Origin: Halofilum ochraceum
GTDB taxonomy: Bacteria; Pseudomonadota; Gammaproteobacteria; XJ16; Halofilaceae
Assembly: GCF_001614315.2 (NCBI RefSeq)
Contig: NZ_LVEG02000001.1
Coordinates: forward strand, 124,001 to 188,000
Reading direction: 5' to 3'
Length of the DNA stretch: 64,000 bases
Position 1 is the first letter of the stretch; each line of letters opens with the position of its first letter. Both the position numbers and the translations under genes were made by a program. Below the pieces are notes generated by a model. It was not told where the DNA came from. It ran no database searches and saw only the letters and a program-made list of their open reading frames with translations. This document shows positions 1-64,000 of the stretch, one piece after another.

Positions 1-310
1 GGATCCCGTTGCCCGCCGTCATCCACTGCACGTCTCCGGGCCCGATGCGGCCGCCGGCACCGGTCGAGTCGAGATGCTCGACCTCGCCCTGGTAGACGAT
101 CGTCACGGTCTCGAAACCGCGATGCGGGTGCTCGCCCACGCCCCGCGGCTGTGCCGCCGGTTCGAACGCGTGTGGCCCGGCGTAGTCGAGCAGCAGGAAC
201 GGGCTCAGCCGCTCCACATCCCCGCTGTACGAGAACAGGGAACGGACGGGGAAACCGTCACCGACCCAGTGGCCGGCGGGGGTCTGCAGTACTTCGGCGA
301 TCTTTCTCAT
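1..310 (-). CDS. Pirin family protein (N-terminal part; runs off the window)
   Basis: The reverse strand from the ATG at 310 translates to an N-terminal pirin sequence ([20 protein letters not shown]). It continues through a first-cupin motif, [21 protein letters not shown], and [10 protein letters not shown], which are hallmark pirin segments carrying the metal-ligand histidines. About 103 residues are visible and the C-terminal half lies outside the window. Pirins are cupin-fold metal proteins, some with quercetinase activity and some transcription co-regulators. The gene is divergent from a LysR gene starting at 439. That is a common arrangement in which the LysR protein controls the pirin gene, so the shared 130-bp gap probably holds its operator (inferred). 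Family call is firm; substrate unknown. Confidence 0.9.
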
Positions 311-438
311 GACGACTGCTCCATGCGAGTGACTGTAGGCCGGTTCGACCTGTTGAGTGAAGTCTGGTAGTGCGGCGCGCTGCCGACTAGATGGTAGAGT
401 GGCAACGCAGCGTTCCACTGCTGGAACGGGGACGGGCC

Positions 439-1344
439 GTGCCGGATCTCAACGACCTCTACTACTTCGCCAAGGTGGTGGATCATCGCGGTTTTGCACC
501 GGCGAGCCGCGCGCTGGGCGAGCCGAAATCGAAGCTGAGCCGCCGGGTTGCGGCGCTCGAGGAGCGGCTGGGTGCCCGCCTGATCCAGCGCTCCACGCGC
601 TCGTTGGCGCTGACCGAAATCGGAGAGGCCTACTACCGCCACTGCAAGGCCATGCTGGTCGAGGCCGAGAGCGCCGAGGAAGTCGTCGAGCAGAGCCGGG
701 AAGAACCCTGCGGAACCGTGCGCATGGCCTGTCCGGTCGCCCTGCTGGAGACGCGCGTAGGCGACATGCTGGCGAGTTTCATGGCGGCGCATCCGCGCGT
801 CGCCGTCCACCTCGAGGCGACCGATCGACCGGTCGAACCGATCGCCGAGGGGATCGACCTTGCCATACGGGTGCGTCCGCCGCCGCTGGCCGACAGCGAG
901 CTGGTGATGCGCCCGCTATCGGACCGCGGCCAGTCCCTCGTCGCCGGTCCCGCGTTGCTGGAGCGTTTCCCGAAGCCGGAGGGGCCGGGCGATCTCGAGT
1001 CCCTGCCGAGCCTCGCGCTGGGACGCCCGCAGCACAAGTACCACTGGCACCTGGTGGGACCGGAAGGCCAGTCTGTCGATATCGAGCACCACCCCCGCTA
1101 CGTCACCCACAACATGACCGCCCTGCGGGCGGCGGCGGTGGGTGGTATCGGCGTCGTCCAGTTCCCGAACATGATGGTCGACACGGACCTGCGTGACGGG
1201 CGTCTGATTCGCGTCCTGCCAGAGTGGGCGCCACCGCGCGAGATCATCCATGTCGTGTTCCCGTCCCGGCGCGGTCTTCTGCCGTCCGTAAGGGCGTTGG
1301 TGGACTTTCTGGTGGATCGCTTCCAGGCGCTGCAGGAGGACTGA
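439..1344 (+). CDS. LysR-family transcriptional regulator (YhaJ-like group)
   Basis: About 301 residues with an N-terminal winged helix-turn-helix ([17 protein letters not shown] then [17 protein letters not shown]) and a LysR substrate-binding domain. The start is taken at GTG 439, because homologues begin with the [13 protein letters not shown] segment. An in-frame ATG at 391 would add 16 residues of unrelated sequence. A GGGGA-like ribosome site precedes the GTG. The sequence resembles the LysR group usually found next to pirin or quinone-responsive genes. It is divergent from the pirin gene and probably regulates it and itself. The inducer cannot be read from sequence. Confidence 0.88.
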
Positions 1345-1413
1345 GCGTGGGTTGCGGGCAAGGGCCCGCGACGTTTCACCCGGGACGCGTTACGCCGATC
1401 CCGGTGCCGTCTT

Positions 1414-2760
1414 TCATTCCGGGCGGGCGCCCGCGGTCGTCGGGCTATCGGTCGCCTGGCTATCGGTCGCGGGGCGACCGGGTTCGTCAGCCGGAGTCGC
1501 CGCCTCGTCGTGTTCCCCGTTCGTGGTCTCGGCGTGGGCCTCTTCGCCGTAATCGAAGTGCCGCGGATACAGCGGTGACAGTGTTGCGACGAACAGCCCG
1601 ATCGTCGAGAACAGGGCGAACGCGTGCGCATAACCGAGATGCGCGATGGCGAAACCGATCGCCGGGGCCCCCGCGGCCTGTCCGATCGCAATGGCGATGA
1701 AAGGCAGCACCGGGCCCATCGAGGGCCGACCGGGCGAGAGGTGGATGCCGGTGAGCAGGTAGAGCCCGCTGAGGCTCATATAGGCGACACCGAACACCAC
1801 GGCCGAGACGATGGCCAGGAACAATTGGCCAGGGCTGGCCGCCAGCAGCGCGAGGCTCGCCGATATCGTCACCAGCGCCAGGGCGTGTGTAATGGCTGGA
1901 CCATTGCGGTCGCTGAGGTCGCTGATGATCGCACCCGAGAGGCCGGCGATACCGACGGCCAACCACAGCCACGCCGTCTGGTCCGGGGGCATGTCGCTGA
2001 GGTTGACTACGAGGTCCGGCGCAAAGATCCAGTATCCCGATGCAATGAACCCCATCGAGAACGCGAACAGCGACAGCCGGATGAGCTGTGTCCACTGGAT
2101 GAGCCCGATCCGGGGCGGCGGTTCGGCATCAGCCGGTTGGACGCGTGATACCGACGGGATGAAATACCATGCAGCGAGGACCCCGATGCCTGCCAGGACC
2201 GCGAAGGACACGTAGGCGAGACGCCATGCGTTGGCCAGGAACAGCGCGGCCGGCACGGCGACGGCCACGCCGATACTGGTGCCGGCGTTCATCACGGCGG
2301 TCACCCGTCCATGCATCGAGCGCCTGACCGCGGCCTGCATGGCCGAGGTGAGCGCCGGCATCATCAAACCGGTGCATACGCCGCAGGCGGCAACGCCGAC
2401 ACCGAGCGCCAGCGCGGTCTCCGCCTGACTCATCAGGGCAAGCCCGCCGACGCCGAACCCGCCGGAAAGCACGGCTGCATTGCGCGCGCCGAGCCGAGAA
2501 GCGGCCAGCGGTGCGATCAACGTCGCGAAGACGAAACTGATAAAGGGGATCGCGCCGATGAGGCCGATCAGGTCCGCCCCGAGGCCGAGGTCGGATCGCA
2601 TCGGCGGGACGAACAGACCGAACGCGAAGCGCGCCAGGCCGTAGCTGATCGCAATCAGGCCGGCCCCGAGGATCGCGAAACCGATCGTCGAGAGCGTCTT
2701 CAGCCGCGAACCGGGTGGCCTGCGGTTTTCCGCCGGCGTGTTCAAGCGTCTGCCGGGCAT
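1414..2760 (-). CDS. MFS transporter (YbfB/YjiJ-like)
   Basis: A 448-residue polytopic membrane protein with about twelve hydrophobic segments. The first segment reads GFAILGAGLIAISYGLARFAFG. A typical intra-loop motif, SRLGARNAAVLSGG, follows helix 2. The C-terminal ~40 residues are a charged tail rich in Glu, Thr and Pro. The ARFAFG motif in helix 1 and overall length fit the YbfB/YjiJ subgroup of the major facilitator superfamily. Its start overlaps the end of the upstream tetR gene by 19 bp, so the two are cotranscribed and the TetR protein probably represses its own exporter. The exported compound is unknown. Confidence 0.85.
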   Translation of the reverse strand: MPGRRLNTPAENRRPPGSRLKTLSTIGFAILGAGLIAISYGLARFAFGLFVPPMRSDLGLGADLIGLIGAIPFISFVFATLIAPLAASRLGARNAAVLSGGFGVGGLALMSQAETALALGVGVAACGVCTGLMMPALTSAMQAAVRRSMHGRVTAVMNAGTSIGVAVAVPAALFLANAWRLAYVSFAVLAGIGVLAAWYFIPSVSRVQPADAEPPPRIGLIQWTQLIRLSLFAFSMGFIASGYWIFAPDLVVNLSDMPPDQTAWLWLAVGIAGLSGAIISDLSDRNGPAITHALALVTISASLALLAASPGQLFLAIVSAVVFGVAYMSLSGLYLLTGIHLSPGRPSMGPVLPFIAIAIGQAAGAPAIGFAIAHLGYAHAFALFSTIGLFVATLSPLYPRHFDYGEEAHAETTNGEHDEAATPADEPGRPATDSQATDSPTTAGARPE

Positions 2761-3308
2761 TCGCGGGGACGGACATGATCGAGCAGGGTGTGCACGTGCC
2801 GAATGGCGTGGTCGGAACCGAATACGGGCACCAGCGCGTTGGCACCCTCGAAAATCATCAGGAGCTGCTCACTCATGTCGGTGTCGTGCGTGCCGGTGTC
2901 GGTCTCGACGGCTTCGGCAATCAGGGTCAGTAATCGGTGCTTCAGCCGCCGCCCGAGCGCGGCTATGGCCGGGTTGTGGCTCTCGTACTCGCCGATGGCC
3001 TTGATGACGATGCATCCATGCGTCGAGGATTCGGACAGCCAGCTGCAGTGCCGTTCGGCCAGCGCCTGAATCGCGTTGCCGGGTCCGGACTGCGCCATGG
3101 CATCGCGGAGATCGTCCATGTAGCGGCTGTAGCGGCGCTCGAGCACGGCCTCGATCAGGGCGTCCTTGGAGCCGAAGTGGTTGTACAGCGTCATGCGGAC
3201 GACACCCGCCTCCGATGCCAGCCGATCGATGCCGGTGGCGTGGAAACCTTCGTGGTAGAAGAGGTGTTCGGCGGTATCCAGGACCGCATCACGTTTCGAG
3301 GGACGCAT
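2742..3308 (-). CDS. TetR-family transcriptional repressor
   Basis: 188 residues. The N-terminal helix-turn-helix reads RDAVLDTAEHLFYHEGFHATG, then VVRMTLYNHFGSKDALIEAVL, which is canonical TetR. The C-terminal ligand domain includes a short Cys-containing stretch (THGCIVIKA). It heads an operon with the MFS gene, overlapping it by 19 bp. Fourteen bases upstream of its ATG lies an AT-rich imperfect palindrome (3322-3342). That element closely resembles elements in front of the SBP56 cluster and the MetF/MetV operon (see findings). I infer autoregulation and possibly control of those operons; the ligand is unknown. Confidence 0.88.
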   Translation of the reverse strand: MRPSKRDAVLDTAEHLFYHEGFHATGIDRLASEAGVVRMTLYNHFGSKDALIEAVLERRYSRYMDDLRDAMAQSGPGNAIQALAERHCSWLSESSTHGCIVIKAIGEYESHNPAIAALGRRLKHRLLTLIAEAVETDTGTHDTDMSEQLLMIFEGANALVPVFGSDHAIRHVHTLLDHVRPRECPADA

Positions 3309-3321
3309 CGCTGTTCCAAAC

Positions 3322-3342
3322 TATAATGATCAGTATAATCAT
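3322..3342 (-). promoter_or_regulatory. Candidate TetR operator / promoter (copy 1 of 3)
   Basis: The plus strand reads TATAATGATCAGTATAATCA, an AT-rich imperfect palindrome centred on TGATCA with ATGAT and ATCAT arms. It sits immediately upstream of tetR, where an autoregulatory operator is expected, and overlaps possible -10 sequences on the minus strand (TATACT). It matches the element at 10125-10145 at 16 of 21 positions, in the same orientation relative to the gene. Confidence 0.6.
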
Positions 3343-3491
3343 TTTGGCCGCACGGACTCGCCAGTACAAGTCCTTTCGCGGGTGCGGGGACCGCACATCA
3401 CCCGGTTGCTTTTCGTGACCGGTTCGATTCGCGCCATGTCCGTGAGCACTGTACAAAGACCCTCCGATCGCAAGCCAGGATACTCCCTGCA

Positions 3492-4208
3492 ATGGATACA
3501 GTGACCATCCCGTCGCGGTTCAAAGGGCCGCCGAAAAGCGCCAATGGCGGCTACGTCTGTGGATTGATGGCCCGGCGGATCAAGGGCGACGTGGCAGCCA
3601 GCCTGAAGATACCCCCGCCGCTCGATACGCCGATCGCACTGACCGAATCCGGGGGCACGGTGGAAATGCACCTGGACGACCGCCTGGTGGGCCGGGCGCA
3701 GGCCGCGGAGCTCGACCTCGAGGTGCCAGCCATGCCAGCGCCACTGCGCCTCGGCGGTGATCCGGTCGATGCCCCCGGACGCCCGGTGAAGTTCGCCCCG
3801 TTCTCCACCTGTTTCGTCTGCGGCAAGGACCGTCAGCATCCGGACGGCCTGTGTATCCATCCGCAACAGGTCGAGGGGCACGAGGGCATGGTCGCGGCCC
3901 CCTGGAGACTGCACGAAGGGCTGGGAGACGCGCACGGCCGCGTGGCAACGGAATTCCTGTGGGCGGCACTCGACTGCCCCGGTTACTTCGCCTGTGCCCC
4001 GGGCGAGGCCGCATTGCTGGCCAGACTGACGGTAAGCATCGGCGCTCCCCTTCGGGCGGAGGGCGAGGCCACGGTGCTCGGCTGGGACCTGAGCGGGGCA
4101 GGGCGGAAACGCAGGTGCGGGACGGCGATATTCGCGCCCGATGGCTCGCTGGTGGCCAGGGCCGAAGGACTCTGGGTCGTGGTGGACCCGTCCTCGATCA
4201 CCGCCTGA
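3492..4208 (+). CDS. Hotdog-fold thioesterase-like protein, function unknown
   Basis: A 238-residue soluble protein with no signal peptide. The N-terminus (FKGPPKSANGGYVCGLMARRI) resembles the NGGY/GGW helix of double-hotdog acyl-CoA thioesterase-like proteins. A central Cys motif, FSTCFVCGKDRQHPDGL, is shared by a family of uncharacterised hotdog proteins. The C-terminal half would form the second hotdog (DCPGYFACAPGEAALLARLTV). It is a lone plus-strand gene between the tetR-MFS operon and the acyl-CoA ligase, which points loosely to acyl-CoA chemistry. The fold call rests on recalled motifs only. Confidence 0.55.
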   Translation: MDTVTIPSRFKGPPKSANGGYVCGLMARRIKGDVAASLKIPPPLDTPIALTESGGTVEMHLDDRLVGRAQAAELDLEVPAMPAPLRLGGDPVDAPGRPVKFAPFSTCFVCGKDRQHPDGLCIHPQQVEGHEGMVAAPWRLHEGLGDAHGRVATEFLWAALDCPGYFACAPGEAALLARLTVSIGAPLRAEGEATVLGWDLSGAGRKRRCGTAIFAPDGSLVARAEGLWVVVDPSSITA

Positions 4209-4253
4209 GGCCGGCGGCCCCGGGAATACCGCAGGCAGCGGTCCCGATAATCA

Positions 4254-4299
4254 GGGGCCCCGCGGGGCCCCGGGGGCCTGTCCGAGGACCCGGGACAGG
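4254..4299. terminator. Back-to-back GC-rich hairpins between convergent genes
   Basis: A perfect self-complementary stretch GGGGCCCCGCGGGGCCCC (4254-4271) is followed by a CCTGTCC/GGACAGG stem (4277-4299). Both lie between the convergent ends of the hotdog gene (4208) and the acyl-CoA ligase gene (4303). There is no T-run on either strand, so this may be a bidirectional transcription barrier or a REP remnant. The preceding TCCCGATAATCAG (4242-4254) recurs beside a REP at 27536. Confidence 0.45.
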
Positions 4300-4302
4300 C
4301 TC

Positions 4303-5940
4303 CTAGCCGCCCACCCGCTTGCGGAGCTCGTTCTTCTGGATCTTGCCGGTCGCTGTTCGCGGGATGGCCTCGAAGACGAACCGGCGCGGGATCTTGTACC
4401 CGGCGAGATTGCTCCGGCAGTGCTTCTCGAGGTCCTCGTCCGAGGCCGTCTGGCCCTGGACCAGCTCGATGAAGGCGCACGGCGTCTCGCCCCACTTTTC
4501 GTGCGGCATGGCCACGACGGCGACGACGGCCACGGACGGATGCTTGTACAGGGCGTCCTCGATCTCGATCGATGAGATGTTCTCACCGCCCGAGATGATG
4601 ATGTCCTTGGATCGATCCTTCAGCTGGATATAGCCATCCGGATGTACCACCCCCAGATCGCCCGAGTGGAACCAGCCACCGGCAAACGCCTTTTCGGTCG
4701 CTTCGCGATTGCGGAAATAGCCTTTCATCACGACGTTGCCGCGGAACATTACTTCGCCGAGCGTTTCGCCGTCGTGGGGGACCGCCTCCATGGTCTCGGG
4801 ATCCATCACCTCGAGCCGCTCCAGCGGGGTATAGCGTACGCCCTGCCGGGCCTTGCGTGCGGTGCGGGCCTCCTGATCAAGGGCGTCCCACTCGGTCTTC
4901 CATTCGTTCACGACGGCCGGACCATAGGTCTCGGTCAGGCCGTACAACTGTGTGACATTGAACCCGGCCGTCTCCATCTCGGACAGCACCTTTTCCGGCG
5001 GCGGCGCGGCCGCGGTGAAGAACTCCACCGTGTGATCCAATTCACGCCGCACCTCGGGCTCCGTTGAGACCAGCAGGGACATCACGGGGGGCGCGCCGCA
5101 GAGGTGCGTAACCCCGTGTTCAGCGAGCGCATTCCAGATCGGCTCGGAGCGCACCTGACGCAGACAGACGTGCGTGCCGAAGACCACCGACATCGTCCAG
5201 GGGAAACACCACCCGTTGCAGTGGAACATCGGGAGGGTCCAGAGATACGTCGCGTGTCTCGGCATGTTGGCGATCAGGGCATTGCCCTGGGCGAGCAGAT
5301 ACGCACCCCGATGATGGGATACCACCCCTTTGGGATTGCCGGTGGTTCCGGACGTGTAGCCGATCGAGATCGCGTCCCATTCATCCTCGGGCATCAGCCA
5401 TTCGTAATCGGGGTCGCCCTGCGCCAGGAAGGACTCGTAGTCGATCTCGTCCGAGAGGCCCTGGTATTCACCGGAGGATTGCGGATCCTTGTATACGACG
5501 AGCAGGGGATCGACCTCGGTCAGCTCGAGCGCTTCCCGGGCCAGAGGCATCCATTCGCTATCGACGATCAGGATGCGTGAGCCTGCATGGTCGAGCTGGA
5601 ACGCGATGGTGTTCGCATCCAGTCGCGTGTTGATCGCATGCAGGACCGCCCCGCACATCGGGACGCCGTGGTGCGCCTCCAGCATCGGCGGAACGTTCGG
5701 CAGTAATGCCGAGACCGTGTCCCCGCCGCCCATGCCCTGGCCGGCGAGCGCCGATCCGAGGCGGCGGGAGCGACGGTAGAACTCGCTGTACGTGTAACGC
5801 TGTGACCCGTGGATGATGGCCACATGCTCCGGCATGACGCTGGCCGCGCGCTCCAGGAAGGTGAGCGGTGTGAGCGGCTGGAAATTGGCCGGATTGCGAT
5901 CCAGGTCGGTATTGAATGGGTTGGTCATGATATCGCTCAT
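4303..5940 (-). CDS. Acyl-CoA synthetase (AMP-forming), short/medium-chain AAE-like
   Basis: 545 residues from the ATG at 5940 (MSDIMTNPF). A longer frame to 5967 would run into the upstream gene. Adenylate-forming enzyme signatures are complete: P-loop YTSGTTGNPKGVVSHH, aromatic motif QLYGLTETYG, GWFHSGDLG, KDRSKDIIISGGENIS, and the C-terminal catalytic lysine in PRTATGKIQK. The opening segment PLTPLTFLERAASVMPEHVA and IHGSQRYTYSEFYRR match the acyl-activating group that includes plant AAE proteins and bacterial short/medium-chain ligases. It lies 11 bp downstream of the crotonase-fold gene and is presumably cotranscribed. The acid substrate is unknown; a methylmercaptopropionate (DmdB-like) role is only a guess from the SBP56 neighbour. 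Confidence 0.85.
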   Translation of the reverse strand: MSDIMTNPFNTDLDRNPANFQPLTPLTFLERAASVMPEHVAIIHGSQRYTYSEFYRRSRRLGSALAGQGMGGGDTVSALLPNVPPMLEAHHGVPMCGAVLHAINTRLDANTIAFQLDHAGSRILIVDSEWMPLAREALELTEVDPLLVVYKDPQSSGEYQGLSDEIDYESFLAQGDPDYEWLMPEDEWDAISIGYTSGTTGNPKGVVSHHRGAYLLAQGNALIANMPRHATYLWTLPMFHCNGWCFPWTMSVVFGTHVCLRQVRSEPIWNALAEHGVTHLCGAPPVMSLLVSTEPEVRRELDHTVEFFTAAAPPPEKVLSEMETAGFNVTQLYGLTETYGPAVVNEWKTEWDALDQEARTARKARQGVRYTPLERLEVMDPETMEAVPHDGETLGEVMFRGNVVMKGYFRNREATEKAFAGGWFHSGDLGVVHPDGYIQLKDRSKDIIISGGENISSIEIEDALYKHPSVAVVAVVAMPHEKWGETPCAFIELVQGQTASDEDLEKHCRSNLAGYKIPRRFVFEAIPRTATGKIQKNELRKRVGG

Positions 5941-5951
5941 CCGGTCCGGGG

Positions 5952-6770
5952 CTACTGGTCCGACCACTGCGGCGCACGCTTTTCGATGAAGGCGTTGATC
6001 CCTTCCTCGGCGTCACGCTTGAGCATGTTTTCGACCATGATGTTGGACGTGTATTCGTAAGCATCGGCAAGCGGCATCTCGCGCTGGCGGTAGAACGCCT
6101 TCTTGCCCGTCTCCAGGGTCATAGTCGATTTCGAGGCCACCTTCCGCGCGATCCCGGTGGTGTATTCGGTGAGCTCCTCTTCGCCCACGACCCGGTTGAC
6201 CAGCCCGATCTGCGCGGCATGTTCCGCCGAGACCAGATCGCCGGTCAGGAGCATTTCCATGGCGAACTTGTTCTCGACATTGCGCGAGAGCGCGACCATC
6301 GGTGTGGAGCAGAACAGCCCGATATTGACGCCGGGCGTGGCGAGACGGGCGGCGGGCGAGGCATAGGCGAGATCGCAGCTGGCGACCAACTGGCAGCCGG
6401 CCGCCGTGGCGACGCCGGCGACTTCCGCGATCACCGGCTTCGGGTTGTTCACGATTGCCTGCATGACGCCGGAGCAGTGGGCCATCGTCTCGGCGAAGAA
6501 GGCCCGGCCGCGATCCGGTGCCTCGCGTGCCCGCGTCATCTCCTTGAGGTCGTGACCGGCGCAGAACGCGGGACCGGTCGCGGCGAGCACGATCACCCGG
6601 ACCGCTGGCTCGGCAGCGGCCTGATCGAGGGCCGTACGCAATCGACCCAGCATCTCGAGGGACAGGGCGTTGCGGCGTTTTTCGTCATTGAGCGTGAGGC
6701 GCAGAATGCCTTCATTGCTCTGCTCCCACACGAGGATGTCATTGGATTCGGCGAGTTGTTCAGACTGCAT
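5952..6770 (-). CDS. Crotonase-fold (ECHDC3-like) protein lacking both catalytic glutamates
   Basis: 272 residues with a complete crotonase fold, including the oxyanion-hole segment FCAGHDLKEM (69-78) and AGVATAAGCQLVASCDLAYA (118-137). In classical enoyl-CoA hydratase the two catalytic glutamates lie in GGGCE and PE. Here the corresponding positions are Gln127 (AAGCQL) and Gly147 (TPGVNIG). The NIGLFCSTPMVALSR segment matches the ECHDC3 group. It is therefore unlikely to hydrate enoyl-CoA by the standard mechanism; it may bind or isomerise acyl-CoA. Gene order is rhodanese, 84-bp gap, this gene, acyl-CoA ligase, all on the minus strand. Confidence 0.85.
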   Translation of the reverse strand: MQSEQLAESNDILVWEQSNEGILRLTLNDEKRRNALSLEMLGRLRTALDQAAAEPAVRVIVLAATGPAFCAGHDLKEMTRAREAPDRGRAFFAETMAHCSGVMQAIVNNPKPVIAEVAGVATAAGCQLVASCDLAYASPAARLATPGVNIGLFCSTPMVALSRNVENKFAMEMLLTGDLVSAEHAAQIGLVNRVVGEEELTEYTTGIARKVASKSTMTLETGKKAFYRQREMPLADAYEYTSNIMVENMLKRDAEEGINAFIEKRAPQWSDQ

Positions 6771-6854
6771 GACGATGCCCTTCGGTTAAGATGATGCCAC
6801 CGGGACCGGAACCGCTGCGTTTACCGCGGCCGGCCGCCGCCTGCATGTCGGGTT

Positions 6855-7253
6855 CTACGACAACTGTTCCACCGGCCCGCCGGCCTTGACCCAGGCGCCA
6901 AAGCCGCCCTCGATATGGGCGACGGGGCCGAGGCCCATTTCCTGCGCGGTCCGGGCCGCCAGGGCCGAGCGCTTGGCGCTGGCACAGTAGAAAACGTAGG
7001 TCTTGTCCTGGTCGAAAACGGCCTTTTGCTCCGGGTTATCGGAATCGATCCAGAATTCCAGCATACCGCGGGGACAGGCGACCGCGCCGGGGATCTTGCC
7101 CATGCGACGCAGTTCCCCGGACTCCCGCAGATCGATCAGCACATGATCGTCGCTGTCGACCAGGGCCATTGCCTGATCGACGGGAATGGTCTCGATCCGC
7201 GCGTTTGCCTCGGCCAGAAGCTCGTTCACGCCCTTCGTAATCGTCTGCGCCAT
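6855..7253 (-). CDS. Single-domain rhodanese-like sulfurtransferase
   Basis: 132 residues from ATG 7253, preceded by a GGGGA ribosome site; a TTG two codons upstream is possible. One rhodanese domain: VLIDLRESGELRRMGKIPGAV (38-58), then the active-site loop YCASAKRSA with Cys90, then GFGAWVKAGGPV. The catalytic cysteine that carries persulfide is present. The upstream CoA-binding gene stops at 7256, just before this start, so translation is coupled. It probably transfers sulfane sulfur; in this cluster it could handle sulfide or persulfide released by the SBP56 enzyme (inferred from context). Confidence 0.9.
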   Translation of the reverse strand: MAQTITKGVNELLAEANARIETIPVDQAMALVDSDDHVLIDLRESGELRRMGKIPGAVACPRGMLEFWIDSDNPEQKAVFDQDKTYVFYCASAKRSALAARTAQEMGLGPVAHIEGGFGAWVKAGGPVEQLS

Positions 7254-7255
7254 GG

Positions 7256-7714
7256 TCAAATCCCCAGATGCAGCTTCGGTTTCCAGAAAGGACGGAACAG
7301 CTCGATCTTCGGGCAGCGGTCCATCACTACCTTCAGCCCGGCATCCTCGGCGATGCGCGCGGCCTCGTCATTGCGAACCCCGATCTGGCCCCAGAGGACC
7401 TTCGCGCCGATCTCTACCGCCTCGCGGGCAATCGCCGGGAGTTCTTCCGGCGCGCGGAACACCTCCACCATGTCGACCGGTCGGTCGATCGCTTTGAGAG
7501 ACGGGTATACCTTGAGTCCGCGGATCTCGGTGATGTCGGGCCGCGGATTCACCGGGATCATGTCGTAGCCGGTTTCGCTCAGTACCCGCAACACGCCGTA
7601 ACTGAACTTGGTCTTATCGGGGCTGGCGCCCACCATCGCGATCGTCTTGACCGACTTCAGGATCTCCTGGAGGTATTCCTCGGAATACCCGTCGTCATGA
7701 TTCGTGTATGTCAT
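7256..7714 (-). CDS. CoA-binding domain protein (YccU-like), copy A
   Basis: 152 residues from ATG 7714 (MTYTNHDDGYSEEY). A Rossmann-type CoA-binding domain (CoA_binding_2): KTIAMVGASPDKTKFSYGVL, GYDMIPVNPRP, PVDMVEVFRAPEELP, VLWGQIGVRNDEAARIAEDAG and a conserved MDRCPKIE Cys near the end. Its ATG overlaps the ferredoxin stop by 4 bp (ATGA), so it is translationally coupled. A paralogue lies on the other side of the SBP56 gene (9511-10023). YccU-like proteins bind CoA or acyl-CoA, but their physiological role is not settled. Confidence 0.9.
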   Translation of the reverse strand: MTYTNHDDGYSEEYLQEILKSVKTIAMVGASPDKTKFSYGVLRVLSETGYDMIPVNPRPDITEIRGLKVYPSLKAIDRPVDMVEVFRAPEELPAIAREAVEIGAKVLWGQIGVRNDEAARIAEDAGLKVVMDRCPKIELFRPFWKPKLHLGI

Positions 7715-8079
7715 TCGTCCTTCTCCTGCGGCGTGGCGATGTCGGCCTTGAGTTCGTGCGACGCGAGCGGATCCAGGAAGGGGTTGCGATAGAGCCGGTA
7801 GTGACTCTCGACCCCGATCTCCAGGGTGCAATCCGACTGCGGCCGCGCGACGCAGAGCACCACGTAGCCATCGTTGATCTGCCGGTTGTTGAGCGCGACC
7901 TGGGCCCGCTGATCCACCTCGCCGTCCACCAGTCGGGCCGCGCAGGTGATACACCCCCCGTAGCGGCAGCCATAGGGCAGATCGACTCCCTGCTCGCGCA
8001 GGGAGTCCAGCAGGGGCCTGCGGTCATCGACCCTGAAGGTCGCGCCGCCGCGGTTGGCCAGGGTAATGGTGTACATCAT
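7711..8079 (-). CDS. Plant-type [2Fe-2S] ferredoxin
   Basis: 122 residues from ATG 8079. The [2Fe-2S] ligands are visible: CRYGGCITCA (Cys38, Cys43, Cys46) and a fourth in VVLCVARP (Cys76). This is the CxxxxCxxC...C pattern of plant/vertebrate-type ferredoxins. A C-terminal extension of ~45 residues (SHYRLYRNPF onward) goes beyond the usual domain. The start overlaps the SBP56 stop by 4 bp (ATGA), and its own stop overlaps the next gene by 4 bp, so the three are tightly coupled. It presumably accepts or donates electrons for a redox step in this cluster; the partner is unknown. Confidence 0.9.
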   Translation of the reverse strand: MMYTITLANRGGATFRVDDRRPLLDSLREQGVDLPYGCRYGGCITCAARLVDGEVDQRAQVALNNRQINDGYVVLCVARPQSDCTLEIGVESHYRLYRNPFLDPLASHELKADIATPQEKDE

Positions 8080-15916: not shown

Positions 15917-16681
15917 TCAGGTGGACTCCCACGCCGTTTCCCCGTCGTCAGCGTCGTCGTGGCAGTGAACGGACCCGACAAGGGCCTCGATACCCTGCAC
16001 ATGCGTCCCGCGCCAGTAGATGCGATCGCACCCTGTACACCGGCGGAACGTATCGTAGTACCGCCGCGTCAGCGGCTTCAGCCGGTGTGCGATGGCGGCC
16101 TTGTCGACGTCTTCCAGAACCGCGTTGCAGCGCGAACAGCGCGTGAACGGTCGGGCGGCGCCCGCGAGATCGAACCGCTGGACGACCTCGCGCAGCTGGT
16201 CGCGCGGATCGTCGGCGCGCACGAAGTAGCCGTGCGTCACGATTCGCCGCTTGAGCACATCGCGGTCGCGGGTGAGCAGTACGCGTTCGTCCGTGGTCGC
16301 CAGCGCCGCGAGCTCGCCATCGTCGATGTCGTTGCGGTAGTGGGCGTCGAAACCGCAGAGGCGGAGATAGCGGGCGAGCGCGCCCAGGTTGGCATCCAGC
16401 GCGAACCGTGTCCGCGAATCCGCTGCTCCGCCCGGGATGTTGGCGCTATCGGTGATCGGGTGGGCCTCGATGCGGTCACCGTCGCGTACGATGTACCCGA
16501 AATCCACCGGCAGACCGTTCACCACGAGCCTGCCGATTTCGGGATGCGGTACCCCCAGGGCCTCGACCATGTCCTTGATCGAGGCGCGCCGATCAAAACG
16601 GTGCGGGAATGCGACCTCCTGCCGTTCAGGCGCAAGGAAGTCGTTGAGTGCGTCGTGGAATCGGAACTGGGCTTCGGCCAT
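15917..16681 (-). CDS. Mut7-C RNase domain protein with N-terminal ubiquitin-like domain
   Basis: 254 residues if begun at ATG 16681 (MAEAQFRFHDALNDFL), the usual family start; a longer form from 16729 is possible. The N-terminal ~85 residues are a beta-grasp ubiquitin-like domain (Mut7-C ubiquitin: GRLVVNGLPVDFGYIVRDGD). The Mut7-C PIN-type nuclease follows: RFALDANLGALARYLRLCGFD, LLTRDRDVLKRR, and a zinc ribbon (FTRCSRCN...FRRCTGCDRIYW). The acidic PIN residues are in place. The family is thought to process RNA; the target is unknown. Its 3' end faces the intradiol dioxygenase gene. Confidence 0.87.
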   Translation of the reverse strand: MAEAQFRFHDALNDFLAPERQEVAFPHRFDRRASIKDMVEALGVPHPEIGRLVVNGLPVDFGYIVRDGDRIEAHPITDSANIPGGAADSRTRFALDANLGALARYLRLCGFDAHYRNDIDDGELAALATTDERVLLTRDRDVLKRRIVTHGYFVRADDPRDQLREVVQRFDLAGAARPFTRCSRCNAVLEDVDKAAIAHRLKPLTRRYYDTFRRCTGCDRIYWRGTHVQGIEALVGSVHCHDDADDGETAWEST

Positions 16682-16991
16682 GGATGGTGTGCGGCGGCTG
16701 CGCAGCGGTTCGGTCAGAGGCATCGACACCGTTACTGAATGCTAGCATGCCGGGCCGGATGGGAATGGCCCGGAACCCCGCGAGCCACCTCACGGCCACT
16801 CGCCCGAGCCCGCGACCTCCCGGACCGCTCCGCCCGCCTGTGAAAAACGATGTCGGAGCTCGAAGAGCGCCCGCTTCTGGTAGCATCGCGTGCCGCGCGT
16901 ACGCAGGAGCAACCGTCCGCGCTGACGACCGCCCGCGCCGCAAGACAGGATATTCTACGCCGCAGCGGGTCTTGTTGCGGAGCCCGCGTCG

Positions 16992-17951
16992 ATGTCCGAA
17001 TCGCAGAACGACTACGCCGAGCTCGTGGCGCCGGCCTATCGTGCGCATGCCGACCAGCTGCTGACCGCGATCGTCGATGTGATCGGTGACGCCGTCGTGG
17101 CCATCAACGACGACCAGCAGATCATTGTCTTCAACCGCGGGGCCCAGGCCATGTTCGGCTACGCCCCCGGCCAGGTGCTCGGTCAATCGCTCGACCTCCT
17201 GCTGCCGCCGGAGAGCCGGGGGCAGCATGCCGGCCTGGTGGCGGGGTTCGTCGCCGAGCCGTCGGTCACCCGGCGCATGGGCGAACGTCGCACCATCCAC
17301 GGTGTGCGCCGTGATGGCAGCCGTTTCCCGGCCGGGGCCACGATCGCGCATCTCAGGCTCCCGTTCGGCAGGGTGATGGTCGCGGTGGTGCGCGACATAT
17401 CCGAGCACGTCGAGACGCGGGAGCGGCTGCAGGAGTCGCTGCGCCTCGAGGAGGCGCGCGCCCGGACCGATCCGCTGACCGGCGTACGCAACCTGCGGGC
17501 CTTCCAGGACGCGCTGCAGCGTGAACTCGCCCGCCTGGACCGTGGGGCCGCCCCGCTTACGCTGGTCTACATCGATCTTGATCACTTCAAGCCGATCAAC
17601 GACACCTTCGGTCACGCGTTCGGCGACGAGGTGCTGGTCACGATCGCGCAGCGGCTGGACGGCTTTGTGCGTGACATGGACGTGGTGGCGCGGATCGGCG
17701 GGGACGAGTTCGCAATCCTGATGCCGGAAACGGATGGCGACTCGCTCCGGGCTCGCGTGGCGCAGCTGCACGAACTGTTACTGGAGGACATGCGGGAAGG
17801 GCAGAGCGGCGTGACGTTCAGCATTGGGGTGTTGACGTGCACCGCGGTGCCCGACAGCGTCGAGACCTGCATGCACGAGGCCGATGCGCTCATGTATCGG
17901 GTCAAGCATTCGACCCGGAATGCGGTCGAATTCGGGACCCTCCCGGCCTGA
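16992..17951 (+). CDS. PAS-GGDEF diguanylate cyclase
   Basis: 319 residues. A PAS domain (about 20-135) with VVAINDDQQIIVFNRGAQAM and HGVRRDGSRFP is followed by a short coiled linker and a GGDEF domain (about 155-310). The catalytic motif GGDEF is intact (236-240), and the RxxD inhibitory site is present five residues upstream (RDMD, 227-230). It is therefore predicted to make c-di-GMP and to be product-inhibited. There are no membrane segments, so it is cytoplasmic. PAS often binds haem, flavin or small ligands; the signal here is unknown. The 250 bp upstream hold no clear gene. Confidence 0.93.
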   Translation: MSESQNDYAELVAPAYRAHADQLLTAIVDVIGDAVVAINDDQQIIVFNRGAQAMFGYAPGQVLGQSLDLLLPPESRGQHAGLVAGFVAEPSVTRRMGERRTIHGVRRDGSRFPAGATIAHLRLPFGRVMVAVVRDISEHVETRERLQESLRLEEARARTDPLTGVRNLRAFQDALQRELARLDRGAAPLTLVYIDLDHFKPINDTFGHAFGDEVLVTIAQRLDGFVRDMDVVARIGGDEFAILMPETDGDSLRARVAQLHELLLEDMREGQSGVTFSIGVLTCTAVPDSVETCMHEADALMYRVKHSTRNAVEFGTLPA

Positions 17952-18003
17952 TCGGGTCACGCGCCGCCGCGGTTGTGGCGAAAAGATGCTGCAATCCCGT
18001 GAA

Positions 18004-19107
18004 CTAGCCGGACAGATGGACGGCCAACTCCGCCGAGCGCTCCAGCGCACCTTCCATATACCCGCCGAATGTACGGGCCGTCTCCGAACCACCTGGCAGT
18101 AACCGTCCATCCCATGCCGAGCTGAACGCGGGCAGTGGTCCATATTCGGGGTGGCTGGTGGGCGGGGCGCGGTCGTCCGGTGAGGCGGTTTCCGGCTCGA
18201 ATGCCCAGTCCTGCAGACACGTGTGGCGCGTGTCGCGCGCCGCCGGGCCGAACAGGCGCTCGATCTGCGCCATCGTGGCCTCCGCGAGCGCCTCCGGATG
18301 GTCGCGCCGTATTTCCGCGGGGACACCGTAGAACCCGAAAAGGGCGCCGGGGCGGCCCGAGAGGGGCGAAGCATCGTGGATCTCGACGAGTGGTCCGGAA
18401 TGGCTCATCGCATCGCCGGAGAGGCCTTCGTCGCGCCAGAATGGCGTTGCGTACACGGCCACGAATTTGGCATGGCCGGCCATCCAGGTGGGGACCCCCT
18501 TCAAGCCGCGAGTCTGCGCCGGCGACAGCTCGGGATTGAAGGTCAGGCTCGCAGCGATGCGGGGTGGCAGGGCGAGCACGAAGTGCTCGGCGGGCCAGTT
18601 GCGGCCATCGGCGAGCAGCAGGCCACGCTCGCGGTCAACGCCGCGCACCGGCGTCGCCGGATGCAGCCGCGATGCCGGGAGCTCGGCGGCGAGCGCGTCC
18701 GTCAGCGATTTCACGCCACCGTCCACGCGCAGCGAACCGGCCATCGAGGCGAAGCCCCGGTCGCGGTGGACCGTCGCCTGGTCGTCCTCGTAGAGCAGAT
18801 CGCCCATGGCGTACTGCTCGAACACCGGGCAGCCCAGACGCTCGGCCAGCGCACGCATGCGGGGCTGGATGGACCAGAACCAGGACGGCCCGAGATCGAA
18901 GGCGGCCCCGTCGACGGTAAGCGACTGCATGCGTCCGCCCCAGCGTTCGCGCGCCTCGAACAGGTGCCAGTCGATCCCCGCCCGTTCCAACTCGTCGGCG
19001 AGCGCCAGACCGGCCAGGCCGCCCCCGACGATGGCGACGGCGCATCGGGGCCGGGCGCTCAAGGTGTTGGTGCCGCCGCGTCGATCAGGTGCCCGGTCTT
19101 CATCCAC
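18004..19107 (-). CDS. FAD-dependent amine oxidase-like oxidoreductase
   Basis: Up to 367 residues with an N-terminal FAD-binding Rossmann motif, [21 protein letters not shown], then [14 protein letters not shown] (the second dinucleotide motif of flavin amine oxidases). The C-terminal flavin segment is [29 protein letters not shown]. The ATG at 19107 gives a 49-bp overlap with the cupin gene. A TTG at 19062 overlapping the cupin stop (TTGA) would be a tighter coupled start and loses nothing conserved. It is cotranscribed with the ChrR-like cupin. A comparable amine oxidase belongs to singlet-oxygen ChrR regulons in other bacteria, but no sigma factor is present here. Confidence 0.85.
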
Positions 19108-19727
19108 ACGCGCGCACCTTCCGGCCCGCAGACGCCGGCGAAGGGCACCCCGTCGGGCAGGCGCAGCCAGGAGCCGCAGTGCAGCGTGCGCGTATCATCC
19201 GAGAGCGTCCCGTCGAGCACCAGAAGCTCGATGCCGCCCCGATCGCTCACCTCGAACGCGGCATGGGGTGCGGCCTCGGTGTAGGTGACCCGCTCGCGCG
19301 CATCCTCGTGCAGCACCGCGACCGAGCGGTCGTCGCCCACAGGTTGTGCCTCTGCGTGCATGTCCTTGCTGAACTGCAGCCCGTCGTCCGGGGCGAACTG
19401 CCAGAGCTTGACGAAGATCGTGCACCCTTCGGTCGATCCGGGCGTGTGGCTCGATCCCGGCGGGTTGCGTACGTAGGTCCCGGCCGGGAACGCACCGGTC
19501 TCGTCCTCGAACACCCCGTCCAGCACGATGAACTCCTCGCCGCCGCCGTGTGTATGCGCCGAGAACGAACTGTTCGGCGCGTAGCGCACGATCGAGGTCG
19601 CTCGCGCGACTTCCTCGCCGATCCGATCCAGCATCCGGCGATCGACGCCCGGCATGGGCGAGGGGACCCAGGGCTCCTGCTCCGAGTGGATCAGGGCCGG
19701 TCGGGTAAAGTCGGCGTTGATTTTCAT
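19059..19727 (-). CDS. Double-cupin (ChrR-like) protein
   Basis: 222 residues containing two ChrR-type cupin folds. The first has [20 protein letters not shown] (metal-ligand His/His/Glu) and [14 protein letters not shown]. The second, [17 protein letters not shown], is weaker and lacks the HxH motif. The N-terminal zinc-binding anti-sigma domain of ChrR is missing, so this is a free-standing cupin rather than an anti-sigma factor. The downstream FAD oxidoreductase overlaps it. The upstream AT-rich stretch (19805-19835, ATTAGATTGTGTGCAATTAA) is the likely promoter region. Substrate unknown. Confidence 0.82.
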
Positions 19728-19944
19728 GGCGTGCTCTCCTGATCTGATACCGTGCTCGCCGCGCTCAGGCCAGTGGCACTGGCTGGCGACAAGGGACGAC
19801 TCTCATATTAGATTGTGTGCAATTAATTTGCGAGGGTGCTGTCCGGTCGAAGCATCCGCCCCGTCGTTTGTCCGCCATCGCACAGACATGGCTCGCACCG
19901 CCACGTCTAGACTGGTCCCACTGTACCGATCAAGGGGTACAGCC

Positions 19945-20193
19945 ATGACGATAACCATGGCTGAAGCCAGGACCACCAGGAATGCTGCGGCAGCGCAGGA
20001 TCAACGCTGTGGAGTGAACGATTACGGCAGCGTCGGCGAAGCGCAAGCGGCCCTGGAGAACAGCGGCATCCGCCTCGCCAGCTTCGATCGCGCCGATCTC
20101 ACCGACATGGCGAAGTGGATGTGGCGCAACGATGCCTCGCCCGAGGACGCCGCGATCGCCTTTGGTCTGAAACTGGCCAGTGACTTCGGCTAG
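19945..20193 (+). CDS. Small hypothetical protein
   Basis: 82 residues from ATG 19945; a second ATG four codons on is also possible. No domain recognised. The sequence is hydrophilic, with a C-terminal helix-like segment, RNDASPEDAAIAFGLKLASDFG. It starts soon after a GGGGTAC stretch rather than a clean ribosome site. It stands alone between the cupin operon and a LysR gene, all reading in different directions. Codon usage looks similar to its neighbours; real gene status is moderately supported. Confidence 0.5.
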   Translation: MTITMAEARTTRNAAAAQDQRCGVNDYGSVGEAQAALENSGIRLASFDRADLTDMAKWMWRNDASPEDAAIAFGLKLASDFG

Positions 20194-20312
20194 AAGGGCC
20201 CGGGTCACGGCCTGCGCGGCAACCCTGCGACTCCCGCCCGGCTACCTGATCGAGTCTGGAACTGACCGGTGGTCTCCGCCGTGCTGCTGGAGCGGAACGC
20301 AGAGACCACGGA

Positions 20313-21254
20313 TCAGACCCCGCGAGGGGTGTTCCGCCCGACCGCCGCTTCCTCACTGACCAACGCCCAGGGTGGCGGCTCACCGATGTGCGCGCGCAAT
20401 GTTTCGACGAAGCGGCGCACTCGGGGTGGCACGTAGCGGCGCTCGGGCATCAGCACGGAGATGTTGGCCGGCCCGACTACCGGGTACTCGGCCAGGAGCC
20501 GCACAAGCTGACCGCTGCGGAGCTCGTCCACGACGTCCCAGACCGATTTCAGGGCGATACCGGCGCCGGCAAGGCACAGCGCGCTGACCGCGTCCCCGCG
20601 GCGGCAGCGAATCCTCGGTGGAACACGCACCGACTGGTCGGTGTCGCCAACGTGGAAGTGCCACACGTCCTTGTCCTCGAGGACCAGGCAGTCGTGGCTG
20701 CCGAGCGCATCGGGCGTGGCCGGAACACCGTTTCGCTCAAGGTAGGCGGGCGCGGCGACGACGATGCGCCAGCTATCGAACAGCGGCTTGGCGACGTTTC
20801 GGGAGTCGGTGAGCGGCCCGATGCGAACCGCCAGATCCAGTCCCTCGCCTACCAGGTCCTGTTGGCGGTCGGTGAGGTGGAGCTCTACCCGCACCCGCGG
20901 ATACTGGTGGGCGAATTCCGCCACGGCCGGTGCGACGTAGCGCTCGCCGAAACGCGTCGGTGCGGCGACCCGCAGCGTGCCAGAGTCGTTGCCGCCGCGC
21001 TCGTCGAACATGGCGATCAGGGCGTCGCTGTCGTCGATCAGAAGCCGGGCGCGATCCAGGGCCGCACCACCTTCGTCGGTGAGTGTCAGGCCCTGGGTGG
21101 AGCGGTGAAAGAGGCGCACGCCCAGGCGAGCCTCCAGTCGGTTCAGGCGTTTACTGACGCTCGCTACCGACAGGTCGAGCTCGCGCGCCGCGCGCGAGAG
21201 GTTGCCCGTCTGAGCGAGGCGCGCGAACACCCGCAGCTCGTCGGTCAGCTCCAC
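20313..21254 (-). CDS. LysR-family transcriptional regulator
   Basis: 313 residues from GTG 21254 (V/M-ELTDELRVFARLAQTGNLS). The N-terminal HTH (LSRAARELDLSVASVSKRLNRLEARLGVRLFHRS) and a LysR substrate domain are complete. An open frame continues far upstream but is non-coding there, because it crosses the promoter gap and the antisense of the BCCT gene. An AAAGGT ribosome site lies upstream of the GTG. It is divergent from the BCCT transporter with a 177-bp gap, so it is a plausible regulator of that transporter (inferred). Confidence 0.87.
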   Translation of the reverse strand: MELTDELRVFARLAQTGNLSRAARELDLSVASVSKRLNRLEARLGVRLFHRSTQGLTLTDEGGAALDRARLLIDDSDALIAMFDERGGNDSGTLRVAAPTRFGERYVAPAVAEFAHQYPRVRVELHLTDRQQDLVGEGLDLAVRIGPLTDSRNVAKPLFDSWRIVVAAPAYLERNGVPATPDALGSHDCLVLEDKDVWHFHVGDTDQSVRVPPRIRCRRGDAVSALCLAGAGIALKSVWDVVDELRSGQLVRLLAEYPVVGPANISVLMPERRYVPPRVRRFVETLRAHIGEPPPWALVSEEAAVGRNTPRGV

Positions 21255-21431
21255 CGGTCGACCTTTCGCATTCCGTGAAACCCTCTTTTCGCGCGCGCCG
21301 GTTTCGCCCGCCCGCGTCCGGCAATAGCGTGAGCGTACTGCAATACCGCTCGATCGGGCCAGACTGAATACGACCCGAACGCGATATCCGCATCGCTTCT
21401 CCAGCCACCGACCGCAAAGAGGAGGTCCTTC

Positions 21432-23123
21432 GTGACGAACGACGAGACAGTCCTGGAAACGCCCGCTACCAGTGAAGGCGTACCTCCGCCCGAGGGGCCG
21501 GCGAACGTCATCAATACGGATTACGTCATCGGCCAGGACAACATCGCGACGACCAAGCTGGGTGTAAACGTCGATCTGCACCGCAAGGTCTTCAGTGTTT
21601 CGTCGCTCGTGATCCTGACCTTCGTGATTCTGACCCTGGCACTGCAGAACGAGGTGAAACCGGTCTTTGATGCCGTGTTCAGTTTCGTGACCGGCAACCT
21701 GAGCTGGGTGTTCCTGTTGGGCAGCAATCTGTTCGTGCTCGTCAGTGTCGCGCTGATCTTTACGCCGGTCGGAAGGGTTCGGATCGGTGGAGCCCATGCC
21801 CGTCCCGAGTTCAGCTACGGCGGATGGTTCGCCATGCTGTTCGCCGCGGGCATGGGTATCGGCCTGATGTTCTACGGCGTGTCCGAGCCACTGACCCACT
21901 TTGGTACCGCCATGAGTGGAACCACCGTGGAGGACGGGGTACGCACTGACTGGGCGCCGCTGGGGGGCGCGGCTGGCAATGAGCAGGCCGCGACGCAGCT
22001 CGGAATGGCCGCGACCATCCTCCACTACGGGGTGCATCCGTGGGGGAGCTACGCCATCGTCGGTCTGGCACTGGCCATCTTTGCCTTCAACAAGGGCCTG
22101 CCGCTGACGATGCGCTCGATCTTCTACCCGGTGCTCGGTGAGCGCATCTGGGGCTGGCCGGGTCATGCCATCGACATCCTCGCGGTGTTCGCGACCCTGT
22201 TCGGTCTCGCGACCTCACTGGGTCTGGGCGCGTCCCAGGCCACGGCGGGCTTGAGCTATCTGTTCGGCGTGCCGGATACCGACGCGACCATGGTTCTGCT
22301 GGTCATGGGGATTACCGCCATCGCGCTGGTCTCGATCGTACTCGGCGTGGAAAAGGGGGTGCAGCGCCTGTCGCAGCTGAACATGGTGCTCGCCTTCCTG
22401 CTGTTGATGTTCCTGATCTTCGTAGGCCCGACTCTGCTGATCGCCACCGGATTCTTCGAAAGTATGGCGGCCTACGTGGTCCACCTGCCGGCGCTGTCGA
22501 ACCCCTTCGGACGGGAAGATGCCAATTTCACCGAGGGGTGGACGGCGTTCTACCTCGCCTGGTGGATCTCCTGGTCGCCGTTCGTCGGCATGTTCATCGC
22601 CCGCGTCAGCCGTGGTCGCACCGTGCGCGAGTTCCTGATCGCCGTCCTTCTGGTACCGACCCTGGTCGCCATCGTGTGGATCACCGCCTTCGGGGGCACC
22701 GCCATCGACCAGGTGCTCAACAAAGGCTTCGAGGGCGTCCAGGAGGCCGCTCTCGAACTGCAGCTGTTCGTGATGCTCGGCGAGCTGCCGTTGGCCACCA
22801 TCACGTCTACGGTCGGTATCGTGCTGGTGATCGTGTTCTTCGTGACCTCCTCGGACTCGGGGTCGCTGGTGATTGACTCCATTACGGCCGGCGGCAAGGT
22901 CGATTCCCCCAAGGCGCAGCGCGTCTTCTGGGCGGTGATCGAGGGCGCCATCGCCATCGCCCTGCTTCTGGGTGGTGGTCTGAAGGCTTTGCAGAGCGCC
23001 GCGGTATCCACCGGCCTGCCGTTCACGCTGGTGCTGATGGTTGCCTGCTACGCGCTGGTCAAGGGCCTCGTGAGTGAGCCCATAACGGATCGGCGCCGCG
23101 AGTATGCCGAGGAAGCGGCTTGA
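21432..23123 (+). CDS. BCCT-family betaine/choline/carnitine-type transporter
   Basis: 563 residues from GTG 21432, with a strong GAGGAGGT ribosome site. Twelve predicted membrane helices. Diagnostic BCCT blocks are GMGIGLMFYGVSEPLTHFGT and the tryptophan-rich AFYLAWWISWSPFVGMFIARVSRGRT. BCCT carriers bring in glycine betaine, choline, carnitine, ectoine or DMSP, usually with Na+. The N- and C-terminal tails are short, so the BetP-like osmosensing tail is missing. It is followed by a strong hairpin and by a divergent LysR gene upstream. The substrate is not assignable from sequence alone. Confidence 0.92.
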   Translation: MTNDETVLETPATSEGVPPPEGPANVINTDYVIGQDNIATTKLGVNVDLHRKVFSVSSLVILTFVILTLALQNEVKPVFDAVFSFVTGNLSWVFLLGSNLFVLVSVALIFTPVGRVRIGGAHARPEFSYGGWFAMLFAAGMGIGLMFYGVSEPLTHFGTAMSGTTVEDGVRTDWAPLGGAAGNEQAATQLGMAATILHYGVHPWGSYAIVGLALAIFAFNKGLPLTMRSIFYPVLGERIWGWPGHAIDILAVFATLFGLATSLGLGASQATAGLSYLFGVPDTDATMVLLVMGITAIALVSIVLGVEKGVQRLSQLNMVLAFLLLMFLIFVGPTLLIATGFFESMAAYVVHLPALSNPFGREDANFTEGWTAFYLAWWISWSPFVGMFIARVSRGRTVREFLIAVLLVPTLVAIVWITAFGGTAIDQVLNKGFEGVQEAALELQLFVMLGELPLATITSTVGIVLVIVFFVTSSDSGSLVIDSITAGGKVDSPKAQRVFWAVIEGAIAIALLLGGGLKALQSAAVSTGLPFTLVLMVACYALVKGLVSEPITDRRREYAEEAA

Positions 23124-23126
23124 TCT

Positions 23127-23165
23127 GAACGGCCCGGGTGGCCTCGATGGCTGCCCGGGCCGTTC
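23127..23165 (+). terminator. Hairpin terminator after the BCCT gene
   Basis: Perfect 12-bp arms GAACGGCCCGGG (23127-23138) and CCCGGGCCGTTC (23154-23165) begin four bases after the stop codon. The following bases are ATGTCC, with no T-run, so it is a stable hairpin typical of GC-rich genomes rather than a classic intrinsic terminator. Confidence 0.65.
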
Positions 23166-23408
23166 ATGTCCCCGCCTGCTGCATCGGAAGGTAGACGCCG
23201 GATATCCGTGACCCCGAAATACCCGGGCGCAAGAATGACATCACACGGGGGCCGATGAAGCCCTGCGGCGTGGCTGGAATCAGGCGTTATGCCGGATCGC
23301 TGGATCCGCCACGAATGTGGTGTACCGGGTGTCTCCTTTCCCGGTACCCACGGCTGGACTATCCTCAGGCCGAGCAGGGACTGAATCGGGCAGCCGAAAG
23401 GGGGTGGC

Positions 23409-24443
23409 ATGGCGGGGCGGATCGTGATCTGTGCCGACGGCACATGGAATCGGCCGGAAGAAGATGCCGAAACCGATACGCCGACCAATGTCCTGCGGAT
23501 GGCGCGTGCCATCAAACCGTTCGATGACGACGGTCGATCCCAGCAGGTCTTCTATGACTGGGGCGTGGGCTCGTATTACGGCCAGGTCTCCGGCGGGATT
23601 ACCGGTCGGGGGATCCACAAGAACATCAAGGATGCCTACCGCTATATCGTCCAGAATTACGATCCCGGTGCCGAGATCTTTCTTTTCGGTTTCAGCCGGG
23701 GTGCCTATACCATCCGCAGCCTCTGTGGGCTCATCAACAATTGCGGCATTCTCAAGCGGCCGGACGCGGCATTGATCGAACAGGCGTTCGATCACTACAA
23801 GAAAGTAAGTGACAAATGGGCCCCGAAGGGGGAGGCCGCCCGTCGTTTTCGAGAACGCCATGCCCACGGGTCACGGGAGATCCGCTTCGTGGGAGCGTGG
23901 GATACCGTGGGAGCGCTGGGTATCCCTTTTTCACTGCTGGGGCTCTTCGACCGTACCGATGAGTTTTACGACACGAAGCTCGGTTCCAATGTCCGCATGG
24001 CTCGCCACGCACTGGCCATTGATGAGCGGCGGGAAGATTTCGAGCCGACCCTGTGGGAGCCACGCGACGGGCTGGATCTGGAACAGGTCTGGTTCGCGGG
24101 CGTTCATGGCGATATCGGGGGCGGTTACGAGCCCGACAGGCAGGGCCGCCTGAACTCGGATTTCCCGCTGGGATGGATGATGAACGAGGCGACGGCAGCG
24201 GGCCTGTCACTGGAATCGCATCTCCCTGAAAGCCTCAATGCCAGCGTCAAGGCCCCGGTGCATCGCTCTGTCCGGCATATCTATCGCTTCCGCGGGAAAG
24301 ATCCCAGAGCACTGGAGAGGGCCGGACGACCGACGCGCATCCACCGCTCGGTGAAGGAGCGCTGGGAAGCGGATTCGGACTACCGGCCCGAGAACCTGCA
24401 GGAATACCTCGACGCCCACGATTGGCCCGCCACTCTGGCATGA
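23409..24443 (+). CDS. DUF2235 alpha/beta-hydrolase (phospholipase-like)
   Basis: 344 residues from ATG 23409 after GGGGG. DUF2235 (Tle1/T6SS phospholipase-like) signatures: RIVICADGTWNRPEED at the start, FLFGFSRGAYTIRSLCGLI with the nucleophile Ser96 in GFSRG, FVGAWDTVGALG, and VWFAGVHGDIGGGY with the likely catalytic His. No signal peptide, VgrG or other type VI genes are nearby, so it may be a cytoplasmic hydrolase rather than a secreted effector. It is convergent with the MddA-like gene, 16 bp apart. Confidence 0.88.
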   Translation: MAGRIVICADGTWNRPEEDAETDTPTNVLRMARAIKPFDDDGRSQQVFYDWGVGSYYGQVSGGITGRGIHKNIKDAYRYIVQNYDPGAEIFLFGFSRGAYTIRSLCGLINNCGILKRPDAALIEQAFDHYKKVSDKWAPKGEAARRFRERHAHGSREIRFVGAWDTVGALGIPFSLLGLFDRTDEFYDTKLGSNVRMARHALAIDERREDFEPTLWEPRDGLDLEQVWFAGVHGDIGGGYEPDRQGRLNSDFPLGWMMNEATAAGLSLESHLPESLNASVKAPVHRSVRHIYRFRGKDPRALERAGRPTRIHRSVKERWEADSDYRPENLQEYLDAHDWPATLA

Positions 24444-24459
24444 CGGCCACACGCTGGTG

Positions 24460-25197
24460 CTACTGCCGGGCGATGGGCTTCGTGGGCGTGATTCTCGGCA
24501 CGCGGCGCTGATAGCGCTGGTACTGCTCGCCGTGGAAATGCGCGAGGTCGCGCTCCTCGAGCGCCACGCCCACGAAGATATAGCCCGTAGTCAACACAGC
24601 GAACAACAGATGTCCCGCGCTCATCTCCGGGGTCGCCCAGAAGGCGATGATGAAGCCCAGCATCAGCGGGTGCCGCAGATAGCGATAGAGCCCGCGTACG
24701 CAGAATCGCGGCGGTTCATAGCGACGCCCCTGAAAGTGCAGCCAGGCCTGTTTCAGGCCGAACAGATCGAAATGGTCGATCAGGAACGTCGACCACAACA
24801 CGATCAGCCAACCCACCGCGAACAGCACCCAGAGAACCGCTGTGGCCCCCGTGCTCTGAGCCGACCAGATGGGCTGTGTCAGCGGTTGCCACAGCCAGAA
24901 CAGCAGGAACAAAAGGAGACTCGAGAGCAGCACATAGGTGCTGCGCTCCGCGGCCGGCGGTATGAAGCGCGTCCACCAGCGCTTGAATGCCGGTCGTGCC
25001 ATCACACTGTGCTGTACGGCAAAGAGCCCGAGCAGCACGGCATTGATCACGATCGCCGTGGCCACGGAACCGGTTGCCCCGGAATCGATGGACTTCGGGA
25101 CGATGAAGTTGCCGACGAAACCGACGGCGTACAGGAAGCTCGCCAGGAATACGAGGTAGCTCACCCCCGCGTAGAGCAGAATGAGGATGCGACCCAT
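24460..25197 (-). CDS. mddA: Methanethiol S-methyltransferase (MddA-like), integral membrane
   Basis: 245 residues from ATG 25197, with six or so hydrophobic segments. It begins [37 protein letters not shown], a segment I associate with MddA proteins, followed by [15 protein letters not shown]. The C-terminal SAM-binding half, [23 protein letters not shown] and [19 protein letters not shown], is shared with isoprenylcysteine methyltransferase-like (NnrU/ICMT) enzymes. MddA methylates methanethiol to dimethyl sulfide. The window also has an SBP56/MtoX-type protein that would oxidise the same substrate. The identification is by recalled family motifs and is fairly but not fully secure. Confidence 0.75.
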
Positions 25198-26319
25198 GAT
25201 CCACCTCCACGATCTTCGATCACCATTGATCGGCGTCCGTGTCGCCGGGGGAGGCGGCTTTGCGCGAAACCACCTGCACGCCCGGGTCCCTGAACCCGGG
25301 GACGCAGGGGGTGACCGTATTGTTCCCGAAAATGCCAGCGGTCGACAAAGCGACGCTCGGGGGGGGCGGTCATGACACGTTGCGCCCGCGAGTGTCCAGG
25401 GCCTGACCCGGCGCGCGGGTCGGGGAGGGATGAGATGCTGCTCCGACCAGGAACATCCCGTCGGGCATCCGAACAGGGAAGGCCCGACCCCATGACGGGG
25501 CCGGGCCGTGCCGGCGTATCGCCTTATTGTGCCTTGAAACACCTCCAGCTCTGGTGGTCTTTATGACACGTGTGCCGTTACACAGCGGCTTCGGGGAAGG
25601 CGGCATTCGTGGCATTGTGCGCCGTTGCAGCGCCTCCTGGCCGGCAAGTATGCCAAACCCACAAGCAATATACGGTTGTGGCGGTTTCACTTGGTCAGTT
25701 CGGGGCGATACCGCCCTGCCGGCTTCCCCGCGTGCCTCAGCGTCCGCCGGCTAACGCTGGGTATTAGTGAAACTAGGATTTGACTGCACCCTGTGCAAGA
25801 CGGGGAGAACCCCCATGCAAAAACGACACGAAACATGAGGTCCGTTTCACGGATGTCACAAGGACGTCGTGCTTCCCGGGACTTGTGCTGGCGCATGGTG
25901 CTTTCGAAATCAGAGTAAGAATGCCCGAATATTCTTCAGTCGTTACTCGGCGCCCCGGGTATCGTGAAAAGCAATCGACCTGATCCGGCTGGTTCGATAG
26001 CGACTTTACGCTCTCCCGGATTCACAAGTGCCCATTACGGTGCTGCCGGCTGCCATGAAAGTCGGTTGGAAAAGTCGTTGCCGGGTTCGCCCGTCCGAAT
26101 GAAAGCGTATTGCTTTGAGTGGTCGACGATCGGTCTCCGCCCATATTGTCTGGACCTGTTCGGACCGGATTGTGTGCGGTGGCAGACAGACAGCCGACCT
26201 CAGTGAGTCGATCGTGAATGCGACGTCTATGAGACCCTGGGGCGGGCGGCGGTGAGCGATGGTCGCACACCGAATCCGGACAAAGTCGACTCCCGGGCGC
26301 TCGTGGCGTAGCGGAGGTC
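25198..26319. other. 1.1-kb gene-poor region
   Basis: No open frame here looks like a real protein. A stable hairpin GGCCCGACCCCATGACGGGG (from 25481, closing at 25507) resembles the terminator stem at 55456-55483. From about 25750 the DNA is more AT-rich than the flanks, with short hairpin-forming runs (for example GGGGAGAACCCCC near 25811). It may hold the promoters of the BON-domain gene or a small RNA, but nothing specific can be assigned. Confidence 0.4.
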
Positions 26320-26694
26320 ATGATGGATTTGCTCGCACCGTGTGGCGCAGTCGTGACAAGGCGCCGCAATTGCATGCGATACCGGCCCGAGCGTAACGAG
26401 GCATCGCCGGGCCACATTTCCGAACATACGGAGCCACTGCCGAACACCTTTGTATCACTGCGGGTAGAAGAGGCATTTGCGGCCGATCCCGCCCTCCTGG
26501 GCACGCGCATCGCTGTCGAGGCCTTCGAGGGTATGGTTGAGCTCAGTGGCGTCGTCCGGTGGCAGTATCAGCTGTCCTGGGCGAAGCAGGTGGCATGGCG
26601 TGTTCGCGGCGTCCTTGGAATCCGTAGTTACATCCGGATCGACTGTCGGGGCCTACCCTTGCAGTGCACAAACTGCGAGCACCTGACGAGGTAG
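26320..26694 (+). CDS. BON-domain protein
   Basis: 124 residues from ATG 26320 with CGGAGGT just upstream. Residues ~44-110 read FVSLRVEEAFAADPALLGTRIAVEAFEGMVELSGVVRWQYQLSWAKQVAWRVRGVLGIRSYIRI, cited here only as the span of a BON domain. Its key residues are the glycine and valine of EGMVELSG and the GVLGI turn. BON domains bind phospholipid or other surfaces and occur in OsmY-type stress proteins. There is no signal peptide and the C-terminus has two cysteines (LQCTNCEH). It lies in an AT-richer, gene-poor region, and its neighbours give no hint. Confidence 0.68.
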   Translation: MMDLLAPCGAVVTRRRNCMRYRPERNEASPGHISEHTEPLPNTFVSLRVEEAFAADPALLGTRIAVEAFEGMVELSGVVRWQYQLSWAKQVAWRVRGVLGIRSYIRIDCRGLPLQCTNCEHLTR

Positions 26695-26880
26695 CCCCGC
26701 AGGGCGACCCCTGGGGGATTCCGGACATTCTTGGTTGTTCCCCGGACATCGAATATAAGGGATATCCTCGTAATGGTTTGTCCGTTGCTCCGACTCGGGA
26801 GCCGAGCTCGACTCCTGCCATATTCCCGCTCAGTCCTCTATGGTTATGCGTGTTGACCGCAAAAACGTGGAGGGCAACGC

Positions 26881-27450
26881 GTGGTGCCGACACCCGTAAT
26901 TCGTCGAGGCTCGTGTCGACGCGACAATGCCTTTGCAGTCTCAGGCTCTTTGACGCGGCCCCTGACGCGCTCCCTCAACAGATATGCTCTCGCCAGCGGT
27001 ATCCTGCTCCTGCTTACGACGCCGGTCCTGTCGAGCACCGCGGAGAGCAGGCTCGCCGAGATGCCCTGGGCTTGTATAACGGTCGCGGGTGAGTCTCACC
27101 CCGTAAGGGTGGCGGAGTCGGGCCGTTTGCGCGCCGCCGGTTTCCAGCACGTCCAGGAGCAGGCGATGCGGGGTGAAGCGATCTACTTCGTCTACAGGAC
27201 GCCCCGGCGACCGAGTTTCCACATGAACAACGTCGCGTTCCCACTTACGCTGGCGTGGATCGCGCCAGACAATCGCGTGCTCGGGGTCATCCGTATCCAG
27301 CCGGACAGCAGCGGCCATCGCCCGAGCGCGCCCGTGCGGGGTGTGCTTGAGCTGACACCCGGACATCCGCTGGTCACTCGGATCAAGGCAGGCACCCGGA
27401 TCTCACCGCCGCGACCGCAAGCGGATGCGGCGGCTCGCCCCGCCTGTTGA
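26881..27450 (+). CDS. DUF192-domain protein, probably exported
   Basis: 189 residues from GTG 26881; an internal start near the hydrophobic segment is possible. A basic N-terminus is followed by a membrane/signal segment (RYALASGILLLLTTPVLSSTA). A DUF192 domain comes next: SFHMNNVAFPLTLAWIAPDN, then RVLGVIRIQPDS, VRGVLELTPGHP and GTRISPP, the conserved MxNxxFPLxxAxxD and VLEL positions of the family. DUF192 proteins are small extracytoplasmic beta-barrels of unknown function. The gene is followed by a REP element. Confidence 0.72.
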   Translation: MVPTPVIRRGSCRRDNAFAVSGSLTRPLTRSLNRYALASGILLLLTTPVLSSTAESRLAEMPWACITVAGESHPVRVAESGRLRAAGFQHVQEQAMRGEAIYFVYRTPRRPSFHMNNVAFPLTLAWIAPDNRVLGVIRIQPDSSGHRPSAPVRGVLELTPGHPLVTRIKAGTRISPPRPQADAAARPAC

Positions 27451-27497
27451 GAAACGGGTTATACCGTGGCCGTGCTATCCATCCCGACAGATCAGGG

Positions 27498-27556
27498 GCT
27501 TACGCGTGTCGGGCTGTAAGCCCGACCCACAGGAGTCCCGATAATCAGAGATTCCG
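27498..27556. repeat. REP palindrome, GTCGGGCT/AGCCCGAC family (copy B)
   Basis: Contains GTCGGGCTGTAAGCCCGACC with near-perfect arms around 27508-27527, then CACAGGAGTCCCGATAATCAG. The same arrangement, TAAGCCCGACCTACAGnnnTCCC, occurs at 34.8-34.9 kb and 46.1-46.2 kb, and TCCCGATAATCAG also at 4242. A dispersed family of REP/BIME-like elements located only between genes. Confidence 0.75.
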
Positions 27557-27603
27557 TCGGTGTCCTATACTCAGGGTAGGCACTGAGAGGTGTGGGCGTT
27601 CTC

Positions 27604-27780
27604 ATGCGACGACTGCTGGTGTGGATGTTGTTGATCGGTCAGGCGCTGGTCCTCGCAGGTATGTTTTTCGTAAGCACTTTCGAGATTTATGCGCGCTCAA
27701 GGTCGCCCACGCGTGGATCCGAGCGCGCGTCGCCACGGACCGCGAGCCGTACGAATCACAAGGACGACCGGCGAGACTAG
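27604..27780 (+). CDS. Small single-pass membrane protein
   Basis: 58 residues from ATG 27604, with GAGAGG upstream. One hydrophobic helix, LLVWMLLIGQALVLAGMFFV, at the N-terminus, followed by a basic, Ser/Arg-rich hydrophilic tail ending HKDDRRD. No family recognised. It lies between a REP element and the convergent AraC gene. Size and composition fit a real small membrane protein, but conservation cannot be judged. Confidence 0.5.
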   Translation: MRRLLVWMLLIGQALVLAGMFFVSTFEIYARSRSPTRGSERASPRTASRTNHKDDRRD

Positions 27781-27882
27781 ATCGGGGGGATGATCGGCAG
27801 CCGCGCGGACCAGGCGCTCTGCTGCTGCGTCAGAAGGCAGGTCCTGGAAGTCCATCCGGGATAACCGGGGCCGAACAAGTTG

Positions 27883-28890
27883 TTACCCTGGAGTGGGATG
27901 TGTCGCGCCCGATCGCTCGCGCTGGCTGCGCCAGTGGGCGGGTGAGTGGCCGGTGCAGCGTTTGAAGGCGCGGCTGAACGCTTCCTCGGAACCGTAGCCG
28001 ACGGACGATGACACCCGTGCAATACACTCACCGCCGTCACTCAGCAGGCTTGCCGCGATCTGCATGCGCCACTTCAAGAGGTAGCTCATCGGTGCGATTC
28101 CCAGCGCCTGCCTGAATCGCTCGACCAGCACCGTGCGCGAGAAACCCGCCTCGCGTCCGAGGGACTGCAGCGTCCAGGCGCGGGCGGGGTCGTCGTGCAA
28201 CAGCCGCAGGATCCGCCCGACGCATGGATCGACCAGTGCGCCCAGCCAGCCCGGCTGCTCGCTCGGCAGTGATTCCACATGGGCGCGTACCGCCTCGATA
28301 AACAGGAGCTCGCTGAGTCGGGCGAGCACGGACGAGCGGCCGAGGCGGCCGGCGTTGCTTTCCGCGACGGTGGCCGCGATCAGGGCGGGCAGGGAACCGC
28401 TGGCGGGCACCGTTGCGGTACCGACATGCACCAGCCGGGGCAACGCCTGGATCAGCGGGTTGAACGGCTGCACATCGCAGCCAAGGAAGCCGCAAAGAAT
28501 GCGGACGCTCTCCGGCCGATCCCCGCACTCGTCGACGTGGAAGGGCAGTCCCTCGCCAGCCTCCGGGAGCCGGTACTGGTCCAGGACGGGCGTCGTGCGT
28601 GCACCGTGCTCGGTGGACATCACATGGGGGTCGCCGTGGGCAAACAGGATGATGCTGCCCGGCTCGAGCCGCACGGGTTCGGCACCTGCTTCGGCGAGTG
28701 CCGCCCAGCATTGCCCGCTGGTCACCACGTGATAGGCGATCATGTGCTGGGCTCGCGGCAGCATCCGCGACACCATCCAGCTCCCGGGCGGCGATTCGGC
28801 GACCCAGGGGATGCCGGCGCGCACCTCATAGAAGATGGCGCCAGACAGGCGCACCGTGCGCAAAACATCGGACAAGACGTCGTTGTCCAT
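27883..28890 (-). CDS. AraC-family regulator with cupin_6-type sensor domain
   Basis: 335 residues. The N-terminal ~180 residues form a cupin-like sensor (EVRAGIPWVAESPPGSWM, SGQCWAALAEAGAEPVRLEPGSIILFAHGDPHVM). The C-terminal double HTH reads AWTLQSLGREAGFSRTVLVERFRQALG then MQIAASLLSDGGECIARVSSSVGYGSEEAFSRAFKRC. This is the common AraC group with a cupin_6 domain. It is divergent from a SAM-dependent methyltransferase gene starting at 29045, which it probably controls. Inducer unknown. Confidence 0.9.
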   Translation of the reverse strand: MDNDVLSDVLRTVRLSGAIFYEVRAGIPWVAESPPGSWMVSRMLPRAQHMIAYHVVTSGQCWAALAEAGAEPVRLEPGSIILFAHGDPHVMSTEHGARTTPVLDQYRLPEAGEGLPFHVDECGDRPESVRILCGFLGCDVQPFNPLIQALPRLVHVGTATVPASGSLPALIAATVAESNAGRLGRSSVLARLSELLFIEAVRAHVESLPSEQPGWLGALVDPCVGRILRLLHDDPARAWTLQSLGREAGFSRTVLVERFRQALGIAPMSYLLKWRMQIAASLLSDGGECIARVSSSVGYGSEEAFSRAFKRCTGHSPAHWRSQRERSGATHPTPG

Positions 28891-29044
28891 GAGTCCCGCT
28901 CAGCCGTCGCGATCGGGCACGGCATTGTTCCGGTCGACCGGTCGGCACGTCCGGACGCTTGATCATACTCCCTTGCCCCGTCCCTGCGTACATTGCCATT
29001 CGTCCGGAGCGGTCGTGCCCCGGACCATAATCCGGAGAATCGCA

Positions 29045-30154
29045 ATGGAAACGATAGTGATGGAAACGCCCCGCACCGGGCGCGAGACCGTGGCCCCGTC
29101 CGTCGACGAGGCCCGCCTGGACGAGTTTGTCGGCAAGGTGATTGGTGACGTGGGCGGTGCGTTCGACGTCCTTCTTGGCTTCATGGGTGACCAGACCGGC
29201 GTGTACCGCGCTATGCGCGATATCGGTCGGGCCACGGTCACCGAGATCGCGCGGGCGGCGGAGGTCGACGAGCGTTACCTGCTCGAGTGGCTCAGCGGCC
29301 AGGCCGCGGCGGGCTACGTCGTGTATCACGAGACCGACGAAACGTTCTCACTCACCCCCGAGCAGGCGACGGTGCTGGCGCACGAGGGGCATCCCGCCTT
29401 CATCCAGGGGGCGTTCCAGCAAATCGTGGCCCAGTTCACGACGCACGAGCATGCGATCGACGTGTTCCGCTCGGGCGCGGGCCGCTCGTGGGGCGAGCAC
29501 CACGAATGCTGCTTCTGCGGCACCGACCGTTTCTTCCGGCCCGGCTATGTCGCCAACCTGGTGGAATCCTGGCTGCCGGCGCTCGACGGCGTGATGGCGC
29601 GGCTGACCGCGGGCGCAAAGGTCGCGGATGTCGGCTGCGGGCACGGCTCATCGACCGCGCTGCTGGCGCGCGCGTTCCCGTCCTCTACGTTCCACGGCTT
29701 CGACTTCCACGCGCCCTCGATCGACGCAGCGCGGAAAGCGGCCGCAGACGCCGGCGTTTCGGCCAACACTCGGTTCACGGCGCTGACCGCCAAGGAACTG
29801 CCGGCCGAGGACTTCGACCTCGTGTGCATGTTCGACGCGCTCCACGATATGGGCGACCCCGTCGGTGCGGCCCGCCGCATCCGCGAATCGCTCGCGCCAG
29901 ACGGCACGTTCATGCTGGTCGAACCGCTCGCGGGCGACCGCCTCGGCGACAACCTGCACATCCTCGGCCAGCTCTTCTATTCGGCCTCGATGCTGATCTG
30001 CACGCCGGCATCGCGGGCACAGGAAGTCGGCCTTGCCCTGGGGGCCCAGGCCGGCGAGAAGCGCCTGACCGAGGTGCTCCGCGAAGCCGGATTCACCCGC
30101 ATCCGGCGTGCGGCGGAGACCGCGACCAACATGGTGCTGGAGGCACGCCCGTAA
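29045..30154 (+). CDS. SAM-dependent methyltransferase with N-terminal winged helix (Rv2258c-like)
   Basis: 369 residues from ATG 29045. The N-terminal ~100 residues form a winged-helix segment (GVYRAMRDIGRATVTEIARAAEVDERYLLEWLSGQAAAGYV), followed by a class I methyltransferase. Motif I is VADVGCGHGSSTALLARAFP, and the acidic loop is FDLVCMFDALHDMGDP. This layout matches the transcription-regulator-like methyltransferases related to mycobacterial Rv2258c. The substrate is unknown. The gene is divergent from an AraC regulator and followed by a Popeye-like protein and another methyltransferase on the same strand. A related gene lies at 31673-32761. Confidence 0.87.
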   Translation: METIVMETPRTGRETVAPSVDEARLDEFVGKVIGDVGGAFDVLLGFMGDQTGVYRAMRDIGRATVTEIARAAEVDERYLLEWLSGQAAAGYVVYHETDETFSLTPEQATVLAHEGHPAFIQGAFQQIVAQFTTHEHAIDVFRSGAGRSWGEHHECCFCGTDRFFRPGYVANLVESWLPALDGVMARLTAGAKVADVGCGHGSSTALLARAFPSSTFHGFDFHAPSIDAARKAAADAGVSANTRFTALTAKELPAEDFDLVCMFDALHDMGDPVGAARRIRESLAPDGTFMLVEPLAGDRLGDNLHILGQLFYSASMLICTPASRAQEVGLALGAQAGEKRLTEVLREAGFTRIRRAAETATNMVLEARP

Positions 30155-30332
30155 AACTGCGATACAGCCGGCGCACCGTCATGCGGCCGCCGGCAGGAGC
30201 CGACAACAGCCCGGCGGTCGAGATTGTCGCCGGGCCCCAGGAATGCCCACGACGCACGCCCGGATGGCTATTGCGTCGCGCCAATTCATCACTGAACCCC
30301 GGGCCGTGAAATCCCGGCAACGAGAACGAACG

Positions 30333-30575
30333 ATGGACGCCCTGCTATACGTCGCGAACGGCCTGAATCTGCTGTCGTACTTCGTGCGCGACATCCTCCA
30401 CCTGCGGAGCCTGACCATCACGGCCGTGATCTGCCTGGCCGTGTATTTCGCCACACGCCCGGAGCCGCTGATGGAGGTCGTGTACTGGAACCTGTTCTTC
30501 CTCGCGTTGAACATCTTCCAGATCGGGCGCGTTGTTCTCGAACGACGTCGCGCAGTCGACGCGCGAGGCGTATGA
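30333..30575 (+). CDS. Small three-helix membrane protein, Popeye-domain-like
   Basis: 80 residues from ATG 30333. Three hydrophobic segments: LLYVANGLNLLSYFVRDI, LTITAVICLAVYFATRP and VVYWNLFFLALNIFQIGRVV. The pattern of helices separated by HLRSL and PEPLMEVVYWNLFF resembles the transmembrane part of Popeye-domain and bacterial YgjV-like proteins, but the cyclic-nucleotide-binding part is absent. It lies 28 bp before the next methyltransferase gene and is probably cotranscribed. Confidence 0.6.
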   Translation: MDALLYVANGLNLLSYFVRDILHLRSLTITAVICLAVYFATRPEPLMEVVYWNLFFLALNIFQIGRVVLERRRAVDARGV

Positions 30576-30603
30576 AGGCCAGTGCAGGCAACAACCGGAG
30601 GCC

Positions 30604-31338
30604 ATGAACATGACGACCGTACAGGCACACTATGACCAGCACCTCGGGCCGATCTACGAATGGATGGCCGGCGGGATAGACGCGGCCATCGCTCGCGGTG
30701 CGGCCGAACTCGCGAATCTGGGCGAAGTCGCCGAGAGCGGTGGACTGGCGGTGGATCTCGGCGCCGGATTCGGGATGCACGCGCTGCCGCTCGCGCGTCT
30801 CGGCTTCCGGGTGCTGGCCGTCGATACGTGCGAGGTCCTGCTGGATACCCTGCGGGTGCAGCGTGGCGCATTGCCGATCGAAATCGTCCATGACGAACTG
30901 CAGTCGTTCGCCCGGTATCTGTCCGAGGACGCTCGCCTGATCCTTTGCATGGGCGACACGCTTACACACCTTCCCGACGAGCAGTCGGTCGAGTCACTGG
31001 TCGCCAACATCGCCGACGTGCTGGGAACCGACGGGCATTTCATTACCACGTTCCGCGACTACACCCGGGAACTGGAGGAAACCGCGCGATTCATCCCCGT
31101 ACGCGGCGATGCGGAACGCATCCATACCTGCTTCCTGGAGTACGCCGGCGCCCGCGTGATCGTGCACGACCTGTTGCACGAACTGGATGACGGAGAATGG
31201 AAACTGCGGGTGAGCGCCTACCCGAAACTGCGCATTGCGCCGGACTGGGTAGCGGCGGTGTTGCGCGCTCACGGTTTCGAGGTCGAAACGGGCGGTACCG
31301 CATCGGGCATGGTGCAGTTGGTCGCACGGCGCCACTAA
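30604..31338 (+). CDS. Class I SAM-dependent methyltransferase
   Basis: 244 residues from ATG 30604 (GGAGGCC just upstream; ATG 30610 has better spacing). It starts VQAHYDQHLGPIYEWMAGG, typical of small-molecule methyltransferases. SAM motif I is LAVDLGAGFGMHALPLARLGF, with VLAVDTCEVLL for the ribose-binding acid. The later ARLILCMGDTLTHLPDE is motif IV-like. The substrate is not identifiable. It follows the winged-helix methyltransferase and the small membrane protein on the same strand, suggesting a three-gene unit. Confidence 0.83.
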   Translation: MNMTTVQAHYDQHLGPIYEWMAGGIDAAIARGAAELANLGEVAESGGLAVDLGAGFGMHALPLARLGFRVLAVDTCEVLLDTLRVQRGALPIEIVHDELQSFARYLSEDARLILCMGDTLTHLPDEQSVESLVANIADVLGTDGHFITTFRDYTRELEETARFIPVRGDAERIHTCFLEYAGARVIVHDLLHELDDGEWKLRVSAYPKLRIAPDWVAAVLRAHGFEVETGGTASGMVQLVARRH

Positions 31339-31639
31339 AGTCCGAGGGCGGAGTATCAACGACCGCAGACCGGATTCTGGATTTGATCCCGCATACCGAC
31401 CCGAACATCACGGATGCCTGCCATCTACGCGGGGGTGGTCCAAAAGCGTATGATCGGGAATCCGGTTTTGTTCATCGCTTGGCCGGAACCGGGAATTGCG
31501 CCGCGCGTCTCGAGAGCGGCGGGAGGAGTCCGTGGACGCTTACGTCCTCGCCGATGTGCCCTGTGCCGCGTTCGTCTCGGTCGCCCCCGGCGCAGGCAGT
31601 TCGACCCGTCACCGGCATCGCGCGGTTCGACCGCAATCG

Positions 31640-31667
31640 CCGGACCGGCCCGTGCGGGCCGGTCCGG
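31640..31667. terminator. Perfect hairpin between convergent methyltransferase genes
   Basis: CCGGACCGGCCC-GTGC-GGGCCGGTCCGG: 12-bp perfect arms with a 4-base loop, five bases beyond the 3' end of the minus-strand methyltransferase gene. No clear T-run on either side. It probably insulates the two converging transcription units. The rest of the 334-bp gap (31339-31639) shows no gene. Confidence 0.6.
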
Positions 31668-31672
31668 TGAAA

Positions 31673-32761
31673 TCAGCCGCGCTGAGCCACGAACCACACG
31701 TTCATCGGGTCGTGCGGCAGGATATTACGCTGCACGTCCGTGAAGCCGGCGGCCCCGAGCATCGCCTCAGCGGTCTCCCATCCCCACATGGTACCCAGCC
31801 CCTCCCCACCCTGGGCGAGCGAGACCGGCGTGCAGTGCACGCACGAGATCGCGTAGAGCAGCGCCGCCATCGGGAAATCGAGGTTGTGCTCGAGTGCCGC
31901 CGAGCCACCGATGTCCTGCATCAGATAGACGCCGCCGGGGCGCAGGGACCGGTGCAGGCGCCGCAGCAGATCCGCCGGATCACGCTGATCGTGGACGGCA
32001 TCGAACGAGGTGACGAAATCGTAGCGCTCGTGCTCGTCGAAGTCGCCGAGGTCACGCGTGGCGAAGACGACGTTGTCCAGCTCGGCCGCCCGGGCCGATT
32101 CGGCGGCGACGGCGATTGCGTCGGCGCCGAGGTCGTAGCCGACAAAGCGGCTCGCGGGGAATCGCCGAGCCATCGCCAGCAGCGCACGGCCCCGGCCGCA
32201 GCCGGCATCGAGCACATCGATACCCTTCTCGAGGCGCTCGATCAGGCCGGGGACGAGCGGCAGCACCGCATCGAACAACGGGTCGACCACGGTCTGGTCG
32301 CTGTCCTCCGCCATCAGCGCGTGGAAGTGGGGATAGTCGTGGTAGCACAGGCCCTCGCCGGTCTCGAAGCGATCGAGGATGGCGTCCTGGACCGCCCCCA
32401 TCAGGGCGACGTGCTGGGCGTAGACCGCCATGTTGCCGAGCGGGGCACCGCGGGTCAGCGAGGCGCCATGCTCGGCGGGCAGGGCATAGGTCCCGGCGCG
32501 CGGGTCGTATTCGATCACGCCGCCGACCACCATCACTGCCAGCCATTCGCGCACGTAGCGCTCGGCAAGGCCGGCGCGGTCCGCGATCCGGGCCGACGTC
32601 GAGGGCGGCAGCGCGGCCATGGTGTCGAACAGCCCGGTGCGATGACCGATCGACATCATTACGGCCACGGCGCCCGCATTGAGCGTCTCGGCACTGCGCT
32701 CCACGAATGCGTGTGCACGGGCTTCATCGAACGCCGGTGCGGGGGCGATTGTGTCGTTCAT
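31673..32761 (-). CDS. SAM-dependent methyltransferase with N-terminal winged helix (second copy)
   Basis: 362 residues from ATG 32761. Same architecture as the 29045-30154 protein: a winged-helix region (GLFDTMAALPPSTSARIADRAGLAERYVREWLAVMVVGGVI) and then a class I methyltransferase with DVLDAGCGRGRALLAMARRFP and YDFVTSFDAVHDQRDP. The two share layout and several motifs but are clearly divergent, so this is an old paralogy. It is divergent from a GlxA-type AraC regulator (132-bp gap), the likely controller. Substrate unknown. Confidence 0.87.
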   Translation of the reverse strand: MNDTIAPAPAFDEARAHAFVERSAETLNAGAVAVMMSIGHRTGLFDTMAALPPSTSARIADRAGLAERYVREWLAVMVVGGVIEYDPRAGTYALPAEHGASLTRGAPLGNMAVYAQHVALMGAVQDAILDRFETGEGLCYHDYPHFHALMAEDSDQTVVDPLFDAVLPLVPGLIERLEKGIDVLDAGCGRGRALLAMARRFPASRFVGYDLGADAIAVAAESARAAELDNVVFATRDLGDFDEHERYDFVTSFDAVHDQRDPADLLRRLHRSLRPGGVYLMQDIGGSAALEHNLDFPMAALLYAISCVHCTPVSLAQGGEGLGTMWGWETAEAMLGAAGFTDVQRNILPHDPMNVWFVAQRG

Positions 32762-32892
32762 GGGGATTATCTCCGGTGCGAGCACGTTGTTCGTGCACGA
32801 CACAGTGTCAGTCGCGCGGCCTCGCCGCGGGAGGGGCGGATGGGACGCCGGCGAGCCATTCCGGCCAGTCGTCGGTCCGGGTTGCGGCGGCG

Positions 32893-33945
32893 ATGACAGC
32901 CACCAGCGTCCCCGTGAAGGTCGGGCTCGTCGCGGTGCCTGAGGCGGCCCCCGCGGTGCTCTACAGCCTCCACGAGGTCCTGGGTTCTGTCGGTCGGGTA
33001 TGGGAAGCGGTGACCGGCGAAGCGGCACCGGCACGCGCGCTGCAGCCGCTGATCATCGCCGAGCACCAGGCTGCCGTGTGCTGTCGGGCCGGGGTCACCG
33101 TGACGCCCGATGCCTCGTTCGCCGCCGCCGGTGCCCTCGACGTCCTGATCGTGCCCGACCTCGCCGTCGGTATCGACGAAGAGCTGCGCGGGCGGTGGCC
33201 GGCCGCCGCCGCCTGGATTCGTGCCCGGTACGATGCCGGGACCACCGTGTGCTCGGTGTGCACGGGCTCGCTGCTGCTCGCCGAGGCCGGGCTGCTGGAC
33301 GGCATCGAGGCGACCACACACTGGAGCGCCCGTTCGCTGTTCGAGCGCCACTATCCCGGCGTCCTGCTGCGTCCCGAGCGCATCCTCGTTCCTTCGGGAC
33401 GTGAGCACCGGATCATTACCAGCGGTGGCTTCGCCTCCTGGGCCGAGCTGGCCCTCTACCTCGTGGCGCGTTTCAGCGGTCGTGCCGAGGCCGTGCGCAT
33501 TGCCAAGGTGTTCGTCCTCGGCGATCGCAGCGACGGTCAACTGCCGTTCAGCGCGATGATCCGCCCCACCGCGCACAGCGACAGCCTCATCGAGCGCTGC
33601 CAGGCGTGGATCGCCTACCACTACGCCGATCCGGCGCCGGTCCAGCGAATGGTCGCCTACGCGGGCGTCTCCGCACGGACATTCAAGCGCCGGTTCCGCG
33701 CGGCGACGGGGTATTCGCCGATCGAGTACGTGCAGACCGTGCGCATCGAGGAGGCCAAGCACATCCTCGAGACCACAACGCAGGCGACCGACGAGGTCGC
33801 CGCCGAGGTCGGCTACCAGGATCCAGCCTCGTTCCGGCGGCTGTTCAAGCAGTTGACCGGCCTGACGCCGGCGCGCTACCGGCAACGCTTCGCGGCGATC
33901 GGGGGACCTCAGCCGACCCGGGAGGACAGCGCGCCGGCCGCGTGA
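32893..33945 (+). CDS. GlxA-type AraC regulator (DJ-1/PfpI domain plus HTH)
   Basis: 350 residues from ATG 32893. The N-terminal DJ-1/PfpI-like domain has the nucleophile-elbow segment TVCSVCTGSLLLAEAGLLDG and the following TTHWS. The C-terminal AraC double HTH includes VQRMVAYAGVSARTFKRRFRAATGYSPIEYVQ and ATDEVAAEVGYQDPASFRRLFKQLTG. GlxA-family regulators sense small nitrogenous metabolites such as betaines or carnitine in characterised cases. It is divergent from the methyltransferase gene at 32761. The ribosome site is weak (GCGGCGGCG). Confidence 0.9.
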   Translation: MTATSVPVKVGLVAVPEAAPAVLYSLHEVLGSVGRVWEAVTGEAAPARALQPLIIAEHQAAVCCRAGVTVTPDASFAAAGALDVLIVPDLAVGIDEELRGRWPAAAAWIRARYDAGTTVCSVCTGSLLLAEAGLLDGIEATTHWSARSLFERHYPGVLLRPERILVPSGREHRIITSGGFASWAELALYLVARFSGRAEAVRIAKVFVLGDRSDGQLPFSAMIRPTAHSDSLIERCQAWIAYHYADPAPVQRMVAYAGVSARTFKRRFRAATGYSPIEYVQTVRIEEAKHILETTTQATDEVAAEVGYQDPASFRRLFKQLTGLTPARYRQRFAAIGGPQPTREDSAPAA

Positions 33946-33984
33946 GCGCCCTGACGGTAGCGTTCGATCGTCTCGACTGTCATG

Positions 33985-34719
33985 TCACGCGCGCGTCCGC
34001 GCGCGCCAGAGCAGCCACGCACCCCAGAGCATCGCCGTCAGCATGATCAGCCGGCCGCCATTCAGCGTGATGGTCGCCAAAACGCGATCCCACGCAAGAA
34101 GGCCGGTTTCGCCCAGGATGAACTCCCAGTCGTGGAAGCCGTACGGAGACGAGTTGCCGCGATTGCCGCCGAGCAGCGGTATCTCGCCCGCACGCGCATC
34201 GGCCATATAAGGGGCGATATCGAGGAAATTCTGGCCGAACCACCACAGACAGAGGCTGGCGCCAAAGGTGTCGTGATTGCCGCGCAGCAGCGCGACCGCG
34301 CAGACGATGGGGATCAGCAGTTGCCCCAGCGTGCCGCCGAGCGAGCCGATGAAGTCGCCGAACACACCGAAGATCACGTGCCCGGCCTCGTGGAAGGGCA
34401 GGTTGATCGCATGCAGGAAGCCGGGATCCCAGCCGAGGTCGTACAGACTCTCGAGCATATAGCTCCAGCCCCAGATCACGAACACGGCCCAGAGTACGGC
34501 GTAGGGCCACCAGTAGCGGGCCGTTACATCCCCGGGCTCGAGGAGGCCATCGACGATCGCTCGCAGCCGTTCGGAAGGAACCCCTCCGGCCTCGGTTCGC
34601 TGCGCCTCCAGCTCGGCCTTGCGCTCGAGGTAGGTCTCGTACTTCGCGAAGACCAGGTCGCAGCCCGAGCAGCGTATATGCTCCGGCTGCCGGGTATGGC
34701 CACACTTCGGGCATTCCAT
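33985..34719 (-). CDS. Zinc-ribbon membrane metalloprotease-like protein (HEAGH)
   Basis: 244 residues from ATG 34719 with a GGAGG upstream. The N-terminus is a zinc ribbon (MECPKCGHTR, IRCSGCDL: Cys3, Cys6, Cys17, Cys20). A short coiled segment and about five membrane helices follow. The third hydrophobic region carries LPFHEAGHVIFGVFGDF, an HExxH-type zinc-protease motif at 110-114, as in site-2 proteases or M50-like families. A second ligand motif is not clear. It could be an intramembrane or membrane-embedded protease; family not securely named. Confidence 0.68.
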   Translation of the reverse strand: MECPKCGHTRQPEHIRCSGCDLVFAKYETYLERKAELEAQRTEAGGVPSERLRAIVDGLLEPGDVTARYWWPYAVLWAVFVIWGWSYMLESLYDLGWDPGFLHAINLPFHEAGHVIFGVFGDFIGSLGGTLGQLLIPIVCAVALLRGNHDTFGASLCLWWFGQNFLDIAPYMADARAGEIPLLGGNRGNSSPYGFHDWEFILGETGLLAWDRVLATITLNGGRLIMLTAMLWGAWLLWRARTRA

Positions 34720-34781
34720 GCGATTTTCGCCTCCGTCCGTTGGGCCGCGTTTCACATGCGGCATGTCACTATGGGTGTCAG

Positions 34782-34911
34782 GGAAGCTCTGATCAAAACC
34801 AGGCAGCGCGCTTGGGGCGATGTAGGTCGGGCTTATAGACTGACAGATCAGAGTATTACGGGTTTCGGGCTGCGGCCCCGACCTACAGAACTCCCTGTGA
34901 TCAGAGGTTCC
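34782..34911. repeat. REP/MITE-like element with 14-bp terminal inverted repeats (copy C)
   Basis: Starts GGAAGCTCTGATCA (34782-34795) and ends TGATCAGAGGTTCC (34898-34911), inverted repeats matching at 13 of 14 positions. Inside lie GTAGGTCGGGCTTA (from 34822) and CCCCGACCTACAG near the right end. The left part AGCTCTGATCAAAACCAGGC with CAGCGCG is shared with the element at 45911. A non-coding mobile or folded repeat in the gap before the 35026 gene. Confidence 0.75.
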
Positions 34912-35025
34912 TCAGAGACCAGGTGCAACGTTTGCTCCACCGACTGTTTCGGTGACCTCAGGGACCGGATCCGATTCCCTTTATTGGTTATGCTGATCCC
35001 GAATATCTCCGTTGGGCGCAATCTT

Positions 35026-35520
35026 ATGGCAAGCAGTGCAGCAATGACCACGATCCCGATCGGCCACGTCGGCGCGCGGATCGCGCTTGTGGCCGTAACC
35101 GCTGCCGTTGCGGCCTGGCTGTACGCCCAGGCCGGGGAGCCGTCACTGGCGGTGGTGGCCACGGGCGGGTTGGCCGTCGCCAGCGCGATCGAGTTGCTGT
35201 ACGGCCGACACCTGCTCGAACTCGGAATGGCCGGCGACGAACTCGTCATTGGTCGCCGCCGTGTCTGGCAGCGCGCCGCGCAGGGTCGCGAGGAGCGGAT
35301 TCCGCGTGACAGGGTTCAGAGTCTGGTGATCGTGCGCTCGACCCGTCCGGGCAGCCGCGGCCCCGACACCCACTACCGACTGGAACTGCGCATGACTTCC
35401 GGGGACGCGCATGCACTGGTTGCCCAACCGTACCGCAGCGCCGATTCAGCCGCGGCGACTGCCGAAAAGGTGGGGCGAGTGCTGGACCTTGAACCCGAAT
35501 GGCGTGAGGAGTCGAGCTGA
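35026..35520 (+). CDS. Two-helix membrane protein with cytoplasmic domain, unknown
   Basis: 164 residues from ATG 35026; ATG 35044 is an alternative. Two adjacent hydrophobic helices (IALVAVTAAVAAWLYAQ and LAVVATGGLAVASAIELLYG) are followed by a soluble ~100-residue domain: GDELVIGRRRVWQR then RIPRDRVQSLVIVRST and HYRLELRMTSGDAHAL. That pattern of beta strands resembles the PH-like domains of small membrane proteins, but I cannot assign a family. It is preceded by a REP element and followed by a repeat shared with 52.6 kb. Lone gene. Confidence 0.6.
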   Translation: MASSAAMTTIPIGHVGARIALVAVTAAVAAWLYAQAGEPSLAVVATGGLAVASAIELLYGRHLLELGMAGDELVIGRRRVWQRAAQGREERIPRDRVQSLVIVRSTRPGSRGPDTHYRLELRMTSGDAHALVAQPYRSADSAAATAEKVGRVLDLEPEWREESS

Positions 35521-35550
35521 TTCGTGCCTGGTCCACCTGGTGTCCTGGAG

Positions 35551-35622
35551 CAAAATCGGGGTCAGATGAGACCTGTGCGCCACCGGCTCTTACTGTGATC
35601 CTGGAAGCCGGATCCGACCCCA
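35551..35622. repeat. Dispersed repeat CGGGGTCAGATGAGAC (copy 1)
   Basis: Reads CAAAATCGGGGTCAGATGAG then ACCTGTGCGCCACC, and closes with GGATCCGACCCC, so GGGGTCAGAT and ATCCGACCCC form an imperfect hairpin. A related copy is at 52572-52640 (AAAACGGGGTCGGATGAGAC then TTTTGCGGCG). The type resembles REP sequences associated with RAYT transposases in gammaproteobacteria. Confidence 0.55.
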
Positions 35623-35773
35623 AACGCTGAAGGCATGAGCATGCCGCATCCCGGCCATTTGTAATCCTCACTTGTGGCGGCTTCGCGCCACCATTTAGGC
35701 TTGATGTCGATCTTTTTTTTGCGCGTCGTGCCGAGCAACAGCGCGTTCAGGTGGTCTTACGGTCAGGTAATTG

Positions 35774-37102
35774 ATGCGCAACGTACAGATCGGGCACATC
35801 CCGAGGGAGCAGACGGAAAGCGGCTGGTTCGCCACGCTCGGCGATGCTCCACCGGCGCGGGAACTCGAAGGCACCGGGCATTATGATTGGCTCGTCGTGG
35901 GTGGCGGATGGATGGGTCTGCATGCCGCGCATCGTCTCGCCGATCTGCGCCCGAACGACCGGATCGCACTCGTGGACGCGGGACGAATCGGGAACAATGC
36001 CGCCGGGCGGTGCGCGGGATTCGCGCTGGATGTGATACCCCGCCCGGCCAAGCGCTATACGGCTCTCGACGTCGAGCGGGATCTCGAGGAGATTCACGTC
36101 AACCGCGAAGGCATCGACTACATTCGTGAGTGCATCCGTCGCCACGACATCCACTGTGACTGGAACCAGCAGGGCAAGATTCACGCGACCGCCTCGCCGG
36201 CCGGTCGGCGCAGGTTGCAGTCGGTGGCCGCCATTCTCGGGCGTCTGGGTGAAGACTGCGGTTGGCTGGATGCACGCGCGATGCGCGAGATCACGGGCAC
36301 AGCCTTTTACGACTGCGGTGTCTATACGCCTGGCGCCGCGCTGTTACAGCCCGCGGCGTATCTGCGTGAACTGGCCCTCAAGCTGCCGGATAACATCACG
36401 GTATTCGAAAACAGCCCGATCCGGGAGGTCGAATACGGCATCGACGAACATTGTTGCCGCACACAGCGTGGGGCAATCGTCGCAGGGCAACTGCTGTTGG
36501 CGACCAATGCTTTCCTGCCGCAGTTCGGCTTTTATCGACGCCACTCGATCCCCGTGTATACCTACGCAAGCCTCACGCGTCCGCTTTCCGAGAGCGAGCT
36601 CCGCGACGCCGGGCATCCCGCTGAGTTCGGGGTCGTGCCCGTCAATCGATTCGGGACGACCCTGAGACGCACGGCCGACAATCGACTCTTCGTGCGCAAC
36701 TTCTTCGCTTATGCACCGCGGTATCGCTCGATGCCGAGCGCCTTCACGAAGGCAATCCGCCACCACCATCATGCGCTGGCCCGGCGCTACCCGGCGATCG
36801 CCTCGATCGGGTTCGAGCATTCCTGGGGCGGGATTCTGGGGTTGTCCGCCAATGGCGGAATGGTCTTCGGCCGCATGGCGAAGGGCGTATACGCGACCTC
36901 GCTCTGCAACGGTGTCGGCGTGGCCCGTGGTGCCACGTTCGGCAAGGCGCTCGCCGAGTACGCTTGCGGCGCGAGTAGCCGAACCATCGAGATTCTGCGT
37001 AATCGCCAGGCTCCCACCCGGAGGTGGCCCAATGCCATAACCCGCTTCGGCGTGGGCTGCGTAACCACCTGGCGGCTCTACCAGGCTCGGGAAGAGATCT
37101 GA
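35774..37102 (+). CDS. FAD-dependent amine/amino-acid oxidoreductase (DAO family)
   Basis: 442 residues from ATG 35774; an adjacent TTG is less likely. The FAD Rossmann motif YDWLVVGGGWMGLHAAHRLADL and a DAO-type fold are present: NNAAGRCAGFALDV, a substrate-domain pattern RNFFAYAPRYRSM, and a C-terminal GGILGLSANGGMVFG then LCNGVGVARG. The GRCAGF segment resembles gamma-glutamylputrescine oxidase/PuuB-like proteins, where a Ser/Gly/Cys segment lies near the flavin. The substrate is probably a secondary or primary amine. Lone gene; no amine-catabolism partners are nearby. Confidence 0.83.
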   Translation: MRNVQIGHIPREQTESGWFATLGDAPPARELEGTGHYDWLVVGGGWMGLHAAHRLADLRPNDRIALVDAGRIGNNAAGRCAGFALDVIPRPAKRYTALDVERDLEEIHVNREGIDYIRECIRRHDIHCDWNQQGKIHATASPAGRRRLQSVAAILGRLGEDCGWLDARAMREITGTAFYDCGVYTPGAALLQPAAYLRELALKLPDNITVFENSPIREVEYGIDEHCCRTQRGAIVAGQLLLATNAFLPQFGFYRRHSIPVYTYASLTRPLSESELRDAGHPAEFGVVPVNRFGTTLRRTADNRLFVRNFFAYAPRYRSMPSAFTKAIRHHHHALARRYPAIASIGFEHSWGGILGLSANGGMVFGRMAKGVYATSLCNGVGVARGATFGKALAEYACGASSRTIEILRNRQAPTRRWPNAITRFGVGCVTTWRLYQAREEI

Positions 37103-37314
37103 GCTAATAGTGATTCCCCATTTTTCGGGCGTCTGGTCCTGTGTGCCATGATCCCGTTTGCCCGAGTTCCGAACTGCTGAACATATTCGACGCCACGGCT
37201 CTGGGACTGGGGAATGATGTCGCGCGGGCGACCGTGAACAGCGAGCTCGGCAAAGCCCTGGACCCGACCGGCCGGCAAACTCTGGTCGTCCCGCGCAACG
37301 GAAAGCCGCAAGCC

Positions 37315-38226
37315 ATGGTTGTACGTCCCAGACCCGGCGTCTTTCGTATGCTGGTTACCATGCGCGGTTCGATCGTGCCGCGCATTCTCCCGCAGATGCT
37401 CTACGCGGCGGGCCTCGGTGCCCTTGTGGCGTCGGGGCATGCGATCTGGCCCGCGACCCTTCCTGCGTACTCGTTTGCGCCGTTTGCGGTGTTCGGGATC
37501 TCGCTCTCGATCTTCCTGGGGTTTCGCAATAATGCAGCCTACGACCGCTGGTGGGAGGCCAGACGCGAATGGGGGACACTCGTCGCCGAGGTGAGGAGCC
37601 TCGCGCGCGCCACCGCTACCTTCATTGCACCGGATGCGCCCGAACGCCGACGTCTGTTGCATCTCGCCGTGGTTTTCGCCCACTCGCTGCGCGGCTCGCT
37701 TCGCGACGAGGATGTCACGGCTGATACACAACCGTGGCGCGACCCCTGCGATGCGATCGTCTACAGCCGCTACAGGGTGCCGGCGGCATCCGTACTGCGG
37801 ACCATGGGCGAGGACCTCTACCGCATGCGTGTGCGCGATGTACTCGATCTCACCGGTGCGCGGGTTCTCGATGAACGTCTGGCTGCCTTTGCCAGTGTGC
37901 AGGCCTCGTGCGAACGGATATCCAACACACCGCTCCCGTTTGCCTATGCGTTGCTTGTGCACCGAACGGCGTACGTGTATTGCTTTCTGCTGCCGTTCGC
38001 GATCGTGAGTACGGTCGGCTGGTGTACACCGCTGTTCACGGCGATTGTCGCCTACACGTTCTTTGGGCTCGACGCCTTGAGCGAAGAACTCGAAGAACCG
38101 TTCGGACACGCGGACAACGATCTTGCCCTGAACGCACTGTGTCGCACGATCGAGATCGAGGTGGCGGAGGCCACCGGGAAGACGCCGCCGCAGGCGCTGC
38201 GAGCCGAGGAATTTGTCCTGACATAG
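37315..38226 (+). CDS. Bestrophin-like membrane protein (UPF0187)
   Basis: 303 residues from ATG 37315. Bestrophin features: VPRILPQMLYAAGLGALVASG, FAPFAVFGISLSIFLGFRNNAAYDRWWEARREWGTLV (the highly conserved NxAYxRWWEAR block) and a C-terminal ALSEELEEPFGHADNDLALNALCRTIE, matching the EELEdPFG motif. Four membrane helices expected. Bacterial bestrophins form pentameric ion channels; some carry cations, others chloride or bicarbonate. A frame upstream to 37141 has no bestrophin similarity and is not used. Lone gene. Confidence 0.92.
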   Translation: MVVRPRPGVFRMLVTMRGSIVPRILPQMLYAAGLGALVASGHAIWPATLPAYSFAPFAVFGISLSIFLGFRNNAAYDRWWEARREWGTLVAEVRSLARATATFIAPDAPERRRLLHLAVVFAHSLRGSLRDEDVTADTQPWRDPCDAIVYSRYRVPAASVLRTMGEDLYRMRVRDVLDLTGARVLDERLAAFASVQASCERISNTPLPFAYALLVHRTAYVYCFLLPFAIVSTVGWCTPLFTAIVAYTFFGLDALSEELEEPFGHADNDLALNALCRTIEIEVAEATGKTPPQALRAEEFVLT

Positions 38227-38416
38227 CAGGGAAACGCGGGCTAGGTCCCGCGCTCAAGCATCCGTCAAACACGGATGTTACCTCGCAACACCGCACAAGG
38301 GTCTCGCGCAGCGGCCTTTCGAGATGCACCGGGGCTGTCGCGGTTCGAGGTCAGCGTCGTGACGCTGACCCCGAACATCGCAAGGCGGGCCGACGGCCCG
38401 CTCGATCCTGTGCGCG

Positions 38417-38809
38417 TCACATTTCCATCGGGTTGCCTTCGCGCACGACGCCGGTCCCGTCCGCCTTGCCATCGAGGACCCACGTCACCGTGTCGCCGTC
38501 TGCGGCGACCTCGTAGCAGGTCGCTCCGTCGCCGTAATCGAAGCACATTTTGTCGTCCTGGATCGACCATTCGCCGGTGTAGTCGCGGCCGTGAATTGTC
38601 CCGTCCTCGGCGTAGAACTCGGCGTAGTCCTGGCCGCTCGACATCGATCCGGTGACCGTGTTGCCCGCGATCAGTGAGCGGATTTCAGAGCCATTGAGCG
38701 TGTTGTCCTCGCCGTGTTCCGAGGCGTGGGCCGCCGCGGACATGAGCACCAGGGCGGTCGCGATGAATGCGATGTGGATGGCGGGAAGGAAAAGGTGGCG
38801 GATTCGCAT
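38417..38809 (-). CDS. Small secreted protein, DUF995-like
   Basis: 130 residues from ATG 38809, with GGGAGCGC upstream. The signal peptide covers about the first 28 residues (LPAIHIAFIATALVLMSAAAHAS, cleavage after AHA). The mature part reads NGSEIRSLIAGNTVTGSM, EFYAEDGTIHG, GEWSIQDDKMCFDY and CYEVAADGDTVTWV. This pattern of a sensor-like IRSLIAGNTV motif followed by GxWxxxxDxxCxxY is common to small exported proteins related to DUF995. Two cysteines may form a disulfide. Function unknown. Confidence 0.72.
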   Translation of the reverse strand: MRIRHLFLPAIHIAFIATALVLMSAAAHASEHGEDNTLNGSEIRSLIAGNTVTGSMSSGQDYAEFYAEDGTIHGRDYTGEWSIQDDKMCFDYGDGATCYEVAADGDTVTWVLDGKADGTGVVREGNPMEM

Positions 38810-38960
38810 AGTGCGCTCCCTGTTGTTGGATGCGCCCCACGTTTCGGTCGGGCGTCCAGCGCGGATGTACGCGAACGGGAGTTGGGGGCAGGGCGGCAAG
38901 TTCCGGGCATCCCGGTGAGTGCGTTTTCGTTTTTACGCTGGCCCCGCATAGCCCGCTTAT

Positions 38961-39368
38961 TCAGGTCTGCGCCACTGGTCCGCGGTTTACGGCCCGCAAG
39001 CCCGTCCATTGCGCTGCCGCGAGTGCGGCAACGATGAGCCCCACCAGGGCGATCAGGCCTTGTCCCGGGGCGGTCAGGGTGTTCGCACCGGTCACCATCG
39101 CGATCGGGGTGGCAGCGACCCAGAGCATATCGGCGCCGATGATCAGCGCGATAATCGCCCGCCGCGCGGGCACATCAGCCGCCGCGTGGGCAGCCAGCGC
39201 GGCGAAGCACGCCAGCCCGAATCCCAGCGCACCGAGTATCCACGGCAGGGGTAAACCGATCAGTTCGGACCACGTACCCGGCATGATCATCAATGCCAGT
39301 CCACAGAGCCCCGAGAACAAGGCGTTCGCCTTGAGTGCAACGCGCAGCCTGCGTGTGTCGTCTGCCAT
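38961..39368 (-). CDS. Four-helix membrane protein, unknown
   Basis: 135 residues from ATG 39368, with GAGAGGAA upstream. Four hydrophobic helices: ALFSGLCGLALMIMPG, WILGALGFGLACFAALAAHAA, AIIALIIGADMLWVAATP and GLIALVGLIVAALAAAQW. The layout resembles SPW-repeat or DoxX-like small membrane proteins, but no diagnostic motif is visible. It is divergent from an XRE-family regulator gene starting at 39452, with only 83 bp between them, so the regulator may control it. Confidence 0.72.
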   Translation of the reverse strand: MADDTRRLRVALKANALFSGLCGLALMIMPGTWSELIGLPLPWILGALGFGLACFAALAAHAAADVPARRAIIALIIGADMLWVAATPIAMVTGANTLTAPGQGLIALVGLIVAALAAAQWTGLRAVNRGPVAQT

Positions 39369-39451
39369 CGCTTGTTCCTCTCTTCCGGTACCGGGGGTAC
39401 GGAACGAACATAGAAGGCAGTGGTCATTAAAGCCATTACCTCGGAGGTTAT

Positions 39452-40246
39452 ATGGCACCCGGTGAAATTGTTCGCGCGCACCGTGTACGGCGTCGACTGA
39501 GTCAACTCGACCTGGCGGGTGCAGCGGGCGTGTCGACGCGACACCTGAGCTATGTCGAAACGGGACGGAGTCGCCCGGGGCGGGCCGTGCTGGCAGCGCT
39601 GGCCAGAGCGCTGCACCTGCCGCCCCGCGAAACGAATCGCCTGATGCGCGCGGCCGGCGAGCGGCCGCTGCACACGGAGCGCGGTCTTGAGGCGCCGCAA
39701 TCGGCGGCGCTGCGGAGTGCGATCGATCGCATGCTCTCGACCCACATGCCCTGGCCGGCAATCGTCACCGACCATGCCTGGAACCCGGTCCGCGCGAACC
39801 CGGCCGCGGACGCCTTGACGTCGCGACTGGCCGCGGCCGGCGGTCCGCCACCACCCTCGGGCAACCTGCTCGAATGGCTGTTTGCCCCGGACGGACTGCG
39901 GCCAATCGTGGCGAACTGGTCGGCGGTCGGGCCGTTTCTGCTGGACCGGGTCCGCCAGGAGTCCGTGCCCTATCCGGACCTCGACGAACTCACCGAACGA
40001 CTCCACGTGCTGGCACCGGATGCGGCGACCGCGTCACGTATCGACGAGTACGACGTCGTCGTACCTCTGCACCTCTTCGTGGACGGGAAGGACGTTCGAT
40101 TGTTCTCGATCCTTGCAGGCTTCGCCGCTGCGCTGGACGCGCACATCGCTGATCTGCGGATCGAGTACTTCTTCCCGGAAGACGAAGCGACGCGTGTCTG
40201 GCTCGAATCTGAAGGCCCGAACCGGCACAGCGCTGCAGAAGAGTAG
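39452..40246 (+). CDS. XRE-family regulator with MmyB-like ligand domain
   Basis: 264 residues from ATG 39452, after TCGGAGG. The N-terminal HTH reads GEIVRAHRVRRRLSQLDLAGAAGVSTRHLSYVETGRSRPGR, cited as a span; its recognition helix is VSTRHLSYVE. The C-terminal ~190 residues fit the MmyB-like PAS/ligand domain: PWPAIVTDHAWNPVRANPAA, EYDVVVPLHLFVDGKDVRLFS and a C-terminal FPEDEATRVW. MmyB-type regulators are common in GC-rich bacteria and often control the divergent neighbour, here the four-helix protein. Confidence 0.87.
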   Translation: MAPGEIVRAHRVRRRLSQLDLAGAAGVSTRHLSYVETGRSRPGRAVLAALARALHLPPRETNRLMRAAGERPLHTERGLEAPQSAALRSAIDRMLSTHMPWPAIVTDHAWNPVRANPAADALTSRLAAAGGPPPPSGNLLEWLFAPDGLRPIVANWSAVGPFLLDRVRQESVPYPDLDELTERLHVLAPDAATASRIDEYDVVVPLHLFVDGKDVRLFSILAGFAAALDAHIADLRIEYFFPEDEATRVWLESEGPNRHSAAEE

Positions 40247-40298
40247 GCCGGACTGATACCGGGCACGACCGCAAACCCGGGCGAGTTCGATCGGACCC

Positions 40299-40340
40299 CG
40301 GTATTCCGGGGACGGAGATTCCGGAGACGGTGTACCAGGT
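40299..40340. repeat. TTCCGGGGACGG-family repeat (copy 1)
   Basis: GTATTCCGGGGACGGAGATT and CCGGAGACGGTGTACC are two half-palindromes in the same family as the GGTATACCGTCCCCGGAA elements at 51.5, 52.7, 55.1 and 55.9 kb. It is the most degenerate of the five, located between an XRE gene and a small secreted-protein gene. Confidence 0.5.
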
Positions 40341-40396
40341 CACGTGTGCCGGTAAACGTGAATCGCTGGACCGTCCTCCGGATATCCAGTCCCCGT

Positions 40397-40705
40397 TCAG
40401 TGGCGATCGTCCCGCATGGTCCACCGGTCACTGGCCGGGTCGTGTGCCGGAGTGGGGTGCGGGTGTCGGTGCATGTACGACCCTCCGTCTGCGCCGACCT
40501 TAATCGGCACACGCTCCGGGGTTGCCTTCCGTTCAGCCGATTCATGGTCCTCCCGTTCATGGACGATGGTCGTCACTACCGCGCCCAGCAATACCAAGGC
40601 GCAGGCCGGCTCGGGCGCGAGGCAGGTTGGAGAGGCGTGGGCGGGGACCGAGATGCCGAATGTCAGCAGCATGGCAGCGACGCGGCTACGTGTACGTGTC
40701 TTCAT
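40397..40705 (-). CDS. Small putative secreted protein
   Basis: 102 residues from ATG 40705, with GAGGAGCG upstream. A signal peptide (RVAAMLLTFGISVPAHA) is followed by CLAPEPACALVLLGAVVTTIV, possibly a membrane segment, and a hydrophilic His-rich C-terminus (GGSYMHRHPHPTPAHD). No family recognised. It is preceded on the minus strand by the hydrolase-LuxR gene, about 170 bp away. Confidence 0.55.
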   Translation of the reverse strand: MKTRTRSRVAAMLLTFGISVPAHASPTCLAPEPACALVLLGAVVTTIVHEREDHESAERKATPERVPIKVGADGGSYMHRHPHPTPAHDPASDRWTMRDDRH

Positions 40706-40877
40706 GGTGCGCTCCTCGTGGCAGTCAGACGGGCGCGGATGCCTGAGATCGATCCGCGCGCCCCTTTCGGGGCATGGAGAACAGACTGCGTCGGGAAAGA
40801 CACGCGCGTCCTGAGCCCGGCGTCCCGGTTGGTTGCTCGATTCGAGGAAATTCCGGGACGGACGTCCCGGATGAGCT

Positions 40878-41939
40878 TCAGTCGGTGCCGAACCCGGCCT
40901 CGCGCGCCTCGACAATCAGGCGGGCACGGCTGGTCGTGCCGAGTTTGCCGGCAATGTTGCTGACGTGGTTGCGCACGGTCTTCGCGCGGATGGCCAGTTG
41001 CTCCGCGATTTCGTCGTTCCGTTGTCCCCGTGCCACCAGATCCAGCACCGCCCGCTCGCGTCGGGTGAGGTCGAAGCGGGTGGGTAGAGGTGCCGTGCCA
41101 TCCTCGGCCAGGAAACGCCGCAGTTCACGCACGAACACCGGCCAACCGCTGTCGCTCGGCTGCAGTACGTGATTGCCGCCGTCCAGTGGCAGGAAGTCCG
41201 CATGGGGAATGCGCGTGGCGACCTCACGACCGGCCTCGAAGGGTACGACCGCGTCGTGTTTTACATGCATCACGAGGGTCGGATGGGTGACGTTTGCCAG
41301 GGACTCACGGATATCCAAGTCGTTGAAGGCCTGCCACAACCGGGCTGCGTCCTCGGGCGTCGCTGTACGCCGTTGCAGATCTTCCCACCACGCGATCTGC
41401 TCGCCGGCTTCCCTGGGCGAGAACAGCCGGGCGAACACCTCGCGGAAGGTCCCGCGGTGGCGGCCCCAGCCGACCTCGATCATGCCGGCGAGCGCGCGTG
41501 CTTCCCGGGCCTTTGCCTCCGGGATACCCTCGGTATAGGCACCCTGGGCATAGGGGTTGTACAGCACAAGGCGGCTGACGCGCTCGGGATGCCGGGCGGC
41601 ATAGGCCACGGCAATGGCACCGCCCTGGCAGATACCGAGCAGCGGGAAGCGTTGCCAGCCCAGATCATCAACGACGGCCTCGAGGTCCCGGACCCAGGCT
41701 TCCACACCCTGGTCATCGACGTCGTGGTCCGATAGTCCGGATCCCCGGATGTCGAAGCGCGCCAGCGTGCGGTCTCGGGTCAACTCGCGCAGCCACGGTT
41801 CCCAGACCGGGCTGTCCCAGTCGTATTCGACATGAGTCAGCCATCCGCCCACACGCAACAGCGGCTCGCCGTGGCCCGCCGTGGCGTAGGCGATGCGTAC
41901 CCCATCCGAAGCGCTGCAGAAGCCGATTCTCTGGCGCAT
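40878..41939 (-). CDS. Alpha/beta-hydrolase fused to a LuxR-type HTH; Cys nucleophile position
   Basis: 353 residues. The N-terminal alpha/beta-hydrolase fold (about 1-275) has the nucleophile elbow LLGICQGGAIAVAYAARHP, with Cys104 where Ser is usual (GxSxG). The acid/His motifs are HVKHDAVVPFEAG and LDGGNHVLQ. The C-terminal ~65 residues are a LuxR HTH (LTRRERAVLDLVARGQRNDEIAEQLAIRAKTVRNHVSNIAGKLG). It is probably a ligand-responsive transcription factor in which the hydrolase domain binds or turns over an ester, lactone or thioester-like signal. Targets are unknown. An ATG at 41939 begins the gene; upstream there is no adjacent partner. Confidence 0.87.
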   Translation of the reverse strand: MRQRIGFCSASDGVRIAYATAGHGEPLLRVGGWLTHVEYDWDSPVWEPWLRELTRDRTLARFDIRGSGLSDHDVDDQGVEAWVRDLEAVVDDLGWQRFPLLGICQGGAIAVAYAARHPERVSRLVLYNPYAQGAYTEGIPEAKAREARALAGMIEVGWGRHRGTFREVFARLFSPREAGEQIAWWEDLQRRTATPEDAARLWQAFNDLDIRESLANVTHPTLVMHVKHDAVVPFEAGREVATRIPHADFLPLDGGNHVLQPSDSGWPVFVRELRRFLAEDGTAPLPTRFDLTRRERAVLDLVARGQRNDEIAEQLAIRAKTVRNHVSNIAGKLGTTSRARLIVEAREAGFGTD

Positions 41940-42228
41940 GCGGGGAGTCTAGACATGTCATGGAGATGGCGCCATCGACCCGGTGGGGTCTTCCCCCGGC
42001 GGTCGCACCCTCAGTGTCCCGCACCCATGTCCGGTAAACATGCTGGATCCACCACGATTAACACGACCTGCGCGGTCAGCAGGAAAGGCGTGCTCCTGCT
42101 TCTGACGGCCCCGGTAACGTTGAGCAAACGTTCAAGAGGTCGAGTTCAGAGCAGCGGACTCCGAGTACCCAGTGAATGATTTTTACTCTGACGACGAATA
42201 TCCCGGGCTTCATGTCGGATTGGCGCCT

Positions 42229-43998
42229 TCAGTACAAATAGGCAGCACCGCTGTCGGCACTTGAGTCATCAATCGCATCGCCGCCGATGCCTGTGGCGGC
42301 ACTGGACTCCCGACGCGCGCCCACTGCAAGGGTGGGCCCGCCGTTGGCGAGTGCGATGCCTTGTCCGAATCGGTCCTCGTCGCCGGTGTTGGTCGCCTTG
42401 ACGTATGCCTGTTGGCTCCAGACGCCGGCGCTACGGGCGAAGACGTAGACCGCGCCGCTGAAGTCGGCCGAGTCGTCGGACGGGTCGCCACCGATGCCGG
42501 TGGCGGCGCTGCCCTCGAAGGGCGCCCCCACCGCCAGGGTGTCACCATCGGCGGCGAGCGCCACGCTCAAGCCAAACAGGTCGTCGGCGCCGGTGTTGGC
42601 GGCCTTGACGTACGCCTGCTGGGCCCAGATACCGGCGTTGCGGGCGAACACGTAGGCCGCGCCGCTGCGATCGGCGTTGTTGTCCGTCGCGTCGCCGCCG
42701 ATGCCGGTGGCGGCGCTGTCCTCGAGGAACGCCCCCACCGCCAGGGTGTCGCCGTCGGCGGCGAGCGCGACACTCGCGCCGAACTCGTCCTCAGCGCCTG
42801 TGATTGCGGCCTTGACGTAGGCCTGCTGCGTCCAGCCCGCGCCACTGCGGGCGAAGACGTAGACCGCGCCGCTGGCGAAGGCGCTGTTGTCCGTCGCGTC
42901 GCCGCCGACGCCGACGGCGGCGCTGTCCTCGGATGGTGCCCCGATCGCCAGGGTGTCGCCGTCGGCGGCGAGCGCGACACTGGCCCCGAACCGGTCGCCC
43001 GTGCCATTGATGGCGGCCTTGACGTAGGCCTGCTGCGCCCACGTGCCGTCGAGGGCGAAGACGTAGACCGCGCCGCTGACGGCGGCGCTGTTATCCATTG
43101 CGTTGCCATTCACGCCGCTGGCGGCACTGTCCTCGAGGGCCGCTCCGACCGCGAGGGTGTCGCCGGCGGCGGCGAGCGCGATGCTCGCGCCGAACCGGTC
43201 GATGGCGTCGGCGTTGGCGGCCTTAATGTAGGCCTGCTGGGTCCAGGCGCTGCCGCTGCGGGCGAAGATGTAGACCGCGCCGCTGTCGGGGGCGTTGTTA
43301 TCCGTCGCATCGCCATCGATGCCGGTGGCGGCGCTGTCCTCGAACGGCGCCCCCACTGCCAGGGTGTCGCCGTCCGCGGCGAGCGCGACGCTGGTACCGA
43401 ACTCGTCAGCGGGGCCAGGGGTGGCGGCCTTCACGTATTCCTGCTGTGTCCAGGTGCTGCCGTTTCGGGCGAAGACGTAGACGGCGCCGCTGCCGTCCTC
43501 GAAGGGCGCCCCCACCGCGAGGGTTTCCCCGTCGGCAGCGAGTGCGACGTCGAATCCGAACTCATCTCCGGCACTGGTGTTGTCGGCCTTCACATAGCCG
43601 ACCGCATCGGACAGCCGGTCATCAACGTAAACCGGCTCGGAGTCGATGCAACCGGCGTCGTTGCAGGCCTGCAACACGTAGCTGGCGTTGATGCGCCCGG
43701 GCAGGAATGCGAGGTGTTCATGACCGGTGGCGTCCGCGGCGATGCGTGCCACCACGGTGTAACCGGAGACGCCGTCCGGGTTCTCGAGCAGGCGGTACTC
43801 GGTTTCGCCAGCCGTGTCGATCCAACTGAACCGAAAAGTCTTCACGCTCTGAGGCGTCAACGACAGTTCAAGCTGCGCTACCGGCGCGCTCGGCGCGATC
43901 GATGCGTCACCATTGTCGTCATCGCCGCCGCAGGCGATCAGCGCCGCCCCGATCGCGGCGAGCAATAGCACTCGCAGGCCTTCGACCACGAACTTCAT
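42229..43998 (-). CDS. FG-GAP-type tandem-repeat lipoprotein
   Basis: 589 residues from ATG 43998. The N-terminus is a lipoprotein signal, GLRVLLLAAIGAALIACGGDD, with the lipobox LIAC. After a fibronectin-like ~110-residue region come seven tandem repeats of ~69 residues, with core FGxSVALAADGDTLAVGAPFED, then SAATGIGGDATDN and SGAVYVFARSG followed by TQQAYVKA. These match the beta-propeller-forming FG-GAP pattern. The DNA repeats (about 207 bp) are very similar, so copy number could change by recombination. Surface-exposed, perhaps adhesive. Confidence 0.85.
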   Translation of the reverse strand: MKFVVEGLRVLLLAAIGAALIACGGDDDNGDASIAPSAPVAQLELSLTPQSVKTFRFSWIDTAGETEYRLLENPDGVSGYTVVARIAADATGHEHLAFLPGRINASYVLQACNDAGCIDSEPVYVDDRLSDAVGYVKADNTSAGDEFGFDVALAADGETLAVGAPFEDGSGAVYVFARNGSTWTQQEYVKAATPGPADEFGTSVALAADGDTLAVGAPFEDSAATGIDGDATDNNAPDSGAVYIFARSGSAWTQQAYIKAANADAIDRFGASIALAAAGDTLAVGAALEDSAASGVNGNAMDNSAAVSGAVYVFALDGTWAQQAYVKAAINGTGDRFGASVALAADGDTLAIGAPSEDSAAVGVGGDATDNSAFASGAVYVFARSGAGWTQQAYVKAAITGAEDEFGASVALAADGDTLAVGAFLEDSAATGIGGDATDNNADRSGAAYVFARNAGIWAQQAYVKAANTGADDLFGLSVALAADGDTLAVGAPFEGSAATGIGGDPSDDSADFSGAVYVFARSAGVWSQQAYVKATNTGDEDRFGQGIALANGGPTLAVGARRESSAATGIGGDAIDDSSADSGAAYLY

Positions 43999-44197
43999 CT
44001 GCTTTGTTCTCCGGCCGAGCGCGACGTTGCCGGAAGATGCCGCGCGGTCGCGCAGCATACCCGAAAAGTACGGAAAACTTCGGAGGTCAGACTAGCGACC
44101 CTCAGAGCGGGTCTGAAAGTTGGACCCGAGCTCACTTATCGAAGCCGGATCTGCCCTTCATTTATGGAACGCAGCACCATGGCCGGGCGGAAACCTC

Positions 44198-45265
44198 CTA
44201 GTGATGCGGTACACGCCCGTCGAGCGCGACCGTCTCCGACGAACCGCCACCGAATCGTTCTCGATACTGTCGTGGTGTCGAGCCGGTATGGCGGCGAAAC
44301 AGGCGGCGGAAATAGGCGACATCGTCGTAGCCGACGGCCGTGCAGACTTCACCCACGGACTTCAACTCGTTCTCCAGCAGGTGGCGTGCTGCGTTGACGC
44401 GTAGCCGATGCAGGTACTGCATCGGGGTCTCCCCCGTCGCCAGCTTGAAGCGCCGCGCAAAAGTTCGCGGGCTCATGCCGGCATGTTCTGCGAGGGCATC
44501 GATCCGGACTACGTCCGTGAAGTGGCGAAACATCCACTCCTGTGCCTCACGAACCCGTGTGTCCTCGTGCACGGTTTCGGGTGGTTGCGCAGCATATCCA
44601 TTCTGCCAGGTGCGGGGTGTCTCGAGCAGGAGTGCCCGGGCCGTCTCGACGGCCACCGCGTGGCCACAGAACTTTTCCGTAAGGTAGAGGCTGAGGTCGA
44701 CCGACGCATAGACCCCGCCGCTACAGAGGATACCGTCAGACTCCGTGATCAGGCGTTCCGGTAGCCAGCGTACGGCCGGATATCGGTGGCGACAGGTCTC
44801 TGCGACACCCCAGTGCGTCGTCGCGGGGCGACCATCCAGCAGTCCTGCCTCGGCCACCAGCGCCGCCCCTGCGCACACGCCAGCGACCGTCGCGCCGCGG
44901 GCGTGTTGATCGCGAAGCCATGGATACAGTGCCGCATTGGCGGTGCAGGCCGATTCGATGTTCGCGCCGATGGCCGAAACGATGACGATATCGCTCGATT
45001 CGACGTCGTCGAACGCGCAGATCGGATCGAGTCTCAGATTGACCGCCGTGCGCACGGCACGCCCATCGCGGGAAGCGGTTCGCACGCGGAACCTTGGCGC
45101 CGGTTCCTCTCCCCGCATCTCGTGCCACAGCACGCCGGCCGTGCTGAACACCTCCAGTGGAGCGACTGCCGTCGACGGCATTCCGCCCTCCACGAGTACC
45201 ACGGTCACGTTGTACACGGTCACACCCCTGACCGGATCACCCCTGAAGAATGTCTTGTCTGCCAC
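44198..45265 (-). CDS. GlxA-type AraC regulator (second)
   Basis: 355 residues from GTG 45265. The N-terminal DJ-1/PfpI-like domain reads VTVVLVEGGMPSTAVAPLEVFS and ATVAGVCAGAALVAEAGLLDGRPATTHWG. The C-terminal AraC double HTH includes RIDALAEHAGMSPRTFARRFKLATGETPMQYL and SVGEVCTAVGYDDVAYFRRLFRRHTG. It is divergent from the GFA-family gene at 45348, its likely target. The region between holds 82 bp. GlxA-like regulators often sense amines or betaines; the inducer is not known. Confidence 0.9.
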   Translation of the reverse strand: MADKTFFRGDPVRGVTVYNVTVVLVEGGMPSTAVAPLEVFSTAGVLWHEMRGEEPAPRFRVRTASRDGRAVRTAVNLRLDPICAFDDVESSDIVIVSAIGANIESACTANAALYPWLRDQHARGATVAGVCAGAALVAEAGLLDGRPATTHWGVAETCRHRYPAVRWLPERLITESDGILCSGGVYASVDLSLYLTEKFCGHAVAVETARALLLETPRTWQNGYAAQPPETVHEDTRVREAQEWMFRHFTDVVRIDALAEHAGMSPRTFARRFKLATGETPMQYLHRLRVNAARHLLENELKSVGEVCTAVGYDDVAYFRRLFRRHTGSTPRQYRERFGGGSSETVALDGRVPHH

Positions 45266-45347
45266 TTACCCGCAAGTTCCCGGCACGGGACACTGACTCC
45301 ACGGATCACGCGCCGATAACGGCAGCGCGACAAGAGAGGAGGTGGAT

Positions 45348-45782
45348 ATGGCAACCCCGACGATGCACCGCGGACAGTGCTTCTGCGGCGCAGTGGAAGT
45401 GGAGGTACGCGGCGAGCCCGAGGCCATGGGGTACTGTCACTGTGAATCGTGTCGACACTGGTCCGCCGGCCCGGTTAACGCGTTCATCCTTTGGAAGCCG
45501 GAGAGCGTGGCAATCGTCCGCGGCGAAGACATGCTCGCGAGTTACCGGAAAACACCGCAGAGCCGACGCCGATGGTGCACGGTATGCGGCGGCCATGTCC
45601 TCACGGAGCACCCCGACCTCGGACTCACCGACGTGTACGCGGCCATCGTGCCGGCAGTCGAATTCCGGCCCGGCGTCCATGTGCACTACCAGGAAACGGT
45701 CCTGCGTATCGCCGATGGTCTTCCGAAGCTGCGTGAGGTTCCGGCCGAACTCGGTGGCACCGGAGAGCATCTCAGCGAGTAG
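45348..45782 (+). CDS. GFA (glutathione-dependent formaldehyde-activating) family protein
   Basis: 144 residues from ATG 45348, with GAGGAGGT upstream; a GTG at 45342 is an alternative. The zinc-binding CENP-V/GFA fold is seen in GQCFCGAVEVEV, GYCHCESCRHWSAGPVNAF and RRWCTVCGGHVLTEHP, all the cysteine pairs in their usual order. GFA enzymes bind S-hydroxymethylglutathione or related thiol adducts, but most members have unproven function. Divergent from a GlxA-type regulator, which may control it. Confidence 0.87.
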   Translation: MATPTMHRGQCFCGAVEVEVRGEPEAMGYCHCESCRHWSAGPVNAFILWKPESVAIVRGEDMLASYRKTPQSRRRWCTVCGGHVLTEHPDLGLTDVYAAIVPAVEFRPGVHVHYQETVLRIADGLPKLREVPAELGGTGEHLSE

Positions 45783-45910
45783 TACGCGCACGGAACAAAC
45801 CGGGAGCCGCTTGATATCTGATGCGGCATGTTCGCTCAGATTACGAATATCGATCATCGTTCGATGCGTTGGCAGTAATACCTGGACGGTATTGAGTACG
45901 CTGACCAGGG

Positions 45911-46210
45911 GAGTCCGGATCAAAACCAGGCAGCGCGTTGGGCGACGGTGTAGGTCGGGCTTACAGAGCCTGAGTAAGAACCCCACGCCGTCGCGAGGAA
46001 GTGGCACAGCGAGGCGATTTTGACGATCATTCAAGGAACATAGTGGGTCTTATGTGACGAGAAGGATCGTCAAAAGCGGCCGCTGTGGCGCTTCCGCAGT
46101 ACGCGTCGGCGTTTTTACACAGGCTCTTACAGCCCGACACTCGTAAGCCCCGGATCTGTGGGGCTATAAGCCCGACCTACAGTATTCCCTATAAGTCGGA
46201 GGTTCCCTGG
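45911..46210. repeat. REP element interrupted by a MITE (copy D)
   Basis: The left part, GAGTCCGGATCAAAACCAGG, CAGCGCG and GTAGGTCGGGC (45911-45960), is the same REP family as 34782-34911. The right part, GCCCGACACTCGTAAGCC then TAAGCCCGACCTACAG (46131-46182), completes it, ending TCGGAGGTTCCC. The two halves are separated by a 161-bp palindromic insertion. The right end runs into the 3' end of the epimerase gene, whose last few codons are repeat-derived. Confidence 0.78.
45966..46126. mobile_element. 161-bp MITE-like hairpin with TTACA target duplication
   Basis: Begins GAGCCTGAGTAAGAAC and ends GTTTTTACACAGGCTC, inverted. Inner parts also pair over about 60 bp, for example GGCACAGCGAGGCGATTTTG with the complement of CAAAAGCGGCCGCTGTGG. 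TTACA flanks it on both sides (45961-45965, 46127-46131), a clean 5-bp target duplication. No coding capacity, so it depends on a transposase elsewhere. Removing one TTACA and the insert restores a clean REP palindrome, TCGGGCTTACAGCCCGA. Confidence 0.8.
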
Positions 46211-47097
46211 CCCGGCAGGCATGCGCTCAGCGAGGCGCGCAAGCCGCGCGGTTCGATGCCGAGGTCGGCGAAGGTCGCCATCTCGGCGCTGACGATATTG
46301 TCGGCCTGCATGAGCAAGACCTGGTCGATCGTGAGCGGCGGATTCGACAGAATCTTTCCCACATGAGCGATGCCCCGCCATGCGCTCCAGGGCACCGGTA
46401 GCAGTGGGCGCCAACGTCGCCGGTGCGAGAGAACCGCCCGCACGATCTCGCGGTAACGCAGTACCTCGCCGCCGCCGAGTTCGAACACGCGCCCTGTGGC
46501 CTCCGCCGTATGCGCTGCACCGGCCACGGCGGCCGCGACGTCCTCCACGTGCACGGGCTGCAGGCGGGTTTCACCGTGGCCGAACAGCGGCACGATGGGC
46601 AGGCGCGTCACGTCATCCAGCGTTGCCAGGAAACTGTCGTGTGGCCCGAACAGTACGCTGGGGTGCAGGATGGTCGCGCCCGGGAACGCATCGTTCACCC
46701 CCATCTCGCCGCGTGCCCGCGCCCGCACGTACCGTGAGGGAGACTGTCCCGTCACGCCAATGCCGGAAACGTGGATGAACCGCTCGACGCCGGCGCGATG
46801 CGCCAGCCGGGCCAGGCGCGTCGCGCCTTCGACGTGGATGCCGTCGAAATCGAGGCCGCCGCCCTCGACGTACAGGGAGACCGCGTTGACCACGGTGTCA
46901 GCGTCCGCCACCGCGGCGGCGACGGCGTCGTCGTCCTGGATGTCCGCGCGCTGCAGCTCCACACCGGGAGGCACGTCTGCCGCGTCCGGCCTGCGGGCGG
47001 CAACCCGCACGGCGTCTCCGCGCGCCGCCATGGCCCGCACGATCGCGCGGCCGAGGAAGCCGGTGCCACCGAACACGACGGTCCTTCCCGCGGTCAT
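46189..47097 (-). CDS. NAD(P)-dependent epimerase/complex I NDUFA9-like protein
   Basis: 302 residues from ATG 47097. A short-chain reductase-type Rossmann motif, VVFGGTGFLGRAIVRAMAARGD, then DIQDDDAVAAAVADADTVVNAV and GVERFIHVSGIGV. The tyrosine motif of classical SDRs is degenerate (SRYVRARARGE). It fits the atypical NmrA/NDUFA9-like SDR group. Substrate unknown. The 3' end is formed by a REP sequence. It is divergent from the glycosyltransferase gene at 47269, with a 171-bp gap. Confidence 0.82.
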   Translation of the reverse strand: MTAGRTVVFGGTGFLGRAIVRAMAARGDAVRVAARRPDAADVPPGVELQRADIQDDDAVAAAVADADTVVNAVSLYVEGGGLDFDGIHVEGATRLARLAHRAGVERFIHVSGIGVTGQSPSRYVRARARGEMGVNDAFPGATILHPSVLFGPHDSFLATLDDVTRLPIVPLFGHGETRLQPVHVEDVAAAVAGAAHTAEATGRVFELGGGEVLRYREIVRAVLSHRRRWRPLLPVPWSAWRGIAHVGKILSNPPLTIDQVLLMQADNIVSAEMATFADLGIEPRGLRASLSACLPGQGTSDL

Positions 47098-47268
47098 TTC
47101 ACTCCATCGACAAGGGCGTGCCGCGAGGCAACGTTGTTCCATCCTGAAACAATACCGACAGGCGGTCGAGGCCCCGGGATCGCGGATATATCGCAGCCGA
47201 ACTCCCCGACATTATCTATCCTCCGGTATTGAGGCGCCGCGCTGGAGCGTGGTCCGAGGGAGAACGGG

Positions 47269-48159
47269 ATGGCTTCTCTGTTGTCGGTGGGCGTCATCGT
47301 ACCCACGGGCGCATTCGCGGAACGGGCTGCGCTGATACGCCGCGCCCTGGCGAGCATACTGTCCCAGGAAGGGGTGAACGCGGTGCCCGTCGTCGTCGTG
47401 AATGGCCCGAATCGTTGTCCGGAACTGGTCAGGGAACTGGGCAGCGATCCCCGGGTGCGATTGATCGAGATCCCCCAGGCGGGCATCCCCGGCGCGCTCA
47501 GCGCTGGGCGGGATGCCATGCAGTGCGAGTGGTTCTCGTCACTGGACGACGACGACCTCTACCTCCCCGATGCGCTTGCGACGAGAGTGCAGGCATTACG
47601 GGCCCGCCCCGAATGTGGCGCCGTCGTGACCAACGGCTACGTACGCGGCCACGGTGTCGAGCGCCTGCATGTACCGGATATGCAGCGGGTCGCACGAGAT
47701 CCGCTGAAAGCGCTCACCGAGGGCAACTGGCTGTTGCCCGGCTCATGGATGTGTCGCACCGAGTCCGTCGGTAGCGGGCTCTTCCACCGTATGCCGAGGA
47801 TGCTGGAGTGCACCTATCTCGCCCTGCAGTTGGTGCTGCATTGCCGGCCGTGCTTCCTCGATCGACCGACGGTCGTCTGGAACACGGATACCCCCGGGTC
47901 GGCATCGAAGTCACGCGACTATCGGATCGGCCACGTCGAGGCCCTCGAGCAATTGCTGCAACTGCCGTTGCCGCCGGATACCCGGCGCTGGCTGATGGCG
48001 AGCAGGACCAGCGCGCGACACGAGCGCGCCGATTTCCATCTGCGCGAGAAGGCGCTGTTGCAGGCCTGGCCCTGGCACATCCGGACCCTGACCAGCCGAG
48101 GCGGTTGGCGCCACGCCCCATTCATGTTGCGCCTGCTGCTTGCGGCACTGCGGAGGTAG
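47269..48159 (+). CDS. GT2-family glycosyltransferase
   Basis: 296 residues from ATG 47269. Features of GT-A fold: VGVIVPTGAFAERAALIRRALASIL, the early strand VPVVVVNGPN, and the metal-binding acidic motif FSSLDDDDLYLPDAL (DxD). The acceptor half is rich in basic and aromatic residues and lacks membrane segments, so it is cytoplasmic. It is followed by a phosphohydrolase-like gene (start 48164, with the ribosome site inside the GT2 3' end), so the two are cotranscribed and probably act on the same glycan. Confidence 0.86.
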   Translation: MASLLSVGVIVPTGAFAERAALIRRALASILSQEGVNAVPVVVVNGPNRCPELVRELGSDPRVRLIEIPQAGIPGALSAGRDAMQCEWFSSLDDDDLYLPDALATRVQALRARPECGAVVTNGYVRGHGVERLHVPDMQRVARDPLKALTEGNWLLPGSWMCRTESVGSGLFHRMPRMLECTYLALQLVLHCRPCFLDRPTVVWNTDTPGSASKSRDYRIGHVEALEQLLQLPLPPDTRRWLMASRTSARHERADFHLREKALLQAWPWHIRTLTSRGGWRHAPFMLRLLLAALRR

Positions 48160-48163
48160 CCCG

Positions 48164-49843
48164 ATGTCATCGACCCGCCTGCTGATCCTCGGGATGGACG
48201 CCGCCGAGCCGGAACTGCTGCGGCAATGGACGGCGGACGGCACCTTGCCGAACCTGGCCGCGCTCGCGCGCCGTGGGCGGACCGCGGGGATCCGCGGGCT
48301 TGCCGGCTTCCACATCGGTTCCACGTGGCCGAGCCTCTACACCGGCACGACCCCCGCGCGCCACGGATTCCACTACCAGATACAGCACCGCCCGGGGACG
48401 TACCGCTATCACCGACCGCAGGACCACGGCCTGATCCACGGCACGCCGTTCTGGCGCGCGCTCAGCGATGCGGACCGGCGGGTGGCGATGCTCGACGTCC
48501 CGTTGAGCCCCATCGATCCCTCGCTCAACGGCATGCAGATCCAGGAATGGGGCGGGCACGACGCCCTGTACGGATTCCATGCGCACCCGGCATCGCTGGC
48601 GGAGAAGATCCGGGCACGGTTCGGCGATCATCCGGTGGGCGCGGGCTGCGACGGCGAGCGGTGTACCGCCGCGGACCATGCGGCGTTCGTCGAACGCCTC
48701 GTACGGGGCGTGGAAGCCAAGGCCGAGATGACCCGCGAGTTCCTTCGGGAGGGCGCATGGGATGCCTTCATGCAGGTCTTCTCGGAAACGCATTGTGTCG
48801 GCCACCAGTGCTGGCATCTGCATGACCCGTCGCACCCCGCGCACGACGCGGAGATGGCCGCCGCTGTGGGGGACCCGGTGAGGCGCGTGTACCAGTCCGT
48901 CGACAGCGCCATCGGCCGGATTATCGAGGAGGCCGGGGATTGCACCGTGTTCGCGTTCTCCGCGCACGGCATGGGGTACTGGTACGGCGCGGACTTCCTG
49001 TTGCCGGAGATCCTCGCGCGGCTGGGGGTGTCGCGGCCCATTGCGGCGGCAGGCCGGAGCGCGGACGGATCAGGCGCTCGGCGGCGGTCGATGCTGACGG
49101 CGGGGGTGGGATGGGGATGGCATCGGCTGCCTTCGCCCGTCCGCGAACGCCTGCGCGGTATCCGCGGTCGCTACGGGCCCAAGGCGCCGGCGAAGGGGCC
49201 CCCGACCATGCCGCCGGTGAATCTGTCGGAGAGCCGTTGCTTCCACCAGCCCAACGGACTCGCGACCGGGGGCATCCGGCTCAACCTCGCCGGGCGCGAG
49301 CCACAGGGCATGCTGCAGCCCGGACCGGAGGCGGATGCGTTCATGCGCGAACTGACGCAGGATCTCCTGGCTATCGTCGACGAGCGGACCGGCCAGCCCT
49401 TCATCCAGCGCGTGATCCGTGTCGACGAGCATTACCAGGGGCCTCGCCTGCAGGACCTGCCGGATCTGGTGGTCGAGTACAGTGACGCGGTGGCGACGGG
49501 CAGCACGCGGGTCGGCAATGGCGCCGGCGCACGGGTTCGGGTCCATTCCCCCCGTGTAGGGGTGGTCGAAGGGGCCAACGAGTACGGGCGGACCGGCGAA
49601 CACCGGTCCCGGGGAATGCTGTTCGCCGCCGGTCCGGGCATCGCGGCCGGCGAGGGTGAAGCGACGGTATCCATCCTGGACCTGGCGCCGACGTGGACGC
49701 GGCTTCTGGGCGTCGATCTGGAGACCGCCGAGGGGACACCGATCGACGGGATCATGCCCGACAACTCAGCGGTTCGGCCTGTCCAGCCGGATGTCAGAGA
49801 CGGCTACGAAGGTGATCCCCCAGACGCAATGCAAGGGCGATGA
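48164..49843 (+). CDS. Alkaline-phosphatase-superfamily (nucleotide pyrophosphatase-like) hydrolase
   Basis: 559 residues from ATG 48164 with CGGAGGT. The start LLILGMDAAEPELLRQW gives the first metal Asp (Asp12), followed by GFHIGSTWPSLYTGTTPARHGFHYQ with the Thr/Ser nucleophile region. Later metal residues lie in MQVFSETHCVGHQCWHLHD and FAFSAHGMGYWYG. No signal peptide. Members cut phosphodiesters, pyrophosphates or phosphonates, or transfer phospho-groups. The gene is coupled to the GT2 gene and converges with GMC oxidoreductase, overlapping it by 50 bp. Confidence 0.85.
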   Translation: MSSTRLLILGMDAAEPELLRQWTADGTLPNLAALARRGRTAGIRGLAGFHIGSTWPSLYTGTTPARHGFHYQIQHRPGTYRYHRPQDHGLIHGTPFWRALSDADRRVAMLDVPLSPIDPSLNGMQIQEWGGHDALYGFHAHPASLAEKIRARFGDHPVGAGCDGERCTAADHAAFVERLVRGVEAKAEMTREFLREGAWDAFMQVFSETHCVGHQCWHLHDPSHPAHDAEMAAAVGDPVRRVYQSVDSAIGRIIEEAGDCTVFAFSAHGMGYWYGADFLLPEILARLGVSRPIAAAGRSADGSGARRRSMLTAGVGWGWHRLPSPVRERLRGIRGRYGPKAPAKGPPTMPPVNLSESRCFHQPNGLATGGIRLNLAGREPQGMLQPGPEADAFMRELTQDLLAIVDERTGQPFIQRVIRVDEHYQGPRLQDLPDLVVEYSDAVATGSTRVGNGAGARVRVHSPRVGVVEGANEYGRTGEHRSRGMLFAAGPGIAAGEGEATVSILDLAPTWTRLLGVDLETAEGTPIDGIMPDNSAVRPVQPDVRDGYEGDPPDAMQGR

Positions 49844-51320
49844 TCGTGAGCGTCGGGTTCGCGAATCCGGCCGTGGGAAACACCGAGGCGCCGGTGACGT
49901 AGAGATTGTCGACGCCATGCACCCGTGTATCGCCGTCGACCACGCCGTAGCGCGGGTCGGTGTGCATGCGCGTGGTCCCCGCGTGGTGGTGCGCACTCAG
50001 ATCGGGCGCGGCGTCCGCGGTCCGCTCGACGCGCCCGATCCCCGTGGCCTCCAGCGCGCCCGCGATCGAGTCCCGCAGCCGCTCCAGCCTCGCCTGGTCG
50101 GTCGGCCGCCATTGCCAGTGCAGCTCGACCCGTCTCAGGCCCAGCCGGTCAACGTCGCGCCCCAGCACGAGACGGTTCTCCGGTTCCGGCTGCTGTTCCA
50201 GATTCACCAGCAACTGAAAGCCGCGGAACAGCCGTTCCGGATTCGCCAGACGGCTCCAGCCGTAGCCGGTTGGCGGATCGCGTCTCAAGCGATGGGGCAG
50301 GTGGCGGTAGGCGCGGCGCAACAGCCGTCCGCCAATGCCGGGGACCTTCGGCAACGGCAGCAGACTGATCGAGGCGTTGGACTGTCTCTCGCCATCGTCG
50401 GCGCGCGGCTCGACGGCGAGCCGCCCGGCCACGGTCGTGCCGTCCTTCCCCTCGTGCCGGTCGTAGAAAGCGGCCTTCCGGTAGACGTCCGCCCGCTCCG
50501 GGATCAGGCACAGCGCACTGTCCCGGGGATGTTCCAGGAAACAGCGTCCCACCCAGCCGCTCCCGTCGCCCGGCGCATCCCGCCCAGCCTCACGGGAAAG
50601 CAGCAGAAGCCGCGCGTTCTCGATGGCCCCCGCGGCCAGCACGAACACCCGGGCGCGTATCCGGAATCGTCCGCCCTCGGGTGTGGCCGCCTCGATACTG
50701 GAGACGGTATCGCCATCGAAGTGAAGCGCGCATGCGGTGGCGTGGTAGAGCAGGGTGACGGAGTCACTGGCGCGGATGCGCTCCGGCAACACCGCCGTGA
50801 ACACGTCGGCGCGGCCGAACTGGTACACGGAGCGCCGGAGCCGCTCGTCGGGAAGGGCGAAGGTGTTTCGCGGGTCGCACCAGTGCGCCCCGGTGTAGTC
50901 GAACGGTCCAAGGCCGCAGAGGGCCTGCGCGCGCTCGTAGTGCGGGCGCAGGTGATCGAGGTCAAACGGCCAATCCATGTAGCCGTCCCCCGCGCCGCGG
51001 GTGACATCGGCGGCATCCAGCGGAACGTATTTCGCACCGATGGAATCCGTCAGCGGGGTGTTCCAGGCATTGGCCGTTCCGCCGACCTGGCGGTGGCGCG
51101 TTTGCCGAAGGCCGGCATACTCCGCCCCGAAGACCCGGCCGTCATTAAGGTCCTGTGCGTCGGTTTCCGCATCGAGGCCGCCGCTCTCCAGGACAATCGC
51201 CCGCTGGCCGTGCGAATCGAACTCCGCGGCCAGCGCCAGGGCCGCCGGTCCGCCGCCGACGATGCAGACATCGGTATGCAGGTCAGCCTCGCTCGGGTCC
51301 GTCAGTGCATCCTGCAACAT
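49794..51320 (-). CDS. GMC-family FAD oxidoreductase
   Basis: 508 residues from ATG 51320. The FAD motif DVCIVGGGPAALALAAEFDSHG is at the N-terminus, with RVFVLAAGAIENARLLLLS in the middle. The C-terminal GMC signature is HHHAGTTRMHTDPRYGVVD then VHGVDNLYVTGASVFPTAGFANPTLTIIALALR. It resembles cluster-associated GMC enzymes acting on sugars or alcohols. It shares 50 bp of its 3' end with the convergent hydrolase gene on the other strand, a rare, stable tail-to-tail overlap that suggests the module is old and compact. Confidence 0.9.
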   Translation of the reverse strand: MLQDALTDPSEADLHTDVCIVGGGPAALALAAEFDSHGQRAIVLESGGLDAETDAQDLNDGRVFGAEYAGLRQTRHRQVGGTANAWNTPLTDSIGAKYVPLDAADVTRGAGDGYMDWPFDLDHLRPHYERAQALCGLGPFDYTGAHWCDPRNTFALPDERLRRSVYQFGRADVFTAVLPERIRASDSVTLLYHATACALHFDGDTVSSIEAATPEGGRFRIRARVFVLAAGAIENARLLLLSREAGRDAPGDGSGWVGRCFLEHPRDSALCLIPERADVYRKAAFYDRHEGKDGTTVAGRLAVEPRADDGERQSNASISLLPLPKVPGIGGRLLRRAYRHLPHRLRRDPPTGYGWSRLANPERLFRGFQLLVNLEQQPEPENRLVLGRDVDRLGLRRVELHWQWRPTDQARLERLRDSIAGALEATGIGRVERTADAAPDLSAHHHAGTTRMHTDPRYGVVDGDTRVHGVDNLYVTGASVFPTAGFANPTLTIIALALRLGDHLRSRL

Positions 51321-51473
51321 GGTCGTGCGTGATCCTTACCGGCGTTCATCGACGGCCTACCGTACCGGGGAACGCCTGGAGCTTACCGCCGGCCTGCTGA
51401 ATCAGAAGGTAGACCCCGAATATCTCGTGGCGGGCGCCTATCAGCGCGCTATCGATCCGCCCGACACCGAGAT

Positions 51474-51540
51474 CGGTATACCGTCCCCGGAACTCGCGTC
51501 CCCGGAACTCCTGCAGGCCGCTGCTGTCCCCGGAATTCCC
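51474..51540. repeat. GGTATACCGTCCCCGGAA-family repeat (copy 2)
   Basis: GGTATACCGTCCCCGGAACT (51474 on) is followed by GTCCCCGGAACTCC and GTCCCCGGAATTCCC: three partial tandem copies of the same CCCCGGAA core. It lies between the GMC gene and the outer-membrane-protein gene. The gap 51321-51705 contains no gene. Confidence 0.7.
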
Positions 51541-51705
51541 GCCCGATAGATTTCTTCCCGTTCCTGGACTATAGACGGATTCTGGCAGTACGCGCGTGAT
51601 GGCGAAGCCAATCGCGGACCGGCCACGAATATGCCCGCGACTGGCCCAGGATTCGTGGTCTGTGCTGTTTTCCATTTTATCCACCCGGATTGGAGCCTGA
51701 TCGAA

Positions 51706-52533
51706 ATGAAGAAGTTTGCAGGTTTAGCGTTGATCCTATTGGTACATGTGTTCTTCGCTCAAACCGCAATGGGGAATGATTCACGGACAGCTTTGGTGCC
51801 ATTGCCGTCGATCGATGACTTCACCAGAGGCGAAGACGGCTGGGGTTTCGGGCTTGGTCTGAGTGTTGAGTACGAGGCTGCCTACGAAGGATCCGATGAA
51901 TTTGAATTCGAGGTCGACCCTGCTGGCGCAGTGCAGTGGCGGAGCGGAGATAATATTTACTATTGGGCGGGTGAGGCGCTCGGTTGGCGGGGGCTTCGAT
52001 CTGAAACCTGGTTTTTTGATGCGGCTGTGGCCTTCGACGAGGGTCGGGAAGAGGGCGATTCCGATGACGGTCGTCTGGACGGCCTTGGTGACAACGACGA
52101 GACTACGGAACTCGTTCTGCAGGCGCGTCGCGCATTTGATTCGGACTGGCGTTATTGGCTGGATGGACGGCTTACTGCCAGCGATGACGGAAGCCTTGGT
52201 CTTATTGCGGTTGGGCGTCGGTTCGGTGATCAAACAGATGGTACGGGGCAGGAACTGAGTCTCGCTGTGGTTTTTCACGATAGCGATTATGCGAATAGAG
52301 ATTTTGGTATCAACTCGGAACAGTCCGCCGATTCCGGGCTGGCCGAAACCGATCTCGACGGTGGCTTCCGCTCTATCGGGGTAAACTATAACCTCCGTTA
52401 TTTTGTCAGCGAGAACTGGCAGATTCTTGGCGAGGCGGTATACGAGCACTACGGTAGCGATGTCAGGGATAGCCCAATTGCGCGCAGCGATTACGAAGCG
52501 GAAGTGGGGATTGGGGCAGTCTACGTATTCTGA
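51706..52533 (+). CDS. Outer-membrane beta-barrel protein (MipA/OmpV-like)
   Basis: 275 residues from ATG 51706, with TTGGAGCC upstream; a longer frame to 51631 is not used. The signal peptide is FAGLALILLVHVFFAQTAMG, then GWGFGLGLSVEYEAAYEGSDEFEF, typical of MipA/OmpV-like proteins. Alternating strands rich in Tyr/Trp follow, and the C-terminus ends in an aromatic (AVYVF), the usual outer-membrane signal. This gene is clearly more AT-rich than its neighbours and is bracketed by repeats, which suggests recent acquisition. Confidence 0.8.
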   Translation: MKKFAGLALILLVHVFFAQTAMGNDSRTALVPLPSIDDFTRGEDGWGFGLGLSVEYEAAYEGSDEFEFEVDPAGAVQWRSGDNIYYWAGEALGWRGLRSETWFFDAAVAFDEGREEGDSDDGRLDGLGDNDETTELVLQARRAFDSDWRYWLDGRLTASDDGSLGLIAVGRRFGDQTDGTGQELSLAVVFHDSDYANRDFGINSEQSADSGLAETDLDGGFRSIGVNYNLRYFVSENWQILGEAVYEHYGSDVRDSPIARSDYEAEVGIGAVYVF

Positions 52534-52571
52534 ATCGCGAACCGGATCACAGCAGACCACCGCTGAACAAG

Positions 52572-52640
52572 GAAAAACGGGGTCGGATGAGACTTTTGCG
52601 GCGCCCACTTCTCCAGTAACTCCAGAAGTCTGATCTGGAC
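52572..52640. repeat. Dispersed repeat CGGGGTCGGATGAGAC (copy 2)
   Basis: AAAACGGGGTCGGATGAGAC followed by TTTTGCGGCGCCCAC and CTCCAGTAACTCCAGAAG, related to 35551-35622. It directly precedes another repeat of the TTCCGGGGACGG family. It lies just after the end of the outer-membrane protein gene. Confidence 0.5.
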
Positions 52641-52644
52641 GGGC

Positions 52645-52702
52645 ATTCCGGGGACGGTATACGTATCTCCACGGGGGGAGGTCTAACGTCCCCGGAATTC
52701 CC
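52645..52702. repeat. TTCCGGGGACGGTATAC-family repeat (copy 3)
   Basis: Left half TTCCGGGGACGGTATACG, right half ACGTCCCCGGAATTCC in inverted orientation, making a BIME-like pair with a ~25-bp spacer. The remaining gap up to minC (52703-53161) contains no gene that I can support. Confidence 0.65.
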
Positions 52703-53161
52703 CCGGCCGACTCGGGCGATCCTGGCGGCCAGAGGCGGGCGGTTCGCCGCCGGCCGGCGCACACGGCGCTGGGGCTTATTGTGTCCGCAGGGCTGGCGCG
52801 AGGGGCCCGGTTCAAGGAGGTCACGCACTACCACTGGGACGCCGGCGCCGGCTGCGAGTGACCCGGTCGCTTCCGGCCGGCGTGCGCTTCGCGGGGAGTT
52901 CCGGGACACGTTCAACGACTCTTATCCCTTGATCCAGATAACCAAAAAGAAAACTTGACCCCGGACGCCTCTCTGTAGGGTCACCGTAGGCCCCCGACCG
53001 ATTCATCTGTCCGTGGCGACCTTGTCCTCGTTTTGAGACGCACTTCTCGTTGGAAGCGGTTTCGCCTGTTTTTCAGGGGGGATCAGGCTGGTAGGATTCC
53101 GCCTCCTTTGCCGGCGCATTTCGATGTTTCGGCACCACCCGTTTGATTGCTCCGTTTGTCC

Positions 53162-53872
53162 ATGTCGCAGAACTCGGACCTCGACACCTCTGTGCTCGAG
53201 ATCAAAAGTCGGCTGACCACGTTGTTCACGCTGCAGTTGAGCTGCGTGGAGACGGACACCCTTCTCAGGGCCGTCGACCGGCACGTGGAGCAGGCGCCGG
53301 CGATGTTCCGTGGTATGCCGGTGGTGCTGGAGCTGGACCGCCTCGAGCGTCTGCCGGATGCGGAGATGGTGAAGCGCCTGGTCTCCGGCCTGCACACGCG
53401 CCGTCTCGTGCCGACGGCGCTGGGCAGCAGCGAGGAGGCGGCGAGCGGACTCGCCGACCAGGTCGGCCTGCCGCTACTGCGGGCCGGTGCGGAGGCGGGA
53501 TCGCCGCGGGCGGAGCAGCCGGCGGCCCCGCAGACATCGGCGACGCGGTTCGTCACGCGCCCCGTGCGTTCGGGGCAGCAGGTCTATGCGCGCGGCGGCG
53601 ATCTCGTGATCCTCGCGCCGGTTGGCCCGGGAGCGGAGGTGCTCGCCGATGGGTGCGTCCACGTCTACGGCGCCCTCAACGGGCGTGCCGGCGCGGGAGT
53701 ACAGGGCGACGAGACGGCACGGGTCTTCTGCCAGCAGTTCAATGCGGAGTTGATCTCGATCGCGGGGCGGTATCAGGTGGGCGACGATCTCTCCGAGGCG
53801 CACCGCAACCACGCGGTGCAGATTCGACTCGACGGGGATGCCCTCAGTATCGAGCGCCTGGAAGGCGTTTGA
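53162..53872 (+). CDS. minC: Septum site-determining protein MinC
   Basis: 236 residues from ATG 53162. The N-terminal MinC_N domain (about 1-105) inhibits FtsZ. A variable Ala/Pro linker follows, then a C-terminal beta-helical domain: RSGQQVYARGGDLVILAPVGPGAEVLADGCVHVYGALNGRAGAGVQGD, the classic MinC_C repeat with dimerisation and MinD-binding faces. It is followed by minD and minE in the canonical order. MinC inhibits Z-ring assembly away from midcell. Confidence 0.97.
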   Translation: MSQNSDLDTSVLEIKSRLTTLFTLQLSCVETDTLLRAVDRHVEQAPAMFRGMPVVLELDRLERLPDAEMVKRLVSGLHTRRLVPTALGSSEEAASGLADQVGLPLLRAGAEAGSPRAEQPAAPQTSATRFVTRPVRSGQQVYARGGDLVILAPVGPGAEVLADGCVHVYGALNGRAGAGVQGDETARVFCQQFNAELISIAGRYQVGDDLSEAHRNHAVQIRLDGDALSIERLEGV

Positions 53873-53909
53873 TCCAGGCCGGTAGGAACTGACACGGGAG
53901 GAGTGGACT

Positions 53910-54716
53910 TTGGCGCGCGTGATCGTGGTGACTTCGGGTAAGGGCGGTGTTGGCAAGACGACCACCTCGACGGCGTTCGGCGCGGGTCTGGCCAAGGCCG
54001 GGCACAAGGTCGTGATCGTCGACTTCGACGTCGGTCTGCGTAACGTCGACCTGGTCATGGGCTGCGAGCGCCGGGTGGTGTTCGATTTCGTCAACGTGAT
54101 CAACCAGGAGGCGAATCTCAATCAGGCGTTGATCCGCGACAAGCGTTTCGAGGGCCTCTACATCCTCTCGGCGTCGCAGACGCGCGACAAGGACGCATTG
54201 ACCGAGGAGGGCGTGGAACGCGTCATCAGTGAGCTCGCCGAGCGGTTCGACTACGTCATTTGTGACTCCCCGGCGGGTATCGAGCGCGGTGCCCAGCTGG
54301 CCATGTATCACGCCGACGACGCGCTCGTCGTGGCGAATCCGGAGGTTTCGTCAGTACGCGATTCGGATCGTGTGCTCGGACTGCTCGGTAGCCGGACGCG
54401 ACGGGCCGAAAACGGCGAGGAGCCCGTCGGCGAGTATCTGCTGCTGACGCGCTATTCGCCCGCACAGGTCAGCAAGGGCCAGATGATGGCCGCCGACGAC
54501 GTATGCGAGATCCTCTCGACACCACTGCTGGGCGTCATCCCGGAGTCAAGCGCCGTTCTCACGGCCTCGAATTCGGGCCTTCCGGTCAGCATGGAGGAGC
54601 GCTCGGACGCGGGACAGGCGTATAACGATGCGGTGGCGCGCTACCTCGGCGAGACGCGCGAGCATCGCTTCCTGACACGCAAAAAGGGGCTGATCGGCCG
54701 CCTCTTCGGGAGCTGA
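53910..54716 (+). CDS. minD: Septum site-determining ATPase MinD
   Basis: 268 residues from TTG 53910, with a GGGAGGAG ribosome site. Deviant Walker A motif SGKGGVGKTTTS (9-20) with signature lysines 11 and 16. Other ATPase motifs are VVIVDFDVGLRNVDLVMG and FDYVICDSPAGIERGAQ. The C-terminal amphipathic helix KKGLIGRLFGS gives membrane binding. Canonical MinD; oscillates with MinE and recruits MinC. Confidence 0.98.
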   Translation: MARVIVVTSGKGGVGKTTTSTAFGAGLAKAGHKVVIVDFDVGLRNVDLVMGCERRVVFDFVNVINQEANLNQALIRDKRFEGLYILSASQTRDKDALTEEGVERVISELAERFDYVICDSPAGIERGAQLAMYHADDALVVANPEVSSVRDSDRVLGLLGSRTRRAENGEEPVGEYLLLTRYSPAQVSKGQMMAADDVCEILSTPLLGVIPESSAVLTASNSGLPVSMEERSDAGQAYNDAVARYLGETREHRFLTRKKGLIGRLFGS

Positions 54717-54720
54717 GGCA

Positions 54721-55002
54721 GTGAGTATCCTGGATGTTTTTCGCCGCAAGCGGCGCGAGTCGGCGGCGGTTGCGAAGGACCGATTGCAGGTCATCATCGC
54801 CCATGAGCGCAGCGACGCGCGCGGGCCGGACTATCTGCCGCCCCTGCGCGAGGAGCTGCTCGAGGTGGTCCGCAAGTATGTCGCGGTCGACGACGACGCC
54901 GTGCGCATGCAGGTCGACCGGGAAGGGGACTACGAGTACCTGGAGTTGAACATCACGCTGCCGGAAGGCTCCAGCCCACAGGCCCCGGCGCGGGGCCGCT
55001 GA
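54721..55002 (+). CDS. minE: Cell division topological specificity factor MinE
   Basis: 93 residues from GTG 54721, four bases after the minD stop. The N-terminal anti-MinCD helix is LDVFRRKRRESAAVAKDRLQVIIAHER. The topological-specificity domain (VDREGDYEYLELNITLP) follows. The length and gene order are usual. Confidence 0.97.
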   Translation: MSILDVFRRKRRESAAVAKDRLQVIIAHERSDARGPDYLPPLREELLEVVRKYVAVDDDAVRMQVDREGDYEYLELNITLPEGSSPQAPARGR

Positions 55003-55082
55003 ATGCCCCTGGTTTCCTGCCTCTCCTGACGTTTCAGCGGGTCGGCCGCGGCGGATCCAGCTTGACGCCGACGGCGCATGGA

Positions 55083-55142
55083 ACTCCGGGGATGGTATAC
55101 CCATCTCCACGCGACGAGTTCGGTATACCGTCTCCGGAACTC
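55083..55142. repeat. TTCCGGGGATGGTATAC-family inverted pair (copy 4)
   Basis: CTCCGGGGATGGTATACCCA at 55084 and its inverted partner GGTATACCGTCTCCGGAACT near 55121-55140, with a ~20-bp spacer. Clear BIME arrangement, located just after the min locus. Confidence 0.72.
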
Positions 55143-55212
55143 TTGCCCCCGTGCCCTCGATACTCGCCTAGCGGTTCCAGCGCGCCGCTTCGCGAGTTGA
55201 ACAGCCCGGATA

Positions 55213-55398
55213 TCATTGCTTGTTCTCCCGCTTCATGTGTTTCCGTGCGCTATGTCCACCAGCGACAAAGAACGCTCCCCCAATAAGCAACAGCAGCCAG
55301 CCAATCGGCGTGTTTCCGTCCGAGAAAGCGCCAATGGAGAGAAAGAGCATGACGGCCCCGCCCAGCTGGGCGGCGCATCCGGCGGGTTTAGTCATCAT
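55213..55398 (-). CDS. Small two-helix membrane protein
   Basis: 61 residues from ATG 55398. Two hydrophobic segments (LGGAVMLFLSIGAFSDG and IGWLLLLIGGAFFVAGG) with a basic C-terminus HSARKHMKRENKQ. It probably lies in the inner membrane. No family recognised. It is downstream of another small membrane protein gene on the same strand; the two are separated by a terminator hairpin. Confidence 0.6.
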   Translation of the reverse strand: MMTKPAGCAAQLGGAVMLFLSIGAFSDGNTPIGWLLLLIGGAFFVAGGHSARKHMKRENKQ

Positions 55399-55451
55399 GG
55401 TGTGCGCTCCATGCGGGCATGCGCGGAGCGTATCGAACCGTCCTGCGAACG

Positions 55452-55483
55452 AAAAGGCTCGGCCCCATGAAGGGGCCGGGGCC
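55452..55483 (-). terminator. Rho-independent terminator
   Basis: On the minus strand GGCCCCGGCCCC-TTCA-TGGGGCCGAGCC is followed by TTTTCG. It is a good intrinsic terminator for the small membrane protein gene at 55522-55776, and insulates the gene downstream. A similar stem occurs at 25481-25507. Confidence 0.75.
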
Positions 55484-55521
55484 TATGGCGGCATACATGC
55501 GGAACCGGCCTTGCATCAGAG

Positions 55522-55776
55522 CTAGTCAAACTGCGGGGCTTTTCTGCCCGAGCGCTGGTTCTCACTCTCGTTGGTCTCGTGGACCGGCTCTCCACCGCTG
55601 GCGGCGACTTCCGAAAGCAGTTTATTGGTAATCTTCTGCTGCTTGATCACCTCGTCTACGCGTGGTTTGAGGCCAAATACCGCGAACGGAAGAAGAATCC
55701 AGAGGATTAAGACCAAAAGCACTAGTAGGCCGATAATCAGAGATCCGCCGCTGAGTGCTGCTGATGGATCGTTCAT
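55522..55776 (-). CDS. Small single-pass membrane protein with coiled tail
   Basis: 84 residues from ATG 55776. A strongly hydrophobic N-terminal helix (LIIGLLVLLVLILWILLPFAVFG) is followed by an amphipathic/coiled segment, RVDEVIKQQKITNKLLSEVAAS, then an acidic tail. No family recognised. Both ends have terminators (55452-55483 and 55792-55828), so it forms its own short transcription unit. Expression is plausible; function unknown. Confidence 0.6.
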   Translation of the reverse strand: MNDPSAALSGGSLIIGLLVLLVLILWILLPFAVFGLKPRVDEVIKQQKITNKLLSEVAASGGEPVHETNESENQRSGRKAPQFD

Positions 55777-55791
55777 GATTCCCCCTTACAC

Positions 55792-55828
55792 AAAAAGACC
55801 CGGCGCCGAGGATATCAGGACCGGGCCT
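55792..55828 (-). terminator. Rho-independent terminator
   Basis: The minus strand reads GGCCCGGTCCTGATATCC then TCGGCGCCGGGTC followed by TTTTTGTG. Stem of CCCGG with CCGGG and a T-run of five. It should end transcription from the PIN-like gene at 55943-56824. Confidence 0.7.
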
Positions 55829-55861
55829 TTGGCCGCTTTTGAAGCTGTGTGCCGCTCAACG

Positions 55862-55933
55862 ATTCCGGGCACCGATTCCGGGAGCGGTATATCGAACTCC
55901 TCCCGCAGAGACCGGTATACCGTCCCCGGAACT
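55862..55933. repeat. TTCCGGGAGCGGTATA-family inverted pair (copy 5)
   Basis: ATTCCGGGAGCGGTATATCG faces GGTATACCGTCCCCGGAACT at about 55913-55932, an inverted repeat pair of the family, with an extra ATTCCGGGCACCG half copy at 55862. It lies between the small membrane protein and the PIN-like gene. Confidence 0.7.
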
Positions 55934-55942
55934 TCTGTTCCG

Positions 55943-56824
55943 TTAGCCCGTTTGGAGGCTATCCTCAATGGCTCGGCGCGTCTCCGCGCTGGAAAGTGTC
56001 GCGCGGCCATACTCGTCTATAAGAGGGGTCAGCAATGTATGGGCGACGCCGAGGAGTGGACTTATCCCTTCTATAAGGCGCTCGGAAGTGTCTTGAAGGT
56101 ATTTACGTGATTGCGGATGGATAAATGCAATTCCGATAATCATGACAATTGCAATCCACGCCCATGTGGGCGTCGACCTGGCTCGTGGGACAATCATCTG
56201 CCTGAAAAAGTTAGTCAGTCCTGAAACGACGGCCGCGGGTATCATCGTTGAGTAGGCGGCCATAGATACTAGCTGCAACTCGACAGCGTTATCCCTTGCA
56301 TAGAGCCGGATCGTAAAGCAAATATCGGGGTCGACGCTTCGGCCGCCCATGCGCCTAATATCCGTGTCTCGCGAAACAACCGGATAGTCCAGCATTTCGT
56401 GTAGCCTTATGTACGGCACGTCTTTCGGGTCATCGTCATCACTGCCTCCTTCGTCGGGTCCGCCAACTTCGACGAAGTGGATGTGTCCTTCGAAACGAGC
56501 CCACTGGTTCAAAAAAACGCGCTCGGGAATGTCGTACCGTAGAGACATTTCCTGAATCTTTTCTGCGATCTCGGTGCGAAGGTACGACGGCGCGTACCCT
56601 TGTATAACCTCGGACTCTAGGGCTTCCAGTACAGAGGTTCGTGTGTCCTTGTCGTTGGCTTTCACCGAAAGCCAGTAGATGTCACGAAGCAATGCATTCG
56701 CGTCAAAAATAAGATCGAACTGGCACGAGTCGCCATAAGCAGAAAGCGGGCCGTTCTCCTCAAATAATGACCGTAGGTGAGGGAGGTCGTCTGAAGTGGC
56801 GATTTGTGGCTTTTCTCGGTCCAT
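55943..56824 (-). CDS. PIN-like domain protein with C-terminal membrane helix
   Basis: 293 residues from ATG 56824, with GCGAGGGCC upstream. The N-terminal ~190 residues have PIN-nuclease features: FDLIFDANALLRDIYWLS (first Asp), VLEALESEVIQGYAPSYLRTEI (Glu), DYPVVSRDTDIRRMGG (later Asp pair). One hydrophobic helix follows, TWAWIAIVMIIGIAFI, and a cytoplasmic-like tail. It might be an RNase tethered to the membrane. It sits beside an HNH-like gene and several repeats in a more AT-rich stretch, as expected for an accessory or defence locus. No antitoxin partner is visible. Confidence 0.6.
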   Translation of the reverse strand: MDREKPQIATSDDLPHLRSLFEENGPLSAYGDSCQFDLIFDANALLRDIYWLSVKANDKDTRTSVLEALESEVIQGYAPSYLRTEIAEKIQEMSLRYDIPERVFLNQWARFEGHIHFVEVGGPDEGGSDDDDPKDVPYIRLHEMLDYPVVSRDTDIRRMGGRSVDPDICFTIRLYARDNAVELQLVSMAAYSTMIPAAVVSGLTNFFRQMIVPRARSTPTWAWIAIVMIIGIAFIHPQSRKYLQDTSERLIEGISPLLGVAHTLLTPLIDEYGRATLSSAETRRAIEDSLQTG

Positions 56825-57099
56825 GATAGGGCCCTCGCTTTTTACTCTGCTCAGGGAGGCAACGTTGAGCGTCGATGATGCGGCGCTAGACCCGACCCAA
56901 GGATGTGCGAGTAACAACGCCGGTGAGTATTTGCCCTGACCCTGAACGGAAAGCCGGGGCAGACCACAAATAGGGTGTTGCGATGGTCAGATTCGTGGTG
57001 TTTCTCCTATTGTTTCACGACGCTCGAGCGGGGGCAAAAGGCAAGACCTGACACCGTTCCCCCCTGTGGGGAACCCGCTCTCACGGAATTCATGATGAC

Positions 57100-58041
57100 T
57101 TAGAAGGTGAGCAGGGTGATATACGGATCATGCTCAGGTCGCGATGCATGTACGCTGCCGGCAGTAATTCTGCGATGTGCGTCGTCGTAGAATAGGGGCG
57201 CAGAGAATTTTAGTTGCTTAAGTACATTGCTCAGCGTGACTGTAACCTCACCGTGTATCCAAAAGTAGTATTTGGGGTCGCCCTCGTCTGCCCGTGGTGG
57301 GGCGAGGCCAGTGTGATCAGCGAGGGATGGTATATCGAGCGTTATGCTGTCGTTAGGCAGCATGTTTTTGCCTTCGACTATAACGGAACCAACGAAGTCG
57401 TTGCCGGGGAGCGTCACGCTCCCGCTACCTGTTACATTGATCCGGACATTGTCCTGTTCAAAGATTGCCTGCCCGTCGAAGCCAGCGGGACCTTGGATAT
57501 TCAGGAATCGCCCGAGTAGCTCTGGATACTGGAGTTTGAATCCAATACGCCGGTATTCATAGTCGGTGGAGTTTCGGACCACGATTCGGTGTTCGACGAG
57601 CCCCGCGATGATTTCTTGCGTCACCTTTTTAGGAAGGCTGGCGTCAATACTGATTCCGCTTTGGCGATATACTTCGATAGCAGGGAGGGCGAATGCTTCC
57701 TCGACCTCTCCGGCAATTTGCTTCTCGTGTCGAGCTTTCCACTCTCGAAGAGTCTCGGCGCTGTAAACACTGAAGTCGGCATCAATCAAATGAGCATGGT
57801 CTTGGCATAGAAAAATCGCGTTGTCTGCACTCTTCCGTTGTTCTGGAGACTGATCAGGGTCGTATCTTGGCCCGCCGGGACTCGCAGCGTGTATATGTGC
57901 CGCCACGCCGACCGAGGTGGACTTGTCCGTGTCGGAGTTGGGAACCCAGCATTGCTGATCGCAGCCCGGGAAGCTGCAACGCCCGCCAGCTCGTTCAGCG
58001 ATGGTTCTTTTCGTCTTTTCCGGGAATTCATGTCGCGCCAT
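57100..58041 (-). CDS. HNH-like nuclease-domain protein, unknown C-terminal domain
   Basis: 313 residues from ATG 58041. The N-terminal ~110 residues read like the HNH-type domain often found in defence effectors: ERAGGRCSFPGCDQQCW with zinc Cys22/Cys27, VAAHIHAASPGGPRYDPDQS with His49/His51, and DNAIFLCQDHAHLIDAD with Cys79 and His82/His84. The rest, about 200 residues, is beta-rich with no domain I recognise; there is no SAVED segment. Codon use is less GC-rich than neighbours. It lies between the PIN-like gene and a duplicated nrdJ 3' end. Could be a phage-defence or mobile-island protein. Confidence 0.62.
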   Translation of the reverse strand: MARHEFPEKTKRTIAERAGGRCSFPGCDQQCWVPNSDTDKSTSVGVAAHIHAASPGGPRYDPDQSPEQRKSADNAIFLCQDHAHLIDADFSVYSAETLREWKARHEKQIAGEVEEAFALPAIEVYRQSGISIDASLPKKVTQEIIAGLVEHRIVVRNSTDYEYRRIGFKLQYPELLGRFLNIQGPAGFDGQAIFEQDNVRINVTGSGSVTLPGNDFVGSVIVEGKNMLPNDSITLDIPSLADHTGLAPPRADEGDPKYYFWIHGEVTVTLSNVLKQLKFSAPLFYDDAHRRITAGSVHASRPEHDPYITLLTF

Positions 58042-58091
58042 CAGGTCGATCCGTTTGGTGAGACGATGCGGGTGTCGTCCGGCGCCTTGCG

Positions 58092-58268
58092 ACGGTGCGG
58101 AGGGGTGAGGATTGCCCACACCCCTCCTGATCCCCATAGGCCGTACACCGATCACACCCATCCCGCGTGATCATGTAGCGACCGTGCGGAGGAGGTTGAA
58201 GATCACCCACATCCCCCCTGCGCCCCACAAGCCGTACAGAAATCACACCCATCCCGCTTGATCATGGC
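58092..58268. repeat. Tandem duplication of the nrdJ 3' end (period 89 bp)
   Basis: Unit 1 (58092-58180) and unit 2 (58181-58268) align at a fixed 89-bp offset: ACGGTGCGGAGGGG and ACCGTGCGGAGGAGG, CCCACACCCC and CCCACATCCC, GGCCGTACACCGATCACACC and AGCCGTACAGAAATCACACC, CATCCCGCGTGATCATG and CATCCCGCTTGATCATG. Unit 2 includes the real nrdJ stop. Unit 1, read on the minus strand, still gives ITRDGCDRCTAYGDQEGCG, a decayed copy of the gene's C-terminus (IKRDGCDFCTACGAQGGCG). Confidence 0.8.
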
Positions 58269-61088
58269 GTAATTCCCGCACTCGCTGCAGCGGCGGCCGG
58301 GGGTGACTTCGTTGGCCCCGGCGGCGCGCAGGCCGTCGAAGGGGATGACGTTGTCGTCTTGGCCGTCATGAGCGGCGCCGGTGTCGGTGAACATGACGTC
58401 CATCGGCTGTACCGGGAAGCCGTCCTCGTCGAGGATGCCGAGCATGTGGTAGCGGTGGATCATGAGTCGGGCGATGTAGGCGACCGTGCTGGGCTGTACC
58501 GCCTGACGGTGGGCGCCCGGCACCCAGGCAAGGAAGTCGCCCTGGGCCTCGGGGAAGTCCACCAGCGTGCGCAGCTTGGAGCCGATCCAGGCCGGGTCGA
58601 TCACGCGCATGTCGTAGGACAGGACCTTGCAGAGGCCGTCCAGGGCGCGCGGGTACTCGCCGGCGAGCCACATGCTGTAGGGGCGGCGTTCGCCGTCCGG
58701 CAGGCTCAGTTCCTTGAGGCCGAGGACGAAGTCGTCACCCGTGCTCGGGTTCAGGACGTCCACGGTCCAGGACATGGTGCCGCTGGCGCCGGTCTTGGGC
58801 TCCTTGGGTGACATCAGGGCGTCGAGGACCGGGGTGTCTTCCTTGTTGCGGTCGAATACGCCCAGTTCCTCGCAGCAGTGGCGCACGAGGATGGCCATGG
58901 CGGCGACGGCCGAGGGCACGTGCTGGAGCTCGCCGTTCGGCGGCATCGGCAGGTCGAACGCCTGGTCATGCACCTTGGCGAGGCTGTCGAGCTTGGCCTT
59001 GAGGAAGGCGGTGTCGCGGGTGCGCATGTCCATCGACAGCGCCTTGGCGATCGCGCCCGCGCCGCGCGGCTGCTCGGCGCCGTTCACCCAGACCTCGAAC
59101 GGGTGTTTCTCGTCACCGTTGGGGCCGTTCTCGACGTAGCCGACGAAGACCGCGAACTTGCCGCCGGGGTGGCTGACCATGTAGGTCTTGGCCGGGTTGC
59201 CGTCCGGGAAGCTCGGGCGGTTCTGCCAGCGCAGGCTGGCCAGCGCCGGCTGCGGGGTCTTGTCCAGGCGCAGGCGGCGGTCGGCGTCGGACTGGTCGAA
59301 CTCGGACGGCTGCTGGCTGTCGTGGCTGGTTTCGAGCACTGCGCCGGTGATGTCGTTCGGGCGGAACGTGGTCAGGCCCTTGGCGCCGGCACGCCAGGCG
59401 CGCGAGTAGAGCTCACGGAAGCCCTGGTAGTCGTAGTCGGCCGGGACGTTGCAGGTCTTGGAGATGGCCGAGTCGATGTAGGGCTGGACCGCGGCGATCA
59501 TCTGCATGTGGTCCTCGACGTTCATCTCCAGCGCGGAGACGAACTGGGAGGGCAGGTTGGCGTAGCGGCCCTCGACCATCGGGCCCGGATCGTTGCCCTG
59601 CTGGCGCCACACGCGGAAGGCATGGTCCTCGACGTCGAACTTCTGCGTGGTGTCGTCGGGCATACGCTTGTTGCGCGTGTACGTCCAGGAGAACGGCGGC
59701 TCGATGCCGTTGGAGGCGTTGTCCGCGAACGCCAGCGTGATCGTGCCCGTGGGCGCGATCGACATCAGGTGGCTGTTGCGGATGCCATGGGCGCGGATGC
59801 TCTCCTTGATGTCGTCCGGCAGGCGCGCGACGAACTGGCCCTGCAGGTACTTCTCGGCGTCGAACAGCGGGAACGCGCCCTTCTCCTGCGCCAGCTCGAC
59901 CGACGCGCGGTACGACTCGTCACGCATCACGCGCGACATCTCGGCGGCCATGGCGCGGCCTTCCTCGCTGTCGTAGCGGATACCGAGCATGATCAGCGCG
60001 TCGCCGAGGCCGAGGTAGCCGAGGCCCACGCGGCGCTTGGCTTCCGCTTCCTTGTCCTGCTCGGGCAGGGGCCAGGCGGTGGCGTCGAGGACGTTGTCCA
60101 GCATCCGGATGGAGGTGCGGACGACGTCGCCGAAGCGCTCCTTGTCGAAGTACGCGTTCTCGGCGAACGGCTGCTCGACGAACTCGGTCAGGTTGATCGA
60201 GCCGAGACAGCAGCAGCCGAAGGCCGGCAGCATCTGCTCGCCGCAGGGGTTGCAGGCCTGGATGTGCTCGGCATACCAGAGGTTGTTCTCGTTGTTGATG
60301 CGATCGAGGAACAGCACGCCCGGATCGGCGTGGTCATACGTCGCCTCCATGACGAAGTCCCAGATCTCCCGGGCCCGCACGCGCTCGTAGACCCACTTGC
60401 CCTTGTCCTCGTCGTAGTAGACGTCGGTGGCTTCTTTGCGCCGCGGGGAAGGCTCGGACTCGTGGGTGAGCTCGAAGTAGCCGTCATCCTCGACCGCCTG
60501 CATGAACTCGTCGGTGACGCCCACCGAGACGTTGAAGTTCGAGAGCTGCCCGCGCTCGTACTTGGCTTCGATGAACTCGCGGATGTCCGGGTGATCGACG
60601 CGCAGCACGCCCATCTGGGCGCCGCGGCGGTAACCGGCGGACTCGATGGTCTCGCAGGCGCGGTCGAACACGCGCATGAACGAGATCGGGCCGGAGGCCT
60701 CGGCGTTGACGGCCTTCACCAGCGCGCCCTTCGGGCGGATCGGGCTGAAGTCGTAACCGACGCCGCCGCCGGCCTTGAGCGTCAGCATGGCTTGGCGCAG
60801 GGCCTCGGCGATGCCGTTCATGCTGTCCTCGACCGGCTGGACGAAGCAGTTGATCAGGGTGACCTGCAGACCGGTACCGGCACCGGACTGGATGCGGCCG
60901 CCCGGGACGAAGCCGTCCTTCAGCGCGCCGGCGAACTTCTTCTCCCAATCCTTCTTGTTCTTCTTCTCGACCGAGGCCAGTGCCCGGGCCACGCGTGCGC
61001 GCTGCGCGACGCGGTCTTCTCCGTCTTTGGCGTATTTTTCCTGGAATGCGTCGTCTGAAATCGGCTGGAAATCCATTGCGGCAGTCAT
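58203..61088 (-). CDS. nrdJ: Adenosylcobalamin-dependent class II ribonucleotide reductase
   Basis: 961 residues from ATG 61088; ATG 61076 possible. Reduces ribonucleotides using B12 as radical source. Redox Cys in TLINCFVQP (Cys81). The active-site block CNPCGEQMLPAFGCCCLGSINL carries the catalytic Cys282 and Glu284 (NPCGEQ, 280-285). The P-loop-like GVGYDFSPIRPKGA and C-terminal TSCBS-like extension follow. The C-terminus ends in a six-cysteine zinc-ribbon-like tail (RCSECGNYAMIKRDGCDFCTACGAQGGCG, cited as span). A DnaA box and a palindrome lie upstream. A decayed copy of its 3' end sits just downstream. Confidence 0.95.
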   Translation of the reverse strand: MTAAMDFQPISDDAFQEKYAKDGEDRVAQRARVARALASVEKKNKKDWEKKFAGALKDGFVPGGRIQSGAGTGLQVTLINCFVQPVEDSMNGIAEALRQAMLTLKAGGGVGYDFSPIRPKGALVKAVNAEASGPISFMRVFDRACETIESAGYRRGAQMGVLRVDHPDIREFIEAKYERGQLSNFNVSVGVTDEFMQAVEDDGYFELTHESEPSPRRKEATDVYYDEDKGKWVYERVRAREIWDFVMEATYDHADPGVLFLDRINNENNLWYAEHIQACNPCGEQMLPAFGCCCLGSINLTEFVEQPFAENAYFDKERFGDVVRTSIRMLDNVLDATAWPLPEQDKEAEAKRRVGLGYLGLGDALIMLGIRYDSEEGRAMAAEMSRVMRDESYRASVELAQEKGAFPLFDAEKYLQGQFVARLPDDIKESIRAHGIRNSHLMSIAPTGTITLAFADNASNGIEPPFSWTYTRNKRMPDDTTQKFDVEDHAFRVWRQQGNDPGPMVEGRYANLPSQFVSALEMNVEDHMQMIAAVQPYIDSAISKTCNVPADYDYQGFRELYSRAWRAGAKGLTTFRPNDITGAVLETSHDSQQPSEFDQSDADRRLRLDKTPQPALASLRWQNRPSFPDGNPAKTYMVSHPGGKFAVFVGYVENGPNGDEKHPFEVWVNGAEQPRGAGAIAKALSMDMRTRDTAFLKAKLDSLAKVHDQAFDLPMPPNGELQHVPSAVAAMAILVRHCCEELGVFDRNKEDTPVLDALMSPKEPKTGASGTMSWTVDVLNPSTGDDFVLGLKELSLPDGERRPYSMWLAGEYPRALDGLCKVLSYDMRVIDPAWIGSKLRTLVDFPEAQGDFLAWVPGAHRQAVQPSTVAYIARLMIHRYHMLGILDEDGFPVQPMDVMFTDTGAAHDGQDDNVIPFDGLRAAGANEVTPGRRCSECGNYAMIKRDGCDFCTACGAQGGCG

Positions 61089-61247
61089 CCGGTTCGTGGT
61101 CTCTCGTACGTCGGCGTGGCGGTGCGCCGGCTCCCTCCTGCAACCCGCGCGGAAAGCGGCCGTGCGCCGCTGGCGGGCCGGGCAGCGAGGTCCTCGCGCC
61201 CAGTGATGAAAGTGTAGGAGCCTCCCCGGGGGCGGTCAACAGAAACC

Positions 61248-61308
61248 ACAACAAATTGTTGTATAGTTATTAACCGACCACTAGATGATGTGTAAAGCCT
61301 GTGGATAA
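61248..61308 (-). promoter_or_regulatory. nrdJ upstream region: AT-rich palindrome and DnaA box
   Basis: A perfect palindrome ACAACAAATTGTTGT (61248-61262) and, about 40 bp farther upstream, TGTGGATAA (61300-61308), whose complement TTATCCACA is a perfect DnaA box. The region between is AT-rich (TATAGTTATTAAC) and contains likely promoter hexamers on the minus strand. nrd operons of E. coli are controlled by DnaA and NrdR; the palindrome is not a textbook NrdR box, so its protein is unknown. Confidence 0.6.
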
Positions 61309-61488
61309 CATGGGTATGAACCGGGGGTAAGTCGGGGGCGTTGAGGGCGAAAATCGCGGCATGGCGCGGGGTTGGGTGGGGTGTGTTGATTCGCGTGTCA
61401 GGAAGGCGGTGGAGCGGGCGGCACAGCCGATTGTGGTCAAGGGGTATCGGGGAGTTTTCCGGAATCCGGTCGGCGCGAGCACGGAATT

Positions 61489-61884
61489 GCAGGAGCGAGC
61501 TTGCTCGCGATGGTCGGCGGGTGGATCGGGGGCGCGGATTCCCCGAGAGACTGGCGCGGCCTTCGGGGTGTTTCCGGGCTGGGTGCCCTCCGAACGGTTG
61601 TGCGGGCACGATCGCGAGCAAGCTCGCTCCTACATTTTGGGGCGGTAGTTGTCCGGGAGCGCGCGTATTCGGTTTCACCGACCGAATACGGCGCTTCGGG
61701 CCGGCCGCGCGCATTCGACCGGTGGGGTGGCCCGGTCGAAGACGCGCCTACGGGGGACGCCGGGTCTGGGGCATCTCATTTGACGTAGGCCGGCTTGCGA
61801 CCGAAGGGAGCCAGCCGGCGGTCGAGGCTGAGGTGTTGTGCAGGCGCTGCCGGCTGTTGCCTTGCGGCAAAAGCCGGCCTACGC
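61489..61884. repeat. Array of REP palindromes between prpD and nrdJ
   Basis: Four kinds of palindrome in about 400 bp: GGAGCGAGCTTGCTCGCGAT (61492-61511) facing ATCGCGAGCAAGCTCGCTCC (61611-61630), the well-known Pseudomonas-type REP; CGTATTCGGT/ACCGAATACG (61664-61690); TTCGACCGG/CCGGTCGAA (61713-61740); and GTAGGCCGGCTTGCG (61786 on) facing AAGCCGGCCTACG (61870 on). No gene in 61089-61895. Confidence 0.75.
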
Positions 61885-61895
61885 GGGTTGTCGGT

Positions 61896-63377
61896 CTACG
61901 GCTTCCACTGGCTCATGAAGTCGTTGACCGGCATGTCGTCGAGCTGGGCCGGGTCGGTGCAGATTTCCTCCAGCGCCTCGTAGTGGTGCGCGTCGAAGCG
62001 GGTGCCGGCGTTGCGGCGGAATTTGGCGAGCAGGGCGGGGATGCCCTCGTCGCGGCGGCGCGGGTGGCCGATGGGGTATTCCACCTCGATGCGGTCGGTG
62101 GACGAGCCGTCTTTGAAGAACAGCTGCACCGCGTTGGCGATGGAGCGCTTGTCCGGATCCAGGTAGTCGCGCGTGTAGCGCTCGTCCTCGCTGATCTCCA
62201 TGCGCTCACGCAGGCGATCGATCTCCGGATGGTCGGCGTGGAAGTCGTCCGCGTAGTGCTCGGCGCGCAGGTCGCCCAGCAGCAGGGCGACGGCGGTCAT
62301 GTACTGCAGGCAGTGGTCGCGGTCGGCCGGGTTCGCGAGGTTGCCGGTCTTGGAGATGATGCGGATCGCCGATTCGTGCGTGGTGATGGCGATGCGATCG
62401 ATGTCGTCGATGCGGTCGCGGATCTGCGGATGCAGCGTGACCGCCGCCTCACACGCGGTCTGGGCGTGGAACTCGGCCGGGAACGACAGCTTGAACAGGA
62501 TGTTCTCCATGACGTAGCTGCCGTATTCGCGCGGCCGGCGGAAGCGGCGCTCGCCTTCCGGTTTGATCGCCTGATCGCGGTTGGTCTTGCTGAACAGGAC
62601 ATCATAGAAACCCCACTGCGGCGCCGACAGCGCCCCGGGGATGCCGGGCTCGCCTCTGAGGGCGATATCGGCCAGGCGCACGCCGCGCGCGGTGGCGTCG
62701 CCCGCCGCCCAGGACTTGCGCGGGCCGGCGTTGGGCGCGTGGCGGTAGGTGCGCAGGGCCTGGCCGTCCACCCAGGCGTGCGAGATCGCGGACAGCAGCT
62801 GCTCCCGCGTCGCACCCTGCATGTGCGCGACGACGGCCGTGGTCGCGACCTTCACCAGCACGACGTGATCCAGACCCACGCGGTTGAAGCTGTTCTCCAG
62901 CGCCAGCACGCCCTGGATCTCGTGCGCCTTGATCATGGCCTCGAGCACCGTGCGCATGGTCGGCGGCGCGACGCCTTTGGCGACACTGCGGCGGGAGAGG
63001 AAGTCCGCCACCGCGAGGATGCCGCCGAGGTTGTCCGAGGGGTGCCCCCACTCCGCGGCCAGCCAGGTGTCGTTGTAATCCAGCCAGCGGATGATGCAGC
63101 CGATGTCCCAGGCCGCTTTCTCCGGATCCAGCTCGAACTCGGTGCCAGGCACGCGCGCGCCGTGCTTGATCTCCATCCCCGAAAACCGCGGCCCCAGATG
63201 CCGCGTGCACTCCGGATACCCCAGCGCGAGCAGGCCGCAGCCGAGGGTGTCGAGCAGGCAGTGCCGGGCCGTGTCGAAGGCGAGGTCCGAGTCGATGCGG
63301 GTATTGCGGACATAATCCGCGATCGCCTGGATCTCGTCGTCGTAATCGGGGCGGATATTCGTTTCGGTTGTGCTCAT
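61896..63377 (-). CDS. prpD: 2-Methylcitrate dehydratase (MmgE/PrpD family)
   Basis: 493 residues from ATG 63377. MmgE/PrpD signatures are [85 protein letters not shown] (span) and the conserved [42 protein letters not shown] (span). PrpD dehydrates 2-methylcitrate in propionate catabolism. The upstream gene on the same strand is prpC, separated by a giant inverted repeat. It lacks AcnD/PrpF in view, which may lie beyond the window. Confidence 0.95.
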
Positions 63378-63416
63378 TGGGATTTTCCGGGGTCAGGGGG
63401 TGGAAGCAAAAATCGG

Positions 63417-63743
63417 GAACCACGAATGAACACGAATGGACACGAATGCTGCCGCAGGGCTTATATGGATTCGGGGAGCTTCGCTGTTACGCCGTCGTGT
63501 GTGATACGGAAACTGCATAACCAAAAGATGAACTAAAAATGGACAAAAAATAGTTGATGACTGGATCCGGTCACCGTGTTGAATTCATCGCATTGCTATT
63601 TTTTGTTTATCTTTTGTCCATTTTTCGGTTATGCCGTTTTCGGGTGATCACGCAAGAGCCCTCAGAAGCGTTACAGCAAAGCTCCCGAACGATCGACAAG
63701 CCAAGCGGCAGCATTCGTGTCCATTCGTGTTCATTCGTGGTTC
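63417..63743. repeat. ~330-bp giant inverted repeat with perfect 39-bp ends
   Basis: The left arm begins GAACCACGAATGAACACGAA (63417-63455) and the right arm is its exact complement (63705-63743), 39 of 39. Within each arm CACGAATGnA is repeated three times in tandem. Inside, further paired blocks occur (TTCGGGGAGCTTCGCTGTTA with a complement near 63665-63689; GCATAACC..AAAATGGACAAAA with TTTTGTCCATTTTTCGGTTATGCC). It forms a very large hairpin in the prpC-prpD gap, with no coding capacity. Confidence 0.85.
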
Positions 63744-63752
63744 TAAAAAAGA

Positions 63753-64000
63753 TTAACGCTCATCGATCGCCGGCACAGGGCGCAGTTCCTCGCCGGTGTA
63801 TTCGGCCGAGGGGCGGATGATGCGGTTGTCGGCGCGTTGTTCGAAGACGTGGGCGGCCCAGCCGGTGTGGCGGCTCATGACGAAGATGGGCGTGAACAGC
63901 TTCGTCGGGATGCCCATGAAGCGGTACGCCGAGGCGTGGAAGAAGTCGGCGTTGCAGAAGAGTTTCTTCTCGCGCCACATGACTTCTTCGCAGCGCTCCG
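63753..64000 (-). CDS. prpC: Citrate/2-methylcitrate synthase, C-terminal part (runs off the window)
   Basis: The last ~81 residues are visible, ending in TAA at 63753-63755. Segments ALYCNADFFHASAY are matched here by LFCNADFFHASAYRFMGIP then FTPIFVMSRHTGWAAHVFEQR and NRIIRPSAEYTG. The conserved Asp in NADFF, the RxxGW-type HTGW and the terminal RPSAEYTGP-like motif are those of citrate synthases. Position directly upstream of prpD favours 2-methylcitrate synthase. The N-terminal catalytic His residues are outside the window. Confidence 0.9.
   Translation of the reverse strand, partial: ERCEEVMWREKKLFCNADFFHASAYRFMGIPTKLFTPIFVMSRHTGWAAHVFEQRADNRIIRPSAEYTGEELRPVPAIDER

Follow-up and report, generated by a model that had tools for sequence, protein, structure and literature searches.

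Hairpin-directed insertion is already known among IS1182-family elements. In Staphylococcus, IS1272 and TnSha1 are directed to hairpins formed by terminators or other inverted repeats, with hardly any consensus among the target sequences, and the hairpin is reportedly deleted or replaced with no duplication (PMC4923244, PMC5678879); duplication of the loop has been drawn only as a hypothetical branch, pathway c (PMC5678879). MITEs linked to the IS1182 family have been listed for Methanosarcina acetivorans, where the partner is ISMac2 and 14 copies of 160 bp carry 26-bp inverted repeats and 4-bp direct repeats (PMC3852290, Table 4). REPs are in turn the target of several insertion sequences (ISs), including ISPsy8, ISPa11, ISPpu9/10, ISRm22 and ISRm19, with IS1397, IS621 and ISKpn1 cited in the same source; ISPsy8 inserts at the axis of symmetry of a REP and makes a duplication of 3 bp (PMC1525189).

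Here we describe a 161-bp element that lies inside a REP within a 64,000-nucleotide stretch of DNA (the whole stretch analyzed, called the window below). The element is very probably a real IS1182-type MITE that was inserted at the REP center in trans by an IS1182 transposase, with symmetric duplication of the loop.

The window element and its REP target

The element, the REP pair that it interrupts and the neighboring genes are arranged as follows.

45342..45782, + strand: neighboring GFA family gene, convergent towards the element
45905..46211, no strand: larger interspersed repeat around the REP pair, with ends resembling AGGGAACCTCTGATTA...TAATCAGAGGTTCCCT (boundaries approximate)
45950..45960, + strand: left half of the split REP, GTAGGTCGGGC
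45961..45965, no strand: target-site duplication copy 1, TTACA, the middle 5 nt of the REP palindrome
45966..46126, + strand: 161-bp MITE, assigned to the IS1182 type, a single long imperfect hairpin without coding capacity
45966..45984, + strand: left terminal inverted repeat GAGCCTGAGTAAGAACCCC (consensus GAGCCTGTGTAARAACCCC)
46108..46126, - strand: right terminal inverted repeat GAGCCTGTGTAAAAACGCC (as read on the - strand)
46127..46131, no strand: target-site duplication copy 2, TTACA
46132..46138, + strand: right arm of the split REP, GCCCGAC
46158..46180, - strand: second, inverted REP of the same pair
46189..47142, - strand: neighboring NAD-dependent epimerase/NmrA-like gene, convergent towards the element

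At base resolution the element starts with GAGCCTG, ends with CAGGCTC and has TTACA on either side, exactly as the initial annotation had placed it. The imperfect inverted arms proposed there are also present, but the length of ~60 bp was too short, as pairing spans the entire element with ~75 nt per side. When folded as single-stranded DNA, the 161 bp reach -54.8 kcal/mol compared to a shuffled mean of -24.0 (z = -11.3), and none of 200 shuffles was equally stable.

The interrupted REP is divided into GTAGGTCGGGC, TTACA and GCCCGAC. Its pattern, GTAGGTCGGGCTTN0-6AGCCCGAC, has 47 matches in the 3.64-Mb genome and none for a reversed-pattern control, so that the target is a GTAG-tagged palindrome of high copy number (47 exact) that occurs in inverted pairs of 65 bp, as expected of REPs and REPINs. 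Removing 166 bp (161 + 5) from the pair at 45950-46180 leaves 65 bp, as in uninterrupted pairs at other loci of the genome (e.g. C1:698931-698995), in agreement with the initial annotation, in which excision of the element with one TTACA restores an uninterrupted hairpin. Many REP pairs in the genome are empty, and with these paralogous sites of the predicted length and the further copies described below, the element withstood both refutation checks named in the initial annotation; in G002, the only close orthologue found, the intergenic stretch was not alignable and gave no orthologous empty site. Arms complementary at 7/7 positions around a 5-bp center occur at 0.023% of window positions, and at least 6/7 at 0.3%, while the arms at the five full copies of the element match at 7, 7, 7, 6 and 6 of 7. 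Chance origin of the palindrome at the insertion point was rejected on these frequencies, and insertion in the exact REP center with duplication of TTACA withstood testing.

Four further copies of the element were found in the same-genus genome G001, all at REP centers; each has the same length of 161 bp and shares 89-94% identity with that in the window. Their flanking 5-bp repeats read TTATA/TTATA, TAAAA/TATAA, GTATA/GTACA and TTATA/TTATA, so that together with TTACA/TTACA in the window all five copies carry such repeats, two of them with one mismatch. Thus the reading as a MITE was sound: the element is short and non-coding, forms one long hairpin with terminal inverted repeats, duplicates its target and is present in several copies at unrelated sites.

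Some other features were noted in the window. The interspersed repeat at ~45905-46211 also occurs at L036, L040, L053 and L059 and is possibly another MITE, and in the window its right end extends over the 3' end, including the stop codon, of the gene at 46189. Further palindromes that resemble the REP and belong to its class are located at 27508-27526 and 34826-34882. A 609-aa open reading frame at 42229-44058 (- strand) contains repeated blocks (GDTLAVGAPFEDS...), probably FG-GAP-like surface repeats.

IS1182 transposases and insertion at palindrome centers

The own genome encodes one IS1182-family transposase of 526 aa, which scores 368 bits against NF033551 (cut-off 270). The element carrying it (L101) is 1719 bp long, and its ends, GAGACTGTAAAAGTATTC/GAGACCGTGAAAGTATTC, are those of two sibling 161-bp MITEs. 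The window element has the same core as MITEs whose ends match this IS1182 copy, namely L002 and L003 (86% and 83% identity). A second IS1182-family IS, from another genome and 1586 bp long with ends CAGCCTGTCGGRCTT (L186:1064-2649), is flanked by CTAG in the same way as the CTAG-sited MITEs. It interrupts a permease-like open reading frame, and excision of the IS with exactly 4 bp restores a 628-codon frame while removal of 0, 2, 3, 5 or 8 bp does not, verifying the CTAG duplication.

Ends of the types GAGGCTGTGTGAAAAC and CAGACTGTGTGAAAACC are found at IS1182 ISs, and GAGGCTGTGTGAAAAC is close to the window's GAGCCTGTGTAARAAC; the window type resembles these ends and is not identical to them. 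Searches for an autonomous IS with exact GAGCCTGTGTAARAACCCC ends found none in G000, G001, 84,980 species genomes or IMG/VR. In the species genomes, the only genuine exact match was in an uncultured Ectothiorhodospiraceae MAG that apparently equals G001; four other matches lack a second end in their vicinity and are apparently fortuitous. A pattern scan of eight MITE-rich genomes gave no paired ends 0.6-2.6 kb apart among the matches listed. The expectation that an IS with the same ends exists was therefore borne out only for sibling end types, which IS1182 ISs do match. A resident partner is not required of a MITE; no IS with GAGCCTGTGTAARAACCCC ends was found in G000 or G001, and partners were found for sibling end types only. 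PF05598 loci in five genomes were also considered as partners, and fitting ends were present at the own-genome IS1182 copy only. An affiliation with IS256 or Tn3, considered on the basis of their ends, was abandoned when the IS1182 ends matched.

Since no autonomous IS with exact GAGCCTGTGTAARAACCCC ends was found, the partner was assigned by resemblance of the ends, the shared interior and the target, and the same features place the window type in the IS1182 family. Judged from these sequence comparisons, an IS1182 enzyme probably moved the window's particular end type.

IS1182 transposases are associated both with related ends and with insertion at palindrome centers. The own-genome IS1182 copy and the MITE L003 occupy the center of a second REP class, GTAGGTTGGGTTGAGC-GCCA-GCGATACCCAAC, with 4-bp duplications GGCA and TGGC, and an intact copy of this class is present at L103. 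This second GTAG-tagged palindromic repeat class (GTAGGTTGGGTTGA...ACCCAAC), a target of the own IS1182, was seen at L103:1850-1877, L003:1385-1409 and L057:2986-3010. In Pseudomonas plasmids, an IS1182 IS has entered the 5-nt loop of a terminator hairpin (GCCCGGC-TCACT-GCCGGGC, in AAAAGCCCGGC-TCACT-GCCGGGCTTTTT) with a 5-bp duplication, and a second target of the same IS has a 4-nt loop (GCCCGCC-AATT-GGCGGGC, in AAAAGCCCGCC-AATT-GGCGGGCTTTT) and a 4-bp duplication. These copies of the IS share 98.6% identity or more with the query copy, and the one at the second target shares 98.8%; near-identical copies of one IS thus produce a 4- or 5-bp duplication according to loop length. ISPpu20 (CCCGCC-TTAAT-GGCGGG) and L233 (GGGCCC-ATATT-GGGCCC) have 5-bp duplications, and L230 (GGAGCC-GGTA-GGCTCC) has a 4-bp one.

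The insertion points are thus placed symmetrically around the dyad, and at perfect hairpins the duplication equals the loop, although this is not universal. L118 and L222 have loops of ~10 nt but 4-bp duplications, with a 5-bp stem 3 bp away from the duplication. L216 lies at a palindrome center without a clear duplication, and L114, L116 and L221 have none; L219 was left out because of ambiguous inverted repeats. Many IS1182 relatives are inserted at CTAG or GGCC without flanking hairpin stems. The initial annotation had predicted a transposase that prefers hairpin loops; this is supported at the level of the family, whose elements are found at REP and terminator hairpin centers with 4- or 5-bp duplications, but no autonomous IS with the exact ends was found, and many relatives are at CTAG or GGCC. 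As REPs and terminators lie outside genes, insertions there are likely tolerated and remain readable.

In the proposed mechanism, an IS1182-family DDE transposase acting in trans would bind the GAGCCTGTGTAARAACCCC ends of the non-autonomous MITE. The ends would be joined to both REP strands at positions symmetric about the dyad axis and 5 bp apart, and gap repair would then copy the central 5 nt (TTACA) to both sides, leaving the REP arms intact.

How the palindrome is recognized is the point at which a second explanation competes. The transposase may see the REP as dyad-symmetric double-stranded DNA, binding as a dimer to a symmetric duplex rather than to an extruded hairpin, so that targets follow sequence symmetry. 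Both CTAG and GGCC, as targets without a flanking hairpin, are perfect palindromes of 4 bp, and the stems of L118 and L222, set 3 bp apart from their 4-bp duplications, also fit this explanation. Moreover, any symmetric insertion makes the parity of the duplication equal to that of the palindrome. However, at targets that differ in the sequences of both stem and loop, one IS changed its stagger from 5 bp to 4 bp in step with the loop, which would not obviously be expected of a rigid dimer bound to a duplex. For IS1272, hairpins lacking a sequence consensus are the reported target (PMC4923244). We therefore regard the symmetric duplex as a serious contender with somewhat less than an even chance, and lean modestly towards recognition of the REP as an extruded hairpin.

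A hairpin family of near-constant length

The interior of the window element is common to other hairpin MITEs with different ends. A nearly gapless alignment was assembled from 17 copies of four end kinds in five genomes, all of 161 bp except for one of 160 bp, and a covariance model was built from these copies. It matched 81 of 369 genomes of the class, in 64 genera, and the listed matches are mostly 158-162 bp long. Family copies with end types other than the window's are nearly all flanked by CTAG or near-CTAG. The genomes with matches (e.g. G358, G124 and G083) have many CTAG-flanked hairpins of ~160 bp each. The closed genome G358 has over 60 matches to an end pattern, and no autonomous IS with identical ends was among the matches listed. 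The window copy had no match in plasmid and phage collections; its family relatives gave one match in a Pseudomonas plasmid and none in phages or E. coli.

Among 44 one-strand copies, compensatory changes occur in 44 of 57 pairs and 97.4% of cells are paired; shuffles gave 77%, and sliding the partners gave 35-43%. Fitting of the alignment to the model biases these figures in its favor. Conservation reaches 90% or more in fifteen unpaired columns, indicating that not only pairs but also mismatches are retained. The copies measure 161 bp (21 copies), 160 bp (12), 159 bp (10) and 176 bp (1), placing 43 of 44 within 159-161 bp. Two features of alignment A3 may be Dam or protein sites: at columns 64-67 and 127-130, GATC is present on both hairpin arms in most copies, and around columns 25-32 and 157-164 there is a nearly invariant asymmetric internal loop, in which GTAGCGAG faces CGCAGTAG.

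Such conservation of pairs, unpaired columns and length would also be expected if the main reason for retaining the ~160-bp hairpin were a function as RNA or as a site for a host factor, with mobility secondary. Yet Rfam gave no match at the gathering score for the window and none at E<=1 for the locus, and no promoter-like site was found in 45700-46300. Recurrent insertion and end types that co-vary on both arms indicate mobility, and repair of one arm templated by the other within the hairpin could yield covariation without an RNA function. A mainly functional RNA or site is therefore unlikely.

The copies and remnants also bear on how often insertion has taken place. Five one-ended remnants of the window type abut REP arms, at C3:26584-26632 and C17:133275-133297 in G000 and at C6:87661, C10:75044 and C45:10157 in G001. 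In the three from G001, 15-19 bp of the element end continue directly into the opposite REP arm, and the junctions are close to a short CCCGAC-like match common to element and REP arm; these remnants look like slippage deletions of the hairpin between such matches. Relative to the REP-pair spacer, the copies fall into three element/REP configurations, requiring at least three insertion events.

A single insertion into one REP pair, followed by spread of the composite of outer repeat, REP pair and insert, could instead account for the REP pairs with the four G001 copies being nested in a larger interspersed repeat common to these loci, and because of this nesting some G001 copies may be copies of a composite rather than separate events. 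As a general explanation we consider it quite improbable, since either REP of a pair may contain the copy, both orientations with respect to the spacer occur, the duplications differ (TTACA, TTATA, GTATA/GTACA), one REP of the pair at G001 C10 (L063/L143) contains an intact copy while its partner REP contains a remnant, and numerous REP pairs are empty. Finally, movement by an HUH tyrosine transposase of the RAYT type, the mobilizer of REPs as single-stranded hairpins, instead of a DDE enzyme would fit an element that lies within a REP and forms a long hairpin of strongly conserved fold, but is very unlikely, as terminal inverted repeats and target duplications of 4-5 bp are characteristic of DDE enzymes and are not made by IS200/IS605-type ones, the element has these in place of the subterminal hairpins and lack of duplication typical of IS200/IS605 and RAYT systems, and related ends bound IS1182 transposase genes.

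Repeated insertion of the MITE by an IS1182 transposase thus remains the preferred reading. We also put forward, tentatively and with slightly more doubt than belief, that this IS1182 branch reads target structure rather than sequence, joining at both stem-loop junctions of hairpins such as REPs and terminators and duplicating exactly the loop with a stagger that flexes between 4 and 5 nt, and that the ~160-bp length and internal-loop architecture of the class-wide MITE lineage, driven by the same family, are selected as a folded unit for the transposase or a host factor.

Comparison with known systems

Among described systems, the IS1182 family (NF033551, including the ISPpu20-type ISs of Pseudomonas) shares [GC]AGNCTGTGTRAAAAC ends, palindrome-center insertion and 4- or 5-bp duplications with the window element, which differs in having no transposase gene and no autonomous IS found with its end sequence. 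The M. acetivorans MITEs, which are archaeal, are listed with the size class and duplication length of the CTAG-sited relatives, and their target is not described there (PMC3852290). The REP-targeting ISs resemble the window element in using a REP as a specific target, but are full ISs with their own transposases, and the covered parts of the source describe neither a MITE nor a 4/5-bp loop-length rule among them (PMC1525189). With respect to REPINs and GTAG-tagged REPs (PMC3116915, PMC3733652), the window target is such a REP pair, and the REP is the victim rather than the element. The literature searched, a partial collection, gave no account of either the class-wide hairpin family or the 4/5-bp rule.

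The phenomenon is more general than the initial annotation suggested, with the window copy being a REP-center variant of an IS1182-type MITE family. Across 64 genera the length and fold of this family are nearly constant while its ends and target vary, which bears on the fixed size of some MITEs. These findings also provide a simple rule that is testable in vitro, by which the length of the duplication depends on the parity and loop of the palindrome that is targeted. As for IS1272, the target in the window is an inverted repeat or hairpin, in this case a REP center; in contrast to the hairpin loss without duplication of IS1272, the arms in the window are intact and the center is duplicated (5 bp). 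Hairpin targeting by the IS1182 family thus extends from the staphylococcal elements IS1272 and TnSha1 to a gammaproteobacterial branch, in a variant whose outcome is loop duplication instead of hairpin loss.
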